From Caminibacter mediatlanticus TB-2 (GTDB lineage Bacteria; Campylobacterota; Campylobacteria; Campylobacterales; Nautiliaceae), in assembly GCF_005843985.1 (NCBI RefSeq), contig NZ_CP040463.1, positions 1,574,878 to 1,638,877 on the forward strand: a DNA stretch of 64,000 nt, read 5' to 3'. Under the pieces are notes generated by a model, which saw only the letters and a program-made list of their open reading frames with translations, had not been told where the DNA came from and searched no databases. The translations under genes were made by a program, and so were the position numbers. Positions 1 to 64,000 of this stretch are shown here, in pieces (within the stretch, counting starts at the first letter, position 1; every line of letters starts with the position of its first letter).

Positions 1-8710: not shown

Positions 8711-9622
8711 ATGTATGATGTAATTATTATTGGAGGAGGACCAGCAGGACTTAGTGCTGGAATTTATACAAGCAGACTTGGAGGTAAAACTCTTTTGCTT
8801 GAAAAATTAACTCCCGGAGGACAAATTACACTAAGCAGTGAAATAGAAAATTATCCTGGTATTTGCGATGTAAAAAGTGGAGTTGAACTTATGGCTTGTT
8901 GGCCTAATCAAGCTAAAAAATTTGGATGTGAAATAAAAAGTGAAGAAGCTAAAGAATTGAAAATTGAAAATGGAAAATTTAGAATTATTACCTCAAATAA
9001 TGAATATAAAGCAAAAGCTGTAATAGTTGCAACTGGGTCTACTCCAAAAAAAGCTGGATTTGAGGGAGAAGATAAATTCATAGGAAGAGGTGTTAGCTAT
9101 TGTGCTGTGTGTGATGGATTTTTTTATAAAGATAAAGTCGTAGCAGTAATTGGAGGTGGAGATACAGCACTTGAAGAAGCTTTATATTTAAGTCAGATTG
9201 CTAAAAAAGTATATTTAATTCATCGAAGAGATAAATTTAGAGCTGCACCAATAACTCAAAAAAAAGTATTTGAAAATGAAAAAATTGAGATAATTTATAA
9301 TGCAATAGTAAAAAAAGCATATGGAAATAAGTTTTTAGAAGGTATAATTTTACTTCAAAAAAATAAAGAAATTGATTTAAAAGTAGATGGCGTATTTGTT
9401 TTTGTAGGAATGAAAGTCAATAATGAACTGATTAAAGATTTAGTAGAGTTAAATGAATATGGAGAAGTAAAAGTAAATTTAAAAATGGAAACTTCTCTTA
9501 AAGGTTTATATGCAGCTGGCGATATTAGAGAAGATAGTGTAAAACAGGTAGTTGCAGCAGCAGGAGATGGTGCAACTGCTGGAATTAATGCAATGAAACT
9601 AATTCAAAAGGAAGAAGAATGA
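8711..9622 (+). CDS. trxB: Thioredoxin reductase
   Basis: FAD- and NADPH-dependent reductase that recharges thioredoxin. The 303-residue protein is the usual length for the low-molecular-weight type. It has the FAD motif IIGGGPAGLSAG (residues 6-17), the redox pair CAVCDG (Cys131, Cys134), the NADPH motif IGGGDTALEEA near 148, and the C-terminal FAD motif AGDI near 270. AAGGA precedes the ATG. Its last four bases overlap the dapB start. Residues 83-90 (LKIENGKF) are encoded by a stretch with a clean 7-base period (8956-8983), listed separately as a repeat. Confidence 0.95.
   Translation: MYDVIIIGGGPAGLSAGIYTSRLGGKTLLLEKLTPGGQITLSSEIENYPGICDVKSGVELMACWPNQAKKFGCEIKSEEAKELKIENGKFRIITSNNEYKAKAVIVATGSTPKKAGFEGEDKFIGRGVSYCAVCDGFFYKDKVVAVIGGGDTALEEALYLSQIAKKVYLIHRRDKFRAAPITQKKVFENEKIEIIYNAIVKKAYGNKFLEGIILLQKNKEIDLKVDGVFVFVGMKVNNELIKDLVELNEYGEVKVNLKMETSLKGLYAAGDIREDSVKQVVAAAGDGATAGINAMKLIQKEEE
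8956..8983 (+). repeat. Four 7-bp units inside trxB
   Basis: ATTGAAA, ATTGAAA, ATGGAAA, ATTTAGA in a row. These match the heptamer seen at gene edges between 35 and 55 kb, here inside coding sequence. It may be chance, because the encoded loop (KIENGKF) is reasonable for TrxB. Confidence 0.4.
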
Positions 9623-10380
9623 AATATGGAATTGTTGGTGCAACAGGTAGAGTTGGTAAGTTACTTGTAAAAATATTAAAAGAAGAGAATGAAAAAATTG
9701 GTGCAGTAATGTTTAATGGAAAGCAAACAATAAATTTTGATTCTGATACTATAATTACAAACGATGCAGAAGAATTATTAAAAAATTGTGACATAGCAAT
9801 TGATTTTTCAGCTCCAATTGCAACTGAAAATTTACTTGAAGCAGCAATTAAAAATCCAAAACCTCTTGTAATTGCAACAACAGGACTAAATGAACATCAA
9901 AAAAACTTAATGATTGAAGCATCTAAAAAATGCCCTATTTTATACGCTACTAATATGAGCTTAGGAATTGCTATATTAAATAAACTTGTAGCAATGGTTA
10001 GTGAAAAATTAAGAGACTTTGATATAGAAATTACCGAACAACATCATAGATATAAAGTTGATGCACCAAGTGGGACTGCCCTAACTCTTGCTGAAAGTTG
10101 TGCGAAAGCAAGAGGCCTTAATTTAAAAGATGTAATAGTTACAGGTAGAAGCGGACATGTTGGCCCAAGAAGTAAAGATGAAATAGGAGTTTTTGCAATA
10201 AGAGGTGGAGATGTAGTTGGAAGACATACAGTTGGATTTTATAATGATGGAGAATTTTTAGAACTTCACCATACAGCAACAAGTAGAGAAACTTTTGCAA
10301 GAGGAGCTATAAAAGTTGCAAAATGGCTTATAAATCAAAAACCAGGACTTTATTCAATAAATGATGCATTAGGATTATAA
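9619..10380 (+). CDS. dapB: 4-hydroxy-tetrahydrodipicolinate reductase
   Basis: DapB reduces hydroxy-tetrahydrodipicolinate with NAD(P)H in the lysine/diaminopimelate pathway, which supplies peptidoglycan. The 253-residue protein has the Rossmann motif GIVGATGRVGKL at residues 4-15 and the catalytic and substrate-binding segment EQHHRYKVDAPSGTA around residues 140-154. It overlaps trxB by 4 bases (ATGA) and precedes purF by 9 bases, indicating one transcript. Confidence 0.95.
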   Translation: MKYGIVGATGRVGKLLVKILKEENEKIGAVMFNGKQTINFDSDTIITNDAEELLKNCDIAIDFSAPIATENLLEAAIKNPKPLVIATTGLNEHQKNLMIEASKKCPILYATNMSLGIAILNKLVAMVSEKLRDFDIEITEQHHRYKVDAPSGTALTLAESCAKARGLNLKDVIVTGRSGHVGPRSKDEIGVFAIRGGDVVGRHTVGFYNDGEFLELHHTATSRETFARGAIKVAKWLINQKPGLYSINDALGL

Positions 10381-10389
10381 GGATAAAAT

Positions 10390-11727
10390 ATGTGTTCAGT
10401 AGTCGGAATTTATGGAAATGAAAATGCAAGTAAATTATGTTTTTATTCACTATTTGCTATGCAACACAGAGGTCAAGAAGCAGCAGGTATATCTTCAAGT
10501 GATGGGATACACATAAAAACAGTAAAAGATAGAGGACTTGTTACTCAAATTTTTAAAGAAGAGCATTTCAATATACTAAAAGGAAATATGGCAATTGGTC
10601 ATACAAGATATTCAACCGCAGGTGATGATTCAATACTTGATGCTCAACCTGTATTTGCAAGATATGGACTTGGGGAAATTTCTATTGCTCATAATGGAAA
10701 CTTAGTTAATGCAAAAGAGATAAGAGATGAATTAATTAAAATTGGTGCAATATTTCAATCAAATATGGATACAGAAAATTTAATTCATCTTATAGCTAAA
10801 AACCATCAAAAACCTACTTTAAAAGAGAGAATTATTGATGCTGTAAAAAAAATAAAAGGTGCTTTTTCATTAGTAATTTTAAGTAGGACTAAAATGTTTG
10901 CTATAAGAGACCCTTTTGGATTTAGGCCATTATCTCTTGGAAAAATTAAAAGTGGTGGGTATATTGTAGCAAGTGAAACTTGTGCTTTTGAATTAGTTGG
11001 GGCTGAATTTATAAGAGATATTAAACCAGGAGAAATGATAACTTTTGAAAATGGTGAACTAAAAAGTGAGATGATTTTCAATCCAACTCCTAAACAGTGT
11101 ATTTTTGAATATATCTATTTTGCAAGACCAGATAGTAACATTTTTGGAAAAAATGTTTATAGTATTAGAAAACAAATGGGAAGAGAATTAGCAAAAGAGA
11201 TGCCAGTAGAAGCTGATATGGTAGTACCAGTACCTGATAGTGGAGTTGCAGCAGCTCTTGGATATTCTGAAGAGAGTGGCATTCCTTTTGAGATGGCTAT
11301 AATGAGAAATCATTATGTAGGAAGGACATTTATTGAACCAACCCAAGAAATTAGAGATTTAAAAGTTAAAATGAAACTCTCTCCAATCAAACATAAAATT
11401 GAAGGAAAAAGACTTGTAGTAATTGATGATAGTATTGTGAGAGGTACGACAAGTAGAAGAATTGTTAGAATGCTAAAAGAAGCTGGCGCAAAAGAAGTTC
11501 ATATGAGAATAGCATCTCCTGCAACCACAGGTCCTTGTTATTATGGAGTTGATACTCCTACAAAAGAAGAGTTAATAGCTTCTCGCTTATCAACTGATGA
11601 AATTGCAAAATATATAGAAGCTGATAGTTTAGCTTATCTTTCAATTGATGGATTAGTTAGGGCTGTAAAAGACAAAAAAGAAAACTACTGCTTTGCTTGT
11701 TTTGATGGTAACTACCCTATTTTATAA
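10390..11727 (+). CDS. purF: Amidophosphoribosyltransferase
   Basis: First committed step of purine synthesis: PRPP plus glutamine gives phosphoribosylamine. The N-terminus is MCSVVGIYG, so Cys2 is the glutaminase nucleophile after Met removal and there is no propeptide. The glutamine amidotransferase domain spans about 1-230. The phosphoribosyltransferase domain carries the PRPP motif VVIDDSIVRGTTS near residue 343. Unlike the Bacillus type it has no obvious four-Cys Fe-S pattern. The length of 445 residues is usual. It ends the trxB-dapB-purF run. Confidence 0.95.
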   Translation: MCSVVGIYGNENASKLCFYSLFAMQHRGQEAAGISSSDGIHIKTVKDRGLVTQIFKEEHFNILKGNMAIGHTRYSTAGDDSILDAQPVFARYGLGEISIAHNGNLVNAKEIRDELIKIGAIFQSNMDTENLIHLIAKNHQKPTLKERIIDAVKKIKGAFSLVILSRTKMFAIRDPFGFRPLSLGKIKSGGYIVASETCAFELVGAEFIRDIKPGEMITFENGELKSEMIFNPTPKQCIFEYIYFARPDSNIFGKNVYSIRKQMGRELAKEMPVEADMVVPVPDSGVAAALGYSEESGIPFEMAIMRNHYVGRTFIEPTQEIRDLKVKMKLSPIKHKIEGKRLVVIDDSIVRGTTSRRIVRMLKEAGAKEVHMRIASPATTGPCYYGVDTPTKEELIASRLSTDEIAKYIEADSLAYLSIDGLVRAVKDKKENYCFACFDGNYPIL

Positions 11728-11777
11728 TCTGGACTTTTTTTCTCTTTTTTGTTATAAAGATTTCAAAAAGAGGTGTT

Positions 11778-12722
11778 ATGGATAAACTTTATACATTTGG
11801 TAAATATTTAAAGAAAAAATTCAAAACAAAAGTAAAAAAAGTCCCAATTTCTATTCCAGGATTTACTTGTCCTAATATTGATGGAACAGTAGCAAGAGGA
11901 GGATGTGTTTTTTGTGAAAATGAGAGTTTTTCGCCAAACTTCCAAAAAGAAAAAACATATTTAAATTTACAATCCAAATCTAACCCTCTTTTGAAAAAAC
12001 AGCTAAAATCTCTTGAATTTCAATTTTTTAATACTATACCTATATTAAAAAGAGTATATGGTGCTAAAAAATTTATAGTCTATTTTCAAAGTTTTACAAA
12101 TACATACGCCCCATTTGAAACTCTTAAAATACTCTATGAAAAAGCTCTTAGTTTTCCTGATGTTATTGGAATTAGCATAGGGACAAGGACTGATAGTATA
12201 ACCCCTCAAACTCTTGAATATTTAGCTAATTTAAGTAAAAAATATGAAGTATGGGTAGAATATGGAATTCAATCTTCAAATAATGAAACCTTAAAAAGAA
12301 TTAATAGAGGTCACGATTTTGAAAATGTAGTTGAAGTTACTAAAAAAACAAAAGAATTAGGACTTAATGTATGTGGTCATTTAATTTTTGGATTGCCAGG
12401 AGAGAATCAAAAAGAGATGTTAAAAAGTGTAGAAGATACAATAAATTTAAATATTGATAGTATTAAATTTCATCCATTATATGTTACAGACAATACTCTT
12501 CTTGCAAATGATTACAAAAAAGGATTATTTAATCCTATTAGCGAAAAAGAATATATTGATACTTTAATTAAATCTATAAAAATGTTACCTCAAAATATAT
12601 CTATTCAAAGAATGACTGCTGGTAGTGAAAATCTTTTAGCCCCTGAGTGGTGTAAAAACAAATCAGTCCAAATTAGTCATATTACACAAGCATTAAAAAA
12701 AGCGGGAATAAAAATTAATTAA
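11778..12722 (+). CDS. TIGR01212-family radical SAM protein
   Basis: Radical SAM protein of the YhcC/TIGR01212 family, whose physiological reaction is not settled. The 4Fe-4S cysteines lie in FTCPNIDGTVARGGCVFC (near residues 29-46) with the spacing of this family rather than plain CxxxCxxC. Later motifs such as YGIQSSNNETLKRINRGH and GLPGE fit the Elp3-like radical SAM barrel. AAGAGGTGTT precedes the ATG. The 3' end overlaps the last gene of the convergent alginate operon by 8 bases, with no terminator visible between them. Confidence 0.85.
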   Translation: MDKLYTFGKYLKKKFKTKVKKVPISIPGFTCPNIDGTVARGGCVFCENESFSPNFQKEKTYLNLQSKSNPLLKKQLKSLEFQFFNTIPILKRVYGAKKFIVYFQSFTNTYAPFETLKILYEKALSFPDVIGISIGTRTDSITPQTLEYLANLSKKYEVWVEYGIQSSNNETLKRINRGHDFENVVEVTKKTKELGLNVCGHLIFGLPGENQKEMLKSVEDTINLNIDSIKFHPLYVTDNTLLANDYKKGLFNPISEKEYIDTLIKSIKMLPQNISIQRMTAGSENLLAPEWCKNKSVQISHITQALKKAGIKIN

Positions 12723-14988
12723 TATAACATTTTGGTGCTTTTTTTGCTTTTTCGTATATTCTTTTTATTATTTTTGAGCTATTTATTTTCTCCATTAAAA
12801 TATAACTTAGTTTAGGTGTATTTGGTGTATTACAAAGCATAGCTCTAAAAGTATAATAAAGAGCTTTTTTGGGATTTTTATTTTGTAAATTTAATGCTTT
12901 TGCATAAAGTAAATATCCAAAATTTGAATCTACTCCTTTTATATATTTAATTTTTCCTGTTATTACATATAATAAATATCTAATTTTTGGAGTTATTTTA
13001 GCTTTTTTTAATATTTTTAATGCTTGATATTTTTTACCATTTTGATAAAGAAATTTTGCAAATTTATATTTTGAATCTTTAAGATTATATTTAATTGCTA
13101 ATTTATATAAATAAATAATTTTTTTATAATATATATTATTTATATTTAAACTCTCATACATAGAAATTAATTTATTAATCGCTTGCTTATATCCTAATTC
13201 TAATGCATTCATATAATATTTTTCTGCTATTTTAGGATTAACTTCTACATTAAATCCATTTGCATAAATATCTCCAAGTGTAATATTACTTACAATATCA
13301 TCTCTATTTTTTAAATAATCAATCGCTTCTTTAAATTTATTTTTATCATCAATAAATCTTTTTAAAATCATTATATAATAATACTCTTTACCATTAAAAT
13401 CATTTTGTTTATATAATTTTTCAAGCCAATTTTTAAGTTTATTATATTCACAATTTTGTTTATAAAATTTTGCAATACTCAATTCAGCCACTCTGTTATT
13501 CATCTGAGAATAATAATAATTGATAGTCAAATATTTTGTTTGCATTTTTAAATAATCATTATAAAAATTTGCTATTTTTAAATCTTCGCTTGGAATATAA
13601 AAAGGTTTTTTTTCTAAACTACAAGCTTTATAATAAAAATCAACGCTCTTACTTTTAGGAAGAAAAATTTCTTTTGAATATAGACTTCCCATATAGTTTA
13701 AAGCTAAAATATTATTTTGCTTTACATAATATTCCAAAATTTTCTTATTATTTTCAATATCTTTACCTATAATTATTTCTTGATATGCTTTTTCAATAAT
13801 TGCTGGAGTAAACTTCTCTTTTGTTAAATAATCCAAATATTCAAAATTAACTTTATTTTCAAACCTTTTTTCATATTGATATAAATGCCAAATAGCCAAA
13901 ACATTATTTATGTTTTTATACCATAAATATATCTCTTTTGCTTTTTTATATGAATTAAGATATAAATATTTTTCATAAATTTTTGCTAATATAAGTTTCG
14001 ACTCTATATCTTTTTGTGATTTCAAAAATGATACTACCTCATTTAAGTCCATTTTGGAATATGTTGTTAGAGAATTTTCAAAAGTATTATCTTCTATATC
14101 AAGTCTTATAATTTTGTAAATAGCTTTTTTCAATCCAAGTTTATATGAAAGATTATAGGCTTTTATCACATTTTTTCTTGAAAACAAATCATTAAATTTA
14201 TAAATCTTTAACTTTTTATAAAAAAATTCCTTAGGTGCTCTAAATTTTGAAGAACTACACCCATAATTCATAAGTTTTTCATTTTTAACCATTTCATTAT
14301 ATAAATAATTACCAAGATAATATGCAGCCCATTTATCTTTATATGCTACTTGTTTTAATAATTTATATCCCTTTTCTTCTTGTCCATTCTTTATATAAAA
14401 AATTCCCAAATAAACAGTAGCAGGATAATAGTTTTGTATATGAGCTTTTATTAAATAACTAATCCCCAGTTTAATATTTTTATAAAGACTATCTTTTAAA
14501 TAAAACTTTGCAAGCATCGTAAGTAATTTAGGATTATTAGATTGTTTAGCATATTTATTTAATTTATTTAAATGCTGTTTTTGTATTTTAAAGGAGTCTA
14601 TTTTAGTAATAATATCAATATAATTTTTGAAATCTTTAAGATTAAAATATCCAAATTTTGATAAATCATACCATTTTAAAGCCTGTTTATAATTATTTTC
14701 TTTATAATATGAATCTGCTATGATAATAGAACTTTTTAAAATTCCATTTTTATATGCTATTAATGCATATTTTCTTTCAATATATGGAGGCTTTTGTACT
14801 TTTTCTTCATAAATTAACTTTGCTACTTTATATGCTTCTTTTGGAAATCCTTTTTTTGCAAAGGGTTCTAAATTTTTATATGCTAAATAATAATTCTTTT
14901 CCTTATAATATAAATTACCTAATTTTTTATTAGCACAACCTACAATAAAAAAACTCACTAAAAATATAAATAATATTTTCTTACTCAT
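12715..14988 (-). CDS. algK: AlgK-like TPR/Sel1 outer-membrane lipoprotein
   Basis: This is a lipoprotein with a signal and lipobox ending FIVGC, giving lipidated Cys18. It is followed by about 700 residues of helical repeats of the Sel1/TPR sort (KKGFPKEAYKVAKLIY, AHIQNYYPATVYLGIFYIKNG). In Pseudomonas, AlgK is the TPR lipoprotein that places and assists the porin AlgE. The position directly after algE in the same operon supports that role here. At 757 residues it is much longer than Pseudomonas AlgK (about 475), so extra repeats or a second function are possible. It has AGGGG before the ATG and is the last gene of the operon. The AlgK name rests on architecture and context, not on a diagnostic motif. 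The DNA is strikingly AT-rich. Confidence 0.68.
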   Translation of the reverse strand: MSKKILFIFLVSFFIVGCANKKLGNLYYKEKNYYLAYKNLEPFAKKGFPKEAYKVAKLIYEEKVQKPPYIERKYALIAYKNGILKSSIIIADSYYKENNYKQALKWYDLSKFGYFNLKDFKNYIDIITKIDSFKIQKQHLNKLNKYAKQSNNPKLLTMLAKFYLKDSLYKNIKLGISYLIKAHIQNYYPATVYLGIFYIKNGQEEKGYKLLKQVAYKDKWAAYYLGNYLYNEMVKNEKLMNYGCSSSKFRAPKEFFYKKLKIYKFNDLFSRKNVIKAYNLSYKLGLKKAIYKIIRLDIEDNTFENSLTTYSKMDLNEVVSFLKSQKDIESKLILAKIYEKYLYLNSYKKAKEIYLWYKNINNVLAIWHLYQYEKRFENKVNFEYLDYLTKEKFTPAIIEKAYQEIIIGKDIENNKKILEYYVKQNNILALNYMGSLYSKEIFLPKSKSVDFYYKACSLEKKPFYIPSEDLKIANFYNDYLKMQTKYLTINYYYSQMNNRVAELSIAKFYKQNCEYNKLKNWLEKLYKQNDFNGKEYYYIMILKRFIDDKNKFKEAIDYLKNRDDIVSNITLGDIYANGFNVEVNPKIAEKYYMNALELGYKQAINKLISMYESLNINNIYYKKIIYLYKLAIKYNLKDSKYKFAKFLYQNGKKYQALKILKKAKITPKIRYLLYVITGKIKYIKGVDSNFGYLLYAKALNLQNKNPKKALYYTFRAMLCNTPNTPKLSYILMEKINSSKIIKRIYEKAKKAPKCYIN

Positions 14989-14996
14989 CTAAACCC

Positions 14997-16715
14997 CTAT
15001 TTCCAATAGTGTCTGTAATTTAAAAAAATTCTATAAGCATTTTTATTTTCTAAATAATCGTATGCATTTCCGCCAATAAAATAACCTAATCCTAATTTAA
15101 ATTTGTCACTTTTAGAATTTAAATATTGATAAATTATATTAAACTCTTCACCTAAGTGTTTGCTCTTTCCATTTGTTTCAAATAAATAAGTTGTATTATA
15201 ATTGTTTATACTTTTCTTATTTTGTTGGTAACTATTTAATAATGCAATTAATGTCTCAAAATTATTAATATTATATATCCAATACAAACTAAAAATATTA
15301 ATATTTTCTAAAATAGGATTAAAAATCATCCCATAATAATGAAAATTGATATTTCTTTGTAAAAAGTTAGAATAATTAGTTGCGATGAGTGGTTGAGTAA
15401 ATTTATGTTGTCCATAAGCAAAATTAACTCCTAAGCCATTTTTGTAATTTATAAAATATATACCTCCCACATCTAAACCATAGCCATTAAATTTTTTTGA
15501 ATAATTCAAATAATCCCGTTTTCCATTTGCATATCCTATATTAAGCCAATATTTAATTTTAGATTTTTCCCCGTGTGCATACACTCCTATATAGTTTCCT
15601 CTTTGTTTATTAAAAGTATCTTTTGGATTAGCATCTTCATATATATAGTAAATCCCTGCGTTATTCTTATAATAAAATTCATAATTTATATGAGAAATTA
15701 AATAGCCAGAGTTTTTAATATTAGCTTTTGAAGAGTTTTCATTTGTAATAATATTATTATTTATTCTTGTTGCTCCAACAATTTCAAAAGTTAATAAACT
15801 ATTTTCATTAAATAATTTAACCTCATCTAAACTATTATCAAACCACCAAGATTTAAAATCTTTTGTCTTTTTTCTACCAATTAGAATATCTAAATAGTTA
15901 CACATTAAACAATAACTTCTAAAATAAAGTTCATTAACATCTAAATAAATATTATTACTTTTATTACCACTAATATTTTTTCTGGATAATATGATTCTAT
16001 CATCTGTAAAAAATTTCCAGTTATCAAAAAAATATCTTTCATACATTAACCCAAATTTTATATTTTCATTATCACCTTTTTTTTGATATTCATTTTTTTG
16101 ACCTTTATACAAATTGCCATATAAATCAATATAATATAATATGTTAGTGGTAGAAGGAAATTTACAATAAAAATCATAATATTTAGATTTATTATTTTCA
16201 TTTACTTTCGTATTTTTAGATATACTAACATTACCTGAGGTTTTATTTTTTTCTAAATTTTTTACTTCTAAATACTTTTTTATTTTAATATTTATTTTAT
16301 TTATAATTTTTGTTTTATTAATCTCCCAGTTATATTTTTTAGTTTTAATACATCCACATTCATTTTTGCAATGTATTAGCATTTTAGTATTATTTTTATT
16401 AACAATTTTCTGTTGCTTGTTTATTTTGTAAGGATATAAAATTTTCCCTAAATTTGGATTATATTTAATAATTAAAGGATATTTATAATATTTTTTTACT
16501 TTTTTTAAAAACTCTTTTGCTTCTTTATATGAATTAAATGGCTCAATCTTATATTCAACAAATCTTGTATATTGTTTAACTATTCCATGTGGAAATCGTT
16601 TTATAAACAATTTTGCTGCTTTTAAATTAAAATTTTTAGTACTAAAAGCTATTATTGAATATTGAGCAGAAAACAAAAAAGAACTTATTAATATAATTAT
16701 TAAAATTCTCATCAT
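14997..16715 (-). CDS. algE: AlgE-like alginate export porin with N-terminal SPOR-like domain
   Basis: This is the outer-membrane channel for alginate. A signal peptide (about 1-17) is followed by a SPOR-like module (18-85) and a Lys/Asn-rich linker (about 86-190). The C-terminal barrel (about 190-572) contains VNELYFRS (260-267) and IGRKKTKDFKSWWFD (279-293), resembling the AlgE/alginate_exp family where a Gly-Arg-Lys-Arg pattern precedes Trp-Trp-x-Asp. It ends in an aromatic-rich strand (FLNYRHYWK). Plain AlgE lacks the SPOR-like part. The first ATG overlaps the algG stop; the second Met (start 16712) has better spacing to GGAG. Between algG and algK it completes the export arm. Confidence 0.78.
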   Translation of the reverse strand: MMRILIIILISSFLFSAQYSIIAFSTKNFNLKAAKLFIKRFPHGIVKQYTRFVEYKIEPFNSYKEAKEFLKKVKKYYKYPLIIKYNPNLGKILYPYKINKQQKIVNKNNTKMLIHCKNECGCIKTKKYNWEINKTKIINKINIKIKKYLEVKNLEKNKTSGNVSISKNTKVNENNKSKYYDFYCKFPSTTNILYYIDLYGNLYKGQKNEYQKKGDNENIKFGLMYERYFFDNWKFFTDDRIILSRKNISGNKSNNIYLDVNELYFRSYCLMCNYLDILIGRKKTKDFKSWWFDNSLDEVKLFNENSLLTFEIVGATRINNNIITNENSSKANIKNSGYLISHINYEFYYKNNAGIYYIYEDANPKDTFNKQRGNYIGVYAHGEKSKIKYWLNIGYANGKRDYLNYSKKFNGYGLDVGGIYFINYKNGLGVNFAYGQHKFTQPLIATNYSNFLQRNINFHYYGMIFNPILENINIFSLYWIYNINNFETLIALLNSYQQNKKSINNYNTTYLFETNGKSKHLGEEFNIIYQYLNSKSDKFKLGLGYFIGGNAYDYLENKNAYRIFLNYRHYWK

Positions 16716-19327
16716 TGCTCCATTAATTTATAAATTAATTTTTTATCAATTTTATTAATTCTAAATTCATTTATTAAATTAATATACCTATCTATATATT
16801 GAGATAATAATTTTTCAAACTCTTTTTTATTACTTTTATAATATGTAACTAAACTTTTTTTTGTTTTTTGTAACTTATTAAACACTTTTTTACATTCAAT
16901 ATTATTATTTATTATTTTATTTCTTTTTTTTAATAATTTCATATATTTAATTTTTCCAATATTTCCTTTATAAAATATGTGATTTATCTTTTTTATTACT
17001 TCATTAGTAAATAGATTAAAATTTTTATAATAAACATTGCTTAATTCATAAAAATCTTTTACCTTTGATTTTTTAACTCTGAATAAAAATTGTTTCAACT
17101 TACTTTCTATAATGGCTTTTTTATGAGAAGTTAATTTACACATTACATTATATTTTGAATTATCAATTAATTTTCCTTGTGAAAGCCTATTAATAGTTAT
17201 TTCAAAAGCATTATTTATATCATCTTTGTTTATATTTGTTATATATTTAATCAATTTTATATCAATTAAAGCATTTTCTTTTCCAAAAATAATACTTTGT
17301 ATAATATAGCTTAATGCATTTATTTTATCTTTTTTTGTTTTAGCTTGCGAGAGTAAAAAATATCCATACGAATACATATCGTTAGGATATAATAAAGATA
17401 TACCTCTTATATATTCCATCTCACCTAATCTATTGTTTTTAAGTCTTTTTATATAAATTTTTGCTAATAAATCTGAAATAAAATCATTATTACATGAAGC
17501 TTCTATATAAATTTTAATAGCCGTTTTTAATGCATTCGTACTCATTTTAATAAAATCTGAACTCAAAGGTAGATATGGATTCCCAATTCCATATAAAGTA
17601 AAATGACCTTTGTTTTCTATAATTTTAGGAATAAATATATTTAATTCACCGCCATAATTAGGATAGTATTTACTTTTTAAATAATTGTCTTTTAAATAAA
17701 TAGCTGCATTGTTCTTATTTGTTATATTAAAAAACATATTACTGTAAATTTTATTTTTTATAATATATGCAGAAGTTGCTTTATGATAGGGGTCTCTTAA
17801 AAAATCCCTATAAATCATAAAATCAATATTTTTTGTTAATACTTCAATACCATTTTTTAAATTATAAGTAATTAAATTATTCTTTATGGTATTTCTAAGA
17901 GAGTTTCTAATAATAATACCATCTATTAAATTAGCAATTATTTTATTATTTTCAATTAAGTTATTATCACTTTCTTGAATTGAAATCCCCATATATCCAT
18001 TTAATGCAGTTAGATTATCATATATATAGTTTTTAGAAGAAGACCTATCAAGCATTATTCCAGCAGAATGGTTATTAAAAGAAAAATTTTGAGCAATTAT
18101 AGTATTGTCAACTCCTCTTGAAATTACAATACCATGAGCATGTTTTGCTTTTGCAGTTAAATTTCTAATAATAATTAAATGTTTACTATAATCATGTGGG
18201 TCAATATTATATATTAAATTATCATACATTACATTACCAATAATAGCACTTTTTCCTGCATTGGCACAATAAAATCCCATCATATTTTTATACATTAAAT
18301 TTCCAATATAATAACCATTTGGTTTTCCTCTTTTATTTAAATATGTAAATAATGAATATTGATTAATAATTAAATCACTTGGATAATTAACAATAGAAAT
18401 ACCAAACGTAGCTGTTGTTGAATGAAATCCAAGCCCTCTAAATTCATTATTAATAAAATATGTTTTAGAACTACTAAAACCTAAAAAATATGGCCGTGGA
18501 GTCTGTTTTCCTATTAATAATAACTCATTTTCCGGAATAAACTCTCTTTTAGCAAATATATTTTTTTTAATATCCCAAGTAATAAATTTTGAATTATAAG
18601 CATAAATTTTTCCATGATACATTATAAATATAGGTTTTGGTTTTGTTTCAAGCAATATTGTTTTATTTTTAATAACTAATGATGCAGTAGGTGAAATATA
18701 TATAGGATATTTGATTATATAAGTATTATTACTAATTTTTTCAATAATTTTTTTATTATTTATTTTTTTATATAAATATTCGATGTTGTAAATACCATTA
18801 TAAAGAACTAAAATTTTAGTTGAAAGATTATGTTTTTTATAATATCTGTAAAATTCATATATATTAATAGTAGGCATTAAAGGTAATTTTTCGATTGGAA
18901 CTAAATCAATTCCATTTCCATAAAAATTCTTTGGAAATTTTTTTAATAATTTTTCAGGTTTATAATCTTTTATTAAATTATTAATATTAATCTTATTAAC
19001 TGTCGATGGTCTTGGGAAAATCACATATTGGTCTTTAAAAGAAAATTTATGTTTCACAATTTTTGGGTTTTTAAAATTAAATTTTAATGTATGAAGTGTT
19101 TTATTTGCATCTTCATATTTCCCATAACAACCAATATAAGATAAATTACTCTCCCATATAATTTTATCTTGTAAAATATTACACCTTGGTTCTAAAAAGT
19201 TATAATAATCTTTAAAATTATATGGATAAACAGGAGTAAAAAACCCTGTCTCAGTTAAAATTGAATAGCATTCAAATGCAAATAACTGAAATGAAAAAAA
19301 GAAAGTTAAACATAACTTTTTAATCAT
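16712..19327 (-). CDS. algG: Mannuronan C5-epimerase AlgG-like, with C-terminal extension
   Basis: Periplasmic right-handed beta-helix enzyme that converts D-mannuronate to L-guluronate in the polymer. After a signal peptide (1-18) come an N-terminal domain (to about 195) and the beta-helix (about 200-560). The family's catalytic motif DPHD is at 376-379, followed by HGIVISRGVDN (398-408) and AGIMLDRSS (422-430), all in the AlgG order. At 871 residues it is far longer than Pseudomonas AlgG (about 540). The extra C-terminal 270 residues are helical, Lys-rich and repeat-like. It overlaps alg44 by 8 bases and algE by 4. In Pseudomonas AlgG also guards the polymer in the periplasm. The DNA is very AT-rich. 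Confidence 0.85.
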   Translation of the reverse strand: MIKKLCLTFFFSFQLFAFECYSILTETGFFTPVYPYNFKDYYNFLEPRCNILQDKIIWESNLSYIGCYGKYEDANKTLHTLKFNFKNPKIVKHKFSFKDQYVIFPRPSTVNKININNLIKDYKPEKLLKKFPKNFYGNGIDLVPIEKLPLMPTINIYEFYRYYKKHNLSTKILVLYNGIYNIEYLYKKINNKKIIEKISNNTYIIKYPIYISPTASLVIKNKTILLETKPKPIFIMYHGKIYAYNSKFITWDIKKNIFAKREFIPENELLLIGKQTPRPYFLGFSSSKTYFINNEFRGLGFHSTTATFGISIVNYPSDLIINQYSLFTYLNKRGKPNGYYIGNLMYKNMMGFYCANAGKSAIIGNVMYDNLIYNIDPHDYSKHLIIIRNLTAKAKHAHGIVISRGVDNTIIAQNFSFNNHSAGIMLDRSSSKNYIYDNLTALNGYMGISIQESDNNLIENNKIIANLIDGIIIRNSLRNTIKNNLITYNLKNGIEVLTKNIDFMIYRDFLRDPYHKATSAYIIKNKIYSNMFFNITNKNNAAIYLKDNYLKSKYYPNYGGELNIFIPKIIENKGHFTLYGIGNPYLPLSSDFIKMSTNALKTAIKIYIEASCNNDFISDLLAKIYIKRLKNNRLGEMEYIRGISLLYPNDMYSYGYFLLSQAKTKKDKINALSYIIQSIIFGKENALIDIKLIKYITNINKDDINNAFEITINRLSQGKLIDNSKYNVMCKLTSHKKAIIESKLKQFLFRVKKSKVKDFYELSNVYYKNFNLFTNEVIKKINHIFYKGNIGKIKYMKLLKKRNKIINNNIECKKVFNKLQKTKKSLVTYYKSNKKEFEKLLSQYIDRYINLINEFRINKIDKKLIYKLMEQ

Positions 19328-20879
19328 TTATTTTCACTTTACATTTTATTATAAATGCATCTTTATAATATTTTTTAACTTTATTATTAATAAATTCTTT
19401 TGCCTCTTTTACTGTATCAAAACTTTCTATTTTTAATTCATATATATCTCCAACTTTTATAATTTTTGCATTATTAAATTTATTTAAAAACTCTTGAGAT
19501 TTTTTATCCGTAAATGGTTTAGTTGAAGAAGCAGCTATGATACAATATTTTTTAACATAAATTGTTTTTTTCGTTTTAGAAGTGTTAACTTCTAATTGTT
19601 TATTGGATATGTTGATATCCATTTTCTTTATATTTTGTAGTTGAGATGGATTTAATGAATTGTTTTTATCTATATTTATTTGATTTTTTTCAGTCAAATT
19701 ATCTTCTGGTTTTAATTGGTTTGATGATAAGTTTTGTTCATTAACATTTTTAGTCTCTATACTTGTATTTTCTTCTATTTTATACCAATTATATTTATTT
19801 AACATTGTATCAATTGTTACTACAGCACTTGTACTTATCATATCTTCTGATACATTATAATTAATTGGGTATAAAATAACTTTATCATAATTTCTTGCTT
19901 GATTATATATATTTTCAAGTGGTCTTGAATGTTGTTCTATAACATTATATGGAAATTCAATTTTTACTACTTTTGCATAGAATCTATCTCCATTTGGTAA
20001 ATCAACCACTGCAATATCCCCAATATGAATCTTTTTTAAATCTTTATGTAAAATATTAGCTACTATAAAAATTTTATAATTTTGCTCTAAAATTGCAATA
20101 ACAGGTTCTCCAACATTTCTAAAATCACCATTATGAATCATAATTTTATGAATATATCCACTTAGTGGTGATTTAACAATTTGAATTCCTCCATAAATTA
20201 AATGTGAATATAATAAAATTTCTCCTTGTTTTACAAACTTTTTATTTTTTAAATCCTGTGATAATTCTATATATGAAGGTGATGGTGCTCTAATAATAGT
20301 CATATTAGCATCAAAATATGCATTTTCACTTTTTACAACATATGTCTTTTGATAAAAAGTATAAAGAATAAACAAAACTAAAAAAATTACAAAAAGTGTT
20401 AGTAAAATCAATACTAACATTACTTTTGGTTTTTCAACTTTAGGTTTTTTATCTTTTTTTTCAATAAATTGAGCCCTTGTTACAGCATGAATAATGTCAT
20501 CTTCTGTAATAATATCCCCAGCTAAATAAGCAGATATTATTTGATTTAATATGGCAATTTGTTGAGGAGTAAGCTCCGTAAAGCGAGCACCAACTATTAC
20601 ATGACCATCTTTTTCTCTTTTTGATACAAACTCTAATTGTAAATTGTCTATAACAGTTTCAAAATCATCAAATTTAAATATCATCTTGCCAATAGCATAT
20701 TTTTTTTGATACACTTCATCTGGTAAATCTATAATACCTACTCCTGAAACTGACCAATCATATACCTTATAAACTTTACCATCTATTTCAATTTTTGCAG
20801 GAATTTTATATCTTGCATGCTGCCTTGTTATTTCAGCTTCATGAACAATTTGCTTAGACTTTTTTATTTTTTCATCCAT
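19320..20879 (-). CDS. alg44: Alginate co-polymerase Alg44 with PilZ c-di-GMP receptor and SPOR-like tail
   Basis: Inner-membrane co-polymerase that switches on Alg8 when c-di-GMP binds. The PilZ domain (about 18-120) has RQHAR (Arg19, Arg23) and DWSVSG (Asp41, Ser43, Gly46), the full RxxxR...DxSxxG signature. A membrane helix (153-175) and a periplasmic HlyD-like region (about 180-350) follow. After a Ser/Asn/Lys linker comes a SPOR-like module (445-515) similar to the one on AlgE. I chose the ATG at 20879 because TAGGAGT lies just before it; the in-frame ATG at 20912 would lie inside alg8 and lacks such a site. The protein is 519 residues, against about 390 in Pseudomonas, the difference being mostly the tail. 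Confidence 0.9.
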   Translation of the reverse strand: MDEKIKKSKQIVHEAEITRQHARYKIPAKIEIDGKVYKVYDWSVSGVGIIDLPDEVYQKKYAIGKMIFKFDDFETVIDNLQLEFVSKREKDGHVIVGARFTELTPQQIAILNQIISAYLAGDIITEDDIIHAVTRAQFIEKKDKKPKVEKPKVMLVLILLTLFVIFLVLFILYTFYQKTYVVKSENAYFDANMTIIRAPSPSYIELSQDLKNKKFVKQGEILLYSHLIYGGIQIVKSPLSGYIHKIMIHNGDFRNVGEPVIAILEQNYKIFIVANILHKDLKKIHIGDIAVVDLPNGDRFYAKVVKIEFPYNVIEQHSRPLENIYNQARNYDKVILYPINYNVSEDMISTSAVVTIDTMLNKYNWYKIEENTSIETKNVNEQNLSSNQLKPEDNLTEKNQINIDKNNSLNPSQLQNIKKMDINISNKQLEVNTSKTKKTIYVKKYCIIAASSTKPFTDKKSQEFLNKFNNAKIIKVGDIYELKIESFDTVKEAKEFINNKVKKYYKDAFIIKCKVKIND

Positions 20880-20887
20880 TTTAACTC

Positions 20888-22414
20888 CTATATCCAATTT
20901 AAATATGCCCAAATATCATCAAATGTAATATTTTGGACTAAAATATTAATTATAATAATAAACAACAGTAACTTCATTGTAAGACTAAGATTAGAACTAA
21001 CATATTGATACCAAGCAGTAAACCTGTCCCCTGCAGCTAATTTTGTTTTTTGTCTTGTCCAACTTTGTTTATATAAATGCTCCCAAATATACATTTTAAC
21101 AAATGAACCTACAACCTGATTGTAATATAAAAAGAATGGCCAACTTGGTAAAATATCTTTCCTTGAAACACTATATGCAAATGTCATAATAAGTCTTGAT
21201 AATAAAATCCACCAAATATAAGCAAGAAAAATATACGCTCCCCAATGAATGGCACCAAATATTGCAATCATTAATCCATAAGGAGTGGCCCATTTAGTAA
21301 ATCTTTGATCCCACAAAGCATACCAAGTATAAAGTCCTAAAATTTCAATAGGAAGTTTTAAAGCCCTCTCATTAGTTCTATATTGATTACCAAACCATCT
21401 CTGCATTAGCATTAAAGAACCTATAAAGAAATTTCTATGAGGAATTTCTTCAATAGTATATACAACAACGTCTGGTACATAAAGCATATCCCAGCCGTTT
21501 TTTATAACATAAAACCAACTTGATTTATCATCACCTGTCAAAAATGGAATTTTTCCAAGTCTCCAATGCTCAAAATAATCATTTTGGACTGTTTCTACAA
21601 ACTCTCTGTCAGCTACTATATTTGCTCTAAACATTGACATTCTACCAGTAAGAGTCAAAACTCTATCCCCTAACGCTAATGAAGACATAGTAACATTTCT
21701 TTGAGCAAACCTTAGTCTATACCATTTCCTATAAATATCTGTTATAAAGTCTTTACCTTCTAATCTTGCATCTTCATCAGTAGTTAATGCTCCAAGATTC
21801 TCATTTAATCCAAAAAGCCTTGCAGACTTTTTAATAACTCCTTCTCCTAAAATAGAATCCCCATCAACAACAGCCACCACTGAATTATAAAGATTTACAG
21901 GAGAGTTTGACACAACTCTAAAACCAACTGCTAATCCATCTCTTTTCCCAGTCCCTTTAATTCTTGTTATTACAAGTTTTACTCTCTCAGGAGGATCCAT
22001 CTCTAAAAATATTTTTCTAACTAACCTCTCTTCACTCATCTCAACAATAGAAGCAATTAATGTAACATTATAGCCACAATTAATAGCTTCTTTAATAGCA
22101 GCTCTATAAACTTCAACAGATACACTCGTTCCAATTCTAAAAGTTGTAATCAGGATAAATACATGCTCAGGGTCTATTTCTTTTCCACTATTTTCTTCTT
22201 CTTTTCTAATAGCTTTAAACTTTATGTTTTTATATGCCCATGCTCTTACAATATTCATAAAAAACCATGTATATCTCCATGTTCCAACAAAACCTATAAA
22301 AAATATTAGATTTTTTGCATATGGGTCAAATCTCTCAAATGGAATAAGTAATCCAATTAAAACAACAAATAAAATATAAATAAGAAAATAAAAAAACTTT
22401 AAAATTTCTTTCAT
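20888..22414 (-). CDS. alg8: Alginate polymerase glycosyltransferase Alg8
   Basis: Family 2 processive glycosyltransferase in the inner membrane that polymerises GDP-mannuronate. Two N-terminal membrane helices (about 5-60) precede the catalytic domain, which has DGD (184-186), TGDD (293-296) and QRW (338-340), the D...DxD...D..QxxRW pattern of cellulose- and alginate-synthase enzymes. C-terminal membrane helices follow (about 375-500). The length (508) fits Alg8 (about 494). RBS AAGGGG stands before the ATG. It lies between algD and alg44 as in Pseudomonas, which makes alginate rather than cellulose or hyaluronan the natural reading. Confidence 0.92.
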   Translation of the reverse strand: MKEILKFFYFLIYILFVVLIGLLIPFERFDPYAKNLIFFIGFVGTWRYTWFFMNIVRAWAYKNIKFKAIRKEEENSGKEIDPEHVFILITTFRIGTSVSVEVYRAAIKEAINCGYNVTLIASIVEMSEERLVRKIFLEMDPPERVKLVITRIKGTGKRDGLAVGFRVVSNSPVNLYNSVVAVVDGDSILGEGVIKKSARLFGLNENLGALTTDEDARLEGKDFITDIYRKWYRLRFAQRNVTMSSLALGDRVLTLTGRMSMFRANIVADREFVETVQNDYFEHWRLGKIPFLTGDDKSSWFYVIKNGWDMLYVPDVVVYTIEEIPHRNFFIGSLMLMQRWFGNQYRTNERALKLPIEILGLYTWYALWDQRFTKWATPYGLMIAIFGAIHWGAYIFLAYIWWILLSRLIMTFAYSVSRKDILPSWPFFLYYNQVVGSFVKMYIWEHLYKQSWTRQKTKLAAGDRFTAWYQYVSSNLSLTMKLLLFIIIINILVQNITFDDIWAYLNWI

Positions 22415-22431
22415 AACCCCTTTTTCACCCT

Positions 22432-23748
22432 TTAAACTATTCTAATATAATTTTCATCCTTTACTTTATCCCCTATTGCAGCAATATCTATAAAAATTTT
22501 ATCTTTATATTTTTCCTCTAACCCTTTAAATTTATTGTTATTATTACCAATCAAAATTACATCAGAATGACTTATAACTTCATCTAATTCATTTTTTAAT
22601 CTTTTATCTATATGATGCAACTCATTTTCAATATACTCTTTTGCAGCTCCATCTTTTTTTGCTTTTAAAACATTTTCATCATAAATCAAAACAAAATATC
22701 CTTTTCCAATTAACATTTCTGTAAGTTCAAGCATTGGAGATTCCCTTAAATCATCAGTACCAGCTTTAAAACTAATTCCTAAAACTCCTATTTTTTTCTT
22801 TTTTAATGGTTTAATAAAATAATTATAAACTCTTTTTATTTGATATTCATTGCTTAACATCAATGAATTTAAAAGAGGAGTATTTTCATCAAGTTCTTTT
22901 GCTTTATGAGTAATTGCTTTTACATCTTTTGGTAAACAACTCCCACCAAAAGCAAATCCAGGTTTTAAATAATATGTTGAAATATTTAATTTTCTATCTG
23001 CACAAAAAATATCCATTACTTTATGCGAATCAATTTCAAGTTTTGAACAAATAAGTCCAATTTCATTTGCAAATGTAACTTTTGTTGCATGCCAAGAGTT
23101 ATCAGCATACTTAACCATTTCTGCTTCTTTTATTTTAACTTTAAATAGTGGTGCTTCATTGATATCTATAAATGAATATAAATTTTCTAAAATTTCAGCA
23201 GTTTTATCATTACTTGCACCAATTACAGTTTTTGGTGGATGATAAAAATCATAAATTGCAGTACTTTCTCTTAAAAACTCAGGGTTTGAAGCATAACCAA
23301 AGTCTTTATTTATTTTTTTATTTGAATATTTTTCTATTATTGGTATTACAACATCCTCCCCCGTTCCTGGTAAAACTGTACTTCTCATTACAACTATGTG
23401 AAAACTATCTTTTTCTTTTAGAACTTCTCCTATTTGTTTAGAGGCTTCTTTTATATATCTTAAATCTATACTCCCATTTTCCCTTGAAGGAGTTCCAACA
23501 GCAATAAAAGTTATATTACTATTTTTGATTGCATCTTTTAAATTAGTAGTAGCTTTTAATCTTCCTTCTTTTACATTTTTTTCTATTAATTTATCTAAAT
23601 CTTTTTCTACAATTGGTGATTTCCCTTGATTTATTAAATCCACTTTTGTTTTATCTACATCTACACCAATTACGTTATGCCCTTCATTAGCAAAACAAGC
23701 ACTACAAACTGCACCAACATATCCCAAACCTATAACTGAAATATTCAT
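22432..23748 (-). CDS. algD: GDP-mannose 6-dehydrogenase
   Basis: Oxidises GDP-mannose to GDP-mannuronate in two NAD steps, the committed reaction of alginate synthesis. NAD motif GLGYVGAVC is at residues 7-15 and catalytic Cys271 lies in GFAFGGSCLPKD. Segments such as LINQGKSPIVE, NPEFLRESTAI and FKAGTDDLRESP are close to Pseudomonas AlgD as I remember it. UDP-glucose/UDP-ManNAc dehydrogenases share the fold, but these AlgD-like segments and the neighbours (algA, alg8, alg44) point to GDP-mannose. The length of 438 matches AlgD (436). RBS AAGGA precedes the ATG, and the PL7 lyase gene ends 1 base upstream. Confidence 0.94.
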   Translation of the reverse strand: MNISVIGLGYVGAVCSACFANEGHNVIGVDVDKTKVDLINQGKSPIVEKDLDKLIEKNVKEGRLKATTNLKDAIKNSNITFIAVGTPSRENGSIDLRYIKEASKQIGEVLKEKDSFHIVVMRSTVLPGTGEDVVIPIIEKYSNKKINKDFGYASNPEFLRESTAIYDFYHPPKTVIGASNDKTAEILENLYSFIDINEAPLFKVKIKEAEMVKYADNSWHATKVTFANEIGLICSKLEIDSHKVMDIFCADRKLNISTYYLKPGFAFGGSCLPKDVKAITHKAKELDENTPLLNSLMLSNEYQIKRVYNYFIKPLKKKKIGVLGISFKAGTDDLRESPMLELTEMLIGKGYFVLIYDENVLKAKKDGAAKEYIENELHHIDKRLKNELDEVISHSDVILIGNNNNKFKGLEEKYKDKIFIDIAAIGDKVKDENYIRIV

Positions 23749-23749
23749 C

Positions 23750-24463
23750 TTATTCCTTTATAAATAATCTATTAAATAAAACTTTTGCACAACCTTTATC
23801 TTGCAAATATACCCCAGCTTTAAAATAATTTTTGTATTTTTGCCAATAACTAACATTTTCTTTAACTTTTAATTTATTATTTAAATAAATTTTTAACATG
23901 TTTTTTACAACTATTATTTTAACATTAAAAAAATCCTTTTGTAAAATTCCTAAGTCAATCTTTTTATAATTATTTGAAAGCAAACTATCACTAATTCTAA
24001 TTATCGCCCATAAATGATTATATAAATTATGATACTCTTTTCTCCACACAATTCTAAGAAGAGGTTTATTAATAATAGGAGCATCTTTTAGAGTGCTATC
24101 AGCATGAATTTGTAAAAATGTAAATTCTCTTTTTGCATTAAGAGAAAAAAGTTTTACTTCTGCTTCTAAAATTTTAGGAATTTTAGTATTCACAGACCAT
24201 ATATTTTTAAATCTAAGTTCACTTCTATTATGACTGCCACACATATAAAACACCATATATTTATTATCTTGCAAATAAAAATATTTGTTTGAATAGTCTT
24301 TAAAATCTCCATAATGTCTTGAATATAAAGGATTGAAAGAGCTTTTTGGAGCTTGTAATTTTGACATATTTAATACTGGTTTAAATTTATCTAACGAATA
24401 TGGAGAATCATGACCAAAGAGAATAACAAAAAAAATAAAAAAACTAATCCCTCTCAAAATCAT
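23750..24463 (-). CDS. PL7-type alginate lyase
   Basis: Secreted polysaccharide lyase of family 7. A signal peptide (about 1-18) is followed by a small beta-jelly-roll domain with the three PL7 signature blocks: NRSELR (79-84), QIH (118-120) and YFKAGVYLQ (213-221). Arg, Gln118, His120 and Tyr219, the expected catalytic residues, are all present, so it should be active. In Pseudomonas the operon lyase is AlgL (PL5), an unrelated alpha-barrel that clears misplaced polymer from the periplasm. This PL7 enzyme probably fills that place or trims and releases chains. It overlaps algA by 20 bases and directly precedes algD. Confidence 0.87.
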   Translation of the reverse strand: MILRGISFFIFFVILFGHDSPYSLDKFKPVLNMSKLQAPKSSFNPLYSRHYGDFKDYSNKYFYLQDNKYMVFYMCGSHNRSELRFKNIWSVNTKIPKILEAEVKLFSLNAKREFTFLQIHADSTLKDAPIINKPLLRIVWRKEYHNLYNHLWAIIRISDSLLSNNYKKIDLGILQKDFFNVKIIVVKNMLKIYLNNKLKVKENVSYWQKYKNYFKAGVYLQDKGCAKVLFNRLFIKE

Positions 24464-25832
24464 CTTCTATCCTAACAATATCATCTTCTTCTAAATATTC
24501 TCCAACTTGAACTTCTACAATTTTTAAAGGAATTTTTCCTGGATTTTCAAGTCTATGTATTTCCCCCATTGGAATATAAGTTGATTCATTAGGTCTTAAT
24601 ATAAATTCTTTATCTCCATTAATAACTTTTGCTGTACCACTAACTACTACCCAATGCTCACTTCTATGGAAATGTTTTTGTAGAGAGAGTCTTTTGCCAG
24701 GATTAACAACAATTAGTTTAACTTTATATCCATCACCTTCTTCAATATTAGTATATTTACCCCAAGGCCTATATACCGTCCTTCCAAACTTAACAACATC
24801 AGGATTTTTTTCTTTTAAAATTTTTACAATCTCTTTAACTTTTTGAGCATCTCCTCTTTTTGTAACTAAAAGAGCTGTTGGAGTGTCTACAATAATTAAA
24901 TCATTAATATCATTGATTACAATTTGTTTTTTATATCTTCCAAAAACTAAATTATTTTTTGAATTTAAAGCTAATAATTTATCATTTTTCGTATTACCAT
25001 TTTCATCTTTTGGCAATACTTCATATAATGCATCAAAATCTCCAACATCTTGCCATTTAATATTACTTTTTATCATTTTTATTATTTTACTATGCTCCAT
25101 TACAGCATAATCTATACTCTCATCCCTGATTTCAAGCATATCATCTTTTTTTATTCTTACAAACTCACCTTTTTTAGCATTCTCATAAGCTTTTTTACTT
25201 GCCTCATATATATCTGGTGCGTATTTTTTAAGTTCATTTAAATATACCTCTGCTTTAAACATAAACATACCACTATTCCAATAATAATTACCATCTTCAA
25301 TATATTTTTTTGCTGTTTTAATATCAGGTTTTTCTTTAAAACTCTCAACATCACATATTAAATCTTTGCAAGAAATAGCTTTTATATAACCATATCCTGT
25401 TTTTGGAGAATTAGGCACTACTCCAAAAGTTACAATATATCCATCTTTTGCACACTTTTTTGCATTTTCAATAGCTTTTTTATAATTTTCATCATTTTCA
25501 ATTAAATGGTCGCTTGGTGTTATAAATAAAATCTCATCTTTATCAACACTAAAAGCAGCAAAAGCAATTGAAGCTGCTGTATTTCTACCAACAGGTTCAA
25601 TTATAAATTTAGAATCACTAAATCCCATCTCTTCTAATTGGTCAAGGGCAATAAAATATTGATTTTCATTAGATACGATCAAAAAGTCTTTACTATATTC
25701 TGAATTTCTTTTTAAAGTTAATTGAAAAAGTGATTTGTTATCTATAAATTTTAAAAATTGCTTTGGTAAATTTTCTCTACTAATTGGCCAAAGTCTCGTT
25801 CCACTTCCTCCACATAAAATTACATTTGTCAT
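24444..25832 (-). CDS. algA: Mannose-1-phosphate guanylyltransferase / mannose-6-phosphate isomerase
   Basis: Bifunctional type II PMI/GMP enzyme (AlgA/ManC) that makes mannose-6-phosphate and later GDP-mannose, the precursor for AlgD. The N-terminal nucleotidyltransferase begins CGGSGTRLWPISRENLPKQF (residues 7-26). The C-terminal cupin isomerase (about 350-462) has RPWGKY and LQKHFHRSEHW with the metal-binding His residues. The length of 462 is usual. It is the first gene of the operon, with AAGGGG before the ATG and a -10 box 29 bases upstream. The phosphomannomutase (AlgC) step between its two activities is not in this window. Confidence 0.94.
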   Translation of the reverse strand: MTNVILCGGSGTRLWPISRENLPKQFLKFIDNKSLFQLTLKRNSEYSKDFLIVSNENQYFIALDQLEEMGFSDSKFIIEPVGRNTAASIAFAAFSVDKDEILFITPSDHLIENDENYKKAIENAKKCAKDGYIVTFGVVPNSPKTGYGYIKAISCKDLICDVESFKEKPDIKTAKKYIEDGNYYWNSGMFMFKAEVYLNELKKYAPDIYEASKKAYENAKKGEFVRIKKDDMLEIRDESIDYAVMEHSKIIKMIKSNIKWQDVGDFDALYEVLPKDENGNTKNDKLLALNSKNNLVFGRYKKQIVINDINDLIIVDTPTALLVTKRGDAQKVKEIVKILKEKNPDVVKFGRTVYRPWGKYTNIEEGDGYKVKLIVVNPGKRLSLQKHFHRSEHWVVVSGTAKVINGDKEFILRPNESTYIPMGEIHRLENPGKIPLKIVEVQVGEYLEEDDIVRIEDDFERD

Positions 25833-25860
25833 TTGAACCCCTTTTTAATATTATTATAAA

Positions 25861-25866
25861 ATTATA
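25861..25866 (-). promoter_or_regulatory. Putative -10 box of the alginate operon
   Basis: TATAAT on the minus strand, 29 bases before the algA start, in the 72-base divergent gap shared with a methyltransferase gene. The surrounding bases are almost all A/T. I see no inverted repeat long enough to name as an operator. All eight genes downstream touch or overlap, so this is the only obvious promoter. Confidence 0.45.
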
Positions 25867-25904
25867 CATAAAAAAATTTTTTAATAAATGACAAAAGGTA
25901 ATAT

Positions 25905-26471
25905 ATGAATATATTTGATAGTAAAGCACTTACTTGGGATGATTTGCCAAGACGAGTAGAACTTGCTAAAAGTGTAGTAAAAAATATCATTCCACATTTA
26001 AATGGAAATGAAAAAATCCTTGATTTTGGATGTGGAACTGGACTTGTTGGTCTAAATTTAGCTCCTTTTGTAAAAGAAGTAATTGGTATTGACACTTCAA
26101 AAGAGATGGTTAAAAAATTTAATGAAAAATCTAAAAAGTTAAACTTAAACGCAAAAGCTTTTTGCAAAGATATTTTTGAAGTTGATGAAAAATTTGATAT
26201 TGTAGTCTCTTCAATGACACTTCATCATATAAAAGACATAGAAAAACTTTCAAAAAAATTATTAAATTTAACTCATAAAGTTTTTTTAGCCGATTTAGTA
26301 AAAGAAGATGGCACATTTCATACCAAAGGAAATGAAGGAGTTTTTCATTTTGGATTTGACAAAAAAGAATTAAACCATTATTTTAAGGATTGGAAACAAG
26401 AATATAAAATAATCCATACAATAAAAAAAAATAAAAAATTTCCAATTTTTTTATTAATGCTTTATAAATAA
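25905..26471 (+). CDS. Class I SAM-dependent methyltransferase
   Basis: Small methyltransferase (188 residues) with motif I ILDFGCGTGLVGLNL at about residues 38-52, the acidic loop IGIDTSKEM, and motif IV IVVSSMTLHHI. The substrate is not predictable. It is transcribed away from the alginate operon and overlaps the end of the MBL hydrolase gene tail-to-tail by 10 bases. Nothing ties it to alginate beyond the shared upstream gap. Confidence 0.8.
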   Translation: MNIFDSKALTWDDLPRRVELAKSVVKNIIPHLNGNEKILDFGCGTGLVGLNLAPFVKEVIGIDTSKEMVKKFNEKSKKLNLNAKAFCKDIFEVDEKFDIVVSSMTLHHIKDIEKLSKKLLNLTHKVFLADLVKEDGTFHTKGNEGVFHFGFDKKELNHYFKDWKQEYKIIHTIKKNKKFPIFLLMLYK

Positions 26472-27043
26472 TCAAGCCACATTGGCAAAAACTTTTGAGC
26501 TTTTTTTATAGTAGTTGTAGGCCCATGGCCTGGCAAGATTCTTTTATCATAAGGAATTTCTAAAAATTTTTTTATTGATTTTTTCATTTTTTCTGGATTT
26601 GAATATGGAAAATCAACTCTTCCAATACTACCATCAAAAATAAAATCACCACTAAACATATCATTTTCAAATTCAATTGTAATACTTCCAGGAGTATGTC
26701 CTGGAAAATGTCTTATTAAAAATTTTTTTCCAGTTATTTCAATCTCTCCCTCATCAAGTAAAAAATCAGGCTTTACTTTTGGAGGATTAAATCCAAAAGG
26801 GTCATTTTCAAGAAAAAATGCATCATTTTTATGAATATAAATTGGTGCATTAAAATACTCTTTTACTTTTTTATTATCCCAAATATGGTCAAAATGCCCA
26901 TGAGTATTAATTATTGCTTTTACCTCATCACAATGCTCTTTAACAAATTCAAAAGCACCAACTCCTGGGTCAATAACAATACTTCTATCTACAATATAAC
27001 AATTTGTATAAAATTCCCCACAAGGCTTAACTAATATTTCCAT
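26462..27043 (-). CDS. MBL-fold hydrolase, glyoxalase II-like
   Basis: Metallo-beta-lactamase fold protein (193 residues) with the zinc motif NTHGHFDHIWD (His, His, Asp, His) near residues 46-56, the second-site His in FPGHTPG, Asp in FSGDFIFDG, and PGHGP near the end. It resembles the small YcbL/glyoxalase II-like enzymes widespread in bacteria. The substrate is unknown: a thioester or S-lactoylglutathione-type compound is possible. It lies 8 bases after rny and may be co-transcribed with it. Confidence 0.82.
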   Translation of the reverse strand: MEILVKPCGEFYTNCYIVDRSIVIDPGVGAFEFVKEHCDEVKAIINTHGHFDHIWDNKKVKEYFNAPIYIHKNDAFFLENDPFGFNPPKVKPDFLLDEGEIEITGKKFLIRHFPGHTPGSITIEFENDMFSGDFIFDGSIGRVDFPYSNPEKMKKSIKKFLEIPYDKRILPGHGPTTTIKKAQKFLPMWLDYL

Positions 27044-27051
27044 TTTTTCTC

Positions 27052-28611
27052 CTAACTTGCAGATGCAAAAGTAATTGCTCTTTTTTCTCTTATTACATTT
27101 ACTTTAATCTCTCCTGGAAAAGTAACCTCTTCACTAATTCTTTTAGCTATTTCTCTACTTAACAAAACTGCTTCATCATCTGATATTAAATCAGCTTCAA
27201 CAATTACTCTTATTTCTCTTCCTGCATTCATTGCATATGCTTTTATAACCCCATCAAAACTTTTTGCAATCTCTTCAATTTGAGTAACTCTTTTTAAAAA
27301 TGCCTCTAACACTTCTCTTCTTGCTCCAGGCCTTGCAGCAGAGAGAGCATCAGCTGTGCATACTGCTGCTGCTTCAATGCTTTTAATCTCTTCATATTCA
27401 TGATGAGCTTTTATTGCATTTAATACTTCTTCTGGTTCGTTATATCTTTTACATAAATCATATCCAATACTTACATGGTCTCCACCAATTTCGTGAGTTA
27501 AAGCTTTTCCTATATCGTGTAAAATTCCTGCTCTTTTTGCAAGTAGCTCATCTCCTCCCATCTCAGCTGCCATAATCCCTGCAAGATGTGCAACCTCTAA
27601 ACTATGTCCTAATGCATTTTGTCCGTAACTTGCTCTATACTTTAATCTTCCAATAAGTTTTATAATTTCTGGATGTATTCCAGCACCTGAGAGGCCTAAA
27701 TCAAGTAAAATCTCTTCCCCTTCTGTTTTAGTTTTTTCTTCAAACTCTTCATAAACTTTATTATACACTTCCTCAATTCTTGCTGGATGAATTCTCCCAT
27801 CTTCAATTAATCTTTTAATAGTCTCAACTGCTATTTGTCTTCTATAAATATTAAAACTACTAACGGTAATAATTCCAGGCGTTTCATCAATTATAATATC
27901 ACATCCTGTAACCATTTCAAGAGTTTTTATATTTTTACCTTCTTTTCCAATAATTCTTCCTTTCATCTCATCATCGCCAATAGCAACTACATTTATTAAT
28001 CTCTCTCCTGCAAATTCACCAGCATATCTTGTAGTGGCTTGGGCAATTACAAAATTTGCTTTTTTCTTTGCATTTTCTTCTGCTTCTTTTAAAATTTTTC
28101 TTGTTAAATGAGCAACCTCTTCTCTTAAACTTTCTTCTGTTTTTTTAAGAATAACCTCTTTTGCTTCATCTTTTGTAAGTCCAGCTGCATTTGATAATAC
28201 TTTTTCAATTTCTTGAAGTTTTTCTTTATATTTTTCTTTTTGTTTTTGAATATACTCTTTTTCTTTTTCTATCTCTTTTATAACTTTTTTTAACTCTTCA
28301 TCTCTTTTATAATGCTCTTTTAAGATATTTTCTATCTCTTCTTCTTTTTTTAAAATCTCAGCAAGTTTATTTTCATACTCTTGTTTTAATTCAAGTTTTT
28401 GCATTTCATAAGAATTTTTTGCTTCAAGTTCGAGTTCCTTTGCTTTTGATTTTGCATTTTCAAGTTTCATTTCAGCTTCGTGTTCAATTGCTTTTGCTTT
28501 TGCTTTTGCCTCAGATACATAAATTTCATATTTAGCTTTATCCATCTTTTTTGCCAAAAAAAACGCCAAAAGAGCGGATAAAGAAGAAATTACTATAACC
28601 TCTATTATCAT
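27052..28611 (-). CDS. rny: Ribonuclease Y
   Basis: Membrane-anchored endoribonuclease that starts mRNA decay. N-terminal helix (2-18), a long Lys/Glu coiled coil (about 20-150), a KH domain with IIGKEGKNI (near 225), and an HD domain with LHDIGKAL near 370. The length of 519 is typical. The ATG at 28611 has a strong GGAG at 28617-28620, which fixes the start inside the previous gene: it overlaps the 5-FCL gene by 74 bases. Confidence 0.95.
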   Translation of the reverse strand: MIIEVIVISSLSALLAFFLAKKMDKAKYEIYVSEAKAKAKAIEHEAEMKLENAKSKAKELELEAKNSYEMQKLELKQEYENKLAEILKKEEEIENILKEHYKRDEELKKVIKEIEKEKEYIQKQKEKYKEKLQEIEKVLSNAAGLTKDEAKEVILKKTEESLREEVAHLTRKILKEAEENAKKKANFVIAQATTRYAGEFAGERLINVVAIGDDEMKGRIIGKEGKNIKTLEMVTGCDIIIDETPGIITVSSFNIYRRQIAVETIKRLIEDGRIHPARIEEVYNKVYEEFEEKTKTEGEEILLDLGLSGAGIHPEIIKLIGRLKYRASYGQNALGHSLEVAHLAGIMAAEMGGDELLAKRAGILHDIGKALTHEIGGDHVSIGYDLCKRYNEPEEVLNAIKAHHEYEEIKSIEAAAVCTADALSAARPGARREVLEAFLKRVTQIEEIAKSFDGVIKAYAMNAGREIRVIVEADLISDDEAVLLSREIAKRISEEVTFPGEIKVNVIREKRAITFASAS

Positions 28612-29149
28612 TTTTTCTCCTTACTTTGTAACTAATATACTCATCTGCTTTTATATCATATTCATCACTTACTTTTATTTTAGAAAAACATGGACGAATT
28701 TGAACAAAAACAATTTTAGGTTTGTAACCTAAACTTTCAAAAAACCTATCATACATACCTTTACCAAAACCTATTCTTCTAAAATCACTATCAACCCCTA
28801 AAACAGGAACAATAGCTAAATCAATCTTTTCTAATGTTTTGTTTTTATTGTGAGGTTCTATAATTGAGAATTTCTTTTTTTTTAAAGGTAAAGAGTATTT
28901 TACCATTTTAAAGCTTAAACCTTCCATAAAAGGGACAAAAATATTCTTTTTTTCTCTTCGTAGTTTTTTAATCAAAGGTTTAATATCAGCCTCATTTTCA
29001 AGAGGAATAAAAAGTAATATATTTTTATATTCTTTTGAAATATTATATAGTTCTTTTGAGATAATTTTTGAAAAAAGATATCTATTTATTTTTAAATTTT
29101 CTTTGCAAAAATTTCTAAACTTTTTTTTTAAGCTCTTTTTATTATTCAT
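28538..29149 (-). CDS. 5-formyltetrahydrofolate cyclo-ligase
   Basis: ATP-dependent enzyme that returns 5-formyl-THF to the folate pool. The 203-residue protein has the family block RIGFGKGMYDRFFE (about 127-140) and an early FIPLENEAD segment. The C-terminal 25 residues (from about RRKNDNRGYSNFFF) look unlike the family and are read from DNA that also encodes the RNase Y membrane anchor in another frame. A stop-codon loss or tolerated overprinting is likely. The first Met has poor upstream context, so the start is less certain. Confidence 0.85.
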   Translation of the reverse strand: MNNKKSLKKKFRNFCKENLKINRYLFSKIISKELYNISKEYKNILLFIPLENEADIKPLIKKLRREKKNIFVPFMEGLSFKMVKYSLPLKKKKFSIIEPHNKNKTLEKIDLAIVPVLGVDSDFRRIGFGKGMYDRFFESLGYKPKIVFVQIRPCFSKIKVSDEYDIKADEYISYKVRRKNDNRGYSNFFFIRSFGVFFGKKDG

Positions 29150-29165
29150 TTAATAAGCCTTTTGG

Positions 29166-29171
29166 TAAAAT
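29166..29171 (+). promoter_or_regulatory. Possible -10 box for the lipoprotein-ftsY-radA run
   Basis: TAAAAT 20 bases before the ATG at 29192, in a short divergent gap. AAAGGA at 29181-29186 is the ribosome-binding site. It is one mismatch from TATAAT. Confidence 0.3.
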
Positions 29172-29191
29172 TTCATTTACAAAGGATTGAA

Positions 29192-29611
29192 ATGAAGTAT
29201 ATTTTAACATTTATTCTAATATTTTTTTTAGGATGTTCAAAGAAAGAAAATAGTGAAGAAAAAAAACCAATAGAGACAAATACAACAAAGACCAAACAAA
29301 CTAAAAATAAAAAAACATATAGTAAAATTATTATAAAAATAAACGACTTTAACCTTACAATAAAAAATAAAAAACTTATTTACCCAAAGAAAAAAATTAT
29401 TTTCCTTTTTGAAAACAATTCAACTTATAGTAAAATGCAAGAAGAAGTTTTAAACCAAATGAAATTACAATATATAAAAACAGATAATGAGTTTTTAAAA
29501 AAGTTTTTTAATATAAAGACTTTCCCAACAATTGTCGTTTTAGATAAAAATAAAACAATAAAATATGAAAACTTTGTCCCATTAGAAATATTAAAAGCAG
29601 AAGGATTATAA
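29192..29611 (+). CDS. Lipoprotein with thioredoxin-like fold lacking CxxC
   Basis: I start it at 29192, where AAAGGA is well placed; an in-frame upstream start at 29162 lacks such a site. The signal ends in the lipobox FFLGC, then a Lys/Glu/Thr-rich linker. The rest (about 50-139) looks like a thioredoxin fold: KKIIFLFENNSTYSKM where an active-site CxxC would be, and FPTIVVLDKNK with the cis-proline. The active site has no cysteine, so disulfide exchange is not expected; a binding role is more likely. Its stop overlaps the ftsY ATG (TAATG). Confidence 0.65.
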   Translation: MKYILTFILIFFLGCSKKENSEEKKPIETNTTKTKQTKNKKTYSKIIIKINDFNLTIKNKKLIYPKKKIIFLFENNSTYSKMQEEVLNQMKLQYIKTDNEFLKKFFNIKTFPTIVVLDKNKTIKYENFVPLEILKAEGL

Positions 29612-30483
29612 TGTTTGGTCTATTTAAAAAAGCATTAAACAAAACAAAAGAAGCTTTACAAACAGTAGTTGGTACAGAAAAAAAAGAAAAATTATCAAAA
29701 GAAATAATAGAAGAAGCATTGCTTGAAGCAGATATGGATTATGACTTAGTTGAGAAAATAGTATCTAAACTCCCTGATGAAGTAAGTAAAGATAAACTAA
29801 GAAAAGAAATTTTATGGTATTTTGATACTCCAAATAACAAAATTGAAATTAATGACAAACCATACGTATTTTTAATAATTGGAGTTAATGGAGCAGGAAA
29901 AACCACAACAATTGCAAAACTTGCTCATAAATTTAAAAAAGAAGGAAAAAGTGTAATTTTAGGAGCTGCTGATACATTTAGAGCAGCAGCAATTGAACAA
30001 CTTAGCAAATGGGCTGAAATAGTAAATGTACCAATTATTAAAACAAAACACGGTCATGACCCAGCAGCTGTTACATATGACACAATTGCAAGCGCAAAAG
30101 CAAAAGGAATTGATATTGCATTAATTGATACTGCTGGAAGACTTCATAATAAAATTAATTTGCAAAATGAGCTTAAAAAAATAGTAAATGTTGCAAAAAA
30201 AGCTTATGAAAATGCTCCTCATAAAGTTATTTTAATAATTGATGGAACACAAGGAAGTAGCGCAATAAATCAAGCAAAAGTATTTAAAGAAATTATTGGA
30301 GCTGATGGAGTAATTATTACTAAACTTGATGGAACTGCAAAAGGTGGAAGTGTATTTACTATTGCAAATGAACTTAGACTTCCTATTTATTATATTGGAG
30401 TTGGTGAAAAATTAGATGATTTAGTTGAATTTAATAAAGAAGAGTTTGTAAATGATTTATTAGAAGGATTATACAACGGATAA
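29611..30483 (+). CDS. ftsY: Signal recognition particle receptor FtsY
   Basis: GTPase receptor that docks SRP-ribosome complexes at the membrane. The 290-residue protein is essentially the NG core: N domain (1-75), P-loop GVNGAGKTTT near residue 91, DTAGR near 172, and TKLDGTAKGG near 232. The long acidic A domain of Escherichia coli FtsY is absent, as is common in this phylum. It overlaps both neighbours by one base (TAATG), so translation is coupled. Confidence 0.95.
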   Translation: MFGLFKKALNKTKEALQTVVGTEKKEKLSKEIIEEALLEADMDYDLVEKIVSKLPDEVSKDKLRKEILWYFDTPNNKIEINDKPYVFLIIGVNGAGKTTTIAKLAHKFKKEGKSVILGAADTFRAAAIEQLSKWAEIVNVPIIKTKHGHDPAAVTYDTIASAKAKGIDIALIDTAGRLHNKINLQNELKKIVNVAKKAYENAPHKVILIIDGTQGSSAINQAKVFKEIIGADGVIITKLDGTAKGGSVFTIANELRLPIYYIGVGEKLDDLVEFNKEEFVNDLLEGLYNG

Positions 30484-31781
30484 TGGCAAAGAAAAAAACA
30501 GTATATGAATGTATTGAGTGTGGATATAAAAGTGCAAAATGGATGGGTAAATGCCCTGCGTGTGGATCGTGGGAGAGTTTTGTTGAAATAAGTGAAGAAA
30601 AAAATAAAGCTACTTCTAAACCTTCCAAAATTTTAAGATTTGATGAAATTGAAAAAGAAGAAATTGAAAGATTTAGCAGTGGAGATAATGAACTTGATTT
30701 AGTTTTAGGAGGAGGTATAGTCCCAGGAAGCCTTGTTTTAATTGGAGGAAGTCCAGGAGTTGGTAAATCAACTTTAATGCTAAAACTTGCTGGAAATTTA
30801 GATAAAAAAATTTTATATGTAGCAGGAGAAGAGTCACCTGGACAAATTAAAATAAGAGCAGAGAGACTTGGCATTAAAAATCAAAACCTCTACTTAATGC
30901 CAGAGATAGTAGTAGAAAATATTATAGAAGAGATTAAAAAAGGATATGAGTTAGTAATAATTGATTCCATTCAAACTATTTATTCTGAAAATCTACAATC
31001 AGCCCCAGGAAGTGTTAGTCAAGTTAGAGAAGCAACTTTTGAATTAATGAGAGTTGCAAAAGAAACAAAAACTCCTATTTTTATAATTGGTCATATAACA
31101 AAAGAAGGTTCAATTGCTGGACCAAGAGTACTTGAACATATGGTTGATACTGTTTTATATTTTGAAGGAGATGCCTCTCGTGAGCTAAGAATACTAAGAG
31201 CATTTAAAAATAGGTTTGGCTCAACAAGTGAAATTGGAATTTTCGAAATGACAAAAGAAGGACTTGTTAGTGCAAAAAATAAATCTTTTTTTAGCAAAAA
31301 AGCACTCCCTGGTAGTGCAATTACTGTAATATTAGAAGGGACTCGTCCAATAGTTTTAGAAGTCCAAGCATTAGTTAGCGAAAGTTACTCAATCCCAAAA
31401 AGAAGTGCAACGGGGTTTGATTTAGCAAGACTAAATATGATTTTAGCACTCTTAGAAAAAAAACTAAATCTTCCTTTTAATCAATATGATGTCTTTATAA
31501 ATGTCACAGGTGGAATTAAAATAACCGAACCAGCCGCAGATTTAGCAATTATTGCAGCAATTGTTAGTAGTTTTAGAAATAGACCAATAAGTAAAGAGAG
31601 TGTATTTATAGGGGAAGTTAGTTTAGTTGGAGATATTAGAGATGTCCCAGGACTTGATATAAGACTTAAAGAAGCTGCAAACTTAGGATTTAAAAAAGCA
31701 ATTACACCATCAAAACCTCTTGAAAACTATATAAAAACATATACTGTTAGTGAAGTAGAAAAAGTAATTGAATGGATGTAG
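30483..31781 (+). CDS. radA: DNA repair protein RadA
   Basis: RecA-family helicase for branch migration in recombination repair. Zinc finger CIECGY...CPAC (residues 10-30), Walker A GGSPGVGKST near 91, the RadA motif KNRFGS near 243, and a C-terminal Lon-protease-like domain (about 285-432). The length of 432 is close to usual. It is coupled to ftsY by a one-base overlap. Confidence 0.95.
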   Translation: MAKKKTVYECIECGYKSAKWMGKCPACGSWESFVEISEEKNKATSKPSKILRFDEIEKEEIERFSSGDNELDLVLGGGIVPGSLVLIGGSPGVGKSTLMLKLAGNLDKKILYVAGEESPGQIKIRAERLGIKNQNLYLMPEIVVENIIEEIKKGYELVIIDSIQTIYSENLQSAPGSVSQVREATFELMRVAKETKTPIFIIGHITKEGSIAGPRVLEHMVDTVLYFEGDASRELRILRAFKNRFGSTSEIGIFEMTKEGLVSAKNKSFFSKKALPGSAITVILEGTRPIVLEVQALVSESYSIPKRSATGFDLARLNMILALLEKKLNLPFNQYDVFINVTGGIKITEPAADLAIIAAIVSSFRNRPISKESVFIGEVSLVGDIRDVPGLDIRLKEAANLGFKKAITPSKPLENYIKTYTVSEVEKVIEWM

Positions 31782-31804
31782 TTATTTTGTTATTATAAAT
31801 TTAA

Positions 31805-31810
31805 TATAAT
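31805..31810 (+). promoter_or_regulatory. Putative -10 box before the 99-residue protein
   Basis: TATAAT 18 bases before the ATG at 31828, in the 46-base gap after radA. Confidence 0.35.
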
Positions 31811-31827
31811 TGTAAAAAAGGTTAGAA

Positions 31828-32127
31828 ATGGACAAAGAAAAATTTTTTAAAAAATTAGCTGAAAAATTAGAAATGGATGTTAATGAATTAAAAGAAATTT
31901 TTGAAAAACTTACAAAAAACTCAAAAGAAGCTATGCAAGAGTTAGAAGAAGCTATTAAAAATAATAACTTTGAAAAAATAGAAAGACTTACCAAATATAT
32001 AAAACAATATCTCTCAATATTAGAAGATTATTCAATTTTATTTACTGAATTTAAAAATGATGAAGATATAAAATCAGTAAAAGTGTGGGAGAGTTTAAAA
32101 GAAAAAATATTTGCACTAACTAATTAG
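31828..32127 (+). CDS. Small helical protein of unknown function
   Basis: The 99-residue charged protein (MDKEKFFKKLAEKLEMDVNE) is predicted to be nearly all helix, with heptad-like spacing from about 20 to 75. There is no Cys, no membrane segment and no motif I know. It has its own -10 box and an AAGG ribosome-binding site. It overlaps the convergent J-domain gene by 8 bases. Confidence 0.6.
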   Translation: MDKEKFFKKLAEKLEMDVNELKEIFEKLTKNSKEAMQELEEAIKNNNFEKIERLTKYIKQYLSILEDYSILFTEFKNDEDIKSVKVWESLKEKIFALTN

Positions 32128-32932
32128 TTTTGCTATTCCTATACTCTTCAAGTAGCTCAAAAGATTCTTTTACTCTTCTGAATTTTTTTTCATATATTTT
32201 TTGAATCAAGTCTGGTTTATTCCGATGTAAATCTGGATGATACTTTTTTGCAAGTTTTCTATACTCTTTTTTTATTTTATCCCACTCATAAATGGTAGAA
32301 GCATTAAATAAATTTAATGCATTTCGAACTTTATTTAAATATTCCTTTAAACTTCCTTCAACACTAAAGCTTCTTTTTTTAGTAAAAATTTCACTATCAT
32401 ATTTAAAAATAACTTTATACCCCATAATACTTTTTTTATTAAGTAAAGCATTCATTACATTTATACTCTCATCATTTAATGAGACAACTAATTTAAACTC
32501 ATCTAAATCTAACAAGTCAAATAAGAACAATCCCTTTATATAATCATAAACATTTTTTTTTGGATTTGCAAATCTAATTTCAAATTCTTTACTTGAAATT
32601 TTTATTACATCAATATATAATGCATTTTCATCAAAAACAACTTCATATTTTTTTATCTTTACTAATATATCTTTTTTGTAATTAAGAAGAATTTTTTTAT
32701 AAGTAGTTTCATCTTTGCTATTTTTTAAATAAAAATTTGCTAATGCATTTATTAAAATTTTATGATTTTTAATATTTTCTTTATCAAAATAAATTAAATA
32801 CTCATTATGTTTTATCTCTAAATTGTTAAATGAGAGTCTAATAAACTTTATTAATTTATCTATTTTATATCTTGAATCAATTATAAATTCTATTCTTTCA
32901 TTTACCTCAGCTTTTAATATTTTCTCTTTCAT
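32120..32932 (-). CDS. Protein with C-terminal J domain
   Basis: The last 65 or so residues form a J domain: WDKIKKEYRKLAKKYHPDLHRNKPD with the HPD motif that stimulates DnaK ATPase. The J domain at the C-terminus, and no Gly/Phe or zinc region, make this a type III J protein rather than DnaJ itself. The N-terminal 200 residues are of unknown fold. It overlaps the methyltransferase gene upstream by 26 bases, suggesting co-translation. A client-specific chaperone role is inference. Confidence 0.8.
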   Translation of the reverse strand: MKEKILKAEVNERIEFIIDSRYKIDKLIKFIRLSFNNLEIKHNEYLIYFDKENIKNHKILINALANFYLKNSKDETTYKKILLNYKKDILVKIKKYEVVFDENALYIDVIKISSKEFEIRFANPKKNVYDYIKGLFLFDLLDLDEFKLVVSLNDESINVMNALLNKKSIMGYKVIFKYDSEIFTKKRSFSVEGSLKEYLNKVRNALNLFNASTIYEWDKIKKEYRKLAKKYHPDLHRNKPDLIQKIYEKKFRRVKESFELLEEYRNSKTN

Positions 32933-33644
32933 TTTTCCTCATTATATACATCTTAGCAATTGGAAAAAATAATTTCTTATTTACTAAAATGTCATAATCT
33001 TTGAAATTTTCTAATATTTTCTCTTCATTTAAAGAGTCTATACTTCTTCCAAGCAATTTATATTCCTCTTTCATCCCAACTAAAACCCCAGCAATTAGTG
33101 GTACAATATTATTCATATACCATAAAATTAACTTAGAAAATAATGAATCATTTTTAACCATCTCTACTATTGCTAAATATCCTCCATTTTTTAAGTGTTT
33201 ATCAATATTTTCACTTGCTCTTTTTATATCATCAAAATTTCTAAATGCCATAAATGCAGTTATTAAGTCTGCTTTTTCATTGATTGAAAACTCTTCTGCT
33301 GTTGATGAGATTATAATATACTCTTTATTTTCTTTTTTTAACTTAAAATAAGGTCTTTCTTGAAATTGCACTTCAAATTTTTCTTCTTTAAAGCCTTTAC
33401 TTTTAAATTTTTCTATCATAACTTTTATCATTTCCTTGCTTGGTTCGACAAAATATATCTTATCAAACCCTAATTTTGACATCTCTCCTGTAGCACTTGC
33501 TAAATCAATCATAACTCCATTTTTAACAAATTTTTTAATATTTTTTATAAAAACTTTTCTCCAAATCTCTTCTATTCCAAAACTAACAATTTTAGTAGCT
33601 AAATCATATCTTCTTGCAAGTTTATCGTATATTTTTATATCCAT
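32907..33644 (-). CDS. ubiE: Demethylmenaquinone methyltransferase
   Basis: C-methyltransferase for the last step of menaquinone synthesis (UbiE/MenG). The 245-residue protein starts YDKLARRYDLATKIVSFG, the family's N-terminal pattern, and has motif I VMIDLASATGEMSKLG and a mid-protein FMAFRNFDDIKRA like the UbiE signature. Menaquinone is the quinone expected to serve PsrC and SQR. The N-terminus touches the next gene by one base. Confidence 0.83.
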   Translation of the reverse strand: MDIKIYDKLARRYDLATKIVSFGIEEIWRKVFIKNIKKFVKNGVMIDLASATGEMSKLGFDKIYFVEPSKEMIKVMIEKFKSKGFKEEKFEVQFQERPYFKLKKENKEYIIISSTAEEFSINEKADLITAFMAFRNFDDIKRASENIDKHLKNGGYLAIVEMVKNDSLFSKLILWYMNNIVPLIAGVLVGMKEEYKLLGRSIDSLNEEKILENFKDYDILVNKKLFFPIAKMYIMRKNERENIKS

Positions 33645-34159
33645 TAAATCTCTCCAATATATATTTTAAAAGGAACATTATTAGAAAATTTCCCATTAAA
33701 ACTTTCTATTTTATTAACATTACTTTCAATTTCTTTAAAATTAATATTATCTTCGAAACTTTGTACCTTATTGTCTGGTAACGGAAAAACAATAAAAAAA
33801 ACATATTTATTACCATTTTTTAAATTTTTAAGTTTATTTATATCATTAATAACACTTTCAAGATTATTAGTTATAGGTTTATTCTTTCTTACTACATAAT
33901 TACATTTATAACTTGTGTTAATTGTTTTAAGTTCTATATAATATCCGCATTTATTATATTTAAAAAATATATCAATTTTTTTCCCATTTTTTCCATATTC
34001 TACTTTCACTTCTTGTGTAAAAGATAATAAAATATCGCATATTTCCACTTTTAACCATCCCTCAAATTTAGCCCGATGTATTGCAAAAACTTCTAAACCT
34101 TTTTTATTGTTAATTTTTTTACTAATTTCTTTAATGATTTTTCTAAAAATATAATTCAT
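33644..34159 (-). CDS. PD-(D/E)XK nuclease-like protein
   Basis: The 171-residue protein has the pattern KKIDIFFKYNKCGYYIELKT near residues 65-84, that is Asp, then Glu-x-Lys, as in PD-(D/E)XK nucleases. The rest is Lys/Asn-rich. I start it at the ATG at 34159, preceded by GGGAA, rather than the TTG at 34177 inside ribD. There is no methyltransferase or antitoxin beside it, so a restriction role is not supported. Nuclease activity is inferred from the motif only. Confidence 0.55.
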   Translation of the reverse strand: MNYIFRKIIKEISKKINNKKGLEVFAIHRAKFEGWLKVEICDILLSFTQEVKVEYGKNGKKIDIFFKYNKCGYYIELKTINTSYKCNYVVRKNKPITNNLESVINDINKLKNLKNGNKYVFFIVFPLPDNKVQSFEDNINFKEIESNVNKIESFNGKFSNNVPFKIYIGEI

Positions 34160-34160
34160 C

Positions 34161-35141
34161 TTATTTCCCAAAAACAATCAAATCATCTCTTTTTTCTACA
34201 TGCAAAATCTTAAAACTATCTTCTAACTTATAATTAATTCTATCAAATATTTTAGGAGTCACAATAAAAACTTTCCAATCTACAAAATCTTTTAATTTTT
34301 TATATAAATTCTCCCCACCTTCAATCATAATAAATTTATAATCATTTATCTCTTCTAAACTATCTTCAATAAATACTTTTCTATTTTTTACTTTAAAAAG
34401 AGGAATGTTTTTATCAAAATTTTTATTCTTTGAATAAATTAAAATATCAGGGGCTTTTCCATTTACTCTTCTTGCATCAAGTGTTGGTCTATCAATTCTA
34501 ACGGTATTTCCACCTATTACAAGCAAATCTATTTTATCTCTAACCTTATGCACCCAATTTAGCGAATCTTCACTGCTTATATATCCTCCTGTAATTGCCC
34601 CATTAAAACTTTGTGCAAGTTTAAAAAAAATAAATTTATCTTTGCTCCATTTGATAAATGGCTCAATTAAATCAAAACATCTTTTATCATTAAGTAAATT
34701 AACTTCAATTCCTGCATTTTTTAAAATCTCTACTCCACCACTATGTGATTTTATAGGGTCTTTAATTCCAATAGTTACGCTTTTTGGTTTTAAAACTTTA
34801 AGTAAATTTGCACAAGATGGAGTTTTTCCTATATGGCTACAAGGCTCTAAGGTAACAAACATCTCAGCTTCATTAAAAAAGTTATTGTGATGTTTAATTA
34901 AATACTCATGAATTTCAAAAGAATCAGTAAATTTTGGAGTTTTATGAAAAAAAGAAAATGCATCCCACAAAACATTAACCTCAGCATGAGGAGAGCCTGC
35001 TTTTTTGTGGGCTGATACAAAAACCTTATTTTTAATAACTAAGCTTGCTCCTACTGCTGGATTTGGATAAGTTAAAAATTGATACTTCCAAGCTTCATTT
35101 ATCGCTAAGTCTAATAAAACATCCCATCTTTCATTTTCCAT
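34161..35141 (-). CDS. ribD: Riboflavin biosynthesis protein RibD
   Basis: Bifunctional deaminase/reductase of riboflavin synthesis. The N-terminal deaminase has SPHAEVNVL (zinc His, catalytic Glu) and EPCSHIGKTPSCANLL with the zinc cysteines. The C-terminal reductase (about 165-326) has GAITG and VIGGNTVRIDRPTLDAR. The length of 326 is slightly short. The start lies in a heptamer array (35128-35155) that supplies the first codons (MENERW) and several competing ATGs, so the exact start is uncertain. Confidence 0.9.
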   Translation of the reverse strand: MENERWDVLLDLAINEAWKYQFLTYPNPAVGASLVIKNKVFVSAHKKAGSPHAEVNVLWDAFSFFHKTPKFTDSFEIHEYLIKHHNNFFNEAEMFVTLEPCSHIGKTPSCANLLKVLKPKSVTIGIKDPIKSHSGGVEILKNAGIEVNLLNDKRCFDLIEPFIKWSKDKFIFFKLAQSFNGAITGGYISSEDSLNWVHKVRDKIDLLVIGGNTVRIDRPTLDARRVNGKAPDILIYSKNKNFDKNIPLFKVKNRKVFIEDSLEEINDYKFIMIEGGENLYKKLKDFVDWKVFIVTPKIFDRINYKLEDSFKILHVEKRDDLIVFGK

Positions 35142-35155
35142 TTTACATTTTCCAT
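35128..35155 (-). repeat. Heptamer array at the ribD start (four units)
   Basis: Read on the minus strand: ATGGAAA, ATGTAAA, ATGGAAA, ATGAAAG. The array fills the ribD-rimP gap and the first ribD codons. Nineteen bases are identical to the copy at the ylxR start. Confidence 0.8.
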
Positions 35156-35157
35156 TA

Positions 35158-35601
35158 TCAATCGAATTTATATGTATTCCAATCTACATATGTTTTTGCT
35201 TTTTTAATATCTTCAAAATTTACTTTCTCTTTTCCAATCTCTGCTATGTTATCAACAAAACTTTTAAGTTGACCTTTTATTTTTGTGCCATCATTTAAAG
35301 TAACTTTTACATTCTCACCAATACTTTTTTCAAAATGCTCAGACTTTGTAAGCTTTCTCTCAACCCCAGGAGAACTTACCTCTAAAAAATATTTACCATC
35401 AACTGGGTCTTCAACATCAAAAATTGGAGAAATCAAATTATTAATTGCTGTACAATCATTTAAATTAACTCCTCCTGGTTTAGTAATATAAACTCTAAAA
35501 TATTTATGCTCTCCCTCAGTTGTTTCTTCTATATCATACAACTCACATCCATTATCTTCAACTATGTTTTTAATTACATTTTTTAATTCTTCTCTTGTCA
35601 T
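35158..35601 (-). CDS. rimP: Ribosome maturation factor RimP
   Basis: Assists 30S subunit maturation. The 147-residue protein has the RimP pattern GCELYDIEETTEGEHKYFRV, then ISPIFDVEDPVDGKYFLEVSSPGVERKL, the family's best-conserved block, at about residues 51-78. It overlaps the upstream HAD gene by 4 bases. It sits in the infB-rbfA-rimP neighbourhood normal for this phylum. Confidence 0.92.
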   Translation of the reverse strand: MTREELKNVIKNIVEDNGCELYDIEETTEGEHKYFRVYITKPGGVNLNDCTAINNLISPIFDVEDPVDGKYFLEVSSPGVERKLTKSEHFEKSIGENVKVTLNDGTKIKGQLKSFVDNIAEIGKEKVNFEDIKKAKTYVDWNTYKFD

Positions 35602-36401
35602 TTTATCTCCTTTAAATATTTTGCTACTGCATCCTCATCATTAGTATGAGGCAAAATTATATCTGCTCTTTTTTTTATTTCATCTAATGCATTCTTAACC
35701 GCAATTGAAACATCTGCATATTCAAACATTCCTATATCATTTATACTATCTCCAAAAACAAAAACTTCTTTTTTATCTATTTCAAGTAGTTCTTCTAATT
35801 CTTTTAGGGCATTTGCTTTATCACTAAGTGGATGTAAAATAGTTAAAAAATAACAATTAATATATGGGTCTTTTGTCATTTTAGTCTCAACATTAAAATT
35901 ACTTTTTACAAAATTTTCAATTTGAGAGATTAATTCATACTCTCCTAAATAGACCATTTTAAGATTGTAATTTAAGCCTCTTAAATTTTCAATATTTAGT
36001 ACTCTGTTATCATTTTTATAATTTTGCAATAGCTCTTTTTGGTAAATATTAAGTTTTTTAGGATATAAAAATTTCTCATCTCTAACTTCATTAAATCCAA
36101 CAATTAAAGGATAGTCTTTAAAATTTTTATATACACTATTTATTATTTCATCTGCTAAATCTTTATTAATAGAATTAATTTTAACTATCTCTCCATCAGG
36201 AGTTGATATCATAGCCCCATCTAATAAAATTAAAGGTAAATTAAGTTTTAATCCTTTTAATAAAGTAGTAGCACCTTTAAAACTTCTTGCTGTTGCAATA
36301 GTTAAAGGATATTTAAATTCATTCCATATCTTTTTTGTAAAATCACTAATACTTAAATCACTTCTTAATAAAGTTTTATCTAAATCACTAACAAAAATCA
36401 T
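35598..36401 (-). CDS. HAD-superfamily hydrolase, Cof type
   Basis: HAD type IIB phosphatase (267 residues). Motif I is FVSDLDKTLLRSD at residues 3-15, with nucleophile Asp6 and Asp8. Motif IV is VFGDSINDIGMFEYA near 215. A C2 cap lies between. These enzymes dephosphorylate sugar phosphates or cofactors; the substrate is unknown. It overlaps rbfA and rimP by 4 bases each, so the three are translated together. Confidence 0.85.
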   Translation of the reverse strand: MIFVSDLDKTLLRSDLSISDFTKKIWNEFKYPLTIATARSFKGATTLLKGLKLNLPLILLDGAMISTPDGEIVKINSINKDLADEIINSVYKNFKDYPLIVGFNEVRDEKFLYPKKLNIYQKELLQNYKNDNRVLNIENLRGLNYNLKMVYLGEYELISQIENFVKSNFNVETKMTKDPYINCYFLTILHPLSDKANALKELEELLEIDKKEVFVFGDSINDIGMFEYADVSIAVKNALDEIKKRADIILPHTNDEDAVAKYLKEIK

Positions 36402-36745
36402 TTTTTCTTAATCTTTTCAAACAACTCTTCCATTTTATTTTCTTTTTCTAATAAATCATCAAAAGTAAATGAAAGATTTGGTACTTTATACCAACCAGTT
36501 GATTTTAATGTTTGAGTTTGAATATAACCTCTTGCTTGTTTTAATTTTTTTAGGGCTTGTTTTTGTTCGTTTTCGTTTAAATAGCTTTTTTCAAGATAAA
36601 CTTTTGCATCGCTTCCATCTCTACTACAAACCACATCAACAACACTAAGCCCTCTAATTCTTCCATCTCCCATTTGTGATAAAACTTCTGGGATTATTTC
36701 TTTAAGTAAAGATTCTTTTCTTTGGACCTTTATACTTTTACCCAT
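36398..36745 (-). CDS. rbfA: Ribosome-binding factor A
   Basis: Cold-shock 30S maturation factor with a KH-like fold. The 115-residue protein has QRKESLLKEIIPEVL at the start, VVDVVCSRDGSDAKVYLE in the middle, and PNLSFTFDD near residue 88, all RbfA-like. It is the usual partner of infB and rimP. A -10 box lies 21 bases upstream. Confidence 0.88.
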   Translation of the reverse strand: MGKSIKVQRKESLLKEIIPEVLSQMGDGRIRGLSVVDVVCSRDGSDAKVYLEKSYLNENEQKQALKKLKQARGYIQTQTLKSTGWYKVPNLSFTFDDLLEKENKMEELFEKIKKK

Positions 36746-36765
36746 AACAAACCCTTTTTTATTAA

Positions 36766-36771
36766 ATTATA
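36766..36771 (-). promoter_or_regulatory. Putative -10 box before rbfA
   Basis: TATAAT on the minus strand in the 62-base gap between infB and rbfA, suggesting separate transcription of rbfA and downstream genes. Confidence 0.4.
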
Positions 36772-36807
36772 CCATATTTAAGGAAAGTTTAAGAAAAGAA
36801 GAAGAAA

Positions 36808-39291
36808 TTATTCGAATTTAGCTTTTTCTTCTATTTTTTGGTAAGTTTCAAGTATATCTCCAACTTTAACATCATTATACCCCTCAACCATAATACCACA
36901 CTCAAAACCTTTACCAACTTCTTTTACATCATCTTTAAATCTTTTTAGACTTGCTAATTTAGAATCATAAATAACAACTCCATCTCTTATAACTCTTACA
37001 TAATCTCCTCTATGCACAACTCCATCTTGAACATAACATCCAGCAACAGTACCAACTTTTGGTACATTAAATACTTCTCTAACTTCAACTGTTGCAGTGA
37101 TTTCTTCTTTAATTTTTGGAGTCATAAGTCCAGATAATAACTCTTTTACATCATCAATTAAATCATAAATAATTGAGTATGTTCTAATTTCAATTCCCTC
37201 TTGTTTTGCTTTATTTTTAGCCCCACTTGTAGGACGAACATTAAATCCTAAAATAATTGCGTGTGGCTCTGTTGCTTTTGCTAAAATTACATCATTTTCA
37301 GTAATTGCTCCAACATCACTATGAATTACATCAACTTTAACTTCTTCATTTTTAAGTTTAGCAAGACTACCTTTAATAGCTTCAACACTTCCTTGTGTAT
37401 CAGCTTTAACGATAACAGGAAGTTTTTTAAGATTACCTTCTAAAATCATTTTTTGTAAATCTTCAAGAGTTGCTTTTGTTGTTTTTGATTTCTCTTTTGC
37501 TTCAAGATACTCTTTCCATTTCTCAGCAGTCTCTTTTGCAATTTTATCACTCTCAACTACAACTAAAACATCTCCTGCAATTGGCACTTCATCAAAACCT
37601 GTAATTTCAGCAGGTTCTCCTGGAAGGACTTCTTTTTTTTGTTTTCCAAGGTCATCAATAATAAGTCTTACTCTTCCAAATGTTTTTCCACATACAAAAC
37701 TATCTTGTTTTTTTAGAGTACCATTTTTAACAATAACTGTTGCAACCGGACCTTTTCCTTTTTCAAGTTTTGATTCAATAACAACTGCTTTTGCATGACA
37801 TTTTGGATTTGCTTTTAATTCCATCATTTCAGCTTGAAGTAAAATAGTTTCAAGCAAATCATCTATACCTTCACCAGTTTTTGCTGATACATTTACAAAT
37901 TCATACTCTCCGCCCCACTCTATTGGAGTAATACCCATCTCAGCAAGTTGTGACTTTACTAAATCTGGATTTGCATCAGGTTTATCAATTTTATTTACTG
38001 CGATAATAAATGGCACATTTGCCGCTTGTGCGTGAGCTATTGCTTCACGAGTTTGAGGCATTACCCCATCATCCGCAGCAACTACAATAATAGCAATATC
38101 AGTAACTTGTGCCCCTCTTGCTCTCATTTCTGTAAATGCTTCATGCCCTGGTGTATCAATAAAAGTAATTTTTTGTCCATCTTTTTCAACCATATAAGCA
38201 CCAATATGTTGAGTAATTCCACCTGCTTCTTTTGCTGCTACACGAGTATTTCTAATTTTATCAAGAAGACTTGTTTTTCCATGGTCAACATGTCCCATTA
38301 TAGTTACAATTGGAGGTCTTGGAGTATTATATTCACTCTCAGGACATTTTTCCTCATACTTTTTAACATAATCAAATTCAGCTAATGGATCATAAATCTC
38401 AACATCAACTCCAAATTCCTCAGCTAATGTTTCAATATACTCTTCTCCTAAGAAATCATTTTTATCTCTCTCTTCACCAAGCTCTCTTAAAGCTTCAATT
38501 ACTTCTTCAAGAGGTTTTTTAACTAAATCTGCAAACTCATGAACTCTAACTTCTTTTGGAATTTTAATAATTTCAGCTTCAGCTTCTTTTTTCTTTTTCT
38601 TTTTTTTCTTCTTAATAGCTTGTTTTGTTATACCGCCCTCAGTTGGTTTTCTTTTTTTAACTTGTTGTTTTTTTGAAACTTTTTGATTTTCAATTTTAGT
38701 TTTTGTTTTTGCTTTTTCTTCTAATGCTTCATCATCTTTTAAAGATATATCATTAAAATACATATCTAAAAGCTCTACTTGATTCTCTTCAATAACATCC
38801 ATCTCTGCTAAATCAACATCAATTTTAAGCTCTTTTTCTTCAACTTGTTTTTTAAGCACAGGTTTTTTAACTTTTTTAGGAGGAGCTTTTTTGATTTCTT
38901 TTTCTTCTATTTTTTTCTCTTCTTTAATTGCTGGTTTAATTTCCTCTTCTTTAACTTTAACTTCTTCTTTTGGAGGTTCTTTTTTTTCTACTTTTGCTCT
39001 TTGAACAATTTGTATACCTTTTTGTGTCTTTTTAACTAAATCATCAAAAGACCTTCTTCTTCTGCGAGGTTTCTCTTCTTTTATTTCTTTTTTTTCTTCA
39101 ACTACTTTTTCTTTTTTTTCTTCTTTTTGAGGATTATTTTTTGCATTTAAATACTCTTGTATTTTCATAGCTTCCATTGGGTCAATACTACTTCTTATGG
39201 TTGCTTTAATACCAAGTTCTTTTGCTATTTCCACTACTTCTTTTGATTTTAACCCAAGTTCTTTTGCTACTTCTGAAACTTTTATCTTCAA
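36808..39291 (-). CDS. infB: Translation initiation factor IF-2
   Basis: GTPase that brings initiator tRNA to the ribosome. N-terminal IF2_N domain ([15 protein letters not shown]), then a long Lys/Glu linker (about 55-245) with a run of nine lysines. The G domain has [18 protein letters not shown] and NKID (about 335-460). C-terminal domains follow. The length of 827 is usual. Its neighbours ylxR and rbfA are the standard ones. Confidence 0.97.
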
Positions 39292-39306
39292 GTAAACTCC
39301 TTATTT

Positions 39307-39558
39307 TTAATGTAAAATGGAAAATGAAATTTGTTTTATCTGCTCTTTTATATTCTCTTTGTCTTTATTACATTTATTTGCTAATAATTTAATCAACTTT
39401 TTAGAATTAATACACTCTTTGCAAATATAAAAACTTCTTCCAACACCAGAAAATTTTATAATTTTACCATTTTTACATTGAAATCTTAAAAGATTTTTTT
39501 GATAATCCCTTTTTTTACAAACAATGCACATTCTAATAGATTTCATTTCATTTTCCAT
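39307..39558 (-). CDS. YlxR-family protein, both ends made by heptamer repeats
   Basis: Small RNA-binding-type protein (DUF448/YlxR, 83 residues) with the family block RMCIVCKKRDYQKNLLRF and a later GVGRSFYICKECI. It normally sits before infB, as here. Unusually, the first codons (MENEMK) and the last seven residues (ISFSILH) lie in two copies of the same 21-bp sequence in opposite orientation. The start may be Met1 (39558) or Met5 (39546); the latter has GGAA upstream. Confidence 0.85.
   Translation of the reverse strand: MENEMKSIRMCIVCKKRDYQKNLLRFQCKNGKIIKFSGVGRSFYICKECINSKKLIKLLANKCNKDKENIKEQIKQISFSILH
39310..39330 (+). repeat. 21-bp inverted repeat, ylxR 3' side
   Basis: Three heptamers on the plus strand: ATGTAAA, ATGGAAA, ATGAAAT. 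It is the exact reverse complement partner of 39545-39565 on the other side of ylxR. Read on the minus strand it encodes the ylxR C-terminus and ends directly before the TAA. Confidence 0.9.
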
Positions 39559-39565
39559 TTTACAT
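39545..39565 (-). repeat. 21-bp inverted repeat, ylxR 5' side
   Basis: Same three heptamers as 39310-39330, here on the minus strand. It contains the ylxR ATG at 39558 and part of the gap to thrB. Confidence 0.9.
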
Positions 39566-40447
39566 CTAATTATATACTTTTACTCCTATATTATCAAAAT
39601 ATAAAATTTTTACATCAAAATCTTTAAAATTATCTTTTAGTGATGAATAAATACTATAAGCATCATCTTTATATGCAAGATTAAAAAATGTAGACCCACT
39701 TCCACTTAAAGTTGACATTAAAGCTCCCTCTCTTAGAGCAATTTCTCTAACTCTAAATAACTCTGGCATAATTTTCATTCTATTTTCTTGATGTATTTTA
39801 TCCTCAACTACATTTCTTAAAATATCAAATTTTTCACTAAAAAATGCAGCAGTTATCATTGCAGTAGAAGAGACATTAGTTACTACATCTTTTAGAGGAT
39901 AATGAGTTTTTAGAGTACTTCTACTTTTTGCAGTTGAAACTGTCTTTTTAGGAATAACAATAATTGCTCTTAAATTTGTTGGAATAAACTTTTTTAAAAA
40001 ATAAACCCTATTTTTTTTAAGTTTTGCTACACAAAAACCTCCAAGTGTAGCAGGAGTTATATTATCAGGATGTGGTTCATATTGCAGTGCTAAATTAATT
40101 ATTTTATCCTTTTTATATGGAACTTGTGCCATCTCATATGCTGCTGTAATTGCAGCCACAATAACAGCTGAGCTACTTCCAAGTCCACGAGAGAGGGGAA
40201 TTTTATTATTAAATTTAAAGCTAAAACTATCTGTTTTTCCAGTTAAGTTTTTATAAATATCATTAAAAATATCTACAAAATAATTTCTCTTTAAACTTTT
40301 TAAATACTCTGCATTTTCTCCATATATATCTATTGTAGTATATTCAGCCTTCTCTATTTCAATTTCATTTCTTAAATTTAAAGCAAGTCCTAATGTATCA
40401 AATCCAGGACCTAAATTTGCACTTGTTGCTGGGACTGTTATAACCAT
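39566..40447 (-). CDS. thrB: Homoserine kinase
   Basis: GHMP-family kinase that phosphorylates homoserine for threonine synthesis. The start VTVPATSANLGPGFDTLGLAL is the family N-terminus. The ATP loop is PLSRGLGSSSAVI near residue 88, and the third GHMP motif STLSGSGSTFF is near 245. The length of 293 is usual. Confidence 0.94.
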   Translation of the reverse strand: MVITVPATSANLGPGFDTLGLALNLRNEIEIEKAEYTTIDIYGENAEYLKSLKRNYFVDIFNDIYKNLTGKTDSFSFKFNNKIPLSRGLGSSSAVIVAAITAAYEMAQVPYKKDKIINLALQYEPHPDNITPATLGGFCVAKLKKNRVYFLKKFIPTNLRAIIVIPKKTVSTAKSRSTLKTHYPLKDVVTNVSSTAMITAAFFSEKFDILRNVVEDKIHQENRMKIMPELFRVREIALREGALMSTLSGSGSTFFNLAYKDDAYSIYSSLKDNFKDFDVKILYFDNIGVKVYN

Positions 40448-40458
40448 TCACTATACCT

Positions 40459-40914
40459 TTAAACTGCTTTTAAAACATAAAGAGGAGATGTGTCTTTACT
40501 AAAATCATCTATTTTTAATTTTTGAGGCAAAAAAAACTCTCCTGCTTCTAAATTTTTCTCTAACAAAATTATACCCTCTTTTTTAATAAAATAGGAATTA
40601 CCTACTGCTTTAATTGGCTTATTATTATTAAAATAAAATCCATCTTTCGCTAAAAAATTTATATTTTTTGTAATTTCTAATGTTTTAAAAAAAAGATAAG
40701 AAAGCTTTATAGACATATAACTTCCAGGACCTTTTGAATAGATTATATTTTTAATCTCATATTTTTTTAATAATTCATCAAATATTTCAGGCAATATTTC
40801 ACTTGTTTTACCTTCTTTCTTGATAATTTTTATTAATTTTTTATCTTCATAAACTCCTATTAATAATGGATTTGAAATAGTAATAGCTACTATATCAACC
40901 AAAGGCTTTGACAA
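40459..40914 (-). CDS. tsaB: TsaB-like tRNA threonylcarbamoyladenosine protein
   Basis: Likely TsaB, the TsaD partner needed for the t6A modification of ANN-decoding tRNAs. The 151-residue protein is shorter than TsaB of gamma-proteobacteria (about 230) and seems to keep just the N-terminal ASKHA half. The block YSKGPGSYMSIKLSYLF is the TsaB signature (GPGSFTGLR-like). It overlaps lpxC by 20 bases. Confidence 0.7.
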   Translation of the reverse strand: MSKPLVDIVAITISNPLLIGVYEDKKLIKIIKKEGKTSEILPEIFDELLKKYEIKNIIYSKGPGSYMSIKLSYLFFKTLEITKNINFLAKDGFYFNNNKPIKAVGNSYFIKKEGIILLEKNLEAGEFFLPQKLKIDDFSKDTSPLYVLKAV

Positions 40915-41773
40915 TACTTAACTCCTCATCTTTACTAAATTCTACTACCTCAAAAGCATTTTGTTTTACAAGCTCTAATGTTAATAAATGATTTAGATGA
41001 TGTCCACTTGCAAATGCTTCATATTTTCCTATAAAATTAGCCCCAAGTAAACTCATATCCCCAATTGCATCCAGTATTTTATGTCTTACAAATTCATCTG
41101 GAAATCTAAGTGAATCATTTAAAATACCTTTATCATCTAAAACAATAGCATTTTCTAAACTACCACCAAGTGCAAGTCCAATACTCCTTAAATATTGAAC
41201 CTCTTTTAAAAATCCAAAAGTTCTTGCTTTACTTATCTCTTCAATATAGTTTTGTGTATTAAAATTAAAAATATATTTTTCTCTTCCAATTACTGGATGG
41301 TCAAAATTTATTTCAAAATCAAATATAATTTTTTTAGAAGGAGACAATTTTGCAAATTTCCCATCTTTTTCAATACTTACCTCTTTTGTTATTTTTATAA
41401 ATTTTTTATTTTTACTTAACTCTTCAATTCCTGCTTCTTTAATCATCATAACAAAGCTTATTGCACTTCCATCCATTATAGGAACTTCATCATTATCTAA
41501 TACAATTCTTAAATTATCAATACCAAAAGAGTAAACAGCACTCATTAAATGTTCTATTGTAGATACTAAAACACCATCTTTACCTATAACAGTAGCCATT
41601 TTTGTATCAATCACATTTTCTGGTTTTAAAGGTATACTAACTCCTTTATCACTTCTATAAAAAACTATCCCGCTATCTTCTCCTAATGGTTCAAGTCTAA
41701 GTCTTACAGGCACTCCTTTATGAAGTCCTATTCCAACTACCTCAACAGGTTTTTTAATAGTTCTTTGTTTCAT
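40895..41773 (-). CDS. lpxC: UDP-3-O-acyl-N-acetylglucosamine deacetylase
   Basis: Zinc deacetylase for the committed step of lipid A synthesis. The start QRTIKKPVEVVGIGLHKG fits LpxC. The zinc ligands lie in TIEHLMSAVY (His77 region) and HKILDAIGDM, and the catalytic His in FASGHHLNHLL near residue 262. The length of 292 is normal. Confidence 0.96.
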   Translation of the reverse strand: MKQRTIKKPVEVVGIGLHKGVPVRLRLEPLGEDSGIVFYRSDKGVSIPLKPENVIDTKMATVIGKDGVLVSTIEHLMSAVYSFGIDNLRIVLDNDEVPIMDGSAISFVMMIKEAGIEELSKNKKFIKITKEVSIEKDGKFAKLSPSKKIIFDFEINFDHPVIGREKYIFNFNTQNYIEEISKARTFGFLKEVQYLRSIGLALGGSLENAIVLDDKGILNDSLRFPDEFVRHKILDAIGDMSLLGANFIGKYEAFASGHHLNHLLTLELVKQNAFEVVEFSKDEELSIVKAFG

Positions 41774-42291
41774 TCTAATACCTTTTTTTTATCTCTTATA
41801 AAAACTGTTAATTTTTCTACTTTTCCTACCTCTTCATTATTAAAAATTATCGTCCCTTTTATATTTTTTTTAACTAAAAGATAATCGCCATTACAAATAA
41901 TAAGTCCCTCATTTTCTTCTAAAATTTCAATATTGCCTTCTATATTTATCTTTGCCCCCGCATTTATTCTTTCTAAAAAAACAAAATGCCCAGTCCCTTC
42001 TATTTCTTCTCCACTTCTTATAATTTTATCATATATTTTAATTTTAGATGGTTTTTCAATAACTTTTTCTTTATGTATAACTTTTATTTCATTACTTTTA
42101 CTTATACTATTTATTTCTCCATTAATTATAAAATAATTCAAGTGATTTCTTTTTAATAAATTTTCGATTTTTTCATTTTTCTCTTTTAATAAAAAGTAAT
42201 GATTTTTAATTAAAGGATATTTAGTTTTTATTACATTTTTTAAATTTTCATAATCTTCAACTTCAAAAACTCTTAATGTTTTTTGTTTCAA
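41770..42291 (-). CDS. minC: Septum site-determining protein MinC
   Basis: Inhibitor of FtsZ assembly away from mid-cell. The C-terminal beta-helix domain (about 85-173) shows the MinC pattern: IRSGEEIEGTGHFVFLERINAGA, IEGNIEILEENEGLIICNG, IFNNEEVGKVE. The N-terminal domain is short (about 75 residues) and poorly conserved, as in related bacteria. It overlaps lpxC and the M23 peptidase gene by 4 bases each. Confidence 0.82.
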   Translation of the reverse strand: MKQKTLRVFEVEDYENLKNVIKTKYPLIKNHYFLLKEKNEKIENLLKRNHLNYFIINGEINSISKSNEIKVIHKEKVIEKPSKIKIYDKIIRSGEEIEGTGHFVFLERINAGAKINIEGNIEILEENEGLIICNGDYLLVKKNIKGTIIFNNEEVGKVEKLTVFIRDKKKVLE

Positions 42292-43625
42292 TCTATCGCC
42301 TTTTTTGCCTCTTTTATCACATTTAATATATTAGTTTTTATCCAGTGAGAATCCATCCATTCAATTGGTTGGACTGGTATTCCTTGTATATAAACTCCAA
42401 AGTGTAAATGGTCTCCAAATACAGCACCTGTTGCACCCGTTCTTGCAATAACCTCTCCTTTATAAACCTTATCACCTTTTTTAACTAAAAATTCACTTGT
42501 ATGTCCATATAGAGTATAAAGACCAAGACCATGATAAATAATTAAAGCATTACCATAAATTCCAATATATTTATTTGCAATTACAATTCCTCCATTACTT
42601 GAATATATTTTTGCTCTTTTAATTTTTGCTAAATCAACTCCTTTATGAATAGCTCTTGAAATCTCTTTATTATGATAAATATAGTGCCTAATATCTCCAA
42701 AGTCAGCCATTTTTGCACTACCTGGAAGTGGTCTGAATCTTCTTATATTAAATCCACTAATTATATTTTCATCAGTATTTGAAGTAAGTTTTTGAATTTC
42801 AAGTTCATTCATTTTTCTTACTTTTTCATTTACTTCTTTGAATATTTCAACAGGATTATTTGGAATGTCTATATTCATTTTTTGCAAAACTCTTTTTCCT
42901 ACTTGTTCAATAAATTTATCTGTTATATTTATTTTTTTATTCTTAAATTTATATATTCCTTTTGTTTTCCAAAAATATGGAATATGAGTTGACACTTTAT
43001 TACCAGCTAAGTCTTCTGCTATAAGCTCTGCACTAAACTCTTTTTCATTATATGGCCAAGCTATTAAAGAGATATAATAACCTTCTTTTTTAAATGGAGT
43101 TAATTTAAATTTATATTTATTATTAACTAATATATATGCATCTTTTAAATTCTTATCACTAACTTTTACAATAGCAACTGCACTACCACCTCTTCCTATT
43201 GCATAGGAGTTATTAACTACTTGTGCATCAGGTGCTGTTTTATCTACTTTTAATATTACTTCTTTTTTTGTTTCATTCCCAGCTAAAAAATGCCATTTAG
43301 ATGTATCTTTTGCAGTTATTATTAATTTTATTTCGTTTGAATTTATATTTTTAGGAAGTTTTAAATTAACAATTACATCTTTACCCATATTTGGTTCTTC
43401 AACATTTTGTAAAACCTCTACAACATTTCCCGCTATTAATACAATTTTATAACTTTTTATTCCATAGTTATCTTTTATCTCTATTTTTATAGGATTTTTT
43501 AGATTTGTATATCCATCACTATAAACAATAATTTTGGGTGGAACTCTCTCAAACATTGGAGAAAAATAAACAAATCCAATAGCACCAACTATTAAAATTA
43601 ATATTAATATCCATAATTTTTTCAT
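42288..43625 (-). CDS. M23-family peptidoglycan endopeptidase
   Basis: Periplasmic, membrane-anchored (helix 3-21) zinc endopeptidase. The C-terminal LytM/M23 domain (about 300-435) has the metal sites in IHKGVDLA (His...Asp) and GDHLHFGVY (HxH), plus LYTLYGHTSE. The central region looks like beta-sandwich domains. All zinc ligands are present, so it should be active in wall cutting or cell shape; in this phylum such enzymes set helical shape. A 445-residue length fits. Confidence 0.88.
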   Translation of the reverse strand: MKKLWILILILIVGAIGFVYFSPMFERVPPKIIVYSDGYTNLKNPIKIEIKDNYGIKSYKIVLIAGNVVEVLQNVEEPNMGKDVIVNLKLPKNINSNEIKLIITAKDTSKWHFLAGNETKKEVILKVDKTAPDAQVVNNSYAIGRGGSAVAIVKVSDKNLKDAYILVNNKYKFKLTPFKKEGYYISLIAWPYNEKEFSAELIAEDLAGNKVSTHIPYFWKTKGIYKFKNKKINITDKFIEQVGKRVLQKMNIDIPNNPVEIFKEVNEKVRKMNELEIQKLTSNTDENIISGFNIRRFRPLPGSAKMADFGDIRHYIYHNKEISRAIHKGVDLAKIKRAKIYSSNGGIVIANKYIGIYGNALIIYHGLGLYTLYGHTSEFLVKKGDKVYKGEVIARTGATGAVFGDHLHFGVYIQGIPVQPIEWMDSHWIKTNILNVIKEAKKAID

Positions 43626-44584
43626 TCTTTTTCCTTTAATACTTCATTTATATCATCTTTTATCATATTTTTAACTTTATCAAAGTCATATTCACCTTTT
43701 ATTGTAGCCCCAGCAGCTCTTATATGTCCACCTCCGCCATACTTTTGTGCAATTTTACTTACATCTGCAAAATTTTTACTTCTAAGAGAAATTTTAATTC
43801 CCTCATCATCTTCTCTTAACATACAAGCAACTTCTACACTTGCAATATTTCTTACACTATTAACAATTGTATCAGTATCTTCTTTTATAGCACCTGTAAT
43901 TTCCATCATCTCTTTACTTACTTCTACAAAAGCTGCTTCTCCATCACAGCACATTTCGATAGTATCATATGCTTTTGCAAGCAATCTCAAACGAGACAGC
44001 CTATCTCTTTGAAATAACATTTTAGCTACAAAATCTGGCTTAACACCAATACTTACTAAATCAGCCGCCATTAAAAACACTTTTTCATTTACACTTTCAT
44101 ATTGAAAACTTCCTGTATCAGTAACTAATGCAGTATACATACAAGTAGCACTATCTTTATCTATTGAGATATTATTAACTTTACAAAAATTATAAACAAC
44201 TTGTGAAGTTGAAGCTGCTTTTGGGTCAATGATATTTATATCTCCATAATTTGTATTTGATATATGATGGTCAAAATTTATTAAAAAAGGAGGCTTTTCT
44301 TCAATACCAAGTCTATCAAAACTTCCACAATCAAAACTAATCATTAAATCATAATTTTTAGGCAATTTATTTGTAACTTTGTTAAAATTTGGCAAAAAAT
44401 CTAAATATTGGGGCAATGACTGTGTAACATTAAAAATAGTAACTTTTTTACCCATATTTTTTAAAATTGGATATAGGCTTAGGGAACTCCCTAATGCATC
44501 TCCATCAGGGTTTATATGAGATATTAACACTATATTTTTTGAATCTTTTATTTTTTCATACGCTTTTTTAAATAAACTATTCAT
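43622..44584 (-). CDS. DHH-family phosphoesterase, NrnA-like
   Basis: Likely oligoribonuclease/pAp or cyclic-dinucleotide-breakdown phosphatase of the DHH-DHHA1 family (320 residues). Motifs: ISHINPDGDALGSSL (Asp, Asp), SFDCGSFDRLG, and NFDHHISN (the DHH). The C-terminal DHHA1 motif is YGGGGHIRAAGA. Such enzymes degrade nanoRNA, including pGpG from c-di-GMP breakdown, which links loosely to the alginate signal pathway (inference). It overlaps the M23 gene by 4 bases. Confidence 0.88.
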   Translation of the reverse strand: MNSLFKKAYEKIKDSKNIVLISHINPDGDALGSSLSLYPILKNMGKKVTIFNVTQSLPQYLDFLPNFNKVTNKLPKNYDLMISFDCGSFDRLGIEEKPPFLINFDHHISNTNYGDINIIDPKAASTSQVVYNFCKVNNISIDKDSATCMYTALVTDTGSFQYESVNEKVFLMAADLVSIGVKPDFVAKMLFQRDRLSRLRLLAKAYDTIEMCCDGEAAFVEVSKEMMEITGAIKEDTDTIVNSVRNIASVEVACMLREDDEGIKISLRSKNFADVSKIAQKYGGGGHIRAAGATIKGEYDFDKVKNMIKDDINEVLKEKE

Positions 44585-44610
44585 CTCTTTCCTTTATTAT
44601 GAATTGTTAA

Positions 44611-44616
44611 ATTATA
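44611..44616 (-). promoter_or_regulatory. Putative -10 box of the DHH-M23-minC-lpxC run
   Basis: TATAAT on the minus strand 27 bases before the DHH gene in the 78-base gap after flhB. Confidence 0.4.
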
Positions 44617-44662
44617 TCATTTAATTTTGAATAAAATATTAATAAAGTTCTATTTGAAAGTT

Positions 44663-45718
44663 TTATATCATTCTTTTTGCTCTATATATATAAGCTAAAA
44701 CTTCTGCAACAGCTTTAAATAGCTTTTGAGGAATAATTTCTCCAACTTCTACACTTTTATAAAGTTCCCTTGCAAGAGGTGGATTTTCAACAATCATAAC
44801 TCCTGCCTCTCTTGCAATTTCTTTTATTTTAATAGCTAAATTATCAACTCCTTTTGCAACAACTCTTGGTGCTTCATCTTTTGTTTTATCATATCTTATT
44901 GCTACTGCATAATGAGTTGGATTTGTAATTACAACATCAGCTTTTGGTACCTCTGCCATCATTCTTTTTTTAGCCATTTCTCTTTGAAGCTGTCTAATTT
45001 TTGCTTTAACTTCTGGATTTCCTTCTGTTTGTTTATATTCATCTTTTATTTCTTGTTTACTCATTCTAAGAGATTTTTTATATGTATATTTTTGATAAGT
45101 AAAATCAATTATTGCAAAAATAAAAAAAACTCCCAACAAAGAAAAAATCAAAATAACTGCCTTATCTTCAAACCATTTTAATTGCTCAAAAAAATTCATC
45201 AGTTCAAGTCTTGGTATTTCTTGTAAAAAATTATAAAAAAGAGTAAATCCAACTAAAAAAGCAATAAAAGTTTTAAGTGTAGTTTTTAAACCCTCAACAA
45301 GAGTTTTAACACTAAATAATCTTTTTAACCCTTTTATTGGATTAATTTTTTCTAATTTTGGCAAAATAGGTTTAATTGTAAACAAAAATCCAAATTGCAT
45401 CACATTACCAATAATTCCTGCAAGAATTAGAGCAATAAAAATTGGAGCAATAAGTATAAAAAAATAATAAGTACTTTTAATTATTAAATTAAAAAAAATA
45501 TTCTTTGTAAGTTCTACTCCTATATATGAATAAAAATATCTAAAATACTCTTCTAAATAAAATGTTACATATTTTAAATAAAAGAGTATTATAATACTAC
45601 CAACTAACAAAACAACAAACCCGCTAACCTCCATTGATTTAGCAATATTACCTTCTTTTTTGGCCTCTTCAAGTTTTTTGGGGGTGGGCTCTTCCGTTTT
45701 TTCTAAATCATCAGCCAT
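44663..45718 (-). CDS. flhB: Flagellar export protein FlhB
   Basis: Membrane component of the flagellar type III export gate that switches substrate class by self-cleavage. Start ADDLEKTEEPTPKKLEEAKKEG, four membrane helices (about 30-210), and the autocleavage motif NPTHYAVAIRYD near residue 265. The length of 351 is normal. With fliQ at 51.7 kb this shows a flagellated cell. Confidence 0.96.
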   Translation of the reverse strand: MADDLEKTEEPTPKKLEEAKKEGNIAKSMEVSGFVVLLVGSIIILFYLKYVTFYLEEYFRYFYSYIGVELTKNIFFNLIIKSTYYFFILIAPIFIALILAGIIGNVMQFGFLFTIKPILPKLEKINPIKGLKRLFSVKTLVEGLKTTLKTFIAFLVGFTLFYNFLQEIPRLELMNFFEQLKWFEDKAVILIFSLLGVFFIFAIIDFTYQKYTYKKSLRMSKQEIKDEYKQTEGNPEVKAKIRQLQREMAKKRMMAEVPKADVVITNPTHYAVAIRYDKTKDEAPRVVAKGVDNLAIKIKEIAREAGVMIVENPPLARELYKSVEVGEIIPQKLFKAVAEVLAYIYRAKRMI

Positions 45719-45741
45719 TAAAAACCTTTATTTTTAAAATA

Positions 45742-45747
45742 ATTATA
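45742..45747 (-). promoter_or_regulatory. Putative -10 box of flhB
   Basis: TATAAT on the minus strand 24 bases before the flhB start. I see no sigma-54 GG-N10-GC element in the 77-base gap. Confidence 0.35.
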
Positions 45748-45795
45748 TTTATACGCTGAGTTACTTTAAAAATATTTAAAACTCTTATTATTTCA

Positions 45796-46422
45796 CTATT
45801 TCATAATTTTCTTTTGTCCATTTTCCATTGTCAATTGGTATAAAGATTTAAAAAACTTCTCTAAACTTTCTCTTATTTCTTTTCTATTAAAAGCAAGAGG
45901 AGATGGATGATAGCATATTCCTATTTTAATTTTTCCAAATTTTTCAGTATCTACATCATAAAATCCACATTTTTTTAAATTTTTAACTTCTGGAACTAAA
46001 TAACTAAATGCTTTAATTGAAGAATTTCCAAGAAGTAAAATAAGACTTGGTTTTACAATATTTATTTCTCCTTCAAGAAGTTTTGATGCAATTTTTAATT
46101 CACTTATCTTTGGAGTACGGTTTTTATTTTCATTAATTGTTCTAAAAGGAAATGCATTAGTAATTAAAAAATGCTTTTTTCTATTAAGACCACTAAGAGA
46201 GATTAAATAATTTAAATTTTCTCCTGCTTTTCCAACAAATGGAGATTTTTGCTTTACCTCATTTTCGCCTGGCGCTTCTCCAATAATCATAATAGGATTA
46301 TCTGTTTTATTATCTAAAAAAGGGTCAAAAACATCTGTAAAATCAATATTTTCATTCAAATATTTTTTAATATACTCTTTTCTTTTTTTATAAAAATCTT
46401 TTAATTTATCTTTCCACTTCAT
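45796..46422 (-). CDS. Uracil-DNA glycosylase, family 4-like, without Fe-S cysteines
   Basis: Removes uracil from DNA. The first motif is IGEAPGENEVKQKSPFVGKAG (GEAPG, PFVG at about 48-65) and the last is CYHPSPLAFNRK, with His-Pro-Ser. Family 4 enzymes carry four cysteines for a 4Fe-4S cluster; here there are only two cysteines in the whole chain, so no such cluster is possible. The C-terminal tail (LTMENGQKKIMK) is written by a heptamer array and is probably extra. Confidence 0.78.
   Translation of the reverse strand: MKWKDKLKDFYKKRKEYIKKYLNENIDFTDVFDPFLDNKTDNPIMIIGEAPGENEVKQKSPFVGKAGENLNYLISLSGLNRKKHFLITNAFPFRTINENKNRTPKISELKIASKLLEGEINIVKPSLILLLGNSSIKAFSYLVPEVKNLKKCGFYDVDTEKFGKIKIGICYHPSPLAFNRKEIRESLEKFFKSLYQLTMENGQKKIMK
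45815..45835 (-). repeat. Heptamer array in the UDG 3' end (three units)
   Basis: Minus strand: ATTGACA, ATGGAAA, ATGGACA. It encodes the tail residues TMENGQ of the glycosylase, 6-12 codons before its stop. Confidence 0.8.
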
Positions 46423-46423
46423 A

Positions 46424-46612
46424 TTAAGCTTGGATATTTAAATTTCCACCACTTCCTGTAATTTTTGCTGCTTCTTGTTGTATCTCTTTTGTATTTTCAA
46501 AAGTTTTTTCTAAAATATTGCCTATTACATTTTTTACAACATCTTGTGACTTTTTAATCATTTCTGTTTGAATTGTTGCTTTTAAAAGTGTTGAAGAGTT
46601 ACTAACTTCCAT
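46424..46612 (-). CDS. Small YjfB-like protein
   Basis: 62 residues, Ser/Thr/Gln/Lys-rich and helical, starting MEVSNSSTLLKATIQTEM and ending GSGGNLNIQA. The pattern (short N-terminal MDVSS-like start, helix, then a Gly/Asn tail ending in a hydrophobic residue plus Ala) resembles the YjfB putative motility proteins. It overlaps aroK by 11 bases. Motility function is not established. Confidence 0.5.
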   Translation of the reverse strand: MEVSNSSTLLKATIQTEMIKKSQDVVKNVIGNILEKTFENTKEIQQEAAKITGSGGNLNIQA

Positions 46613-47111
46613 ATATATCCTTTATTTTTTTTATTGTCTCATCCATATTTTTATTCTCAATAATATAATCGGCTAAATTTTTATAAATTTTATCTCTTTT
46701 TTCATATAACTCTTTTGCTTTTTTAATATCTTGAAAAAGTGGTCTTTTTTTTATCTCCTCTTCATTCATCCTTTTTAAAATATCTTGAAAATCAACTTTC
46801 AAATAAATAACCACTCCTGCTTCTTTTATCTCAGGAATAAAAACAGGAAAACCTCCGCCAACAGAAATAACTGTATTTTTTACACTTTTTTTTATCCAAT
46901 TAAAACAATAGCGCTCTTTTTGTCTAAAACTCTCTTCTCCCTCTTCTTCAAAAATCTTTTTTATTGTTTTATTTTCAAAATTTTCTATTAAATTATCTGT
47001 ATCTATAAAATATGTATTTAAATTCTTTGCTAATATTCTACCAATTGTGCTTTTTCCGCTTCCCATAAAGCCTGTAAGAATAATATTAGTAAAACTCAAT
47101 TTCAACTCCAT
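46602..47111 (-). CDS. aroK: Shikimate kinase
   Basis: Phosphorylates shikimate in aromatic amino acid synthesis. P-loop ILTGFMGSGKSTIGR near residue 11, shikimate-binding DTDNLIE, and the Lid arginine region RMNEEEIKKRPLF near 115. I start at 47111 (MELKLSFTNII), which gives the family's usual short lead to the P-loop; an in-frame ATG at 47147 adds a Leu/Ile-rich stretch that overlaps the previous gene more. Confidence 0.92.
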   Translation of the reverse strand: MELKLSFTNIILTGFMGSGKSTIGRILAKNLNTYFIDTDNLIENFENKTIKKIFEEEGEESFRQKERYCFNWIKKSVKNTVISVGGGFPVFIPEIKEAGVVIYLKVDFQDILKRMNEEEIKKRPLFQDIKKAKELYEKRDKIYKNLADYIIENKNMDETIKKIKDIYGS

Positions 47112-47655
47112 CTTTTTTCTTAATAACTTTATAATTATAATTTGCATCTAAATAAATAACTACTCTATAAAATGATGTATGAGAACCCACAACTACTTTT
47201 TTTACAAATGAATTAAACTCTTTTTTTATTGTTGGAATATTTGAATATCTTTTAAAATCAAGGACTAATCTAAAAGGTTTTACGAGAAAAAAGCTTCTAA
47301 TCAACTTATCTTTTGTTTTTATAAAAATTTTTTTATTTTGGATATATAAATAAAAATATTTAAAATAAGCTTTTTGATTTTTAAAATTTTTAGATTTATG
47401 GAGTAAAATTATTGGTTTGTGAAAATCAATATTTTTATTAATATCTATGGTTTTTTGCTTTATATCACTACTTAATGTTTGATATACAAAAATAACTTTT
47501 TTTAAAACTCTTGCGTCTTTTGGAAGATAAACAACCTCTTTTTTAAAAAAAACAGGCTTAACTATTTGAGTTTGATGTGGCTTAATTACAGGTTCAAAGG
47601 GATTAATTCTTGCATTTAAACAAACTATAAATATTAATAAAAATAAAAATCTCAC
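47086..47655 (-). CDS. Periplasmic AMIN-domain-like protein
   Basis: Signal peptide (about 1-16), then a Pro/Lys-rich segment and a C-terminal domain (about 95-189) resembling AMIN: SFFLVKPFRLVLDFKRY and RVVIYLDANYNYKVIKKKDGVEIEFY. AMIN domains bind peptidoglycan. The position beside the FtsB-like gene and aroK and eno is the usual one in this phylum. The role is likely at the cell wall. Confidence 0.65.
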   Translation of the reverse strand: MRFLFLLIFIVCLNARINPFEPVIKPHQTQIVKPVFFKKEVVYLPKDARVLKKVIFVYQTLSSDIKQKTIDINKNIDFHKPIILLHKSKNFKNQKAYFKYFYLYIQNKKIFIKTKDKLIRSFFLVKPFRLVLDFKRYSNIPTIKKEFNSFVKKVVVGSHTSFYRVVIYLDANYNYKVIKKKDGVEIEFY

Positions 47656-47894
47656 TCTCCCTCCAATTCTTTAAGCTCAAAATACTCTTTTTGTAAAATG
47701 GCATTTTCTTTTTTTAAATTTATTACTCTTTTTTCTAATACCTTTACACTATTATCTAAATCAAGCATACGTGAAAACGAACGACTTCCAAACATTAAAT
47801 TCACTATATAAATAGCGACTACAACTGCTATAATTATAACAACTACAATTCTATAATCAAACTTTTTTTGAAAAATATCATCAAAATCTATCAT
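47652..47894 (-). CDS. FtsB/DivIC-like septum protein
   Basis: Small bitopic protein (80 residues): cytoplasmic head, one helix (RIVVVIIIAVVVAIYIVNLMFG), then a coiled coil (LDNSVKVLEKRVINLKKENAIL) as in FtsB/DivIC. ATG at 47894 chosen over the in-frame TTG at 47906. It overlaps the next gene by 4 bases and lies 31 bases after eno. The divisome role is inferred from architecture. Confidence 0.7.
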   Translation of the reverse strand: MIDFDDIFQKKFDYRIVVVIIIAVVVAIYIVNLMFGSRSFSRMLDLDNSVKVLEKRVINLKKENAILQKEYFELKELEGE

Positions 47895-47925
47895 AAAAAA
47901 ACTCAAAAGATGAAGAAATCTTCAT

Positions 47926-49200
<1,275 letters not shown>

Positions 49201-50256
49201 TTATTCCCCTTTTAAGTTTAATTCATCTTCATCTTGTTTTTCAATAGTCTCAATCATATGAGAAAGCTCCATTCCTAAGGCTTCTTTAATTTTTGCTTCA
49301 ATCTCGTGCATTAATTCAGGATGAGAACGTAAATACTCTTTTGCATTCTCTTTACCTTGACCAAGCTTAGTAGCACCATAACTAAACCAAGCACCACTTT
49401 TATCAATAATATCAAGCTTAACTCCAAAATCAAGTATTTCACCCTCTCTACTTATTCCTTTTCCAAACATAATATCAAATTCAGCTATTCTAAATGGAGG
49501 TGCGACTTTATTTTTTACTACTTTTACTTTTACTCTATTTCCAACCTCTTTATCACCTTGTTTAAGAGTTGCTATTCTTCTAACATCAAGTCTTACTGAG
49601 CTATAAAATTTAAGTGCATTACCACCTGTCGTAGTTTCAGGTGAGCCATATCCCATCATTCCAATTTTCATTCTTATTTGATTAATAAACACAACAGTTG
49701 TATTCATTTTATGAATTGCAGCTGTAAGTTTTCTAAGAGCCTGGCTCATAAGTCTTGCTTGAACTCCAACTTGTGCATCTCCCATATTTCCTTCAATTTC
49801 TGCTTTTGGAGTAAGGGCTGCTACTGAATCTACTACAATTATATCAACCGCTCCACTTCTTGCAAGAGTTTCTACAATTTCTAAGGCTTGTTCTCCATAA
49901 TCTGGTTGAGATACAAGCAAATTATCAATATCTACGCCTATATTTCTTGCATAAATAGGATCAAATGCATGTTCTGCATCTATAAAAGCAGCAACTCCCC
50001 CATCTTTTTGAGCTTGTGCAATAATAGATAAAGCAAGGGTAGTTTTACCACTACTCTCAGGTCCATAAATTTCTGTAATTCTACCTTTTGGAATTCCGCC
50101 AATACCAAGAGCTATATCAAGTCCAAAACTACCTGTTGGAATTGCAGCAATTGGTTCTATCTCTTTTTCTGAGAGTTTAACTAAACTTCCTTTACCAAAT
50201 TGCTTTTCTACTTGCTTTAAGGCAAGTTCAAGTGCTTTTTGCTTTTTTTCATCCAT
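49201..50256 (-). CDS. recA: Recombinase A
   Basis: Strand-exchange and SOS co-protease. The start [20 protein letters not shown], Walker [11 protein letters not shown] near 65, loop MAW-type [22 protein letters not shown] near 195, and the acidic C-terminus. The length of 351 is normal. The promoter is divergent from mqnD. Confidence 0.98.
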
Positions 50257-50283
50257 AAAAATCCTTTATGTGTTATATGTGCA

Positions 50284-50289
50284 ATTATA
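50284..50289 (-). promoter_or_regulatory. Putative -10 box of recA
   Basis: TATAAT on the minus strand 28 bases before the recA start. It lies just 11 bases from the plus-strand -10 of mqnD, so the two promoters overlap. I do not see a clear LexA-type palindrome. Confidence 0.45.
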
Positions 50290-50299
50290 TCATTTTTGA

Positions 50300-50305
50300 T
50301 ATAAT
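50300..50305 (+). promoter_or_regulatory. Putative -10 box of the mqnD operon
   Basis: TATAAT 48 bases before the mqnD ATG. The hairpin at 50316-50327 would be at the very start of the transcript. Confidence 0.5.
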
Positions 50306-50315
50306 TTGTAAAAAA

Positions 50316-50327
50316 GCCAAACTTGGC
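50316..50327 (+). promoter_or_regulatory. Hairpin in the mqnD leader
   Basis: GCCAAACTTGGC, a perfect 12-base palindrome, flanked by A5 before and ACTTTTT after. It would form a 4-5 bp stem near the 5' end of the mRNA; as DNA it could equally be an operator. It is too weak for a sure terminator. Confidence 0.35.
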
Positions 50328-50352
50328 ACTTTTTAGCAAAAAAAGGTAACTT

Positions 50353-51255
50353 ATGAGTAACATTTTCAAAAAATATACTATTGCTCACTCACCAGATGCT
50401 GATGATATTTTTATGTATTATGCTATTAAGTTTGGATGGACCTCTATAAATAAAAAATGGAAAATGGAAAATGGAAAATTAAAATATAAATTTAAGAATG
50501 TAGCTGAGGATATAGAGAGTTTAAATCAAAAAGCTCTAAAAAATATATATGATGTAAGTGCTATTAGTTTTGGAGTATACCCTTTTATAAAAAATGAGTA
50601 TGCTTTACTTAAAACTGCTATTAGTTTTGGATATGGTTATGGACCAAAACTTATAAAATTAAAAGGAAAAAAATTAAAACCTAACTTTAAAGTTGCTTTA
50701 AGTGGAGAATATACAACTAATGCATTAATTTTCAAGATTGCCTACCCAAATGCAAGAATAGTTTATAAAAACTTTCTTGAAATAGAAAATGCTGTATTAA
50801 GTGGAGAAGTGGATGCGGGATTGTTGATTCACGAGAGTATTTTAACATTTGATGAGAGACTTGAAGTTGAAAAAGAACTGTGGGATATATGGCAAGAGTT
50901 AGCAGGAAATTTACCACTTCCTCTTGGTGGAATGGCTATTAGACGCTCAATTCCTTTAATTGATGCTATAAATATTGAAGAGATTTTAATAAAAGCAGTT
51001 GAAATTGCAAATAAACACAAAAATATTTTAGCAAATATGTTATTAGAAAGAAACTTAGTAAGGGTTAATTCTAAAATACTTGATAAATATCTTAATATGT
51101 ATGCAAATGAAAAATCAATTATTTTAGATAAAGACCAAATCAAAGCATTAAATAAACTTTATGAAATTGGATATAAACATAATTTACTTCCTTGCATGAA
51201 AGATATAAGAAAATATATGATTCCAGAGGAATACAAAAATGTTAGATTTCAATGA
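50353..51255 (+). CDS. mqnD: 1,4-dihydroxy-6-naphthoate synthase MqnD
   Basis: Enzyme of the futalosine route to menaquinone. The start YTIAHSPDADDIFMYYAIKFGW is the pattern of the Campylobacterota MqnD group, a periplasmic-binding-protein-like fold without signal. Later blocks: SFGYGYGPKLI, SGEYTTNALIF, DAGLLIHESILTF, LPLPLGGMAIRR. Residues about 35-41 (KWKMENG) are encoded by exactly three heptamers (50457-50477), a frame-neutral insertion near the N-terminus. AAAGGTAA precedes the ATG. Confidence 0.88.
   Translation: MSNIFKKYTIAHSPDADDIFMYYAIKFGWTSINKKWKMENGKLKYKFKNVAEDIESLNQKALKNIYDVSAISFGVYPFIKNEYALLKTAISFGYGYGPKLIKLKGKKLKPNFKVALSGEYTTNALIFKIAYPNARIVYKNFLEIENAVLSGEVDAGLLIHESILTFDERLEVEKELWDIWQELAGNLPLPLGGMAIRRSIPLIDAINIEEILIKAVEIANKHKNILANMLLERNLVRVNSKILDKYLNMYANEKSIILDKDQIKALNKLYEIGYKHNLLPCMKDIRKYMIPEEYKNVRFQ
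50457..50477 (+). repeat. Heptamer array inside mqnD (three perfect units)
   Basis: Three exact copies of ATGGAAA in a row, 21 bases, so seven added residues with no frame change. Confidence 0.9.
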
Positions 51256-51709
51256 ATGGCTAAAAAGAAATGAAAATGCTCTAAAATGTAAGCCAAGAAC
51301 TCAAAGAGCAAGTTATATTGAATTTTTTGAAGGGGAATTTAAAGGAGATAAAATTCCTGAGTTTAAAAGAGGTGAGATTTACTTTGCTAAACTTACTGAT
51401 TCAGCTAAAACGAGACCTTTTTTAATATATCAAAATGATTATTTAAATAAAGCTTGTTTTGAAGGTCTATATCATACTGTGGTAGTTTTGCCACTCTCAG
51501 GACAAATACTTGGAGGAGATTATAGAGTGTTGATAAAAAAAAGAGATACAATGAGCAAAGATAGTGAAATTGTAGCAACAGCAATTGGTATAATATCAAC
51601 AGGAAAAATTATCTTTTCAAAAGGATTAGTTACAAAATTAACAAATGAAGAAATGAAAAAAGTAGATAAAGCTGTTTTAAAAGTATTAGGAGTAAAAAAT
51701 GCAATCTGA
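51239..51709 (+). CDS. PemK/MazF-like protein without antitoxin
   Basis: The 156-residue protein has an N-terminal tail (1-42) followed by a MazF/PemK-like fold: FKRGEIYFAKLTDSAKTRPFLIYQND (about 42-67), VVVLPLSGQ, and DSEIVATAIGIISTGKI, then TNEEMKKVDKAVLKVLG. This matches the toxin's strand order (RGEIW, RPVLV, PLS, D..+). No small antitoxin gene stands beside it: it overlaps mqnD by 17 bases and fliQ by 11. A role in regulation rather than a toxin-antitoxin pair is possible. Confidence 0.65.
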   Translation: MLDFNEWLKRNENALKCKPRTQRASYIEFFEGEFKGDKIPEFKRGEIYFAKLTDSAKTRPFLIYQNDYLNKACFEGLYHTVVVLPLSGQILGGDYRVLIKKRDTMSKDSEIVATAIGIISTGKIIFSKGLVTKLTNEEMKKVDKAVLKVLGVKNAI

Positions 51710-51965
51710 AATAATTAGTTTAGCAGTTGCAACTTTAAAATTAGCCCTTTTCTTATCTCTTCCGGCATTACTTGTGAGTATGATAGTAGGTCTTTTAATA
51801 TCTATTTTTCAAGCTACTACCCAAATAAATGAAATGACATTAAGTTTTGTTCCAAAAATCATTGCTATTGCAATTGTTTTAATATTCACGCTTCCTTGGA
51901 TGATGAATGAAATGATTGACTTTACAAAATATGTATTTAGTTTAATTCCAACATTTCTTAGATAA
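51699..51965 (+). CDS. fliQ: Flagellar export protein FliQ
   Basis: Small two-helix component (88 residues) of the flagellar type III gate. The pattern LFLSLPALLVSMIVGLLISIFQATTQINEMTLSFVPK is typical FliQ. The TAA stop shares its last base with the first ATG of the heptamer array that leads into murB. Confidence 0.95.
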   Translation: MQSEIISLAVATLKLALFLSLPALLVSMIVGLLISIFQATTQINEMTLSFVPKIIAIAIVLIFTLPWMMNEMIDFTKYVFSLIPTFLR

Positions 51966-51999
51966 TGGAGAATGAAGAATGGAGAATGAAGAATGGAGA
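51965..51999 (+). repeat. Heptamer array at the fliQ-murB junction (five units)
   Basis: ATGGAGA, ATGAAGA, ATGGAGA, ATGAAGA, ATGGAGA, five units alternating in a 14-base pattern. It holds ATGs at 51965, 51972, 51979, 51986 and 51993, which between them cover all three frames. Confidence 0.9.
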
Positions 52000-52746
52000 G
52001 TTATAGATTTTAGTAAGTTTAGTTCTATAAAAATTGGACCGAAGTTAAAAGTAAAAATAATTGATGAATTTAATTATGATGATGAATTTTTAATAGGAAG
52101 AGCTACTAATACCTTAATTTCTTCAAATGCAAAAAATTTAGGTATTTTAAGCGATAGATATAAATTTATTGAATACAAAAATGGATATTTAAAAGTAGGA
52201 GGAGCAGTTAAAAATAGAATGCTTTATAATTTTTGTAAAAGAAATAATATTGGTGGATTTGAGTTTTTAGCACATCTTCCAGGTACTATTGGTGGAAGTA
52301 TAAAAATGAATGCAGGAGTAAAAAGTGAAGAAATTTCCAACAATTTAGTTGCTATTAATGGAATTGATAAAAAAAATTTTAAATTTAGTTATAGAAAAAG
52401 TAATATAAATTCTCCTGTTTTTGAAGCAATTTTTGAGATAAAAAGAGATTATGATAAAAATTTAGATGAATATTTAAAAAAACTGCGTTTAAACCAACCA
52501 AAAGCCCCCAGCTTAGGAAGTGTATTTAAAAACCCAAAAGGTGACTTTGCTGGAAGATTAATTGAAAATGTAGGACTTAAAGGCTATAAAAAAGGGAATA
52601 TTCAAATCTCTCCTATTCATGCAAATTTTTTTGTTAATTTAGGAAAAGGCACTTTTGAAGATATGATTTATTTAATAAATTTGACAAAAAAAAGAGTAAA
52701 AGAAAAGTTTAATATAGATTTAGAACTTGAAATTAAGATTGTTTAG
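51979..52746 (+). CDS. murB: UDP-N-acetylenolpyruvoylglucosamine reductase
   Basis: FAD enzyme that reduces enolpyruvyl-UDP-GlcNAc to UDP-MurNAc. Blocks: LIGRATNTLISS, GGFEFLAHLPGTIGGSIKMNAG, APSLGSVFKNPKG and AGRLIENVGLKGYKKG. The 255-residue length matches the short type. The in-frame ATG is the third of five in the array. The 3' end overlaps the convergent DUF475 gene by 14 bases. Confidence 0.93.
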   Translation: MENEEWRVIDFSKFSSIKIGPKLKVKIIDEFNYDDEFLIGRATNTLISSNAKNLGILSDRYKFIEYKNGYLKVGGAVKNRMLYNFCKRNNIGGFEFLAHLPGTIGGSIKMNAGVKSEEISNNLVAINGIDKKNFKFSYRKSNINSPVFEAIFEIKRDYDKNLDEYLKKLRLNQPKAPSLGSVFKNPKGDFAGRLIENVGLKGYKKGNIQISPIHANFFVNLGKGTFEDMIYLINLTKKRVKEKFNIDLELEIKIV

Positions 52747-53698
52747 ATTTTTCATATTTTGAATGTAAAAAAGCAATAATTAAAAGCAAAAGACCAAGTG
52801 TACCTGTGATTTCTTCACTGATATGAAAAAATATTTTTAAAAGCATAATTACAGCTAAAATACCAATTGCATAATGAGCACCGTGTTCGAGATATTTGTA
52901 TTCATCAAGTACTCCCCTTTCTACCATCCAAATAGTAAGACTTCTAACAAACATAGCACCAATACCAAGTCCAAGCATAATTATTAAAATATTTGAAGTG
53001 ATAGCAAACGCACCAATTACTCCATCAAAACTAAATGAAGCATCTAAAACTTCTAAATATAAAAATCCCATAAGCCCAGATTTTGCTCCCTCAGTTGATA
53101 AAGCAGAATTTATTCCATGCAAAATAGAATAAATTAATATTCCAAGAAAATAAGCAATTGCTATTTTATAATCCTTACTATCATAAATAACAATAAGTCC
53201 AATAATCATTGCAACAATTAATGAAATATTATTAACCCTTCCAAACTTCTCAGCTGTTTTTTCAATAGGCTTAATCCATCTAACCTCTTTTTCTTCAAAT
53301 AAAAAGTCACTAAATACCATCCATAAAAAAGCACCACCAAATGCATAAATGAGCTTTTCTACATTTACTAACACTTCATGATATTTTTGTGGGTCAAAAA
53401 GTGCTAAATTTATGGTCTTTATTATTCCAATATTTGCAGCAACACTGACTATTAATATCGGAAAAACAAACCTCATACCAAAAACAGCTATTAAAATTCC
53501 CCAGGTTAAAAATCTTCTTTGCCAAACTTTATCCATATTTTTCAAAATCTTAGCATTAACAACCGCATTGTCAAATGACAAACTAATTTCAAGAAGTGCT
53601 AAAATAGAAGTAATATAAATAGCACTAAGTCCTCCTATAAAAAATGCAAGCAAAATTCCAACTATTCCAATAAAAAAAGAAAAATAAAAATATCTCAA
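52733..53698 (-). CDS. DUF475 (TerC-like) membrane protein
   Basis: Integral membrane protein (321 residues, about nine helices) with EISLSFDNAVVNAKIL near residue 38 and EVLDASFSFDGVIGAFAIT near 210, the two acidic Asp-containing motifs of the DUF475/TerC group, thought to handle metal ions. No tellurite operon surrounds it. It lies 9 bases after nusA. Confidence 0.85.
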   Translation of the reverse strand: MRYFYFSFFIGIVGILLAFFIGGLSAIYITSILALLEISLSFDNAVVNAKILKNMDKVWQRRFLTWGILIAVFGMRFVFPILIVSVAANIGIIKTINLALFDPQKYHEVLVNVEKLIYAFGGAFLWMVFSDFLFEEKEVRWIKPIEKTAEKFGRVNNISLIVAMIIGLIVIYDSKDYKIAIAYFLGILIYSILHGINSALSTEGAKSGLMGFLYLEVLDASFSFDGVIGAFAITSNILIIMLGLGIGAMFVRSLTIWMVERGVLDEYKYLEHGAHYAIGILAVIMLLKIFFHISEEITGTLGLLLLIIAFLHSKYEKSKQS

Positions 53699-53707
53699 AC
53701 TATCTCC

Positions 53708-54784
53708 TTAAATTTTAAATAAACTCTCTAACTTAGAAGTATCAGTTGATTTTTCTTGAGATTTAAGTTCTATTTTATATTTAGTAAGCATACTTGCAAG
53801 AGTTATATTTACTCCATTTTTTCCAATAGCTTTTGCTTTTTCACTTGGGTCTACATCTACATAAGCAATACCATTTTTCTCATCAATTTTTACACTTTTG
53901 ACAATTGCAGGAGACAATGCTCTTGCAACAAAAATTTCTGGCTGAGGAGAATATTCAATAACATCAATATTCTCACCTGCAAGTTCATTTGAAATTGCAT
54001 TAATTCTAACTCCATTTTTTCCAATAATTGTTCCAATTGGGTCAATTTTTGGATTTAATGAGCTTACTGCTACTTTACTTCTAACTCCTGGAATTCTTGC
54101 TGATGTATGAATTTTAATGAGTCCATCTCTAACTTCTGGGACTGCATTTTCAATTAATTTTTCTAAAAATTTTGGAGAAGTCCTACTAAGCTCAATTGTA
54201 ATTCCTTTTTTATTATCAAAATGAACATATTTTAAAAGTGCCTTTAAAACATCTCCTACTTTAAATTTTTCACCTTTTATTCTATTTCTTCTTGGAAGTA
54301 CTCCTCTAACTCCATCAAGTTCTACATATGTATTTTCATCATTATCAACTTTTATAACTTCTCCACTAACAATAGTATTTAATTTAGAAATAAGTTTTCT
54401 ATAAATCTCATTTTCAAGAAGTCTTGTGATTTCTCTTTCAAACTCTCTTTGAAGTGCCATAGCACCGCTTCTTCCAAGTTTGCTTAAATCAAGCTCTGCT
54501 CTTAATTTATCTCCAATTTGAGCATTCTCATCAAAGTCTCTTGCTTCATCTAAATAAAGATATTTTTCAGGTTCGTTTAATGCTCTATCATCATTTACAA
54601 CAGTAAAATTTTGATAAATTTTAAGCTTTTTATCTTCCATTTCAACATCAACATCAATATCACCAAGAATTTTTTTTGCTGTTTTAATGATTGAGCGCTT
54701 AAAAGCTTCTTTAACTTCCTCAAAATCAAGCCCCTTTTCATTAGCAACAAGAGATAATAAATCCTGTATTTTTTCCACATTCAC
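53708..54784 (-). CDS. nusA: Transcription termination/antitermination factor NusA
   Basis: RNA polymerase-binding factor. N-terminal domain (1-125) with LARSGAM-type helix, S1 domain (about 130-195, GEVIKVDNDENTYVELDG), and KH domains with VRSKVAVSSLNPKIDPIGTIIGKNGVRI (about 230-260) and AIGKNGVNITLAS (near 327). The length of 358 lacks the C-terminal acidic repeats of E. coli, as is common outside gamma-proteobacteria. Confidence 0.95.
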   Translation of the reverse strand: MNVEKIQDLLSLVANEKGLDFEEVKEAFKRSIIKTAKKILGDIDVDVEMEDKKLKIYQNFTVVNDDRALNEPEKYLYLDEARDFDENAQIGDKLRAELDLSKLGRSGAMALQREFEREITRLLENEIYRKLISKLNTIVSGEVIKVDNDENTYVELDGVRGVLPRRNRIKGEKFKVGDVLKALLKYVHFDNKKGITIELSRTSPKFLEKLIENAVPEVRDGLIKIHTSARIPGVRSKVAVSSLNPKIDPIGTIIGKNGVRINAISNELAGENIDVIEYSPQPEIFVARALSPAIVKSVKIDEKNGIAYVDVDPSEKAKAIGKNGVNITLASMLTKYKIELKSQEKSTDTSKLESLFKI

Positions 54785-54808
54785 ACCTTTTAGTAAGTTT
54801 TACTTTGT

Positions 54809-54814
54809 TATAAT
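54809..54814 (+). promoter_or_regulatory. Putative -10 box of the HP0268-like/miaB run
   Basis: TATAAT in the 72-base divergent gap with nusA, followed by AAAGGA at 54847-54852 and the ATG at 54857. Confidence 0.45.
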
Positions 54815-54856
54815 TTTACACAATTTTTTGATAAAATAATAATAAAAAGGAAATTC

Positions 54857-55087
54857 ATGAAATTAAAGTTAGTAGGTCCTAATAATGAAATTATAGAAAA
54901 AACTTTTGAAGAGTTTACAAAAGAGATAAAACCTAATAGTTTTTACTATTTTCATAAAGATACAAGTTATAAAGATTTGAAAGATTTAATTGATAAACTT
55001 GAAAAGAGTGGATATTCAGTTTATTTTAGAGAAGTTAAATTTGGTCTTGATGAGGGAGCTTATATGTATGAGCTTCATATAATTTGA
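54857..55087 (+). CDS. HP0268-like small protein
   Basis: The 76-residue protein resembles Helicobacter pylori HP0268, described as a small nuclease: the same length, the same helix-strand pattern, and an identical end YELHII. Its neighbour miaB is also the neighbour in H. pylori (HP0269), so synteny supports the match. AAAGGA before the ATG. The nuclease role is knowledge of the relative, not seen in the sequence. Confidence 0.75.
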   Translation: MKLKLVGPNNEIIEKTFEEFTKEIKPNSFYYFHKDTSYKDLKDLIDKLEKSGYSVYFREVKFGLDEGAYMYELHII

Positions 55088-55108
55088 ATGGAGAATTGAA
55101 AATTGAAA
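55088..55108 (+). repeat. Heptamer array at the miaB start (three units)
   Basis: ATGGAGA, ATTGAAA, ATTGAAA directly after the TGA of the HP0268-like gene. It supplies GGAG and the TTG start of miaB. Confidence 0.8.
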
Positions 55109-56371
55109 AAACTTTATATTGAAACATTTGGATGCCAAATGAATGTAAAAGATAGCGAGCATATTATTGCTGAGCTATCTGATTTTTATGGAACTACTCA
55201 AAATCCTAAGGAAGCTGACTTAATTATTCTTAATACTTGTTCTGTCAGAGAAAAACCTGTACAAAAACTCTTTTCAGAACTTGGAGCACTTAAAAAAATA
55301 AATCCTAATGCAAAATTTGGTGTTTGTGGATGTACAGCTTCTCATATGGGAGAAGAGATTATCAAAAAGGCTCCATATGTTAGTTTTGTGCTTGGGGCAA
55401 GAAATGTTAGTAGAATAAAAGAAGTAGTAGATAAAGAAAAAGCAGTAATTACAGATATTGATTATGATGACACTACATATGTGTTTAAAAATACAAGAAA
55501 AAATCCCTATAAAGATTTTGTTAATATTATGGTTGGATGTGATAAAAAATGTACTTTTTGTATTGTCCCAAAAACAAGAGGAAAAGAAATCTCAATTCCT
55601 ATGGATTTAATATTAAAACAAGTTGAAAATTTAGCAAAAGATGGAGTAAAAGAGATAACTTTACTTGGACAAAATGTTAATAATTATGGAAAAAGATTTA
55701 GTGTTGCCCATCCAAAAGTTGATTTTACAGATTTACTAAGAGAAGTTAGTAAAATTGATGGGATTGAGAGAATTAGATTTACTTCTCCTCATCCACTTCA
55801 TGCGGATGATAAGTTTTTAGACGAATTTGCAAACAATCCTAAAATTTGTAAGCATATTCACTTTCCTCTCCAAAGCGGAAGTAGCAAAATCTTACAAAGT
55901 ATGAAAAGAGGATATGATAAAGAGTGGTTTTTAAATAGATGTGAAATAATTAGACAAATTCCAGATGTAGCAATTTCTACTGATATAATTGTAGGTTTTC
56001 CAGGAGAGAGTGAAGAAGATTTTAAAGATACCCTTGATGTAGTAGAAAAAGTTAAGTTTGAGCAAATTTTTAGTTTTGTCTATTCACCAAGACCTCTTAC
56101 AGAAGCAGCAAATTACCCTAATCAAGTTGATAAAGAAGTTGCAAAAAAAAGATTATGGAAACTTCAAGAATTACACGCTGAGATTTTAGAAGAAGTTTCA
56201 AAAAAACAAATAGGAAAAATTTATAAAGTGTTAGTTGAAGAGGAAGGAATGGGTAAAAGTGATAACTTTTTTACAGTAAAACTTGACAAAGACCCTACTT
56301 TACTTGGTAAAATAGTCGATGTAAAAATACATAAAGCAAATAAACACACCTTAAAAGGACAAGTAATATAA
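55103..56371 (+). CDS. miaB: tRNA 2-methylthio-N6-isopentenyladenosine synthase MiaB
   Basis: Radical SAM methylthiotransferase for A37 of tRNAs. N-terminal domain with [16 protein letters not shown] and CGCTA (second cluster cysteines), radical [19 protein letters not shown] near 150, and a C-terminal TRAM domain. The length of 422 is near usual. The start is TTG (55103); GGAG from the heptamer array is 8 bases before it. An in-frame ATG alternative does not exist nearby. Confidence 0.95.
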
Positions 56372-56814
56372 AAAAAATAGTTTTAATACTTTTTGCTATA
56401 ATTGTAATAAGTGGATTTTATTTTTATTTTAACCCGTCATATCGCCTCTCATTTGAGGCAAAATACTATTATGAAATAGGTGAGTATAATAAAGCATATG
56501 AATTAGCAAAAAAATCTTTTGCTTTAAATCCATATAATAGAATGGCTTTTACTATAATAACACAAAGCAAAATTGCAAAAGAGTGGCAAAACTTTATAAA
56601 TGATTGTAATAAATATTTAAATGAAATAGAAAAAATTGCAAATAAACCTATAATTACAAAAAAAGACAAATTAAGAATAAAGATAATGCTTGAAATTTTA
56701 CTTGATGAATATAAAAATTTGAAACCTTCTTTATTAATACCTGATAGTTTAAAAAAAGAAGCAAAATTAAAATATGAAAAGGTAAAAAAACTCTATGAAG
56801 AACTTTTTAAATAA
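56368..56814 (+). CDS. Membrane-anchored TPR-like protein after miaB, probable ATA start
   Basis: Calling from the first ATG (56542) gives a fragment of 90 residues. Upstream the frame stays open to the miaB stop and encodes an N-terminal anchor ([20 protein letters not shown]) and a TPR-like helix pair ([20 protein letters not shown], then FALNPYN). No ATG, GTG or TTG is in that stretch, but ATA at 56368 overlaps the miaB stop and has AAGGA eight bases before it. I place the start there (148 residues). Function unknown, perhaps envelope-related. It overlaps xerH by 20 bases. Confidence 0.65.
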
Positions 56815-57601
56815 AGAAGCTGAAAAATTTTTAAAATTTATTGCTAAAACTAACTCGCTTCAAACACATAGAACCTATGAGAATGTTTTAAAAGAAGCTT
56901 TGAATTTTATAGAGTTAGAAAGCAATATAATAGATATCACTCCATATAGACTCCATATTGCAAACTTATCTAAAAAAACTATTGCAAAAAAAGTATCTGT
57001 CCTTAGAAGTTTTTTTGACTTTTTAAAACAAGAAGGCTATAAATTTAAAATTGTTGGAGATGAACATATAAAAGTGCCAAAAACACTTCCAAAACCAATT
57101 AGTTTAGAAAACATAAAAGAGGCCTTAAAAGTTGCTAATATAGATGAATATTTAGCTATTATAGTTATTTTTTCACTTGGTCTTAGAATTAGTGAAGCAC
57201 TAAACATAAAACTATCAGATATTCACGGTGATTGGATTGAAATTAAAGGAAAAGGAAACAAAACAAGAATACTTCCTCTTCATCCAAAACTTAAAGAATT
57301 TATACAAAAATATCTAAAAATAAATCCTAAAAAAGAGTATTTATTTGAAAAAGATGGTAAAAAATATAGTGAAAATCAATTAAGATATACTATTCAAAAA
57401 GCATTTAAAAAAATAGGAATACATGCAACTCCTCATCAATTAAGACACTCATTTGCAACTTATATGCTCGATAAAGGTGCAAGAATTAATGATGTTAGTG
57501 AATTACTTGGACATGAGTTTATATCAACAACTCAAATATATACAAAACTAAGCAACTCTTTAAAACTAAAAAATTATCTAAAAGCACATCCGCTATGTTA
57601 A
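56795..57601 (+). CDS. xerH: Tyrosine recombinase XerH-like
   Basis: Single-recombinase chromosome dimer resolution enzyme of this phylum. N-terminal SAM-like domain (to about 95). The catalytic residues are visible: Arg in LGLRISEAL, Lys in KGKGNKTR, HQLRHS (His-x-x-Arg), His in LGHEFIS and the Tyr nucleophile in TQIYTKLS. Length 268. I did not find a dif-like site in the adjoining sequence, and there are no transposon-like neighbours, so a housekeeping role is likely. Confidence 0.85.
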   Translation: MKNFLNKEAEKFLKFIAKTNSLQTHRTYENVLKEALNFIELESNIIDITPYRLHIANLSKKTIAKKVSVLRSFFDFLKQEGYKFKIVGDEHIKVPKTLPKPISLENIKEALKVANIDEYLAIIVIFSLGLRISEALNIKLSDIHGDWIEIKGKGNKTRILPLHPKLKEFIQKYLKINPKKEYLFEKDGKKYSENQLRYTIQKAFKKIGIHATPHQLRHSFATYMLDKGARINDVSELLGHEFISTTQIYTKLSNSLKLKNYLKAHPLC

Positions 57602-58488
57602 AGAAAATTTTTAAAAAGCAATTTATCTCATTTTATTATGATGAAAAATATAAGTTAATATTAGAACATGTAAAAAATAAAAAAACATTAGACTCAATTG
57701 AAAAAGAATTTGATGATAAACAAAAGTTAGAAAAATTTGTTGAAGAAAAATTAGATGACAATCCTCAAACATATATTTCTACTACTTTATTATCTCTAAA
57801 TCAAGGAGTTATGGATAGTTGTTCAAAACAAAAATACCTTGAAAAAGATATTGATTATGATAATGTAAAGATTTTATGTGTTAATAACATATATTCTTTT
57901 TATGCTTCAATTTATGATATTAACAAAGTTTTAAAAGAATACTCTTTTAATATTGATTTTTTATATTCTATTTTTGCACCTATTGATTTTTATGCAAAAG
58001 AGAGGAAAAATAGATTTTATGTTTTAGTTTTAAATAATTATATTGCCATCTTAGGATATGAAAATTATAAACCAATTTTTAGCGATATTATAATTATCAA
58101 TGAAGAGGAAAAAGTAGATGAATCTAATGAAGAGATTATTGAAGATATTGAAGATATTGACCTACTTAATGAAATAGAAGAAGATACTCCTCTTGATGAA
58201 AATATCGAAGAAATTGATGAAAAAGAAATTGAAGAAAATTTAGAAGAAAAATTAGATAAATTAACAACAAATATTGAAGTAAAAATATTAAACTCTTTAA
58301 AAGAATCACTAAAAGATTATTATGAAAATTATTCGAATGATTTTATTGAAAAAATAATAATACTTGATACAATAGGCATTGATATAACATTAAATAATTT
58401 AATTGAAGATGAATTATTAATACCTTCTGAGATAGAAAATTTTGATTTGTTAAAAACACTAAATAGGATGTCAATTGAAAGTATATAG
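57595..58488 (+). CDS. Protein with acidic insert, first gene of a PilM/N/O-like trio
   Basis: The 297-residue soluble protein has a first half of mixed strands and helices (about 1-180), where LCVNNIYSFYASIYDI and VLVLNNYIAILGYENYK could be actin-like strands as in PilM/GspL. Residues about 180-225 are almost all Asp, Glu and Ile/Leu, and a helical end follows. With the next two genes it makes the PilM-PilN-PilO order by architecture. I know no direct motif, so this is a structural guess. Confidence 0.45.
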   Translation: MLKKIFKKQFISFYYDEKYKLILEHVKNKKTLDSIEKEFDDKQKLEKFVEEKLDDNPQTYISTTLLSLNQGVMDSCSKQKYLEKDIDYDNVKILCVNNIYSFYASIYDINKVLKEYSFNIDFLYSIFAPIDFYAKERKNRFYVLVLNNYIAILGYENYKPIFSDIIIINEEEKVDESNEEIIEDIEDIDLLNEIEEDTPLDENIEEIDEKEIEENLEEKLDKLTTNIEVKILNSLKESLKDYYENYSNDFIEKIIILDTIGIDITLNNLIEDELLIPSEIENFDLLKTLNRMSIESI

Positions 58489-59008
58489 TTTTATAAAACC
58501 TAAAAAAAAGCCACTTTTTAAAGAAGACACAAAACTTTGGCTAATTTTTATAATAGCTTCTTTGTTTTTATATATTATTTTTGCTATCTTTTTACTTTTT
58601 AAGGCATATTTATTTAATAAAGACTCAAAAGAATTAATTACTCAAATTGACTCATTAAAACAAAAAATTACTCAAATAAAAGCACAAAAAGAATTTATTT
58701 ATAAACAAAAAGTTATCTATGAAAACATCATAACAAAAAATGATTTAGTAAAACAAGAAATAAAAAACCTTCTTGACTTAATTCCAGACCCAATTACATT
58801 AGAAAAATTTTATATAGATAATAATAAATTAATTATTTATGGAATAACTCCAACCAAAGATATATATAATTTATTAATGTTACCTCCATTGCAATCAATT
58901 TTTGAGAAAACTCAAACTTATTTTTATGAATTACCTAATGGTTGGTATAGATTTAAATCAGAAAACTTTATAAAGAGTGAAGATGAAAATCAAACTACCC
59001 AAAATTAA
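58475..59008 (+). CDS. Bitopic coiled-coil protein, PilN-like
   Basis: Short cytoplasmic head, one helix (LWLIFIIASLFLYIIFAIFL), a coiled coil (SLKQKITQIKAQKEFI) and a small alpha/beta end, the plan of PilN/GspL-C proteins. Start TTG at 58475 with AGGA six bases upstream. Overlaps its neighbours by 14 and 26 bases. Confidence 0.5.
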   Translation: MKVYSFIKPKKKPLFKEDTKLWLIFIIASLFLYIIFAIFLLFKAYLFNKDSKELITQIDSLKQKITQIKAQKEFIYKQKVIYENIITKNDLVKQEIKNLLDLIPDPITLEKFYIDNNKLIIYGITPTKDIYNLLMLPPLQSIFEKTQTYFYELPNGWYRFKSENFIKSEDENQTTQN

Positions 59009-59576
59009 TTTAAAAATACCAAAAGTAACAATATACGGTATTGATGTTGTAAAAAACTTCCTTTATTTTATTTTATATCTTATAATAACCCTTCTTGCAA
59101 TAGCTTTTCTAATAGCCCCAGCAATAAAAACTTTTAAAACTGCTCAAAAAAAATATTTTGAAATAAAAACAGAGTATTTATCTGTAAAAAATAATTACAA
59201 TAACGAACTTAATGACTTAAATAAATTAAAAAAAGAAAATAGAGCTATTATTTTAAAATTTAAAAGAGATTTTGATATTAATAATTTTAAATTATTTGCT
59301 TCAAAATATATGAAAATAGAAAATATAAAAAAAGATAAAACTAAAATTTTTAAAAAAGACTTTATAAAAACAATTTATTACATAAATGCCTTTATAAAAT
59401 CTCCTAAAAATTTTTACGATTTTATTGATGGATTAAAAAAATATAAAAATATAATTAAAGTATATTTTCCTATTGATTTTGAAAAAGAAAAAAATGATAT
59501 AAAAATTACTCTAAAAATTGAGCATTATCGACTTAAAAACAAAAATGCACTAAAAGCAGAAGAGAATGCCCACTGA
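58983..59576 (+). CDS. Bitopic coiled-coil protein, PilO-like
   Basis: Cytoplasmic Lys/Pro head, one helix (NFLYFILYLIITLLAIAFLI), a coiled coil and a C-terminal ferredoxin-like part, the plan of PilO/GspM. I prefer the ATG at 58983 to the GTG at 58977. The 3' end overlaps the convergent flavoprotein gene by 52 bases. No secretin or ATPase gene is adjacent, so the rest of the machine, if any, is elsewhere. Confidence 0.5.
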   Translation: MKIKLPKINLKIPKVTIYGIDVVKNFLYFILYLIITLLAIAFLIAPAIKTFKTAQKKYFEIKTEYLSVKNNYNNELNDLNKLKKENRAIILKFKRDFDINNFKLFASKYMKIENIKKDKTKIFKKDFIKTIYYINAFIKSPKNFYDFIDGLKKYKNIIKVYFPIDFEKEKNDIKITLKIEHYRLKNKNALKAEENAH

Positions 59577-60634
59577 AAGTTATATCCTCCAAGTTCGCCT
59601 GTTACATCTAAAACCTCTCCTATGAAAAAAATATTAGGACTAAATTTACTTCTCATAAATTCATCAATTTCATCTGTGTTAACTCCACCCTTTGTAACTT
59701 CCGCTTTTTCAAATCCAAAAGTACCTGCTGGTGCAAATTCGTAATTATTAAATAGTTTTAGTTTTTCTTTTTCTTCTTTTGTTAAAAACTTTATTTTCTT
59801 ATCTACAACTCCTAAAACATCCAAAAACTCTTTTACAAATCTTTTTGGTAAAGGGAGTTGTGTTGAAATTTGTTTATTTGGATTTTTTAAAAAATAAAAC
59901 ATATTCTTACCCGCTAAAAAATCTATTACTATTTTTCCTCTATTCCATCTAAGAGATGCATTTAAAATTGCAGGACCTGTTATTCCTCTATGAGAAAACA
60001 AAACATTATCTTTATAACTATATTCTCCTACTTTAATATCAGCTAAAAAAGAGATACCACTTAATTTTTTAAACCATTCTTCTTGTTTTTGGACTGTAAA
60101 TCCAACTAATGCTGGTTTTAATATTTTTATATTATGCCCTAAATTCTCAGCAATTTTATATCCAATATTACTTGCTCCAAGTTTTTTAAAACTAACCCCT
60201 CCTGTTGCTACTACAATATTTTTTGCTTTAAATTCTCCTTTTGATGTTAAAATTTTATTTTTTTCTATTCCTAAAATTTGAGTATTTAATAAAACATTTT
60301 TTACATTTTTCTTAAAATAATTTAGTAATACCTCAGAGCTTTCAAAAAAATATTGATTCTTCTTTTTTTTAAAAACTTTTAAATTATTTCTTTTTAAAAA
60401 ATTAAGTAAATCTTTATTATTAAATTTTTCAAATGTTTTTCTTATAAATTTATTATCTCCATCATAATTTTTAGGAGATAAAACTTTATTTGTAATATTA
60501 CATTTACCTCCTCCACTTACTTTTATCTTTTTACCTATTTCAGTGTTATGTTCAATAATTAAATAATTTTTCTTTAATAAATCTCCTAAAAACAGCCCAC
60601 TCGCACCTGCTCCTAAAATTATAGTATCATACAA
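59525..60634 (-). CDS. YhiN/HI0933-family flavoprotein
   Basis: FAD-binding protein of the HI0933 family (about 369 residues). N-terminal YDTIILGAGASGLFLG, then GKKIKVSGGGKCNITN (the family block), and C-terminal VTKGGVNTDEIDEFMRSK and FFIGEVLDVTGELGGYNFQWAFSS, strongly typical. I start it at TTG 60634, with AAGGG upstream and directly before YDTIILGAG; an upstream TTG would add an unlikely 41 residues. Reaction unknown. Confidence 0.9.
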   Translation of the reverse strand: MYDTIILGAGASGLFLGDLLKKNYLIIEHNTEIGKKIKVSGGGKCNITNKVLSPKNYDGDNKFIRKTFEKFNNKDLLNFLKRNNLKVFKKKKNQYFFESSEVLLNYFKKNVKNVLLNTQILGIEKNKILTSKGEFKAKNIVVATGGVSFKKLGASNIGYKIAENLGHNIKILKPALVGFTVQKQEEWFKKLSGISFLADIKVGEYSYKDNVLFSHRGITGPAILNASLRWNRGKIVIDFLAGKNMFYFLKNPNKQISTQLPLPKRFVKEFLDVLGVVDKKIKFLTKEEKEKLKLFNNYEFAPAGTFGFEKAEVTKGGVNTDEIDEFMRSKFSPNIFFIGEVLDVTGELGGYNFQWAFSSAFSAFLFLSR

Positions 60635-60653
60635 AATAACCCTTTTTGATAGA

Positions 60654-60659
60654 ATTATA
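60654..60659 (-). promoter_or_regulatory. Putative -10 box of the YhiN-family gene
   Basis: TATAAT on the minus strand 19 bases before the TTG start, in the short divergent gap with the thioesterase gene. Confidence 0.35.
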
Positions 60660-60672
60660 CAAAAGGAGTAAT

Positions 60673-61041
60673 ATGAAAAGAAGAATTTATTATAACAATA
60701 CAGATGCGGGAGGAGTTGTTTATCATACAGAATATATAAAATTTTGCGAACAAGCAAGAAGTGAAGTATTTTTTCATAATAATATTATATTTGAAGACGA
60801 TGGATATGTAGTAAAAGAATTAAATGCAAAATATATAAAACCAGCTAAACTTGGAGATTTAATAGAAATAAAAACTAATATTTTAGAAATAAAAAACGCT
60901 TCTATAAAACTTCTTCAAGAAATATTTTTAGAAAAAACTAAAATTTTTTCAATAACTATTATTTTAGTATATATAAAAAACAATAAAATTTCCAAAATTC
61001 CACAAAAACATTTAAGGATATTAAATGAACTCAAAAAGTAA
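60673..61041 (+). CDS. YbgC-like acyl-CoA thioesterase
   Basis: Hot-dog fold thioesterase (122 residues) with the YbgC active-site block YYNNTDAGGVVYHTEYIKFCEQARSE (catalytic Asp near residue 11). ATG at 60673 with AAAAGGAG; the frame continues upstream to TTG without a site. Membrane lipid or acyl-CoA turnover. Overlaps the next gene by 17 bases. Confidence 0.87.
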   Translation: MKRRIYYNNTDAGGVVYHTEYIKFCEQARSEVFFHNNIIFEDDGYVVKELNAKYIKPAKLGDLIEIKTNILEIKNASIKLLQEIFLEKTKIFSITIILVYIKNNKISKIPQKHLRILNELKK

Positions 61042-61354
61042 AGGAAATATTGCTGAAAAAAAAGCAAAAGAATATTTATTAAATAAAAAATTTAGAATAG
61101 TTGAAACAAATTTTTATTGTAAAGGTGGAGAAATAGATATTATAGCTTATAAAAATGATGTAATTCATTTTATTGAGGTAAAAAGTGGCAATTCTTTTGA
61201 ACCGATATACAATATTACACGAACTAAATTAAATAGAATAATAAAATGCGCTTATTTTTACTTACAAAAACATAAAATTAATTTAGATTTTTGTATTGAT
61301 GCAATAATAATAAAAAATAATCAAATTGAATTTATTGAAAATTTAACTTTATAA
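61025..61354 (+). CDS. YraN-family protein
   Basis: UPF0102 endonuclease-like fold (109 residues): start SKGNIAEKKAKEYLLNKKF, then ETNFYCKGGEIDIIAYKND and HFIEVKSG, the Glu, Asp, Glu-x-Lys pattern of this PD-(D/E)XK-like family. Function not established. Confidence 0.87.
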   Translation: MNSKSKGNIAEKKAKEYLLNKKFRIVETNFYCKGGEIDIIAYKNDVIHFIEVKSGNSFEPIYNITRTKLNRIIKCAYFYLQKHKINLDFCIDAIIIKNNQIEFIENLTL

Positions 61355-61446
61355 ATAAAAAGGAGAAAGGATGAAAAAGGGGGTAGTGAAATTATATAGA
61401 TAAAACATTAATTTAACATTAAATAAACAAAAATTTTACAAAAATT

Positions 61447-63513
61447 TTACAAATTAATATTTTCAGAAGGTTTACCTAAATAATAACCTTGCCCATATAT
61501 AATATTTAACTCTTTTAATTTTTGTACAATCTCTTCATTTTCTACAAATTCAGCAACTATTTCAATATTCAAACTTCTTAAAATATAAACTATCCCTTTT
61601 AAAATATTAAATAAATTTTCATCTTTATCAAGATTTTTTATCAAACTTCCATCAATTTTTACAAAATCAGCATTCATTTTAGCAATATGAGAAAAATTAG
61701 AATATCCACTTCCAAAATCATCTATTGCTACTTTACCTCCCATAGATTTAATATACTTAATAAATTTATTTATATCACTATAATCACTAATCGCTTCACT
61801 CTCTAAAATTTCAAAAGTCATTTTATTAATTATTCCATAATCTCTATTAGCCTTAGCTAAAATTTTCCATATTTTTCTATCTAAAATATCTTCAATTGAA
61901 AAATTCACACTAAATTCCATATCCACATCTTTAAATTCTTCAATAGCTTTTTTCAAAATAATAGAAGTTATCTCTTCATAAAGCTTATTTTCTTTTGCTA
62001 TTTCTAAATATGGAAAAATAGAAACTAATCTATCATCTAATTTTAAACGAGCTAATACCTCATATTTTACAACTTTTTGAGTTTTTAAATCTACTATTGG
62101 TTGAAACACTGGAATTAACCTATCTTCTTTAATTGCTGAATAAAGTTCTTTACTTTTTTTAATATTTTCTTCTATCTCTTTTCTTAAATTAAACTCATCT
62201 TTAAAAAATAGATATTTTTTTCTTGGAATATTTTTTACTTTTTTAAGAGCTATTAAAGCATTTTCAAAAAAAGGTCTTTTTAAACTAATACCTATTTTTA
62301 CAGTAACTTTTAATATAACTCCATCAATCTCACATTCATTATTTTCAAAAAAATCAATAATATTTTCTATAACTTTTTTTAGTTTTAATTTCTCCCTTTT
62401 TAAAATAACTCCAAAATCATCTCCCCCTATTCTATAAATAAGAGCATTATGATTTTTTAATAACTCTTGTAATTTATTAGCAACATATACTAATACTTTA
62501 TCCCCAAATTCACTTCCATAATATTCATTAATGTATCTAAATCCATTAATATTAACAATAAAAAATACTATTTCTTTTTCGTCCAATTTTTTTATATCTA
62601 TTTCAAATTTATATCTATTATAAACACCAGTAAGAACATCTTTTAATGAAAGATATTTTAACTCCTTAGTTAATAACTTTAATTTCTTATTTTCTCTTTC
62701 AAGCCAAATTAAAAGAAAAATACTAATTATTGTATAAAAAGCAATAAAAATTATAATTAATAAAGATAAACTTTTTATCTCAACACTTTTATAAGTATTA
62801 GTCTCAAATACCTCTTTATCTATCTTTCTTAGTAACTTTTTAGTTTTAGAATTAAGAATTTGTTCTAATAGATTATAATAAAGATTAAAATTGTTTTTAA
62901 TATTTATTAAATGAGCTATAAAAAATTTATTATCTTTTTCTAACTTTTTATCCATAAATTTTAAAGAAGTAAAATATTTAATATCTAAATTTTTAAAAAA
63001 GTCTATATCATGAGTAGATTTTAAAAGCATAATATCAGACACTATCTTAACTACTTTAATATAATAGTAAATAGAAACATCTTTATTTAAAGAGAGTTGA
63101 TTTATATAAGTTAACAAAAACATAAAAGAATTTTTTAAAGAAGAATTAATTGTCTCAAATCTATATATATCATCTATCTTTTTGTTTAACTCAACTTTAT
63201 ATTTTTTAAAAAAATTATAAGCTTGTGGATAGTTAGTTTTAAAAAAGTCATTTTTATCTAACATAGAAACTCTATTTCGTAGCATTCTAATAGCTTTATC
63301 TATTTCATCAAAATTACTATACATATAAACACTATGTTTTAAAACAATTTCATCTACTACTAATTCTTTATGAAAAATAGCATCTATTTGTTTTTGAGTA
63401 ATACTACTTTGTTTAAGAAATTCATAAAAATAATTCCCTTTTGAAAATAGAAAATATATTAATACTAAACCTAAAATAGAAAGAATACTTACATATAGTT
63501 TGCTATTTTTCAT
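61447..63513 (-). CDS. Membrane GGDEF-EAL protein, probably a c-di-GMP phosphodiesterase
   Basis: Two membrane helices (7-24 and 249-270) enclose a periplasmic sensor of about 220 residues. The GGDEF domain has GGDDF at 363-367, but the metal-binding Asp block reads VNING (Asn321, Asn323) instead of DxD, so cyclase activity is doubtful. The EAL domain keeps its key residues: EVLARL (Glu), SVNFS, EILES, DDFGSG, VKIDG, AEFVENEE and YGQGYYLGKP. The likely role is c-di-GMP hydrolysis, which would counter Alg44-driven alginate synthesis (inference). The first 11 bases overlap the peroxidase gene. Confidence 0.85.
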   Translation of the reverse strand: MKNSKLYVSILSILGLVLIYFLFSKGNYFYEFLKQSSITQKQIDAIFHKELVVDEIVLKHSVYMYSNFDEIDKAIRMLRNRVSMLDKNDFFKTNYPQAYNFFKKYKVELNKKIDDIYRFETINSSLKNSFMFLLTYINQLSLNKDVSIYYYIKVVKIVSDIMLLKSTHDIDFFKNLDIKYFTSLKFMDKKLEKDNKFFIAHLINIKNNFNLYYNLLEQILNSKTKKLLRKIDKEVFETNTYKSVEIKSLSLLIIIFIAFYTIISIFLLIWLERENKKLKLLTKELKYLSLKDVLTGVYNRYKFEIDIKKLDEKEIVFFIVNINGFRYINEYYGSEFGDKVLVYVANKLQELLKNHNALIYRIGGDDFGVILKREKLKLKKVIENIIDFFENNECEIDGVILKVTVKIGISLKRPFFENALIALKKVKNIPRKKYLFFKDEFNLRKEIEENIKKSKELYSAIKEDRLIPVFQPIVDLKTQKVVKYEVLARLKLDDRLVSIFPYLEIAKENKLYEEITSIILKKAIEEFKDVDMEFSVNFSIEDILDRKIWKILAKANRDYGIINKMTFEILESEAISDYSDINKFIKYIKSMGGKVAIDDFGSGYSNFSHIAKMNADFVKIDGSLIKNLDKDENLFNILKGIVYILRSLNIEIVAEFVENEEIVQKLKELNIIYGQGYYLGKPSENINL

Positions 63514-64000
63514 TTAGCTCTCCTGTTAATGTTCGTAAAAATAAAACAATTTTTCTTATATCTTTTCCTTCAAGAGTATATCCTAAATTATAATAAGCCA
63601 TTTTAGAGACTGCTTCTTCTATACTATTAACACTTCCATCATGAAAAAAAACTCTTCTAAGAGTTATATTTCTAAGAGTTGGAACTCTATAAACACATTT
63701 ATCAAGAGGATTTTTCGTAATTGAAAATCTATCATTCTTACAATTTGGATATTTTATTATAGTCCCTATTTTTTGAAAAGAGTTTCCTCCTATATTTATT
63801 CCATTATGACAAACTATACATCCATATTTTTTAAATAGCATATATCCTTCTTCCTCTTCTTTTGTTAAATTAGCTTTCCCTTTTAAATACCTGTCAAATT
63901 TCGAATTTGGAGTTACTAAACTTTTTTCAAATTCTACAATAGCTTTTAATACATCTTTGTACTCCACTCTATCTTTGTGAAAAACTTGTTTAAATAATTT
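63503..64000 (-). CDS. Di-haem cytochrome c peroxidase, C-terminal part; gene runs off the window
   Basis: The frame is open to base 64000 (KLFKQVFHKDR precedes the internal GTG at 63967), so the 5' part is outside. The visible half has a haem motif CIVCH, the block TPNSKFDRYLKG, and VPTLRNITLRRVFFHDG, typical of the MauG/cytochrome c peroxidase C-terminal domain. It should detoxify H2O2 in the periplasm. It overlaps the start of the GGDEF-EAL gene by 11 bases. Confidence 0.85.
   Translation of the reverse strand, partial: KLFKQVFHKDRVEYKDVLKAIVEFEKSLVTPNSKFDRYLKGKANLTKEEEEGYMLFKKYGCIVCHNGINIGGNSFQKIGTIIKYPNCKNDRFSITKNPLDKCVYRVPTLRNITLRRVFFHDGSVNSIEEAVSKMAYYNLGYTLEGKDIRKIVLFLRTLTGELNEK

Follow-up and report, generated by a model that had tools for sequence, protein, structure and literature searches.

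SPOR-family modules on the inner- and outer-membrane components of an alginate exporter in a hydrothermal-vent bacterium

Two components of the alginate exporter of Caminibacter mediatlanticus TB-2, the inner-membrane component Alg44 and the outer-membrane component AlgE, share a periplasmic, tethered module, and this module is a SPOR-family domain. A sequence-only reading of the window (the whole stretch of 64,000 nucleotides analysed here, contig positions 1574878-1638877) had pointed out a pattern common to Alg44 residues about 445-515 and AlgE residues 18-85; the similarity was borne out, and the modules extend over residues 443-519 and 17-91, respectively. Since the domain is found on both membrane parts here and on other sugar exporters of related bacteria, the cell wall may serve as an attachment site for the alginate exporter of this hydrothermal-vent bacterium and for those other machines, although the residue with which SPOR domains usually grip the wall is missing from both copies here.

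The alginate gene cluster and its shared module

The genes of the cluster lie on the minus strand in the order AlgA, PL7 lyase, AlgD, Alg8, Alg44, AlgG, AlgE, and TPR lipoprotein (Table 1), and the neighbours Alg44/AlgG and AlgG/AlgE overlap by a few bases in an operon-like manner. Alg8, a PilZ-type Alg44, AlgG, and the AlgE barrel, the set that marks synthase-dependent alginate secretion, are encoded together in this 1.69 Mb genome, and their order is unchanged in the complete or fragmentary clusters of other Campylobacterota. In the Pfam scan, the Alg44 core scored 24.0 bits for HlyD_3 (cut-off 22.2) and 14.6 bits for PilZ, which is below the cut-off. The Pseudomonas aeruginosa system (Alg8-Alg44-AlgG-AlgK-AlgX-AlgE) likewise has Alg8, a PilZ/HlyD Alg44, AlgG, the AlgE barrel, and a clustered TPR lipoprotein; however, the system described here differs from it in the SPOR modules, in the PL7 lyase within the cluster, and in that no ALGX or MBOAT gene was found genome-wide. 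The AlgX/AlgI acetylation branch modifies the polymer and lies outside the synthase-pore core. Given that the whole genome yielded no match to PF16822 (ALGX) or PF03062 (MBOAT), it is probable that the alginate made here carries no O-acetyl groups and that the system lacks the AlgX bridge known from Pseudomonas. The PL7 alginate lyase (PF08787) is located at 23750-24463, where a PL5 AlgL would be expected, and other alginate clusters of Campylobacterota likewise have a PL7 lyase wherever they are complete enough to show it. AlgG has about 340 residues (16712-17740) beyond the part matching Pseudomonas AlgG.

Table 1. Features of the alginate cluster in window coordinates; Alg44 residues are counted from the ATG at 20879
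Feature	Position	Strand	Basis
AlgD, PL7 alginate lyase, and AlgA (upstream, same strand)	22432..25832	-	Pfam
Alg8 glycosyltransferase	20888..22414	-	Pfam
Alg44 core: PilZ (RQHAR, DWSVSG; c-di-GMP-type motif), one TM helix, HlyD-like periplasmic part	19764..20879	-	Pfam and sequence
Alg44 low-complexity tether from HlyD-like part to SPOR, about residues 373-442	19554..19763	-	
Alg44 C-terminal SPOR module, residues 443-519	19323..19553	-	Similarity, profiles, model, fold search
AlgG, mannuronan C5-epimerase (residues 170-530 match Pseudomonas AlgG)	16712..19327	-	
AlgG N-terminal likely degenerate SPOR, about residues 19-98	19034..19273	-	
AlgE N-terminal SPOR module, residues 17-91	16443..16667	-	Similarity, profiles
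AlgE linker from SPOR to barrel, about residues 92-200 (about 100 residues; contains CKNECGC)	16116..16442	-	
AlgE outer-membrane barrel (PF13372 Alginate_exp)	15000..16115	-	Pfam
TPR lipoprotein in the place of AlgK	12715..14988	-	

The Alg44 and AlgE modules are 41-43% identical. When the whole genome was searched with Alg44, AlgE was the sole second match (43% identity, E 2.6e-8), and the same search in the sister species (G039) again returned AlgE as the only other match. The Smith-Waterman score of the pair was 122; shuffled sequences averaged 31 ± 6, with not one in 20,000 scoring as high, and among the 405 open frames of the window no other exceeded 59. HHalign of the two modules gave 98.9%. 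At E<=1, a module-family profile matched seven places in the genome: Alg44 (1.5e-28), AlgE (3.4e-27), AlgG (19037-19135; 8.3e-4), and the four places that are called SPOR by PF05036. A convergent Lys/Tyr/Phe-rich composition instead of homology could be considered, as the proteins are Lys-rich and PF05036 on Alg44 stays below the cut-off (14-15 bits vs 21); however, the shuffle result, together with the agreement of profile, fold, and phylogenetic evidence, leaves this explanation a vanishingly small chance, and it was ruled out on the shuffle and profile controls.

The assignment of the modules to the SPOR family, proposed from the same pattern, was confirmed by profile-profile comparison for both copies and by the predicted fold and a fold search for the Alg44 copy. 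Compared by HHalign with genuine SPORs (29 domains of the class found by PF05036), the modules gave 93.4% (Alg44), 96.1% (AlgE), 95.9% (the subfamily of the two copies), and 97% (all modules), against shuffled-column controls of at most 5.1% for all modules and at most 1.4% for the subfamily. The curated PF05036 cut-off of 21 bits was not reached by Alg44 (14.3-15.3 bits), and AlgE was absent from the PF05036 matches at E<=1 in the whole-protein scan; a stand-alone relative of the module in the genome G035 passes the cut-off with 21.5 bits. The AlphaFold (AF2) model of the Alg44 module (pLDDT 89.8) has the beta-alpha-beta-beta-alpha-beta order of the SPOR topology. A Foldseek search with this model gave the CwlC SPOR (1x60) as the best PDB match (probability 1.00, TM 0.67), with the RlpA SPOR at rank 12. 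A PDB sequence search with the module profile was uninformative, as it placed staphylococcal complement inhibitors above CwlC and DamX (E 0.04-1.2). Taken together, these results indicate that the shared module is a SPOR-family domain, with the fold modelled for the Alg44 copy.

The AlgE module begins directly at the predicted signal-peptide end, i.e., at the mature N-terminus. Just after it, at about residues 113-135 (about 16310-16380), is a Cys motif, CKNECGC...YNWEINK, to which CRKNCKNFSCKQC...YSWEIDK corresponds in the AlgE proteins of L071, L074, and L076. The TPR lipoprotein contained no SPOR that could be found by Pfam or by comparison of the window's open frames.

A weaker version of the domain had also been suggested for the N-terminus of AlgG, and here only the beta3-alpha2-beta4 half could be recognised by profile (83% vs the Cys-type clade described below, 61% vs canonical SPOR, shuffled-column control at most 1.9%). 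The comparison of AlgG with Alg44 by sequence alone was not significant. Over the approximately 98 N-terminal residues, beta1, beta3, alpha2, and beta4 are predicted, with a loop replacing alpha1-beta2; the model has an overall pLDDT of 61.8, with blocks of 78-89 at beta1 and beta3-beta4 and poor values elsewhere, and a fold search with it returned noise and no useful PDB match. Three Cys residues are invariant across 11 AlgGs, and the N-terminal Cys pattern of AlgG is shared with the Cys-type AlgE modules. These profile and model data suggest that the AlgG N-terminus is likely a degenerate SPOR.

Distribution, conservation, and glycan-contact residues of the module family

A module profile scanned over 249 genomes of the class gave 14 positives at E<=1e-8. 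In the alginate clusters examined, an N-terminal SPOR is present on every Campylobacterota AlgE with a readable start. The module is also N-terminal on PelB proteins (TPR + PF24604 PelB_C barrel) in pel operons, beside pelF and pelG, on TolC-like OEP proteins adjoining PelF-like genes, on a porin O/P, and on an unclassified protein. The C-terminal module of Alg44, on the other hand, was found in only 2 of 14 Campylobacterota Alg44 genes, those of this genome and the sister species; the other 12 stop before the module (distinct genes were counted, as L072 = G381 and L074 = G330). The Alg44 proteins of G035, G052, G381, and G330, and those of the vent MAGs named L068-L077, are 359-389 residues long and lack it. 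Within the family Nautiliaceae, 8 of 21 genomes have Alg44, and the extension is confined to the same two. Given that the Alg44 copy is restricted to this genus (2 genomes) and the AlgE SPOR is class-wide, a putative anchor on both membranes is a local extension of an outer-membrane feature that runs through the class.

The modules fall into two clades. The first, here called CIIA (support 89/88), contains both Alg44 copies, two OEP modules, the AlgE modules of this genus, and those of AlgE proteins of the L071/L074/L076 type; the tree of these short modules gives no firm order within the clade and is compatible both with an origin of the Alg44 copy from AlgE of the same cluster and with other origins. 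The second, the Cys-type clade (support 97/98), contains the AlgE modules of other lineages, PelB, and porins. The subfamilies cut across polymer types. Several further SPOR-bearing proteins were also observed. The AlgE proteins of G035 and G052 (L026 6537-8813 and L027 7412-9652) have two tandem SPOR modules, the second with Asp/Glu at the glycan-contact Gln position. Stand-alone secreted SPOR proteins of about 100 amino acids belong to the same family (L032 3684-3986; G028:C1:1303555-1303764), and a DUF3131 protein (L113 5059-8190) has a C-terminal SPOR over the Pfam cut-off. Elsewhere in the genome under study (L062 6628-9090, about 392.6-395.1 kb), two adjacent genes encode proteins of 213 aa (SPOR) and 600 aa (SPOR+TPR). 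The SPORs of both have retained the Gln and, in character, fall between the canonical domains and the exporter modules.

Between this genome and the sister species, the Alg44 SPOR is 74% and the AlgE SPOR 83% identical, compared with 24% for the Alg44 tether (residues 376-440), 40% for the AlgE linker, and 53% for the AlgE barrel; the module is thus the best-conserved part of AlgE between the two species of the genus. The dN of the modules is 0.14-0.18 and the dS 1.3-2.0. The high identity beside poorly conserved linkers, with dN far below dS, indicates that the modules are maintained by purifying selection.

The two window modules share topology, a profile match, and a periplasmic position on a low-complexity tether with the SPOR family PF05036 (FtsN, DamX, RlpA, CwlC), but they belong to alginate machinery and not to division proteins, their single sequences score below the Pfam cut-off, and their glycan-contact Gln and Arg are replaced by Ile and Glu. 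The glycan contacts of the RlpA SPOR are made by a cluster of arginines (R302, R309, R311) and by Q270, which corresponds to FtsN Q251 and DamX Q351 and is the sole contact residue with high conservation (PMC6895207). The Gln is kept in 28/28 canonical SPORs of the class, whereas Ile occupies its position in both window copies (Alg44 I448, AlgE I22) and in all nine members of the CIIA clade. Similarly, the position of R285 (FtsN)/R309 (RlpA) is Lys/Arg in 28/28 canonical SPORs, but it is Glu in the window copies (Alg44 E481, AlgE E54) and is not basic in any of the nine CIIA members (Glu in 5, Val in 4). Two residues further on, at the position of R311 (RlpA), Lys is found in 9/9 CIIA members (Alg44 K483, AlgE K56). 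The Cys-type clade has Gln in 12/15 and Arg at the R311 position in 14/15. As judged from these alignments, a basic residue has shifted its position on the strand, and the subfamily to which the window copies belong has additionally lost the Gln, so any peptidoglycan binding by these modules must differ from the FtsN/RlpA mode.

Possible functions of the modules

The most likely job of the modules, by a modest balance of the evidence, is to fasten the exporter to peptidoglycan; we infer both the ligand (peptidoglycan) and the benefit (alignment). According to this model, the outer-membrane barrel would bind the glycan strands of the wall via the AlgE SPOR, and the copy from the same subfamily that this genus has added to the Alg44 C-terminus, on a tether of about 70 residues, would allow the synthase subunit to bind them as well. 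Wall binding would fix the pore in the mesh and help to keep the synthase aligned with it across the periplasm. Wall anchoring is favoured by the SPOR ancestry of the modules, their tethered periplasmic placement, their repeated occurrence on exporters of different kinds, and the LspD precedent, and it is weakened by the loss of the main glycan-contact residue. This genome encodes an Amidase_3, a member of the enzyme family that produces denuded glycan, which counts in favour of anchoring; denuded glycan is concentrated at septa, which are not an obvious exporter site, and this counts against it. The sequence-only reading took SPOR domains to bind bare peptidoglycan strands, a property that depends on a conserved Gln together with a basic patch, and had the wall holding both halves of the secretion path: a periplasmic, tethered SPOR-family module is indeed present on each membrane's component, but the arrangement is not general. 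As only 2/14 Alg44 genes have the module, a two-sided wall hold is no requirement of the machine, and the fact that other Alg44 proteins work without it casts some doubt on anchoring itself.

The loss of the Gln and of the R309-type residue in a subfamily whose module is strongly conserved, and the occurrence of related modules on three proteins of one pathway, would also suit a SPOR fold re-used for subunit docking, in which the Alg44 and AlgE copies (and the AlgG remnant) bind one another or a partner common to them, and so keep the trans-envelope complex together without wall contact. We consider this unlikely, though with an appreciable chance, as TolC-like OEP proteins from another pathway carry the same subfamily and as a pairing copy is missing from most Alg44 proteins. 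The modules might instead bind the exported polysaccharide and guide it to the pore, since alginate resembles denuded glycan in being a 1,4-linked chain with carboxylates; they look Lys-rich, one beta3 basic residue is kept in 9/9 members, and AlgG, whose substrate is the polymer, retains a remnant as well. However, exporters of quite different polymers also have the module, for example PelB (Pel is a partly cationic GalNAc/GalN polymer), and neither subfamily tracks polymer type, which makes polymer binding improbable. The presence of the module on AlgE, PelB, TolC-like OEP, and porin O/P proteins rather suggests that the ligand is likelier a common part of the envelope than the polymer. Canonical septum targeting, placing alginate export at the division site or the poles, would agree with the state of knowledge in 2019, when every known SPOR protein had a role in division or morphogenesis (PMC6895207), but both copies have lost the Gln and the contact Arg, and FtsN and DamX localise less well to the septum when Q251 or Q351, respectively, is mutated (PMC6895207); we give it little chance.

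Returning to wall anchoring, the closest precedent is the secretin LspD of the Legionella T2SS, which carries an N-terminal SPOR (PMC9239104). Like AlgE, LspD is an outer-membrane secretion pore with the SPOR at its N-terminus; unlike AlgE, it is a protein-secreting secretin ring and not a polysaccharide beta-barrel, and no inner-membrane copy has been reported (PMC9239104). GspA/GspB of the T2SS and PilQ-AMIN/TsaP of T4P are further cases in which an extra domain ties a pore to peptidoglycan (PMC9239104), but the domains (PF01471, AMIN, LysM) are unrelated, and the analogy is functional only. LspD and the polysaccharide exporters described here widen the roles of SPOR beyond division and morphogenesis. 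A literature search, mostly of openly available papers, found no published SPOR on a polysaccharide exporter, alginate machinery, or PelB. To our knowledge, the Pseudomonas alginate proteins have no SPOR, and for AlgE this agrees with the solved structures, which match only the barrel part of the window AlgE.

More tentatively, and with somewhat less than even confidence, we propose that Campylobacterota evolved a general wall-anchoring device: an exchangeable, N-terminal, SPOR-derived module on AlgE, PelB, TolC-like, and porin-like exporters, which in one subfamily has altered glycan recognition and in this genus was duplicated onto the c-di-GMP-controlled Alg44, pinning synthase and pore to the wall. 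As the domain is genetically removable on AlgE, PelB, and Alg44, the wall-anchoring idea can be put to a direct test, and nature already provides variants that have the inner-membrane copy and others that lack it.
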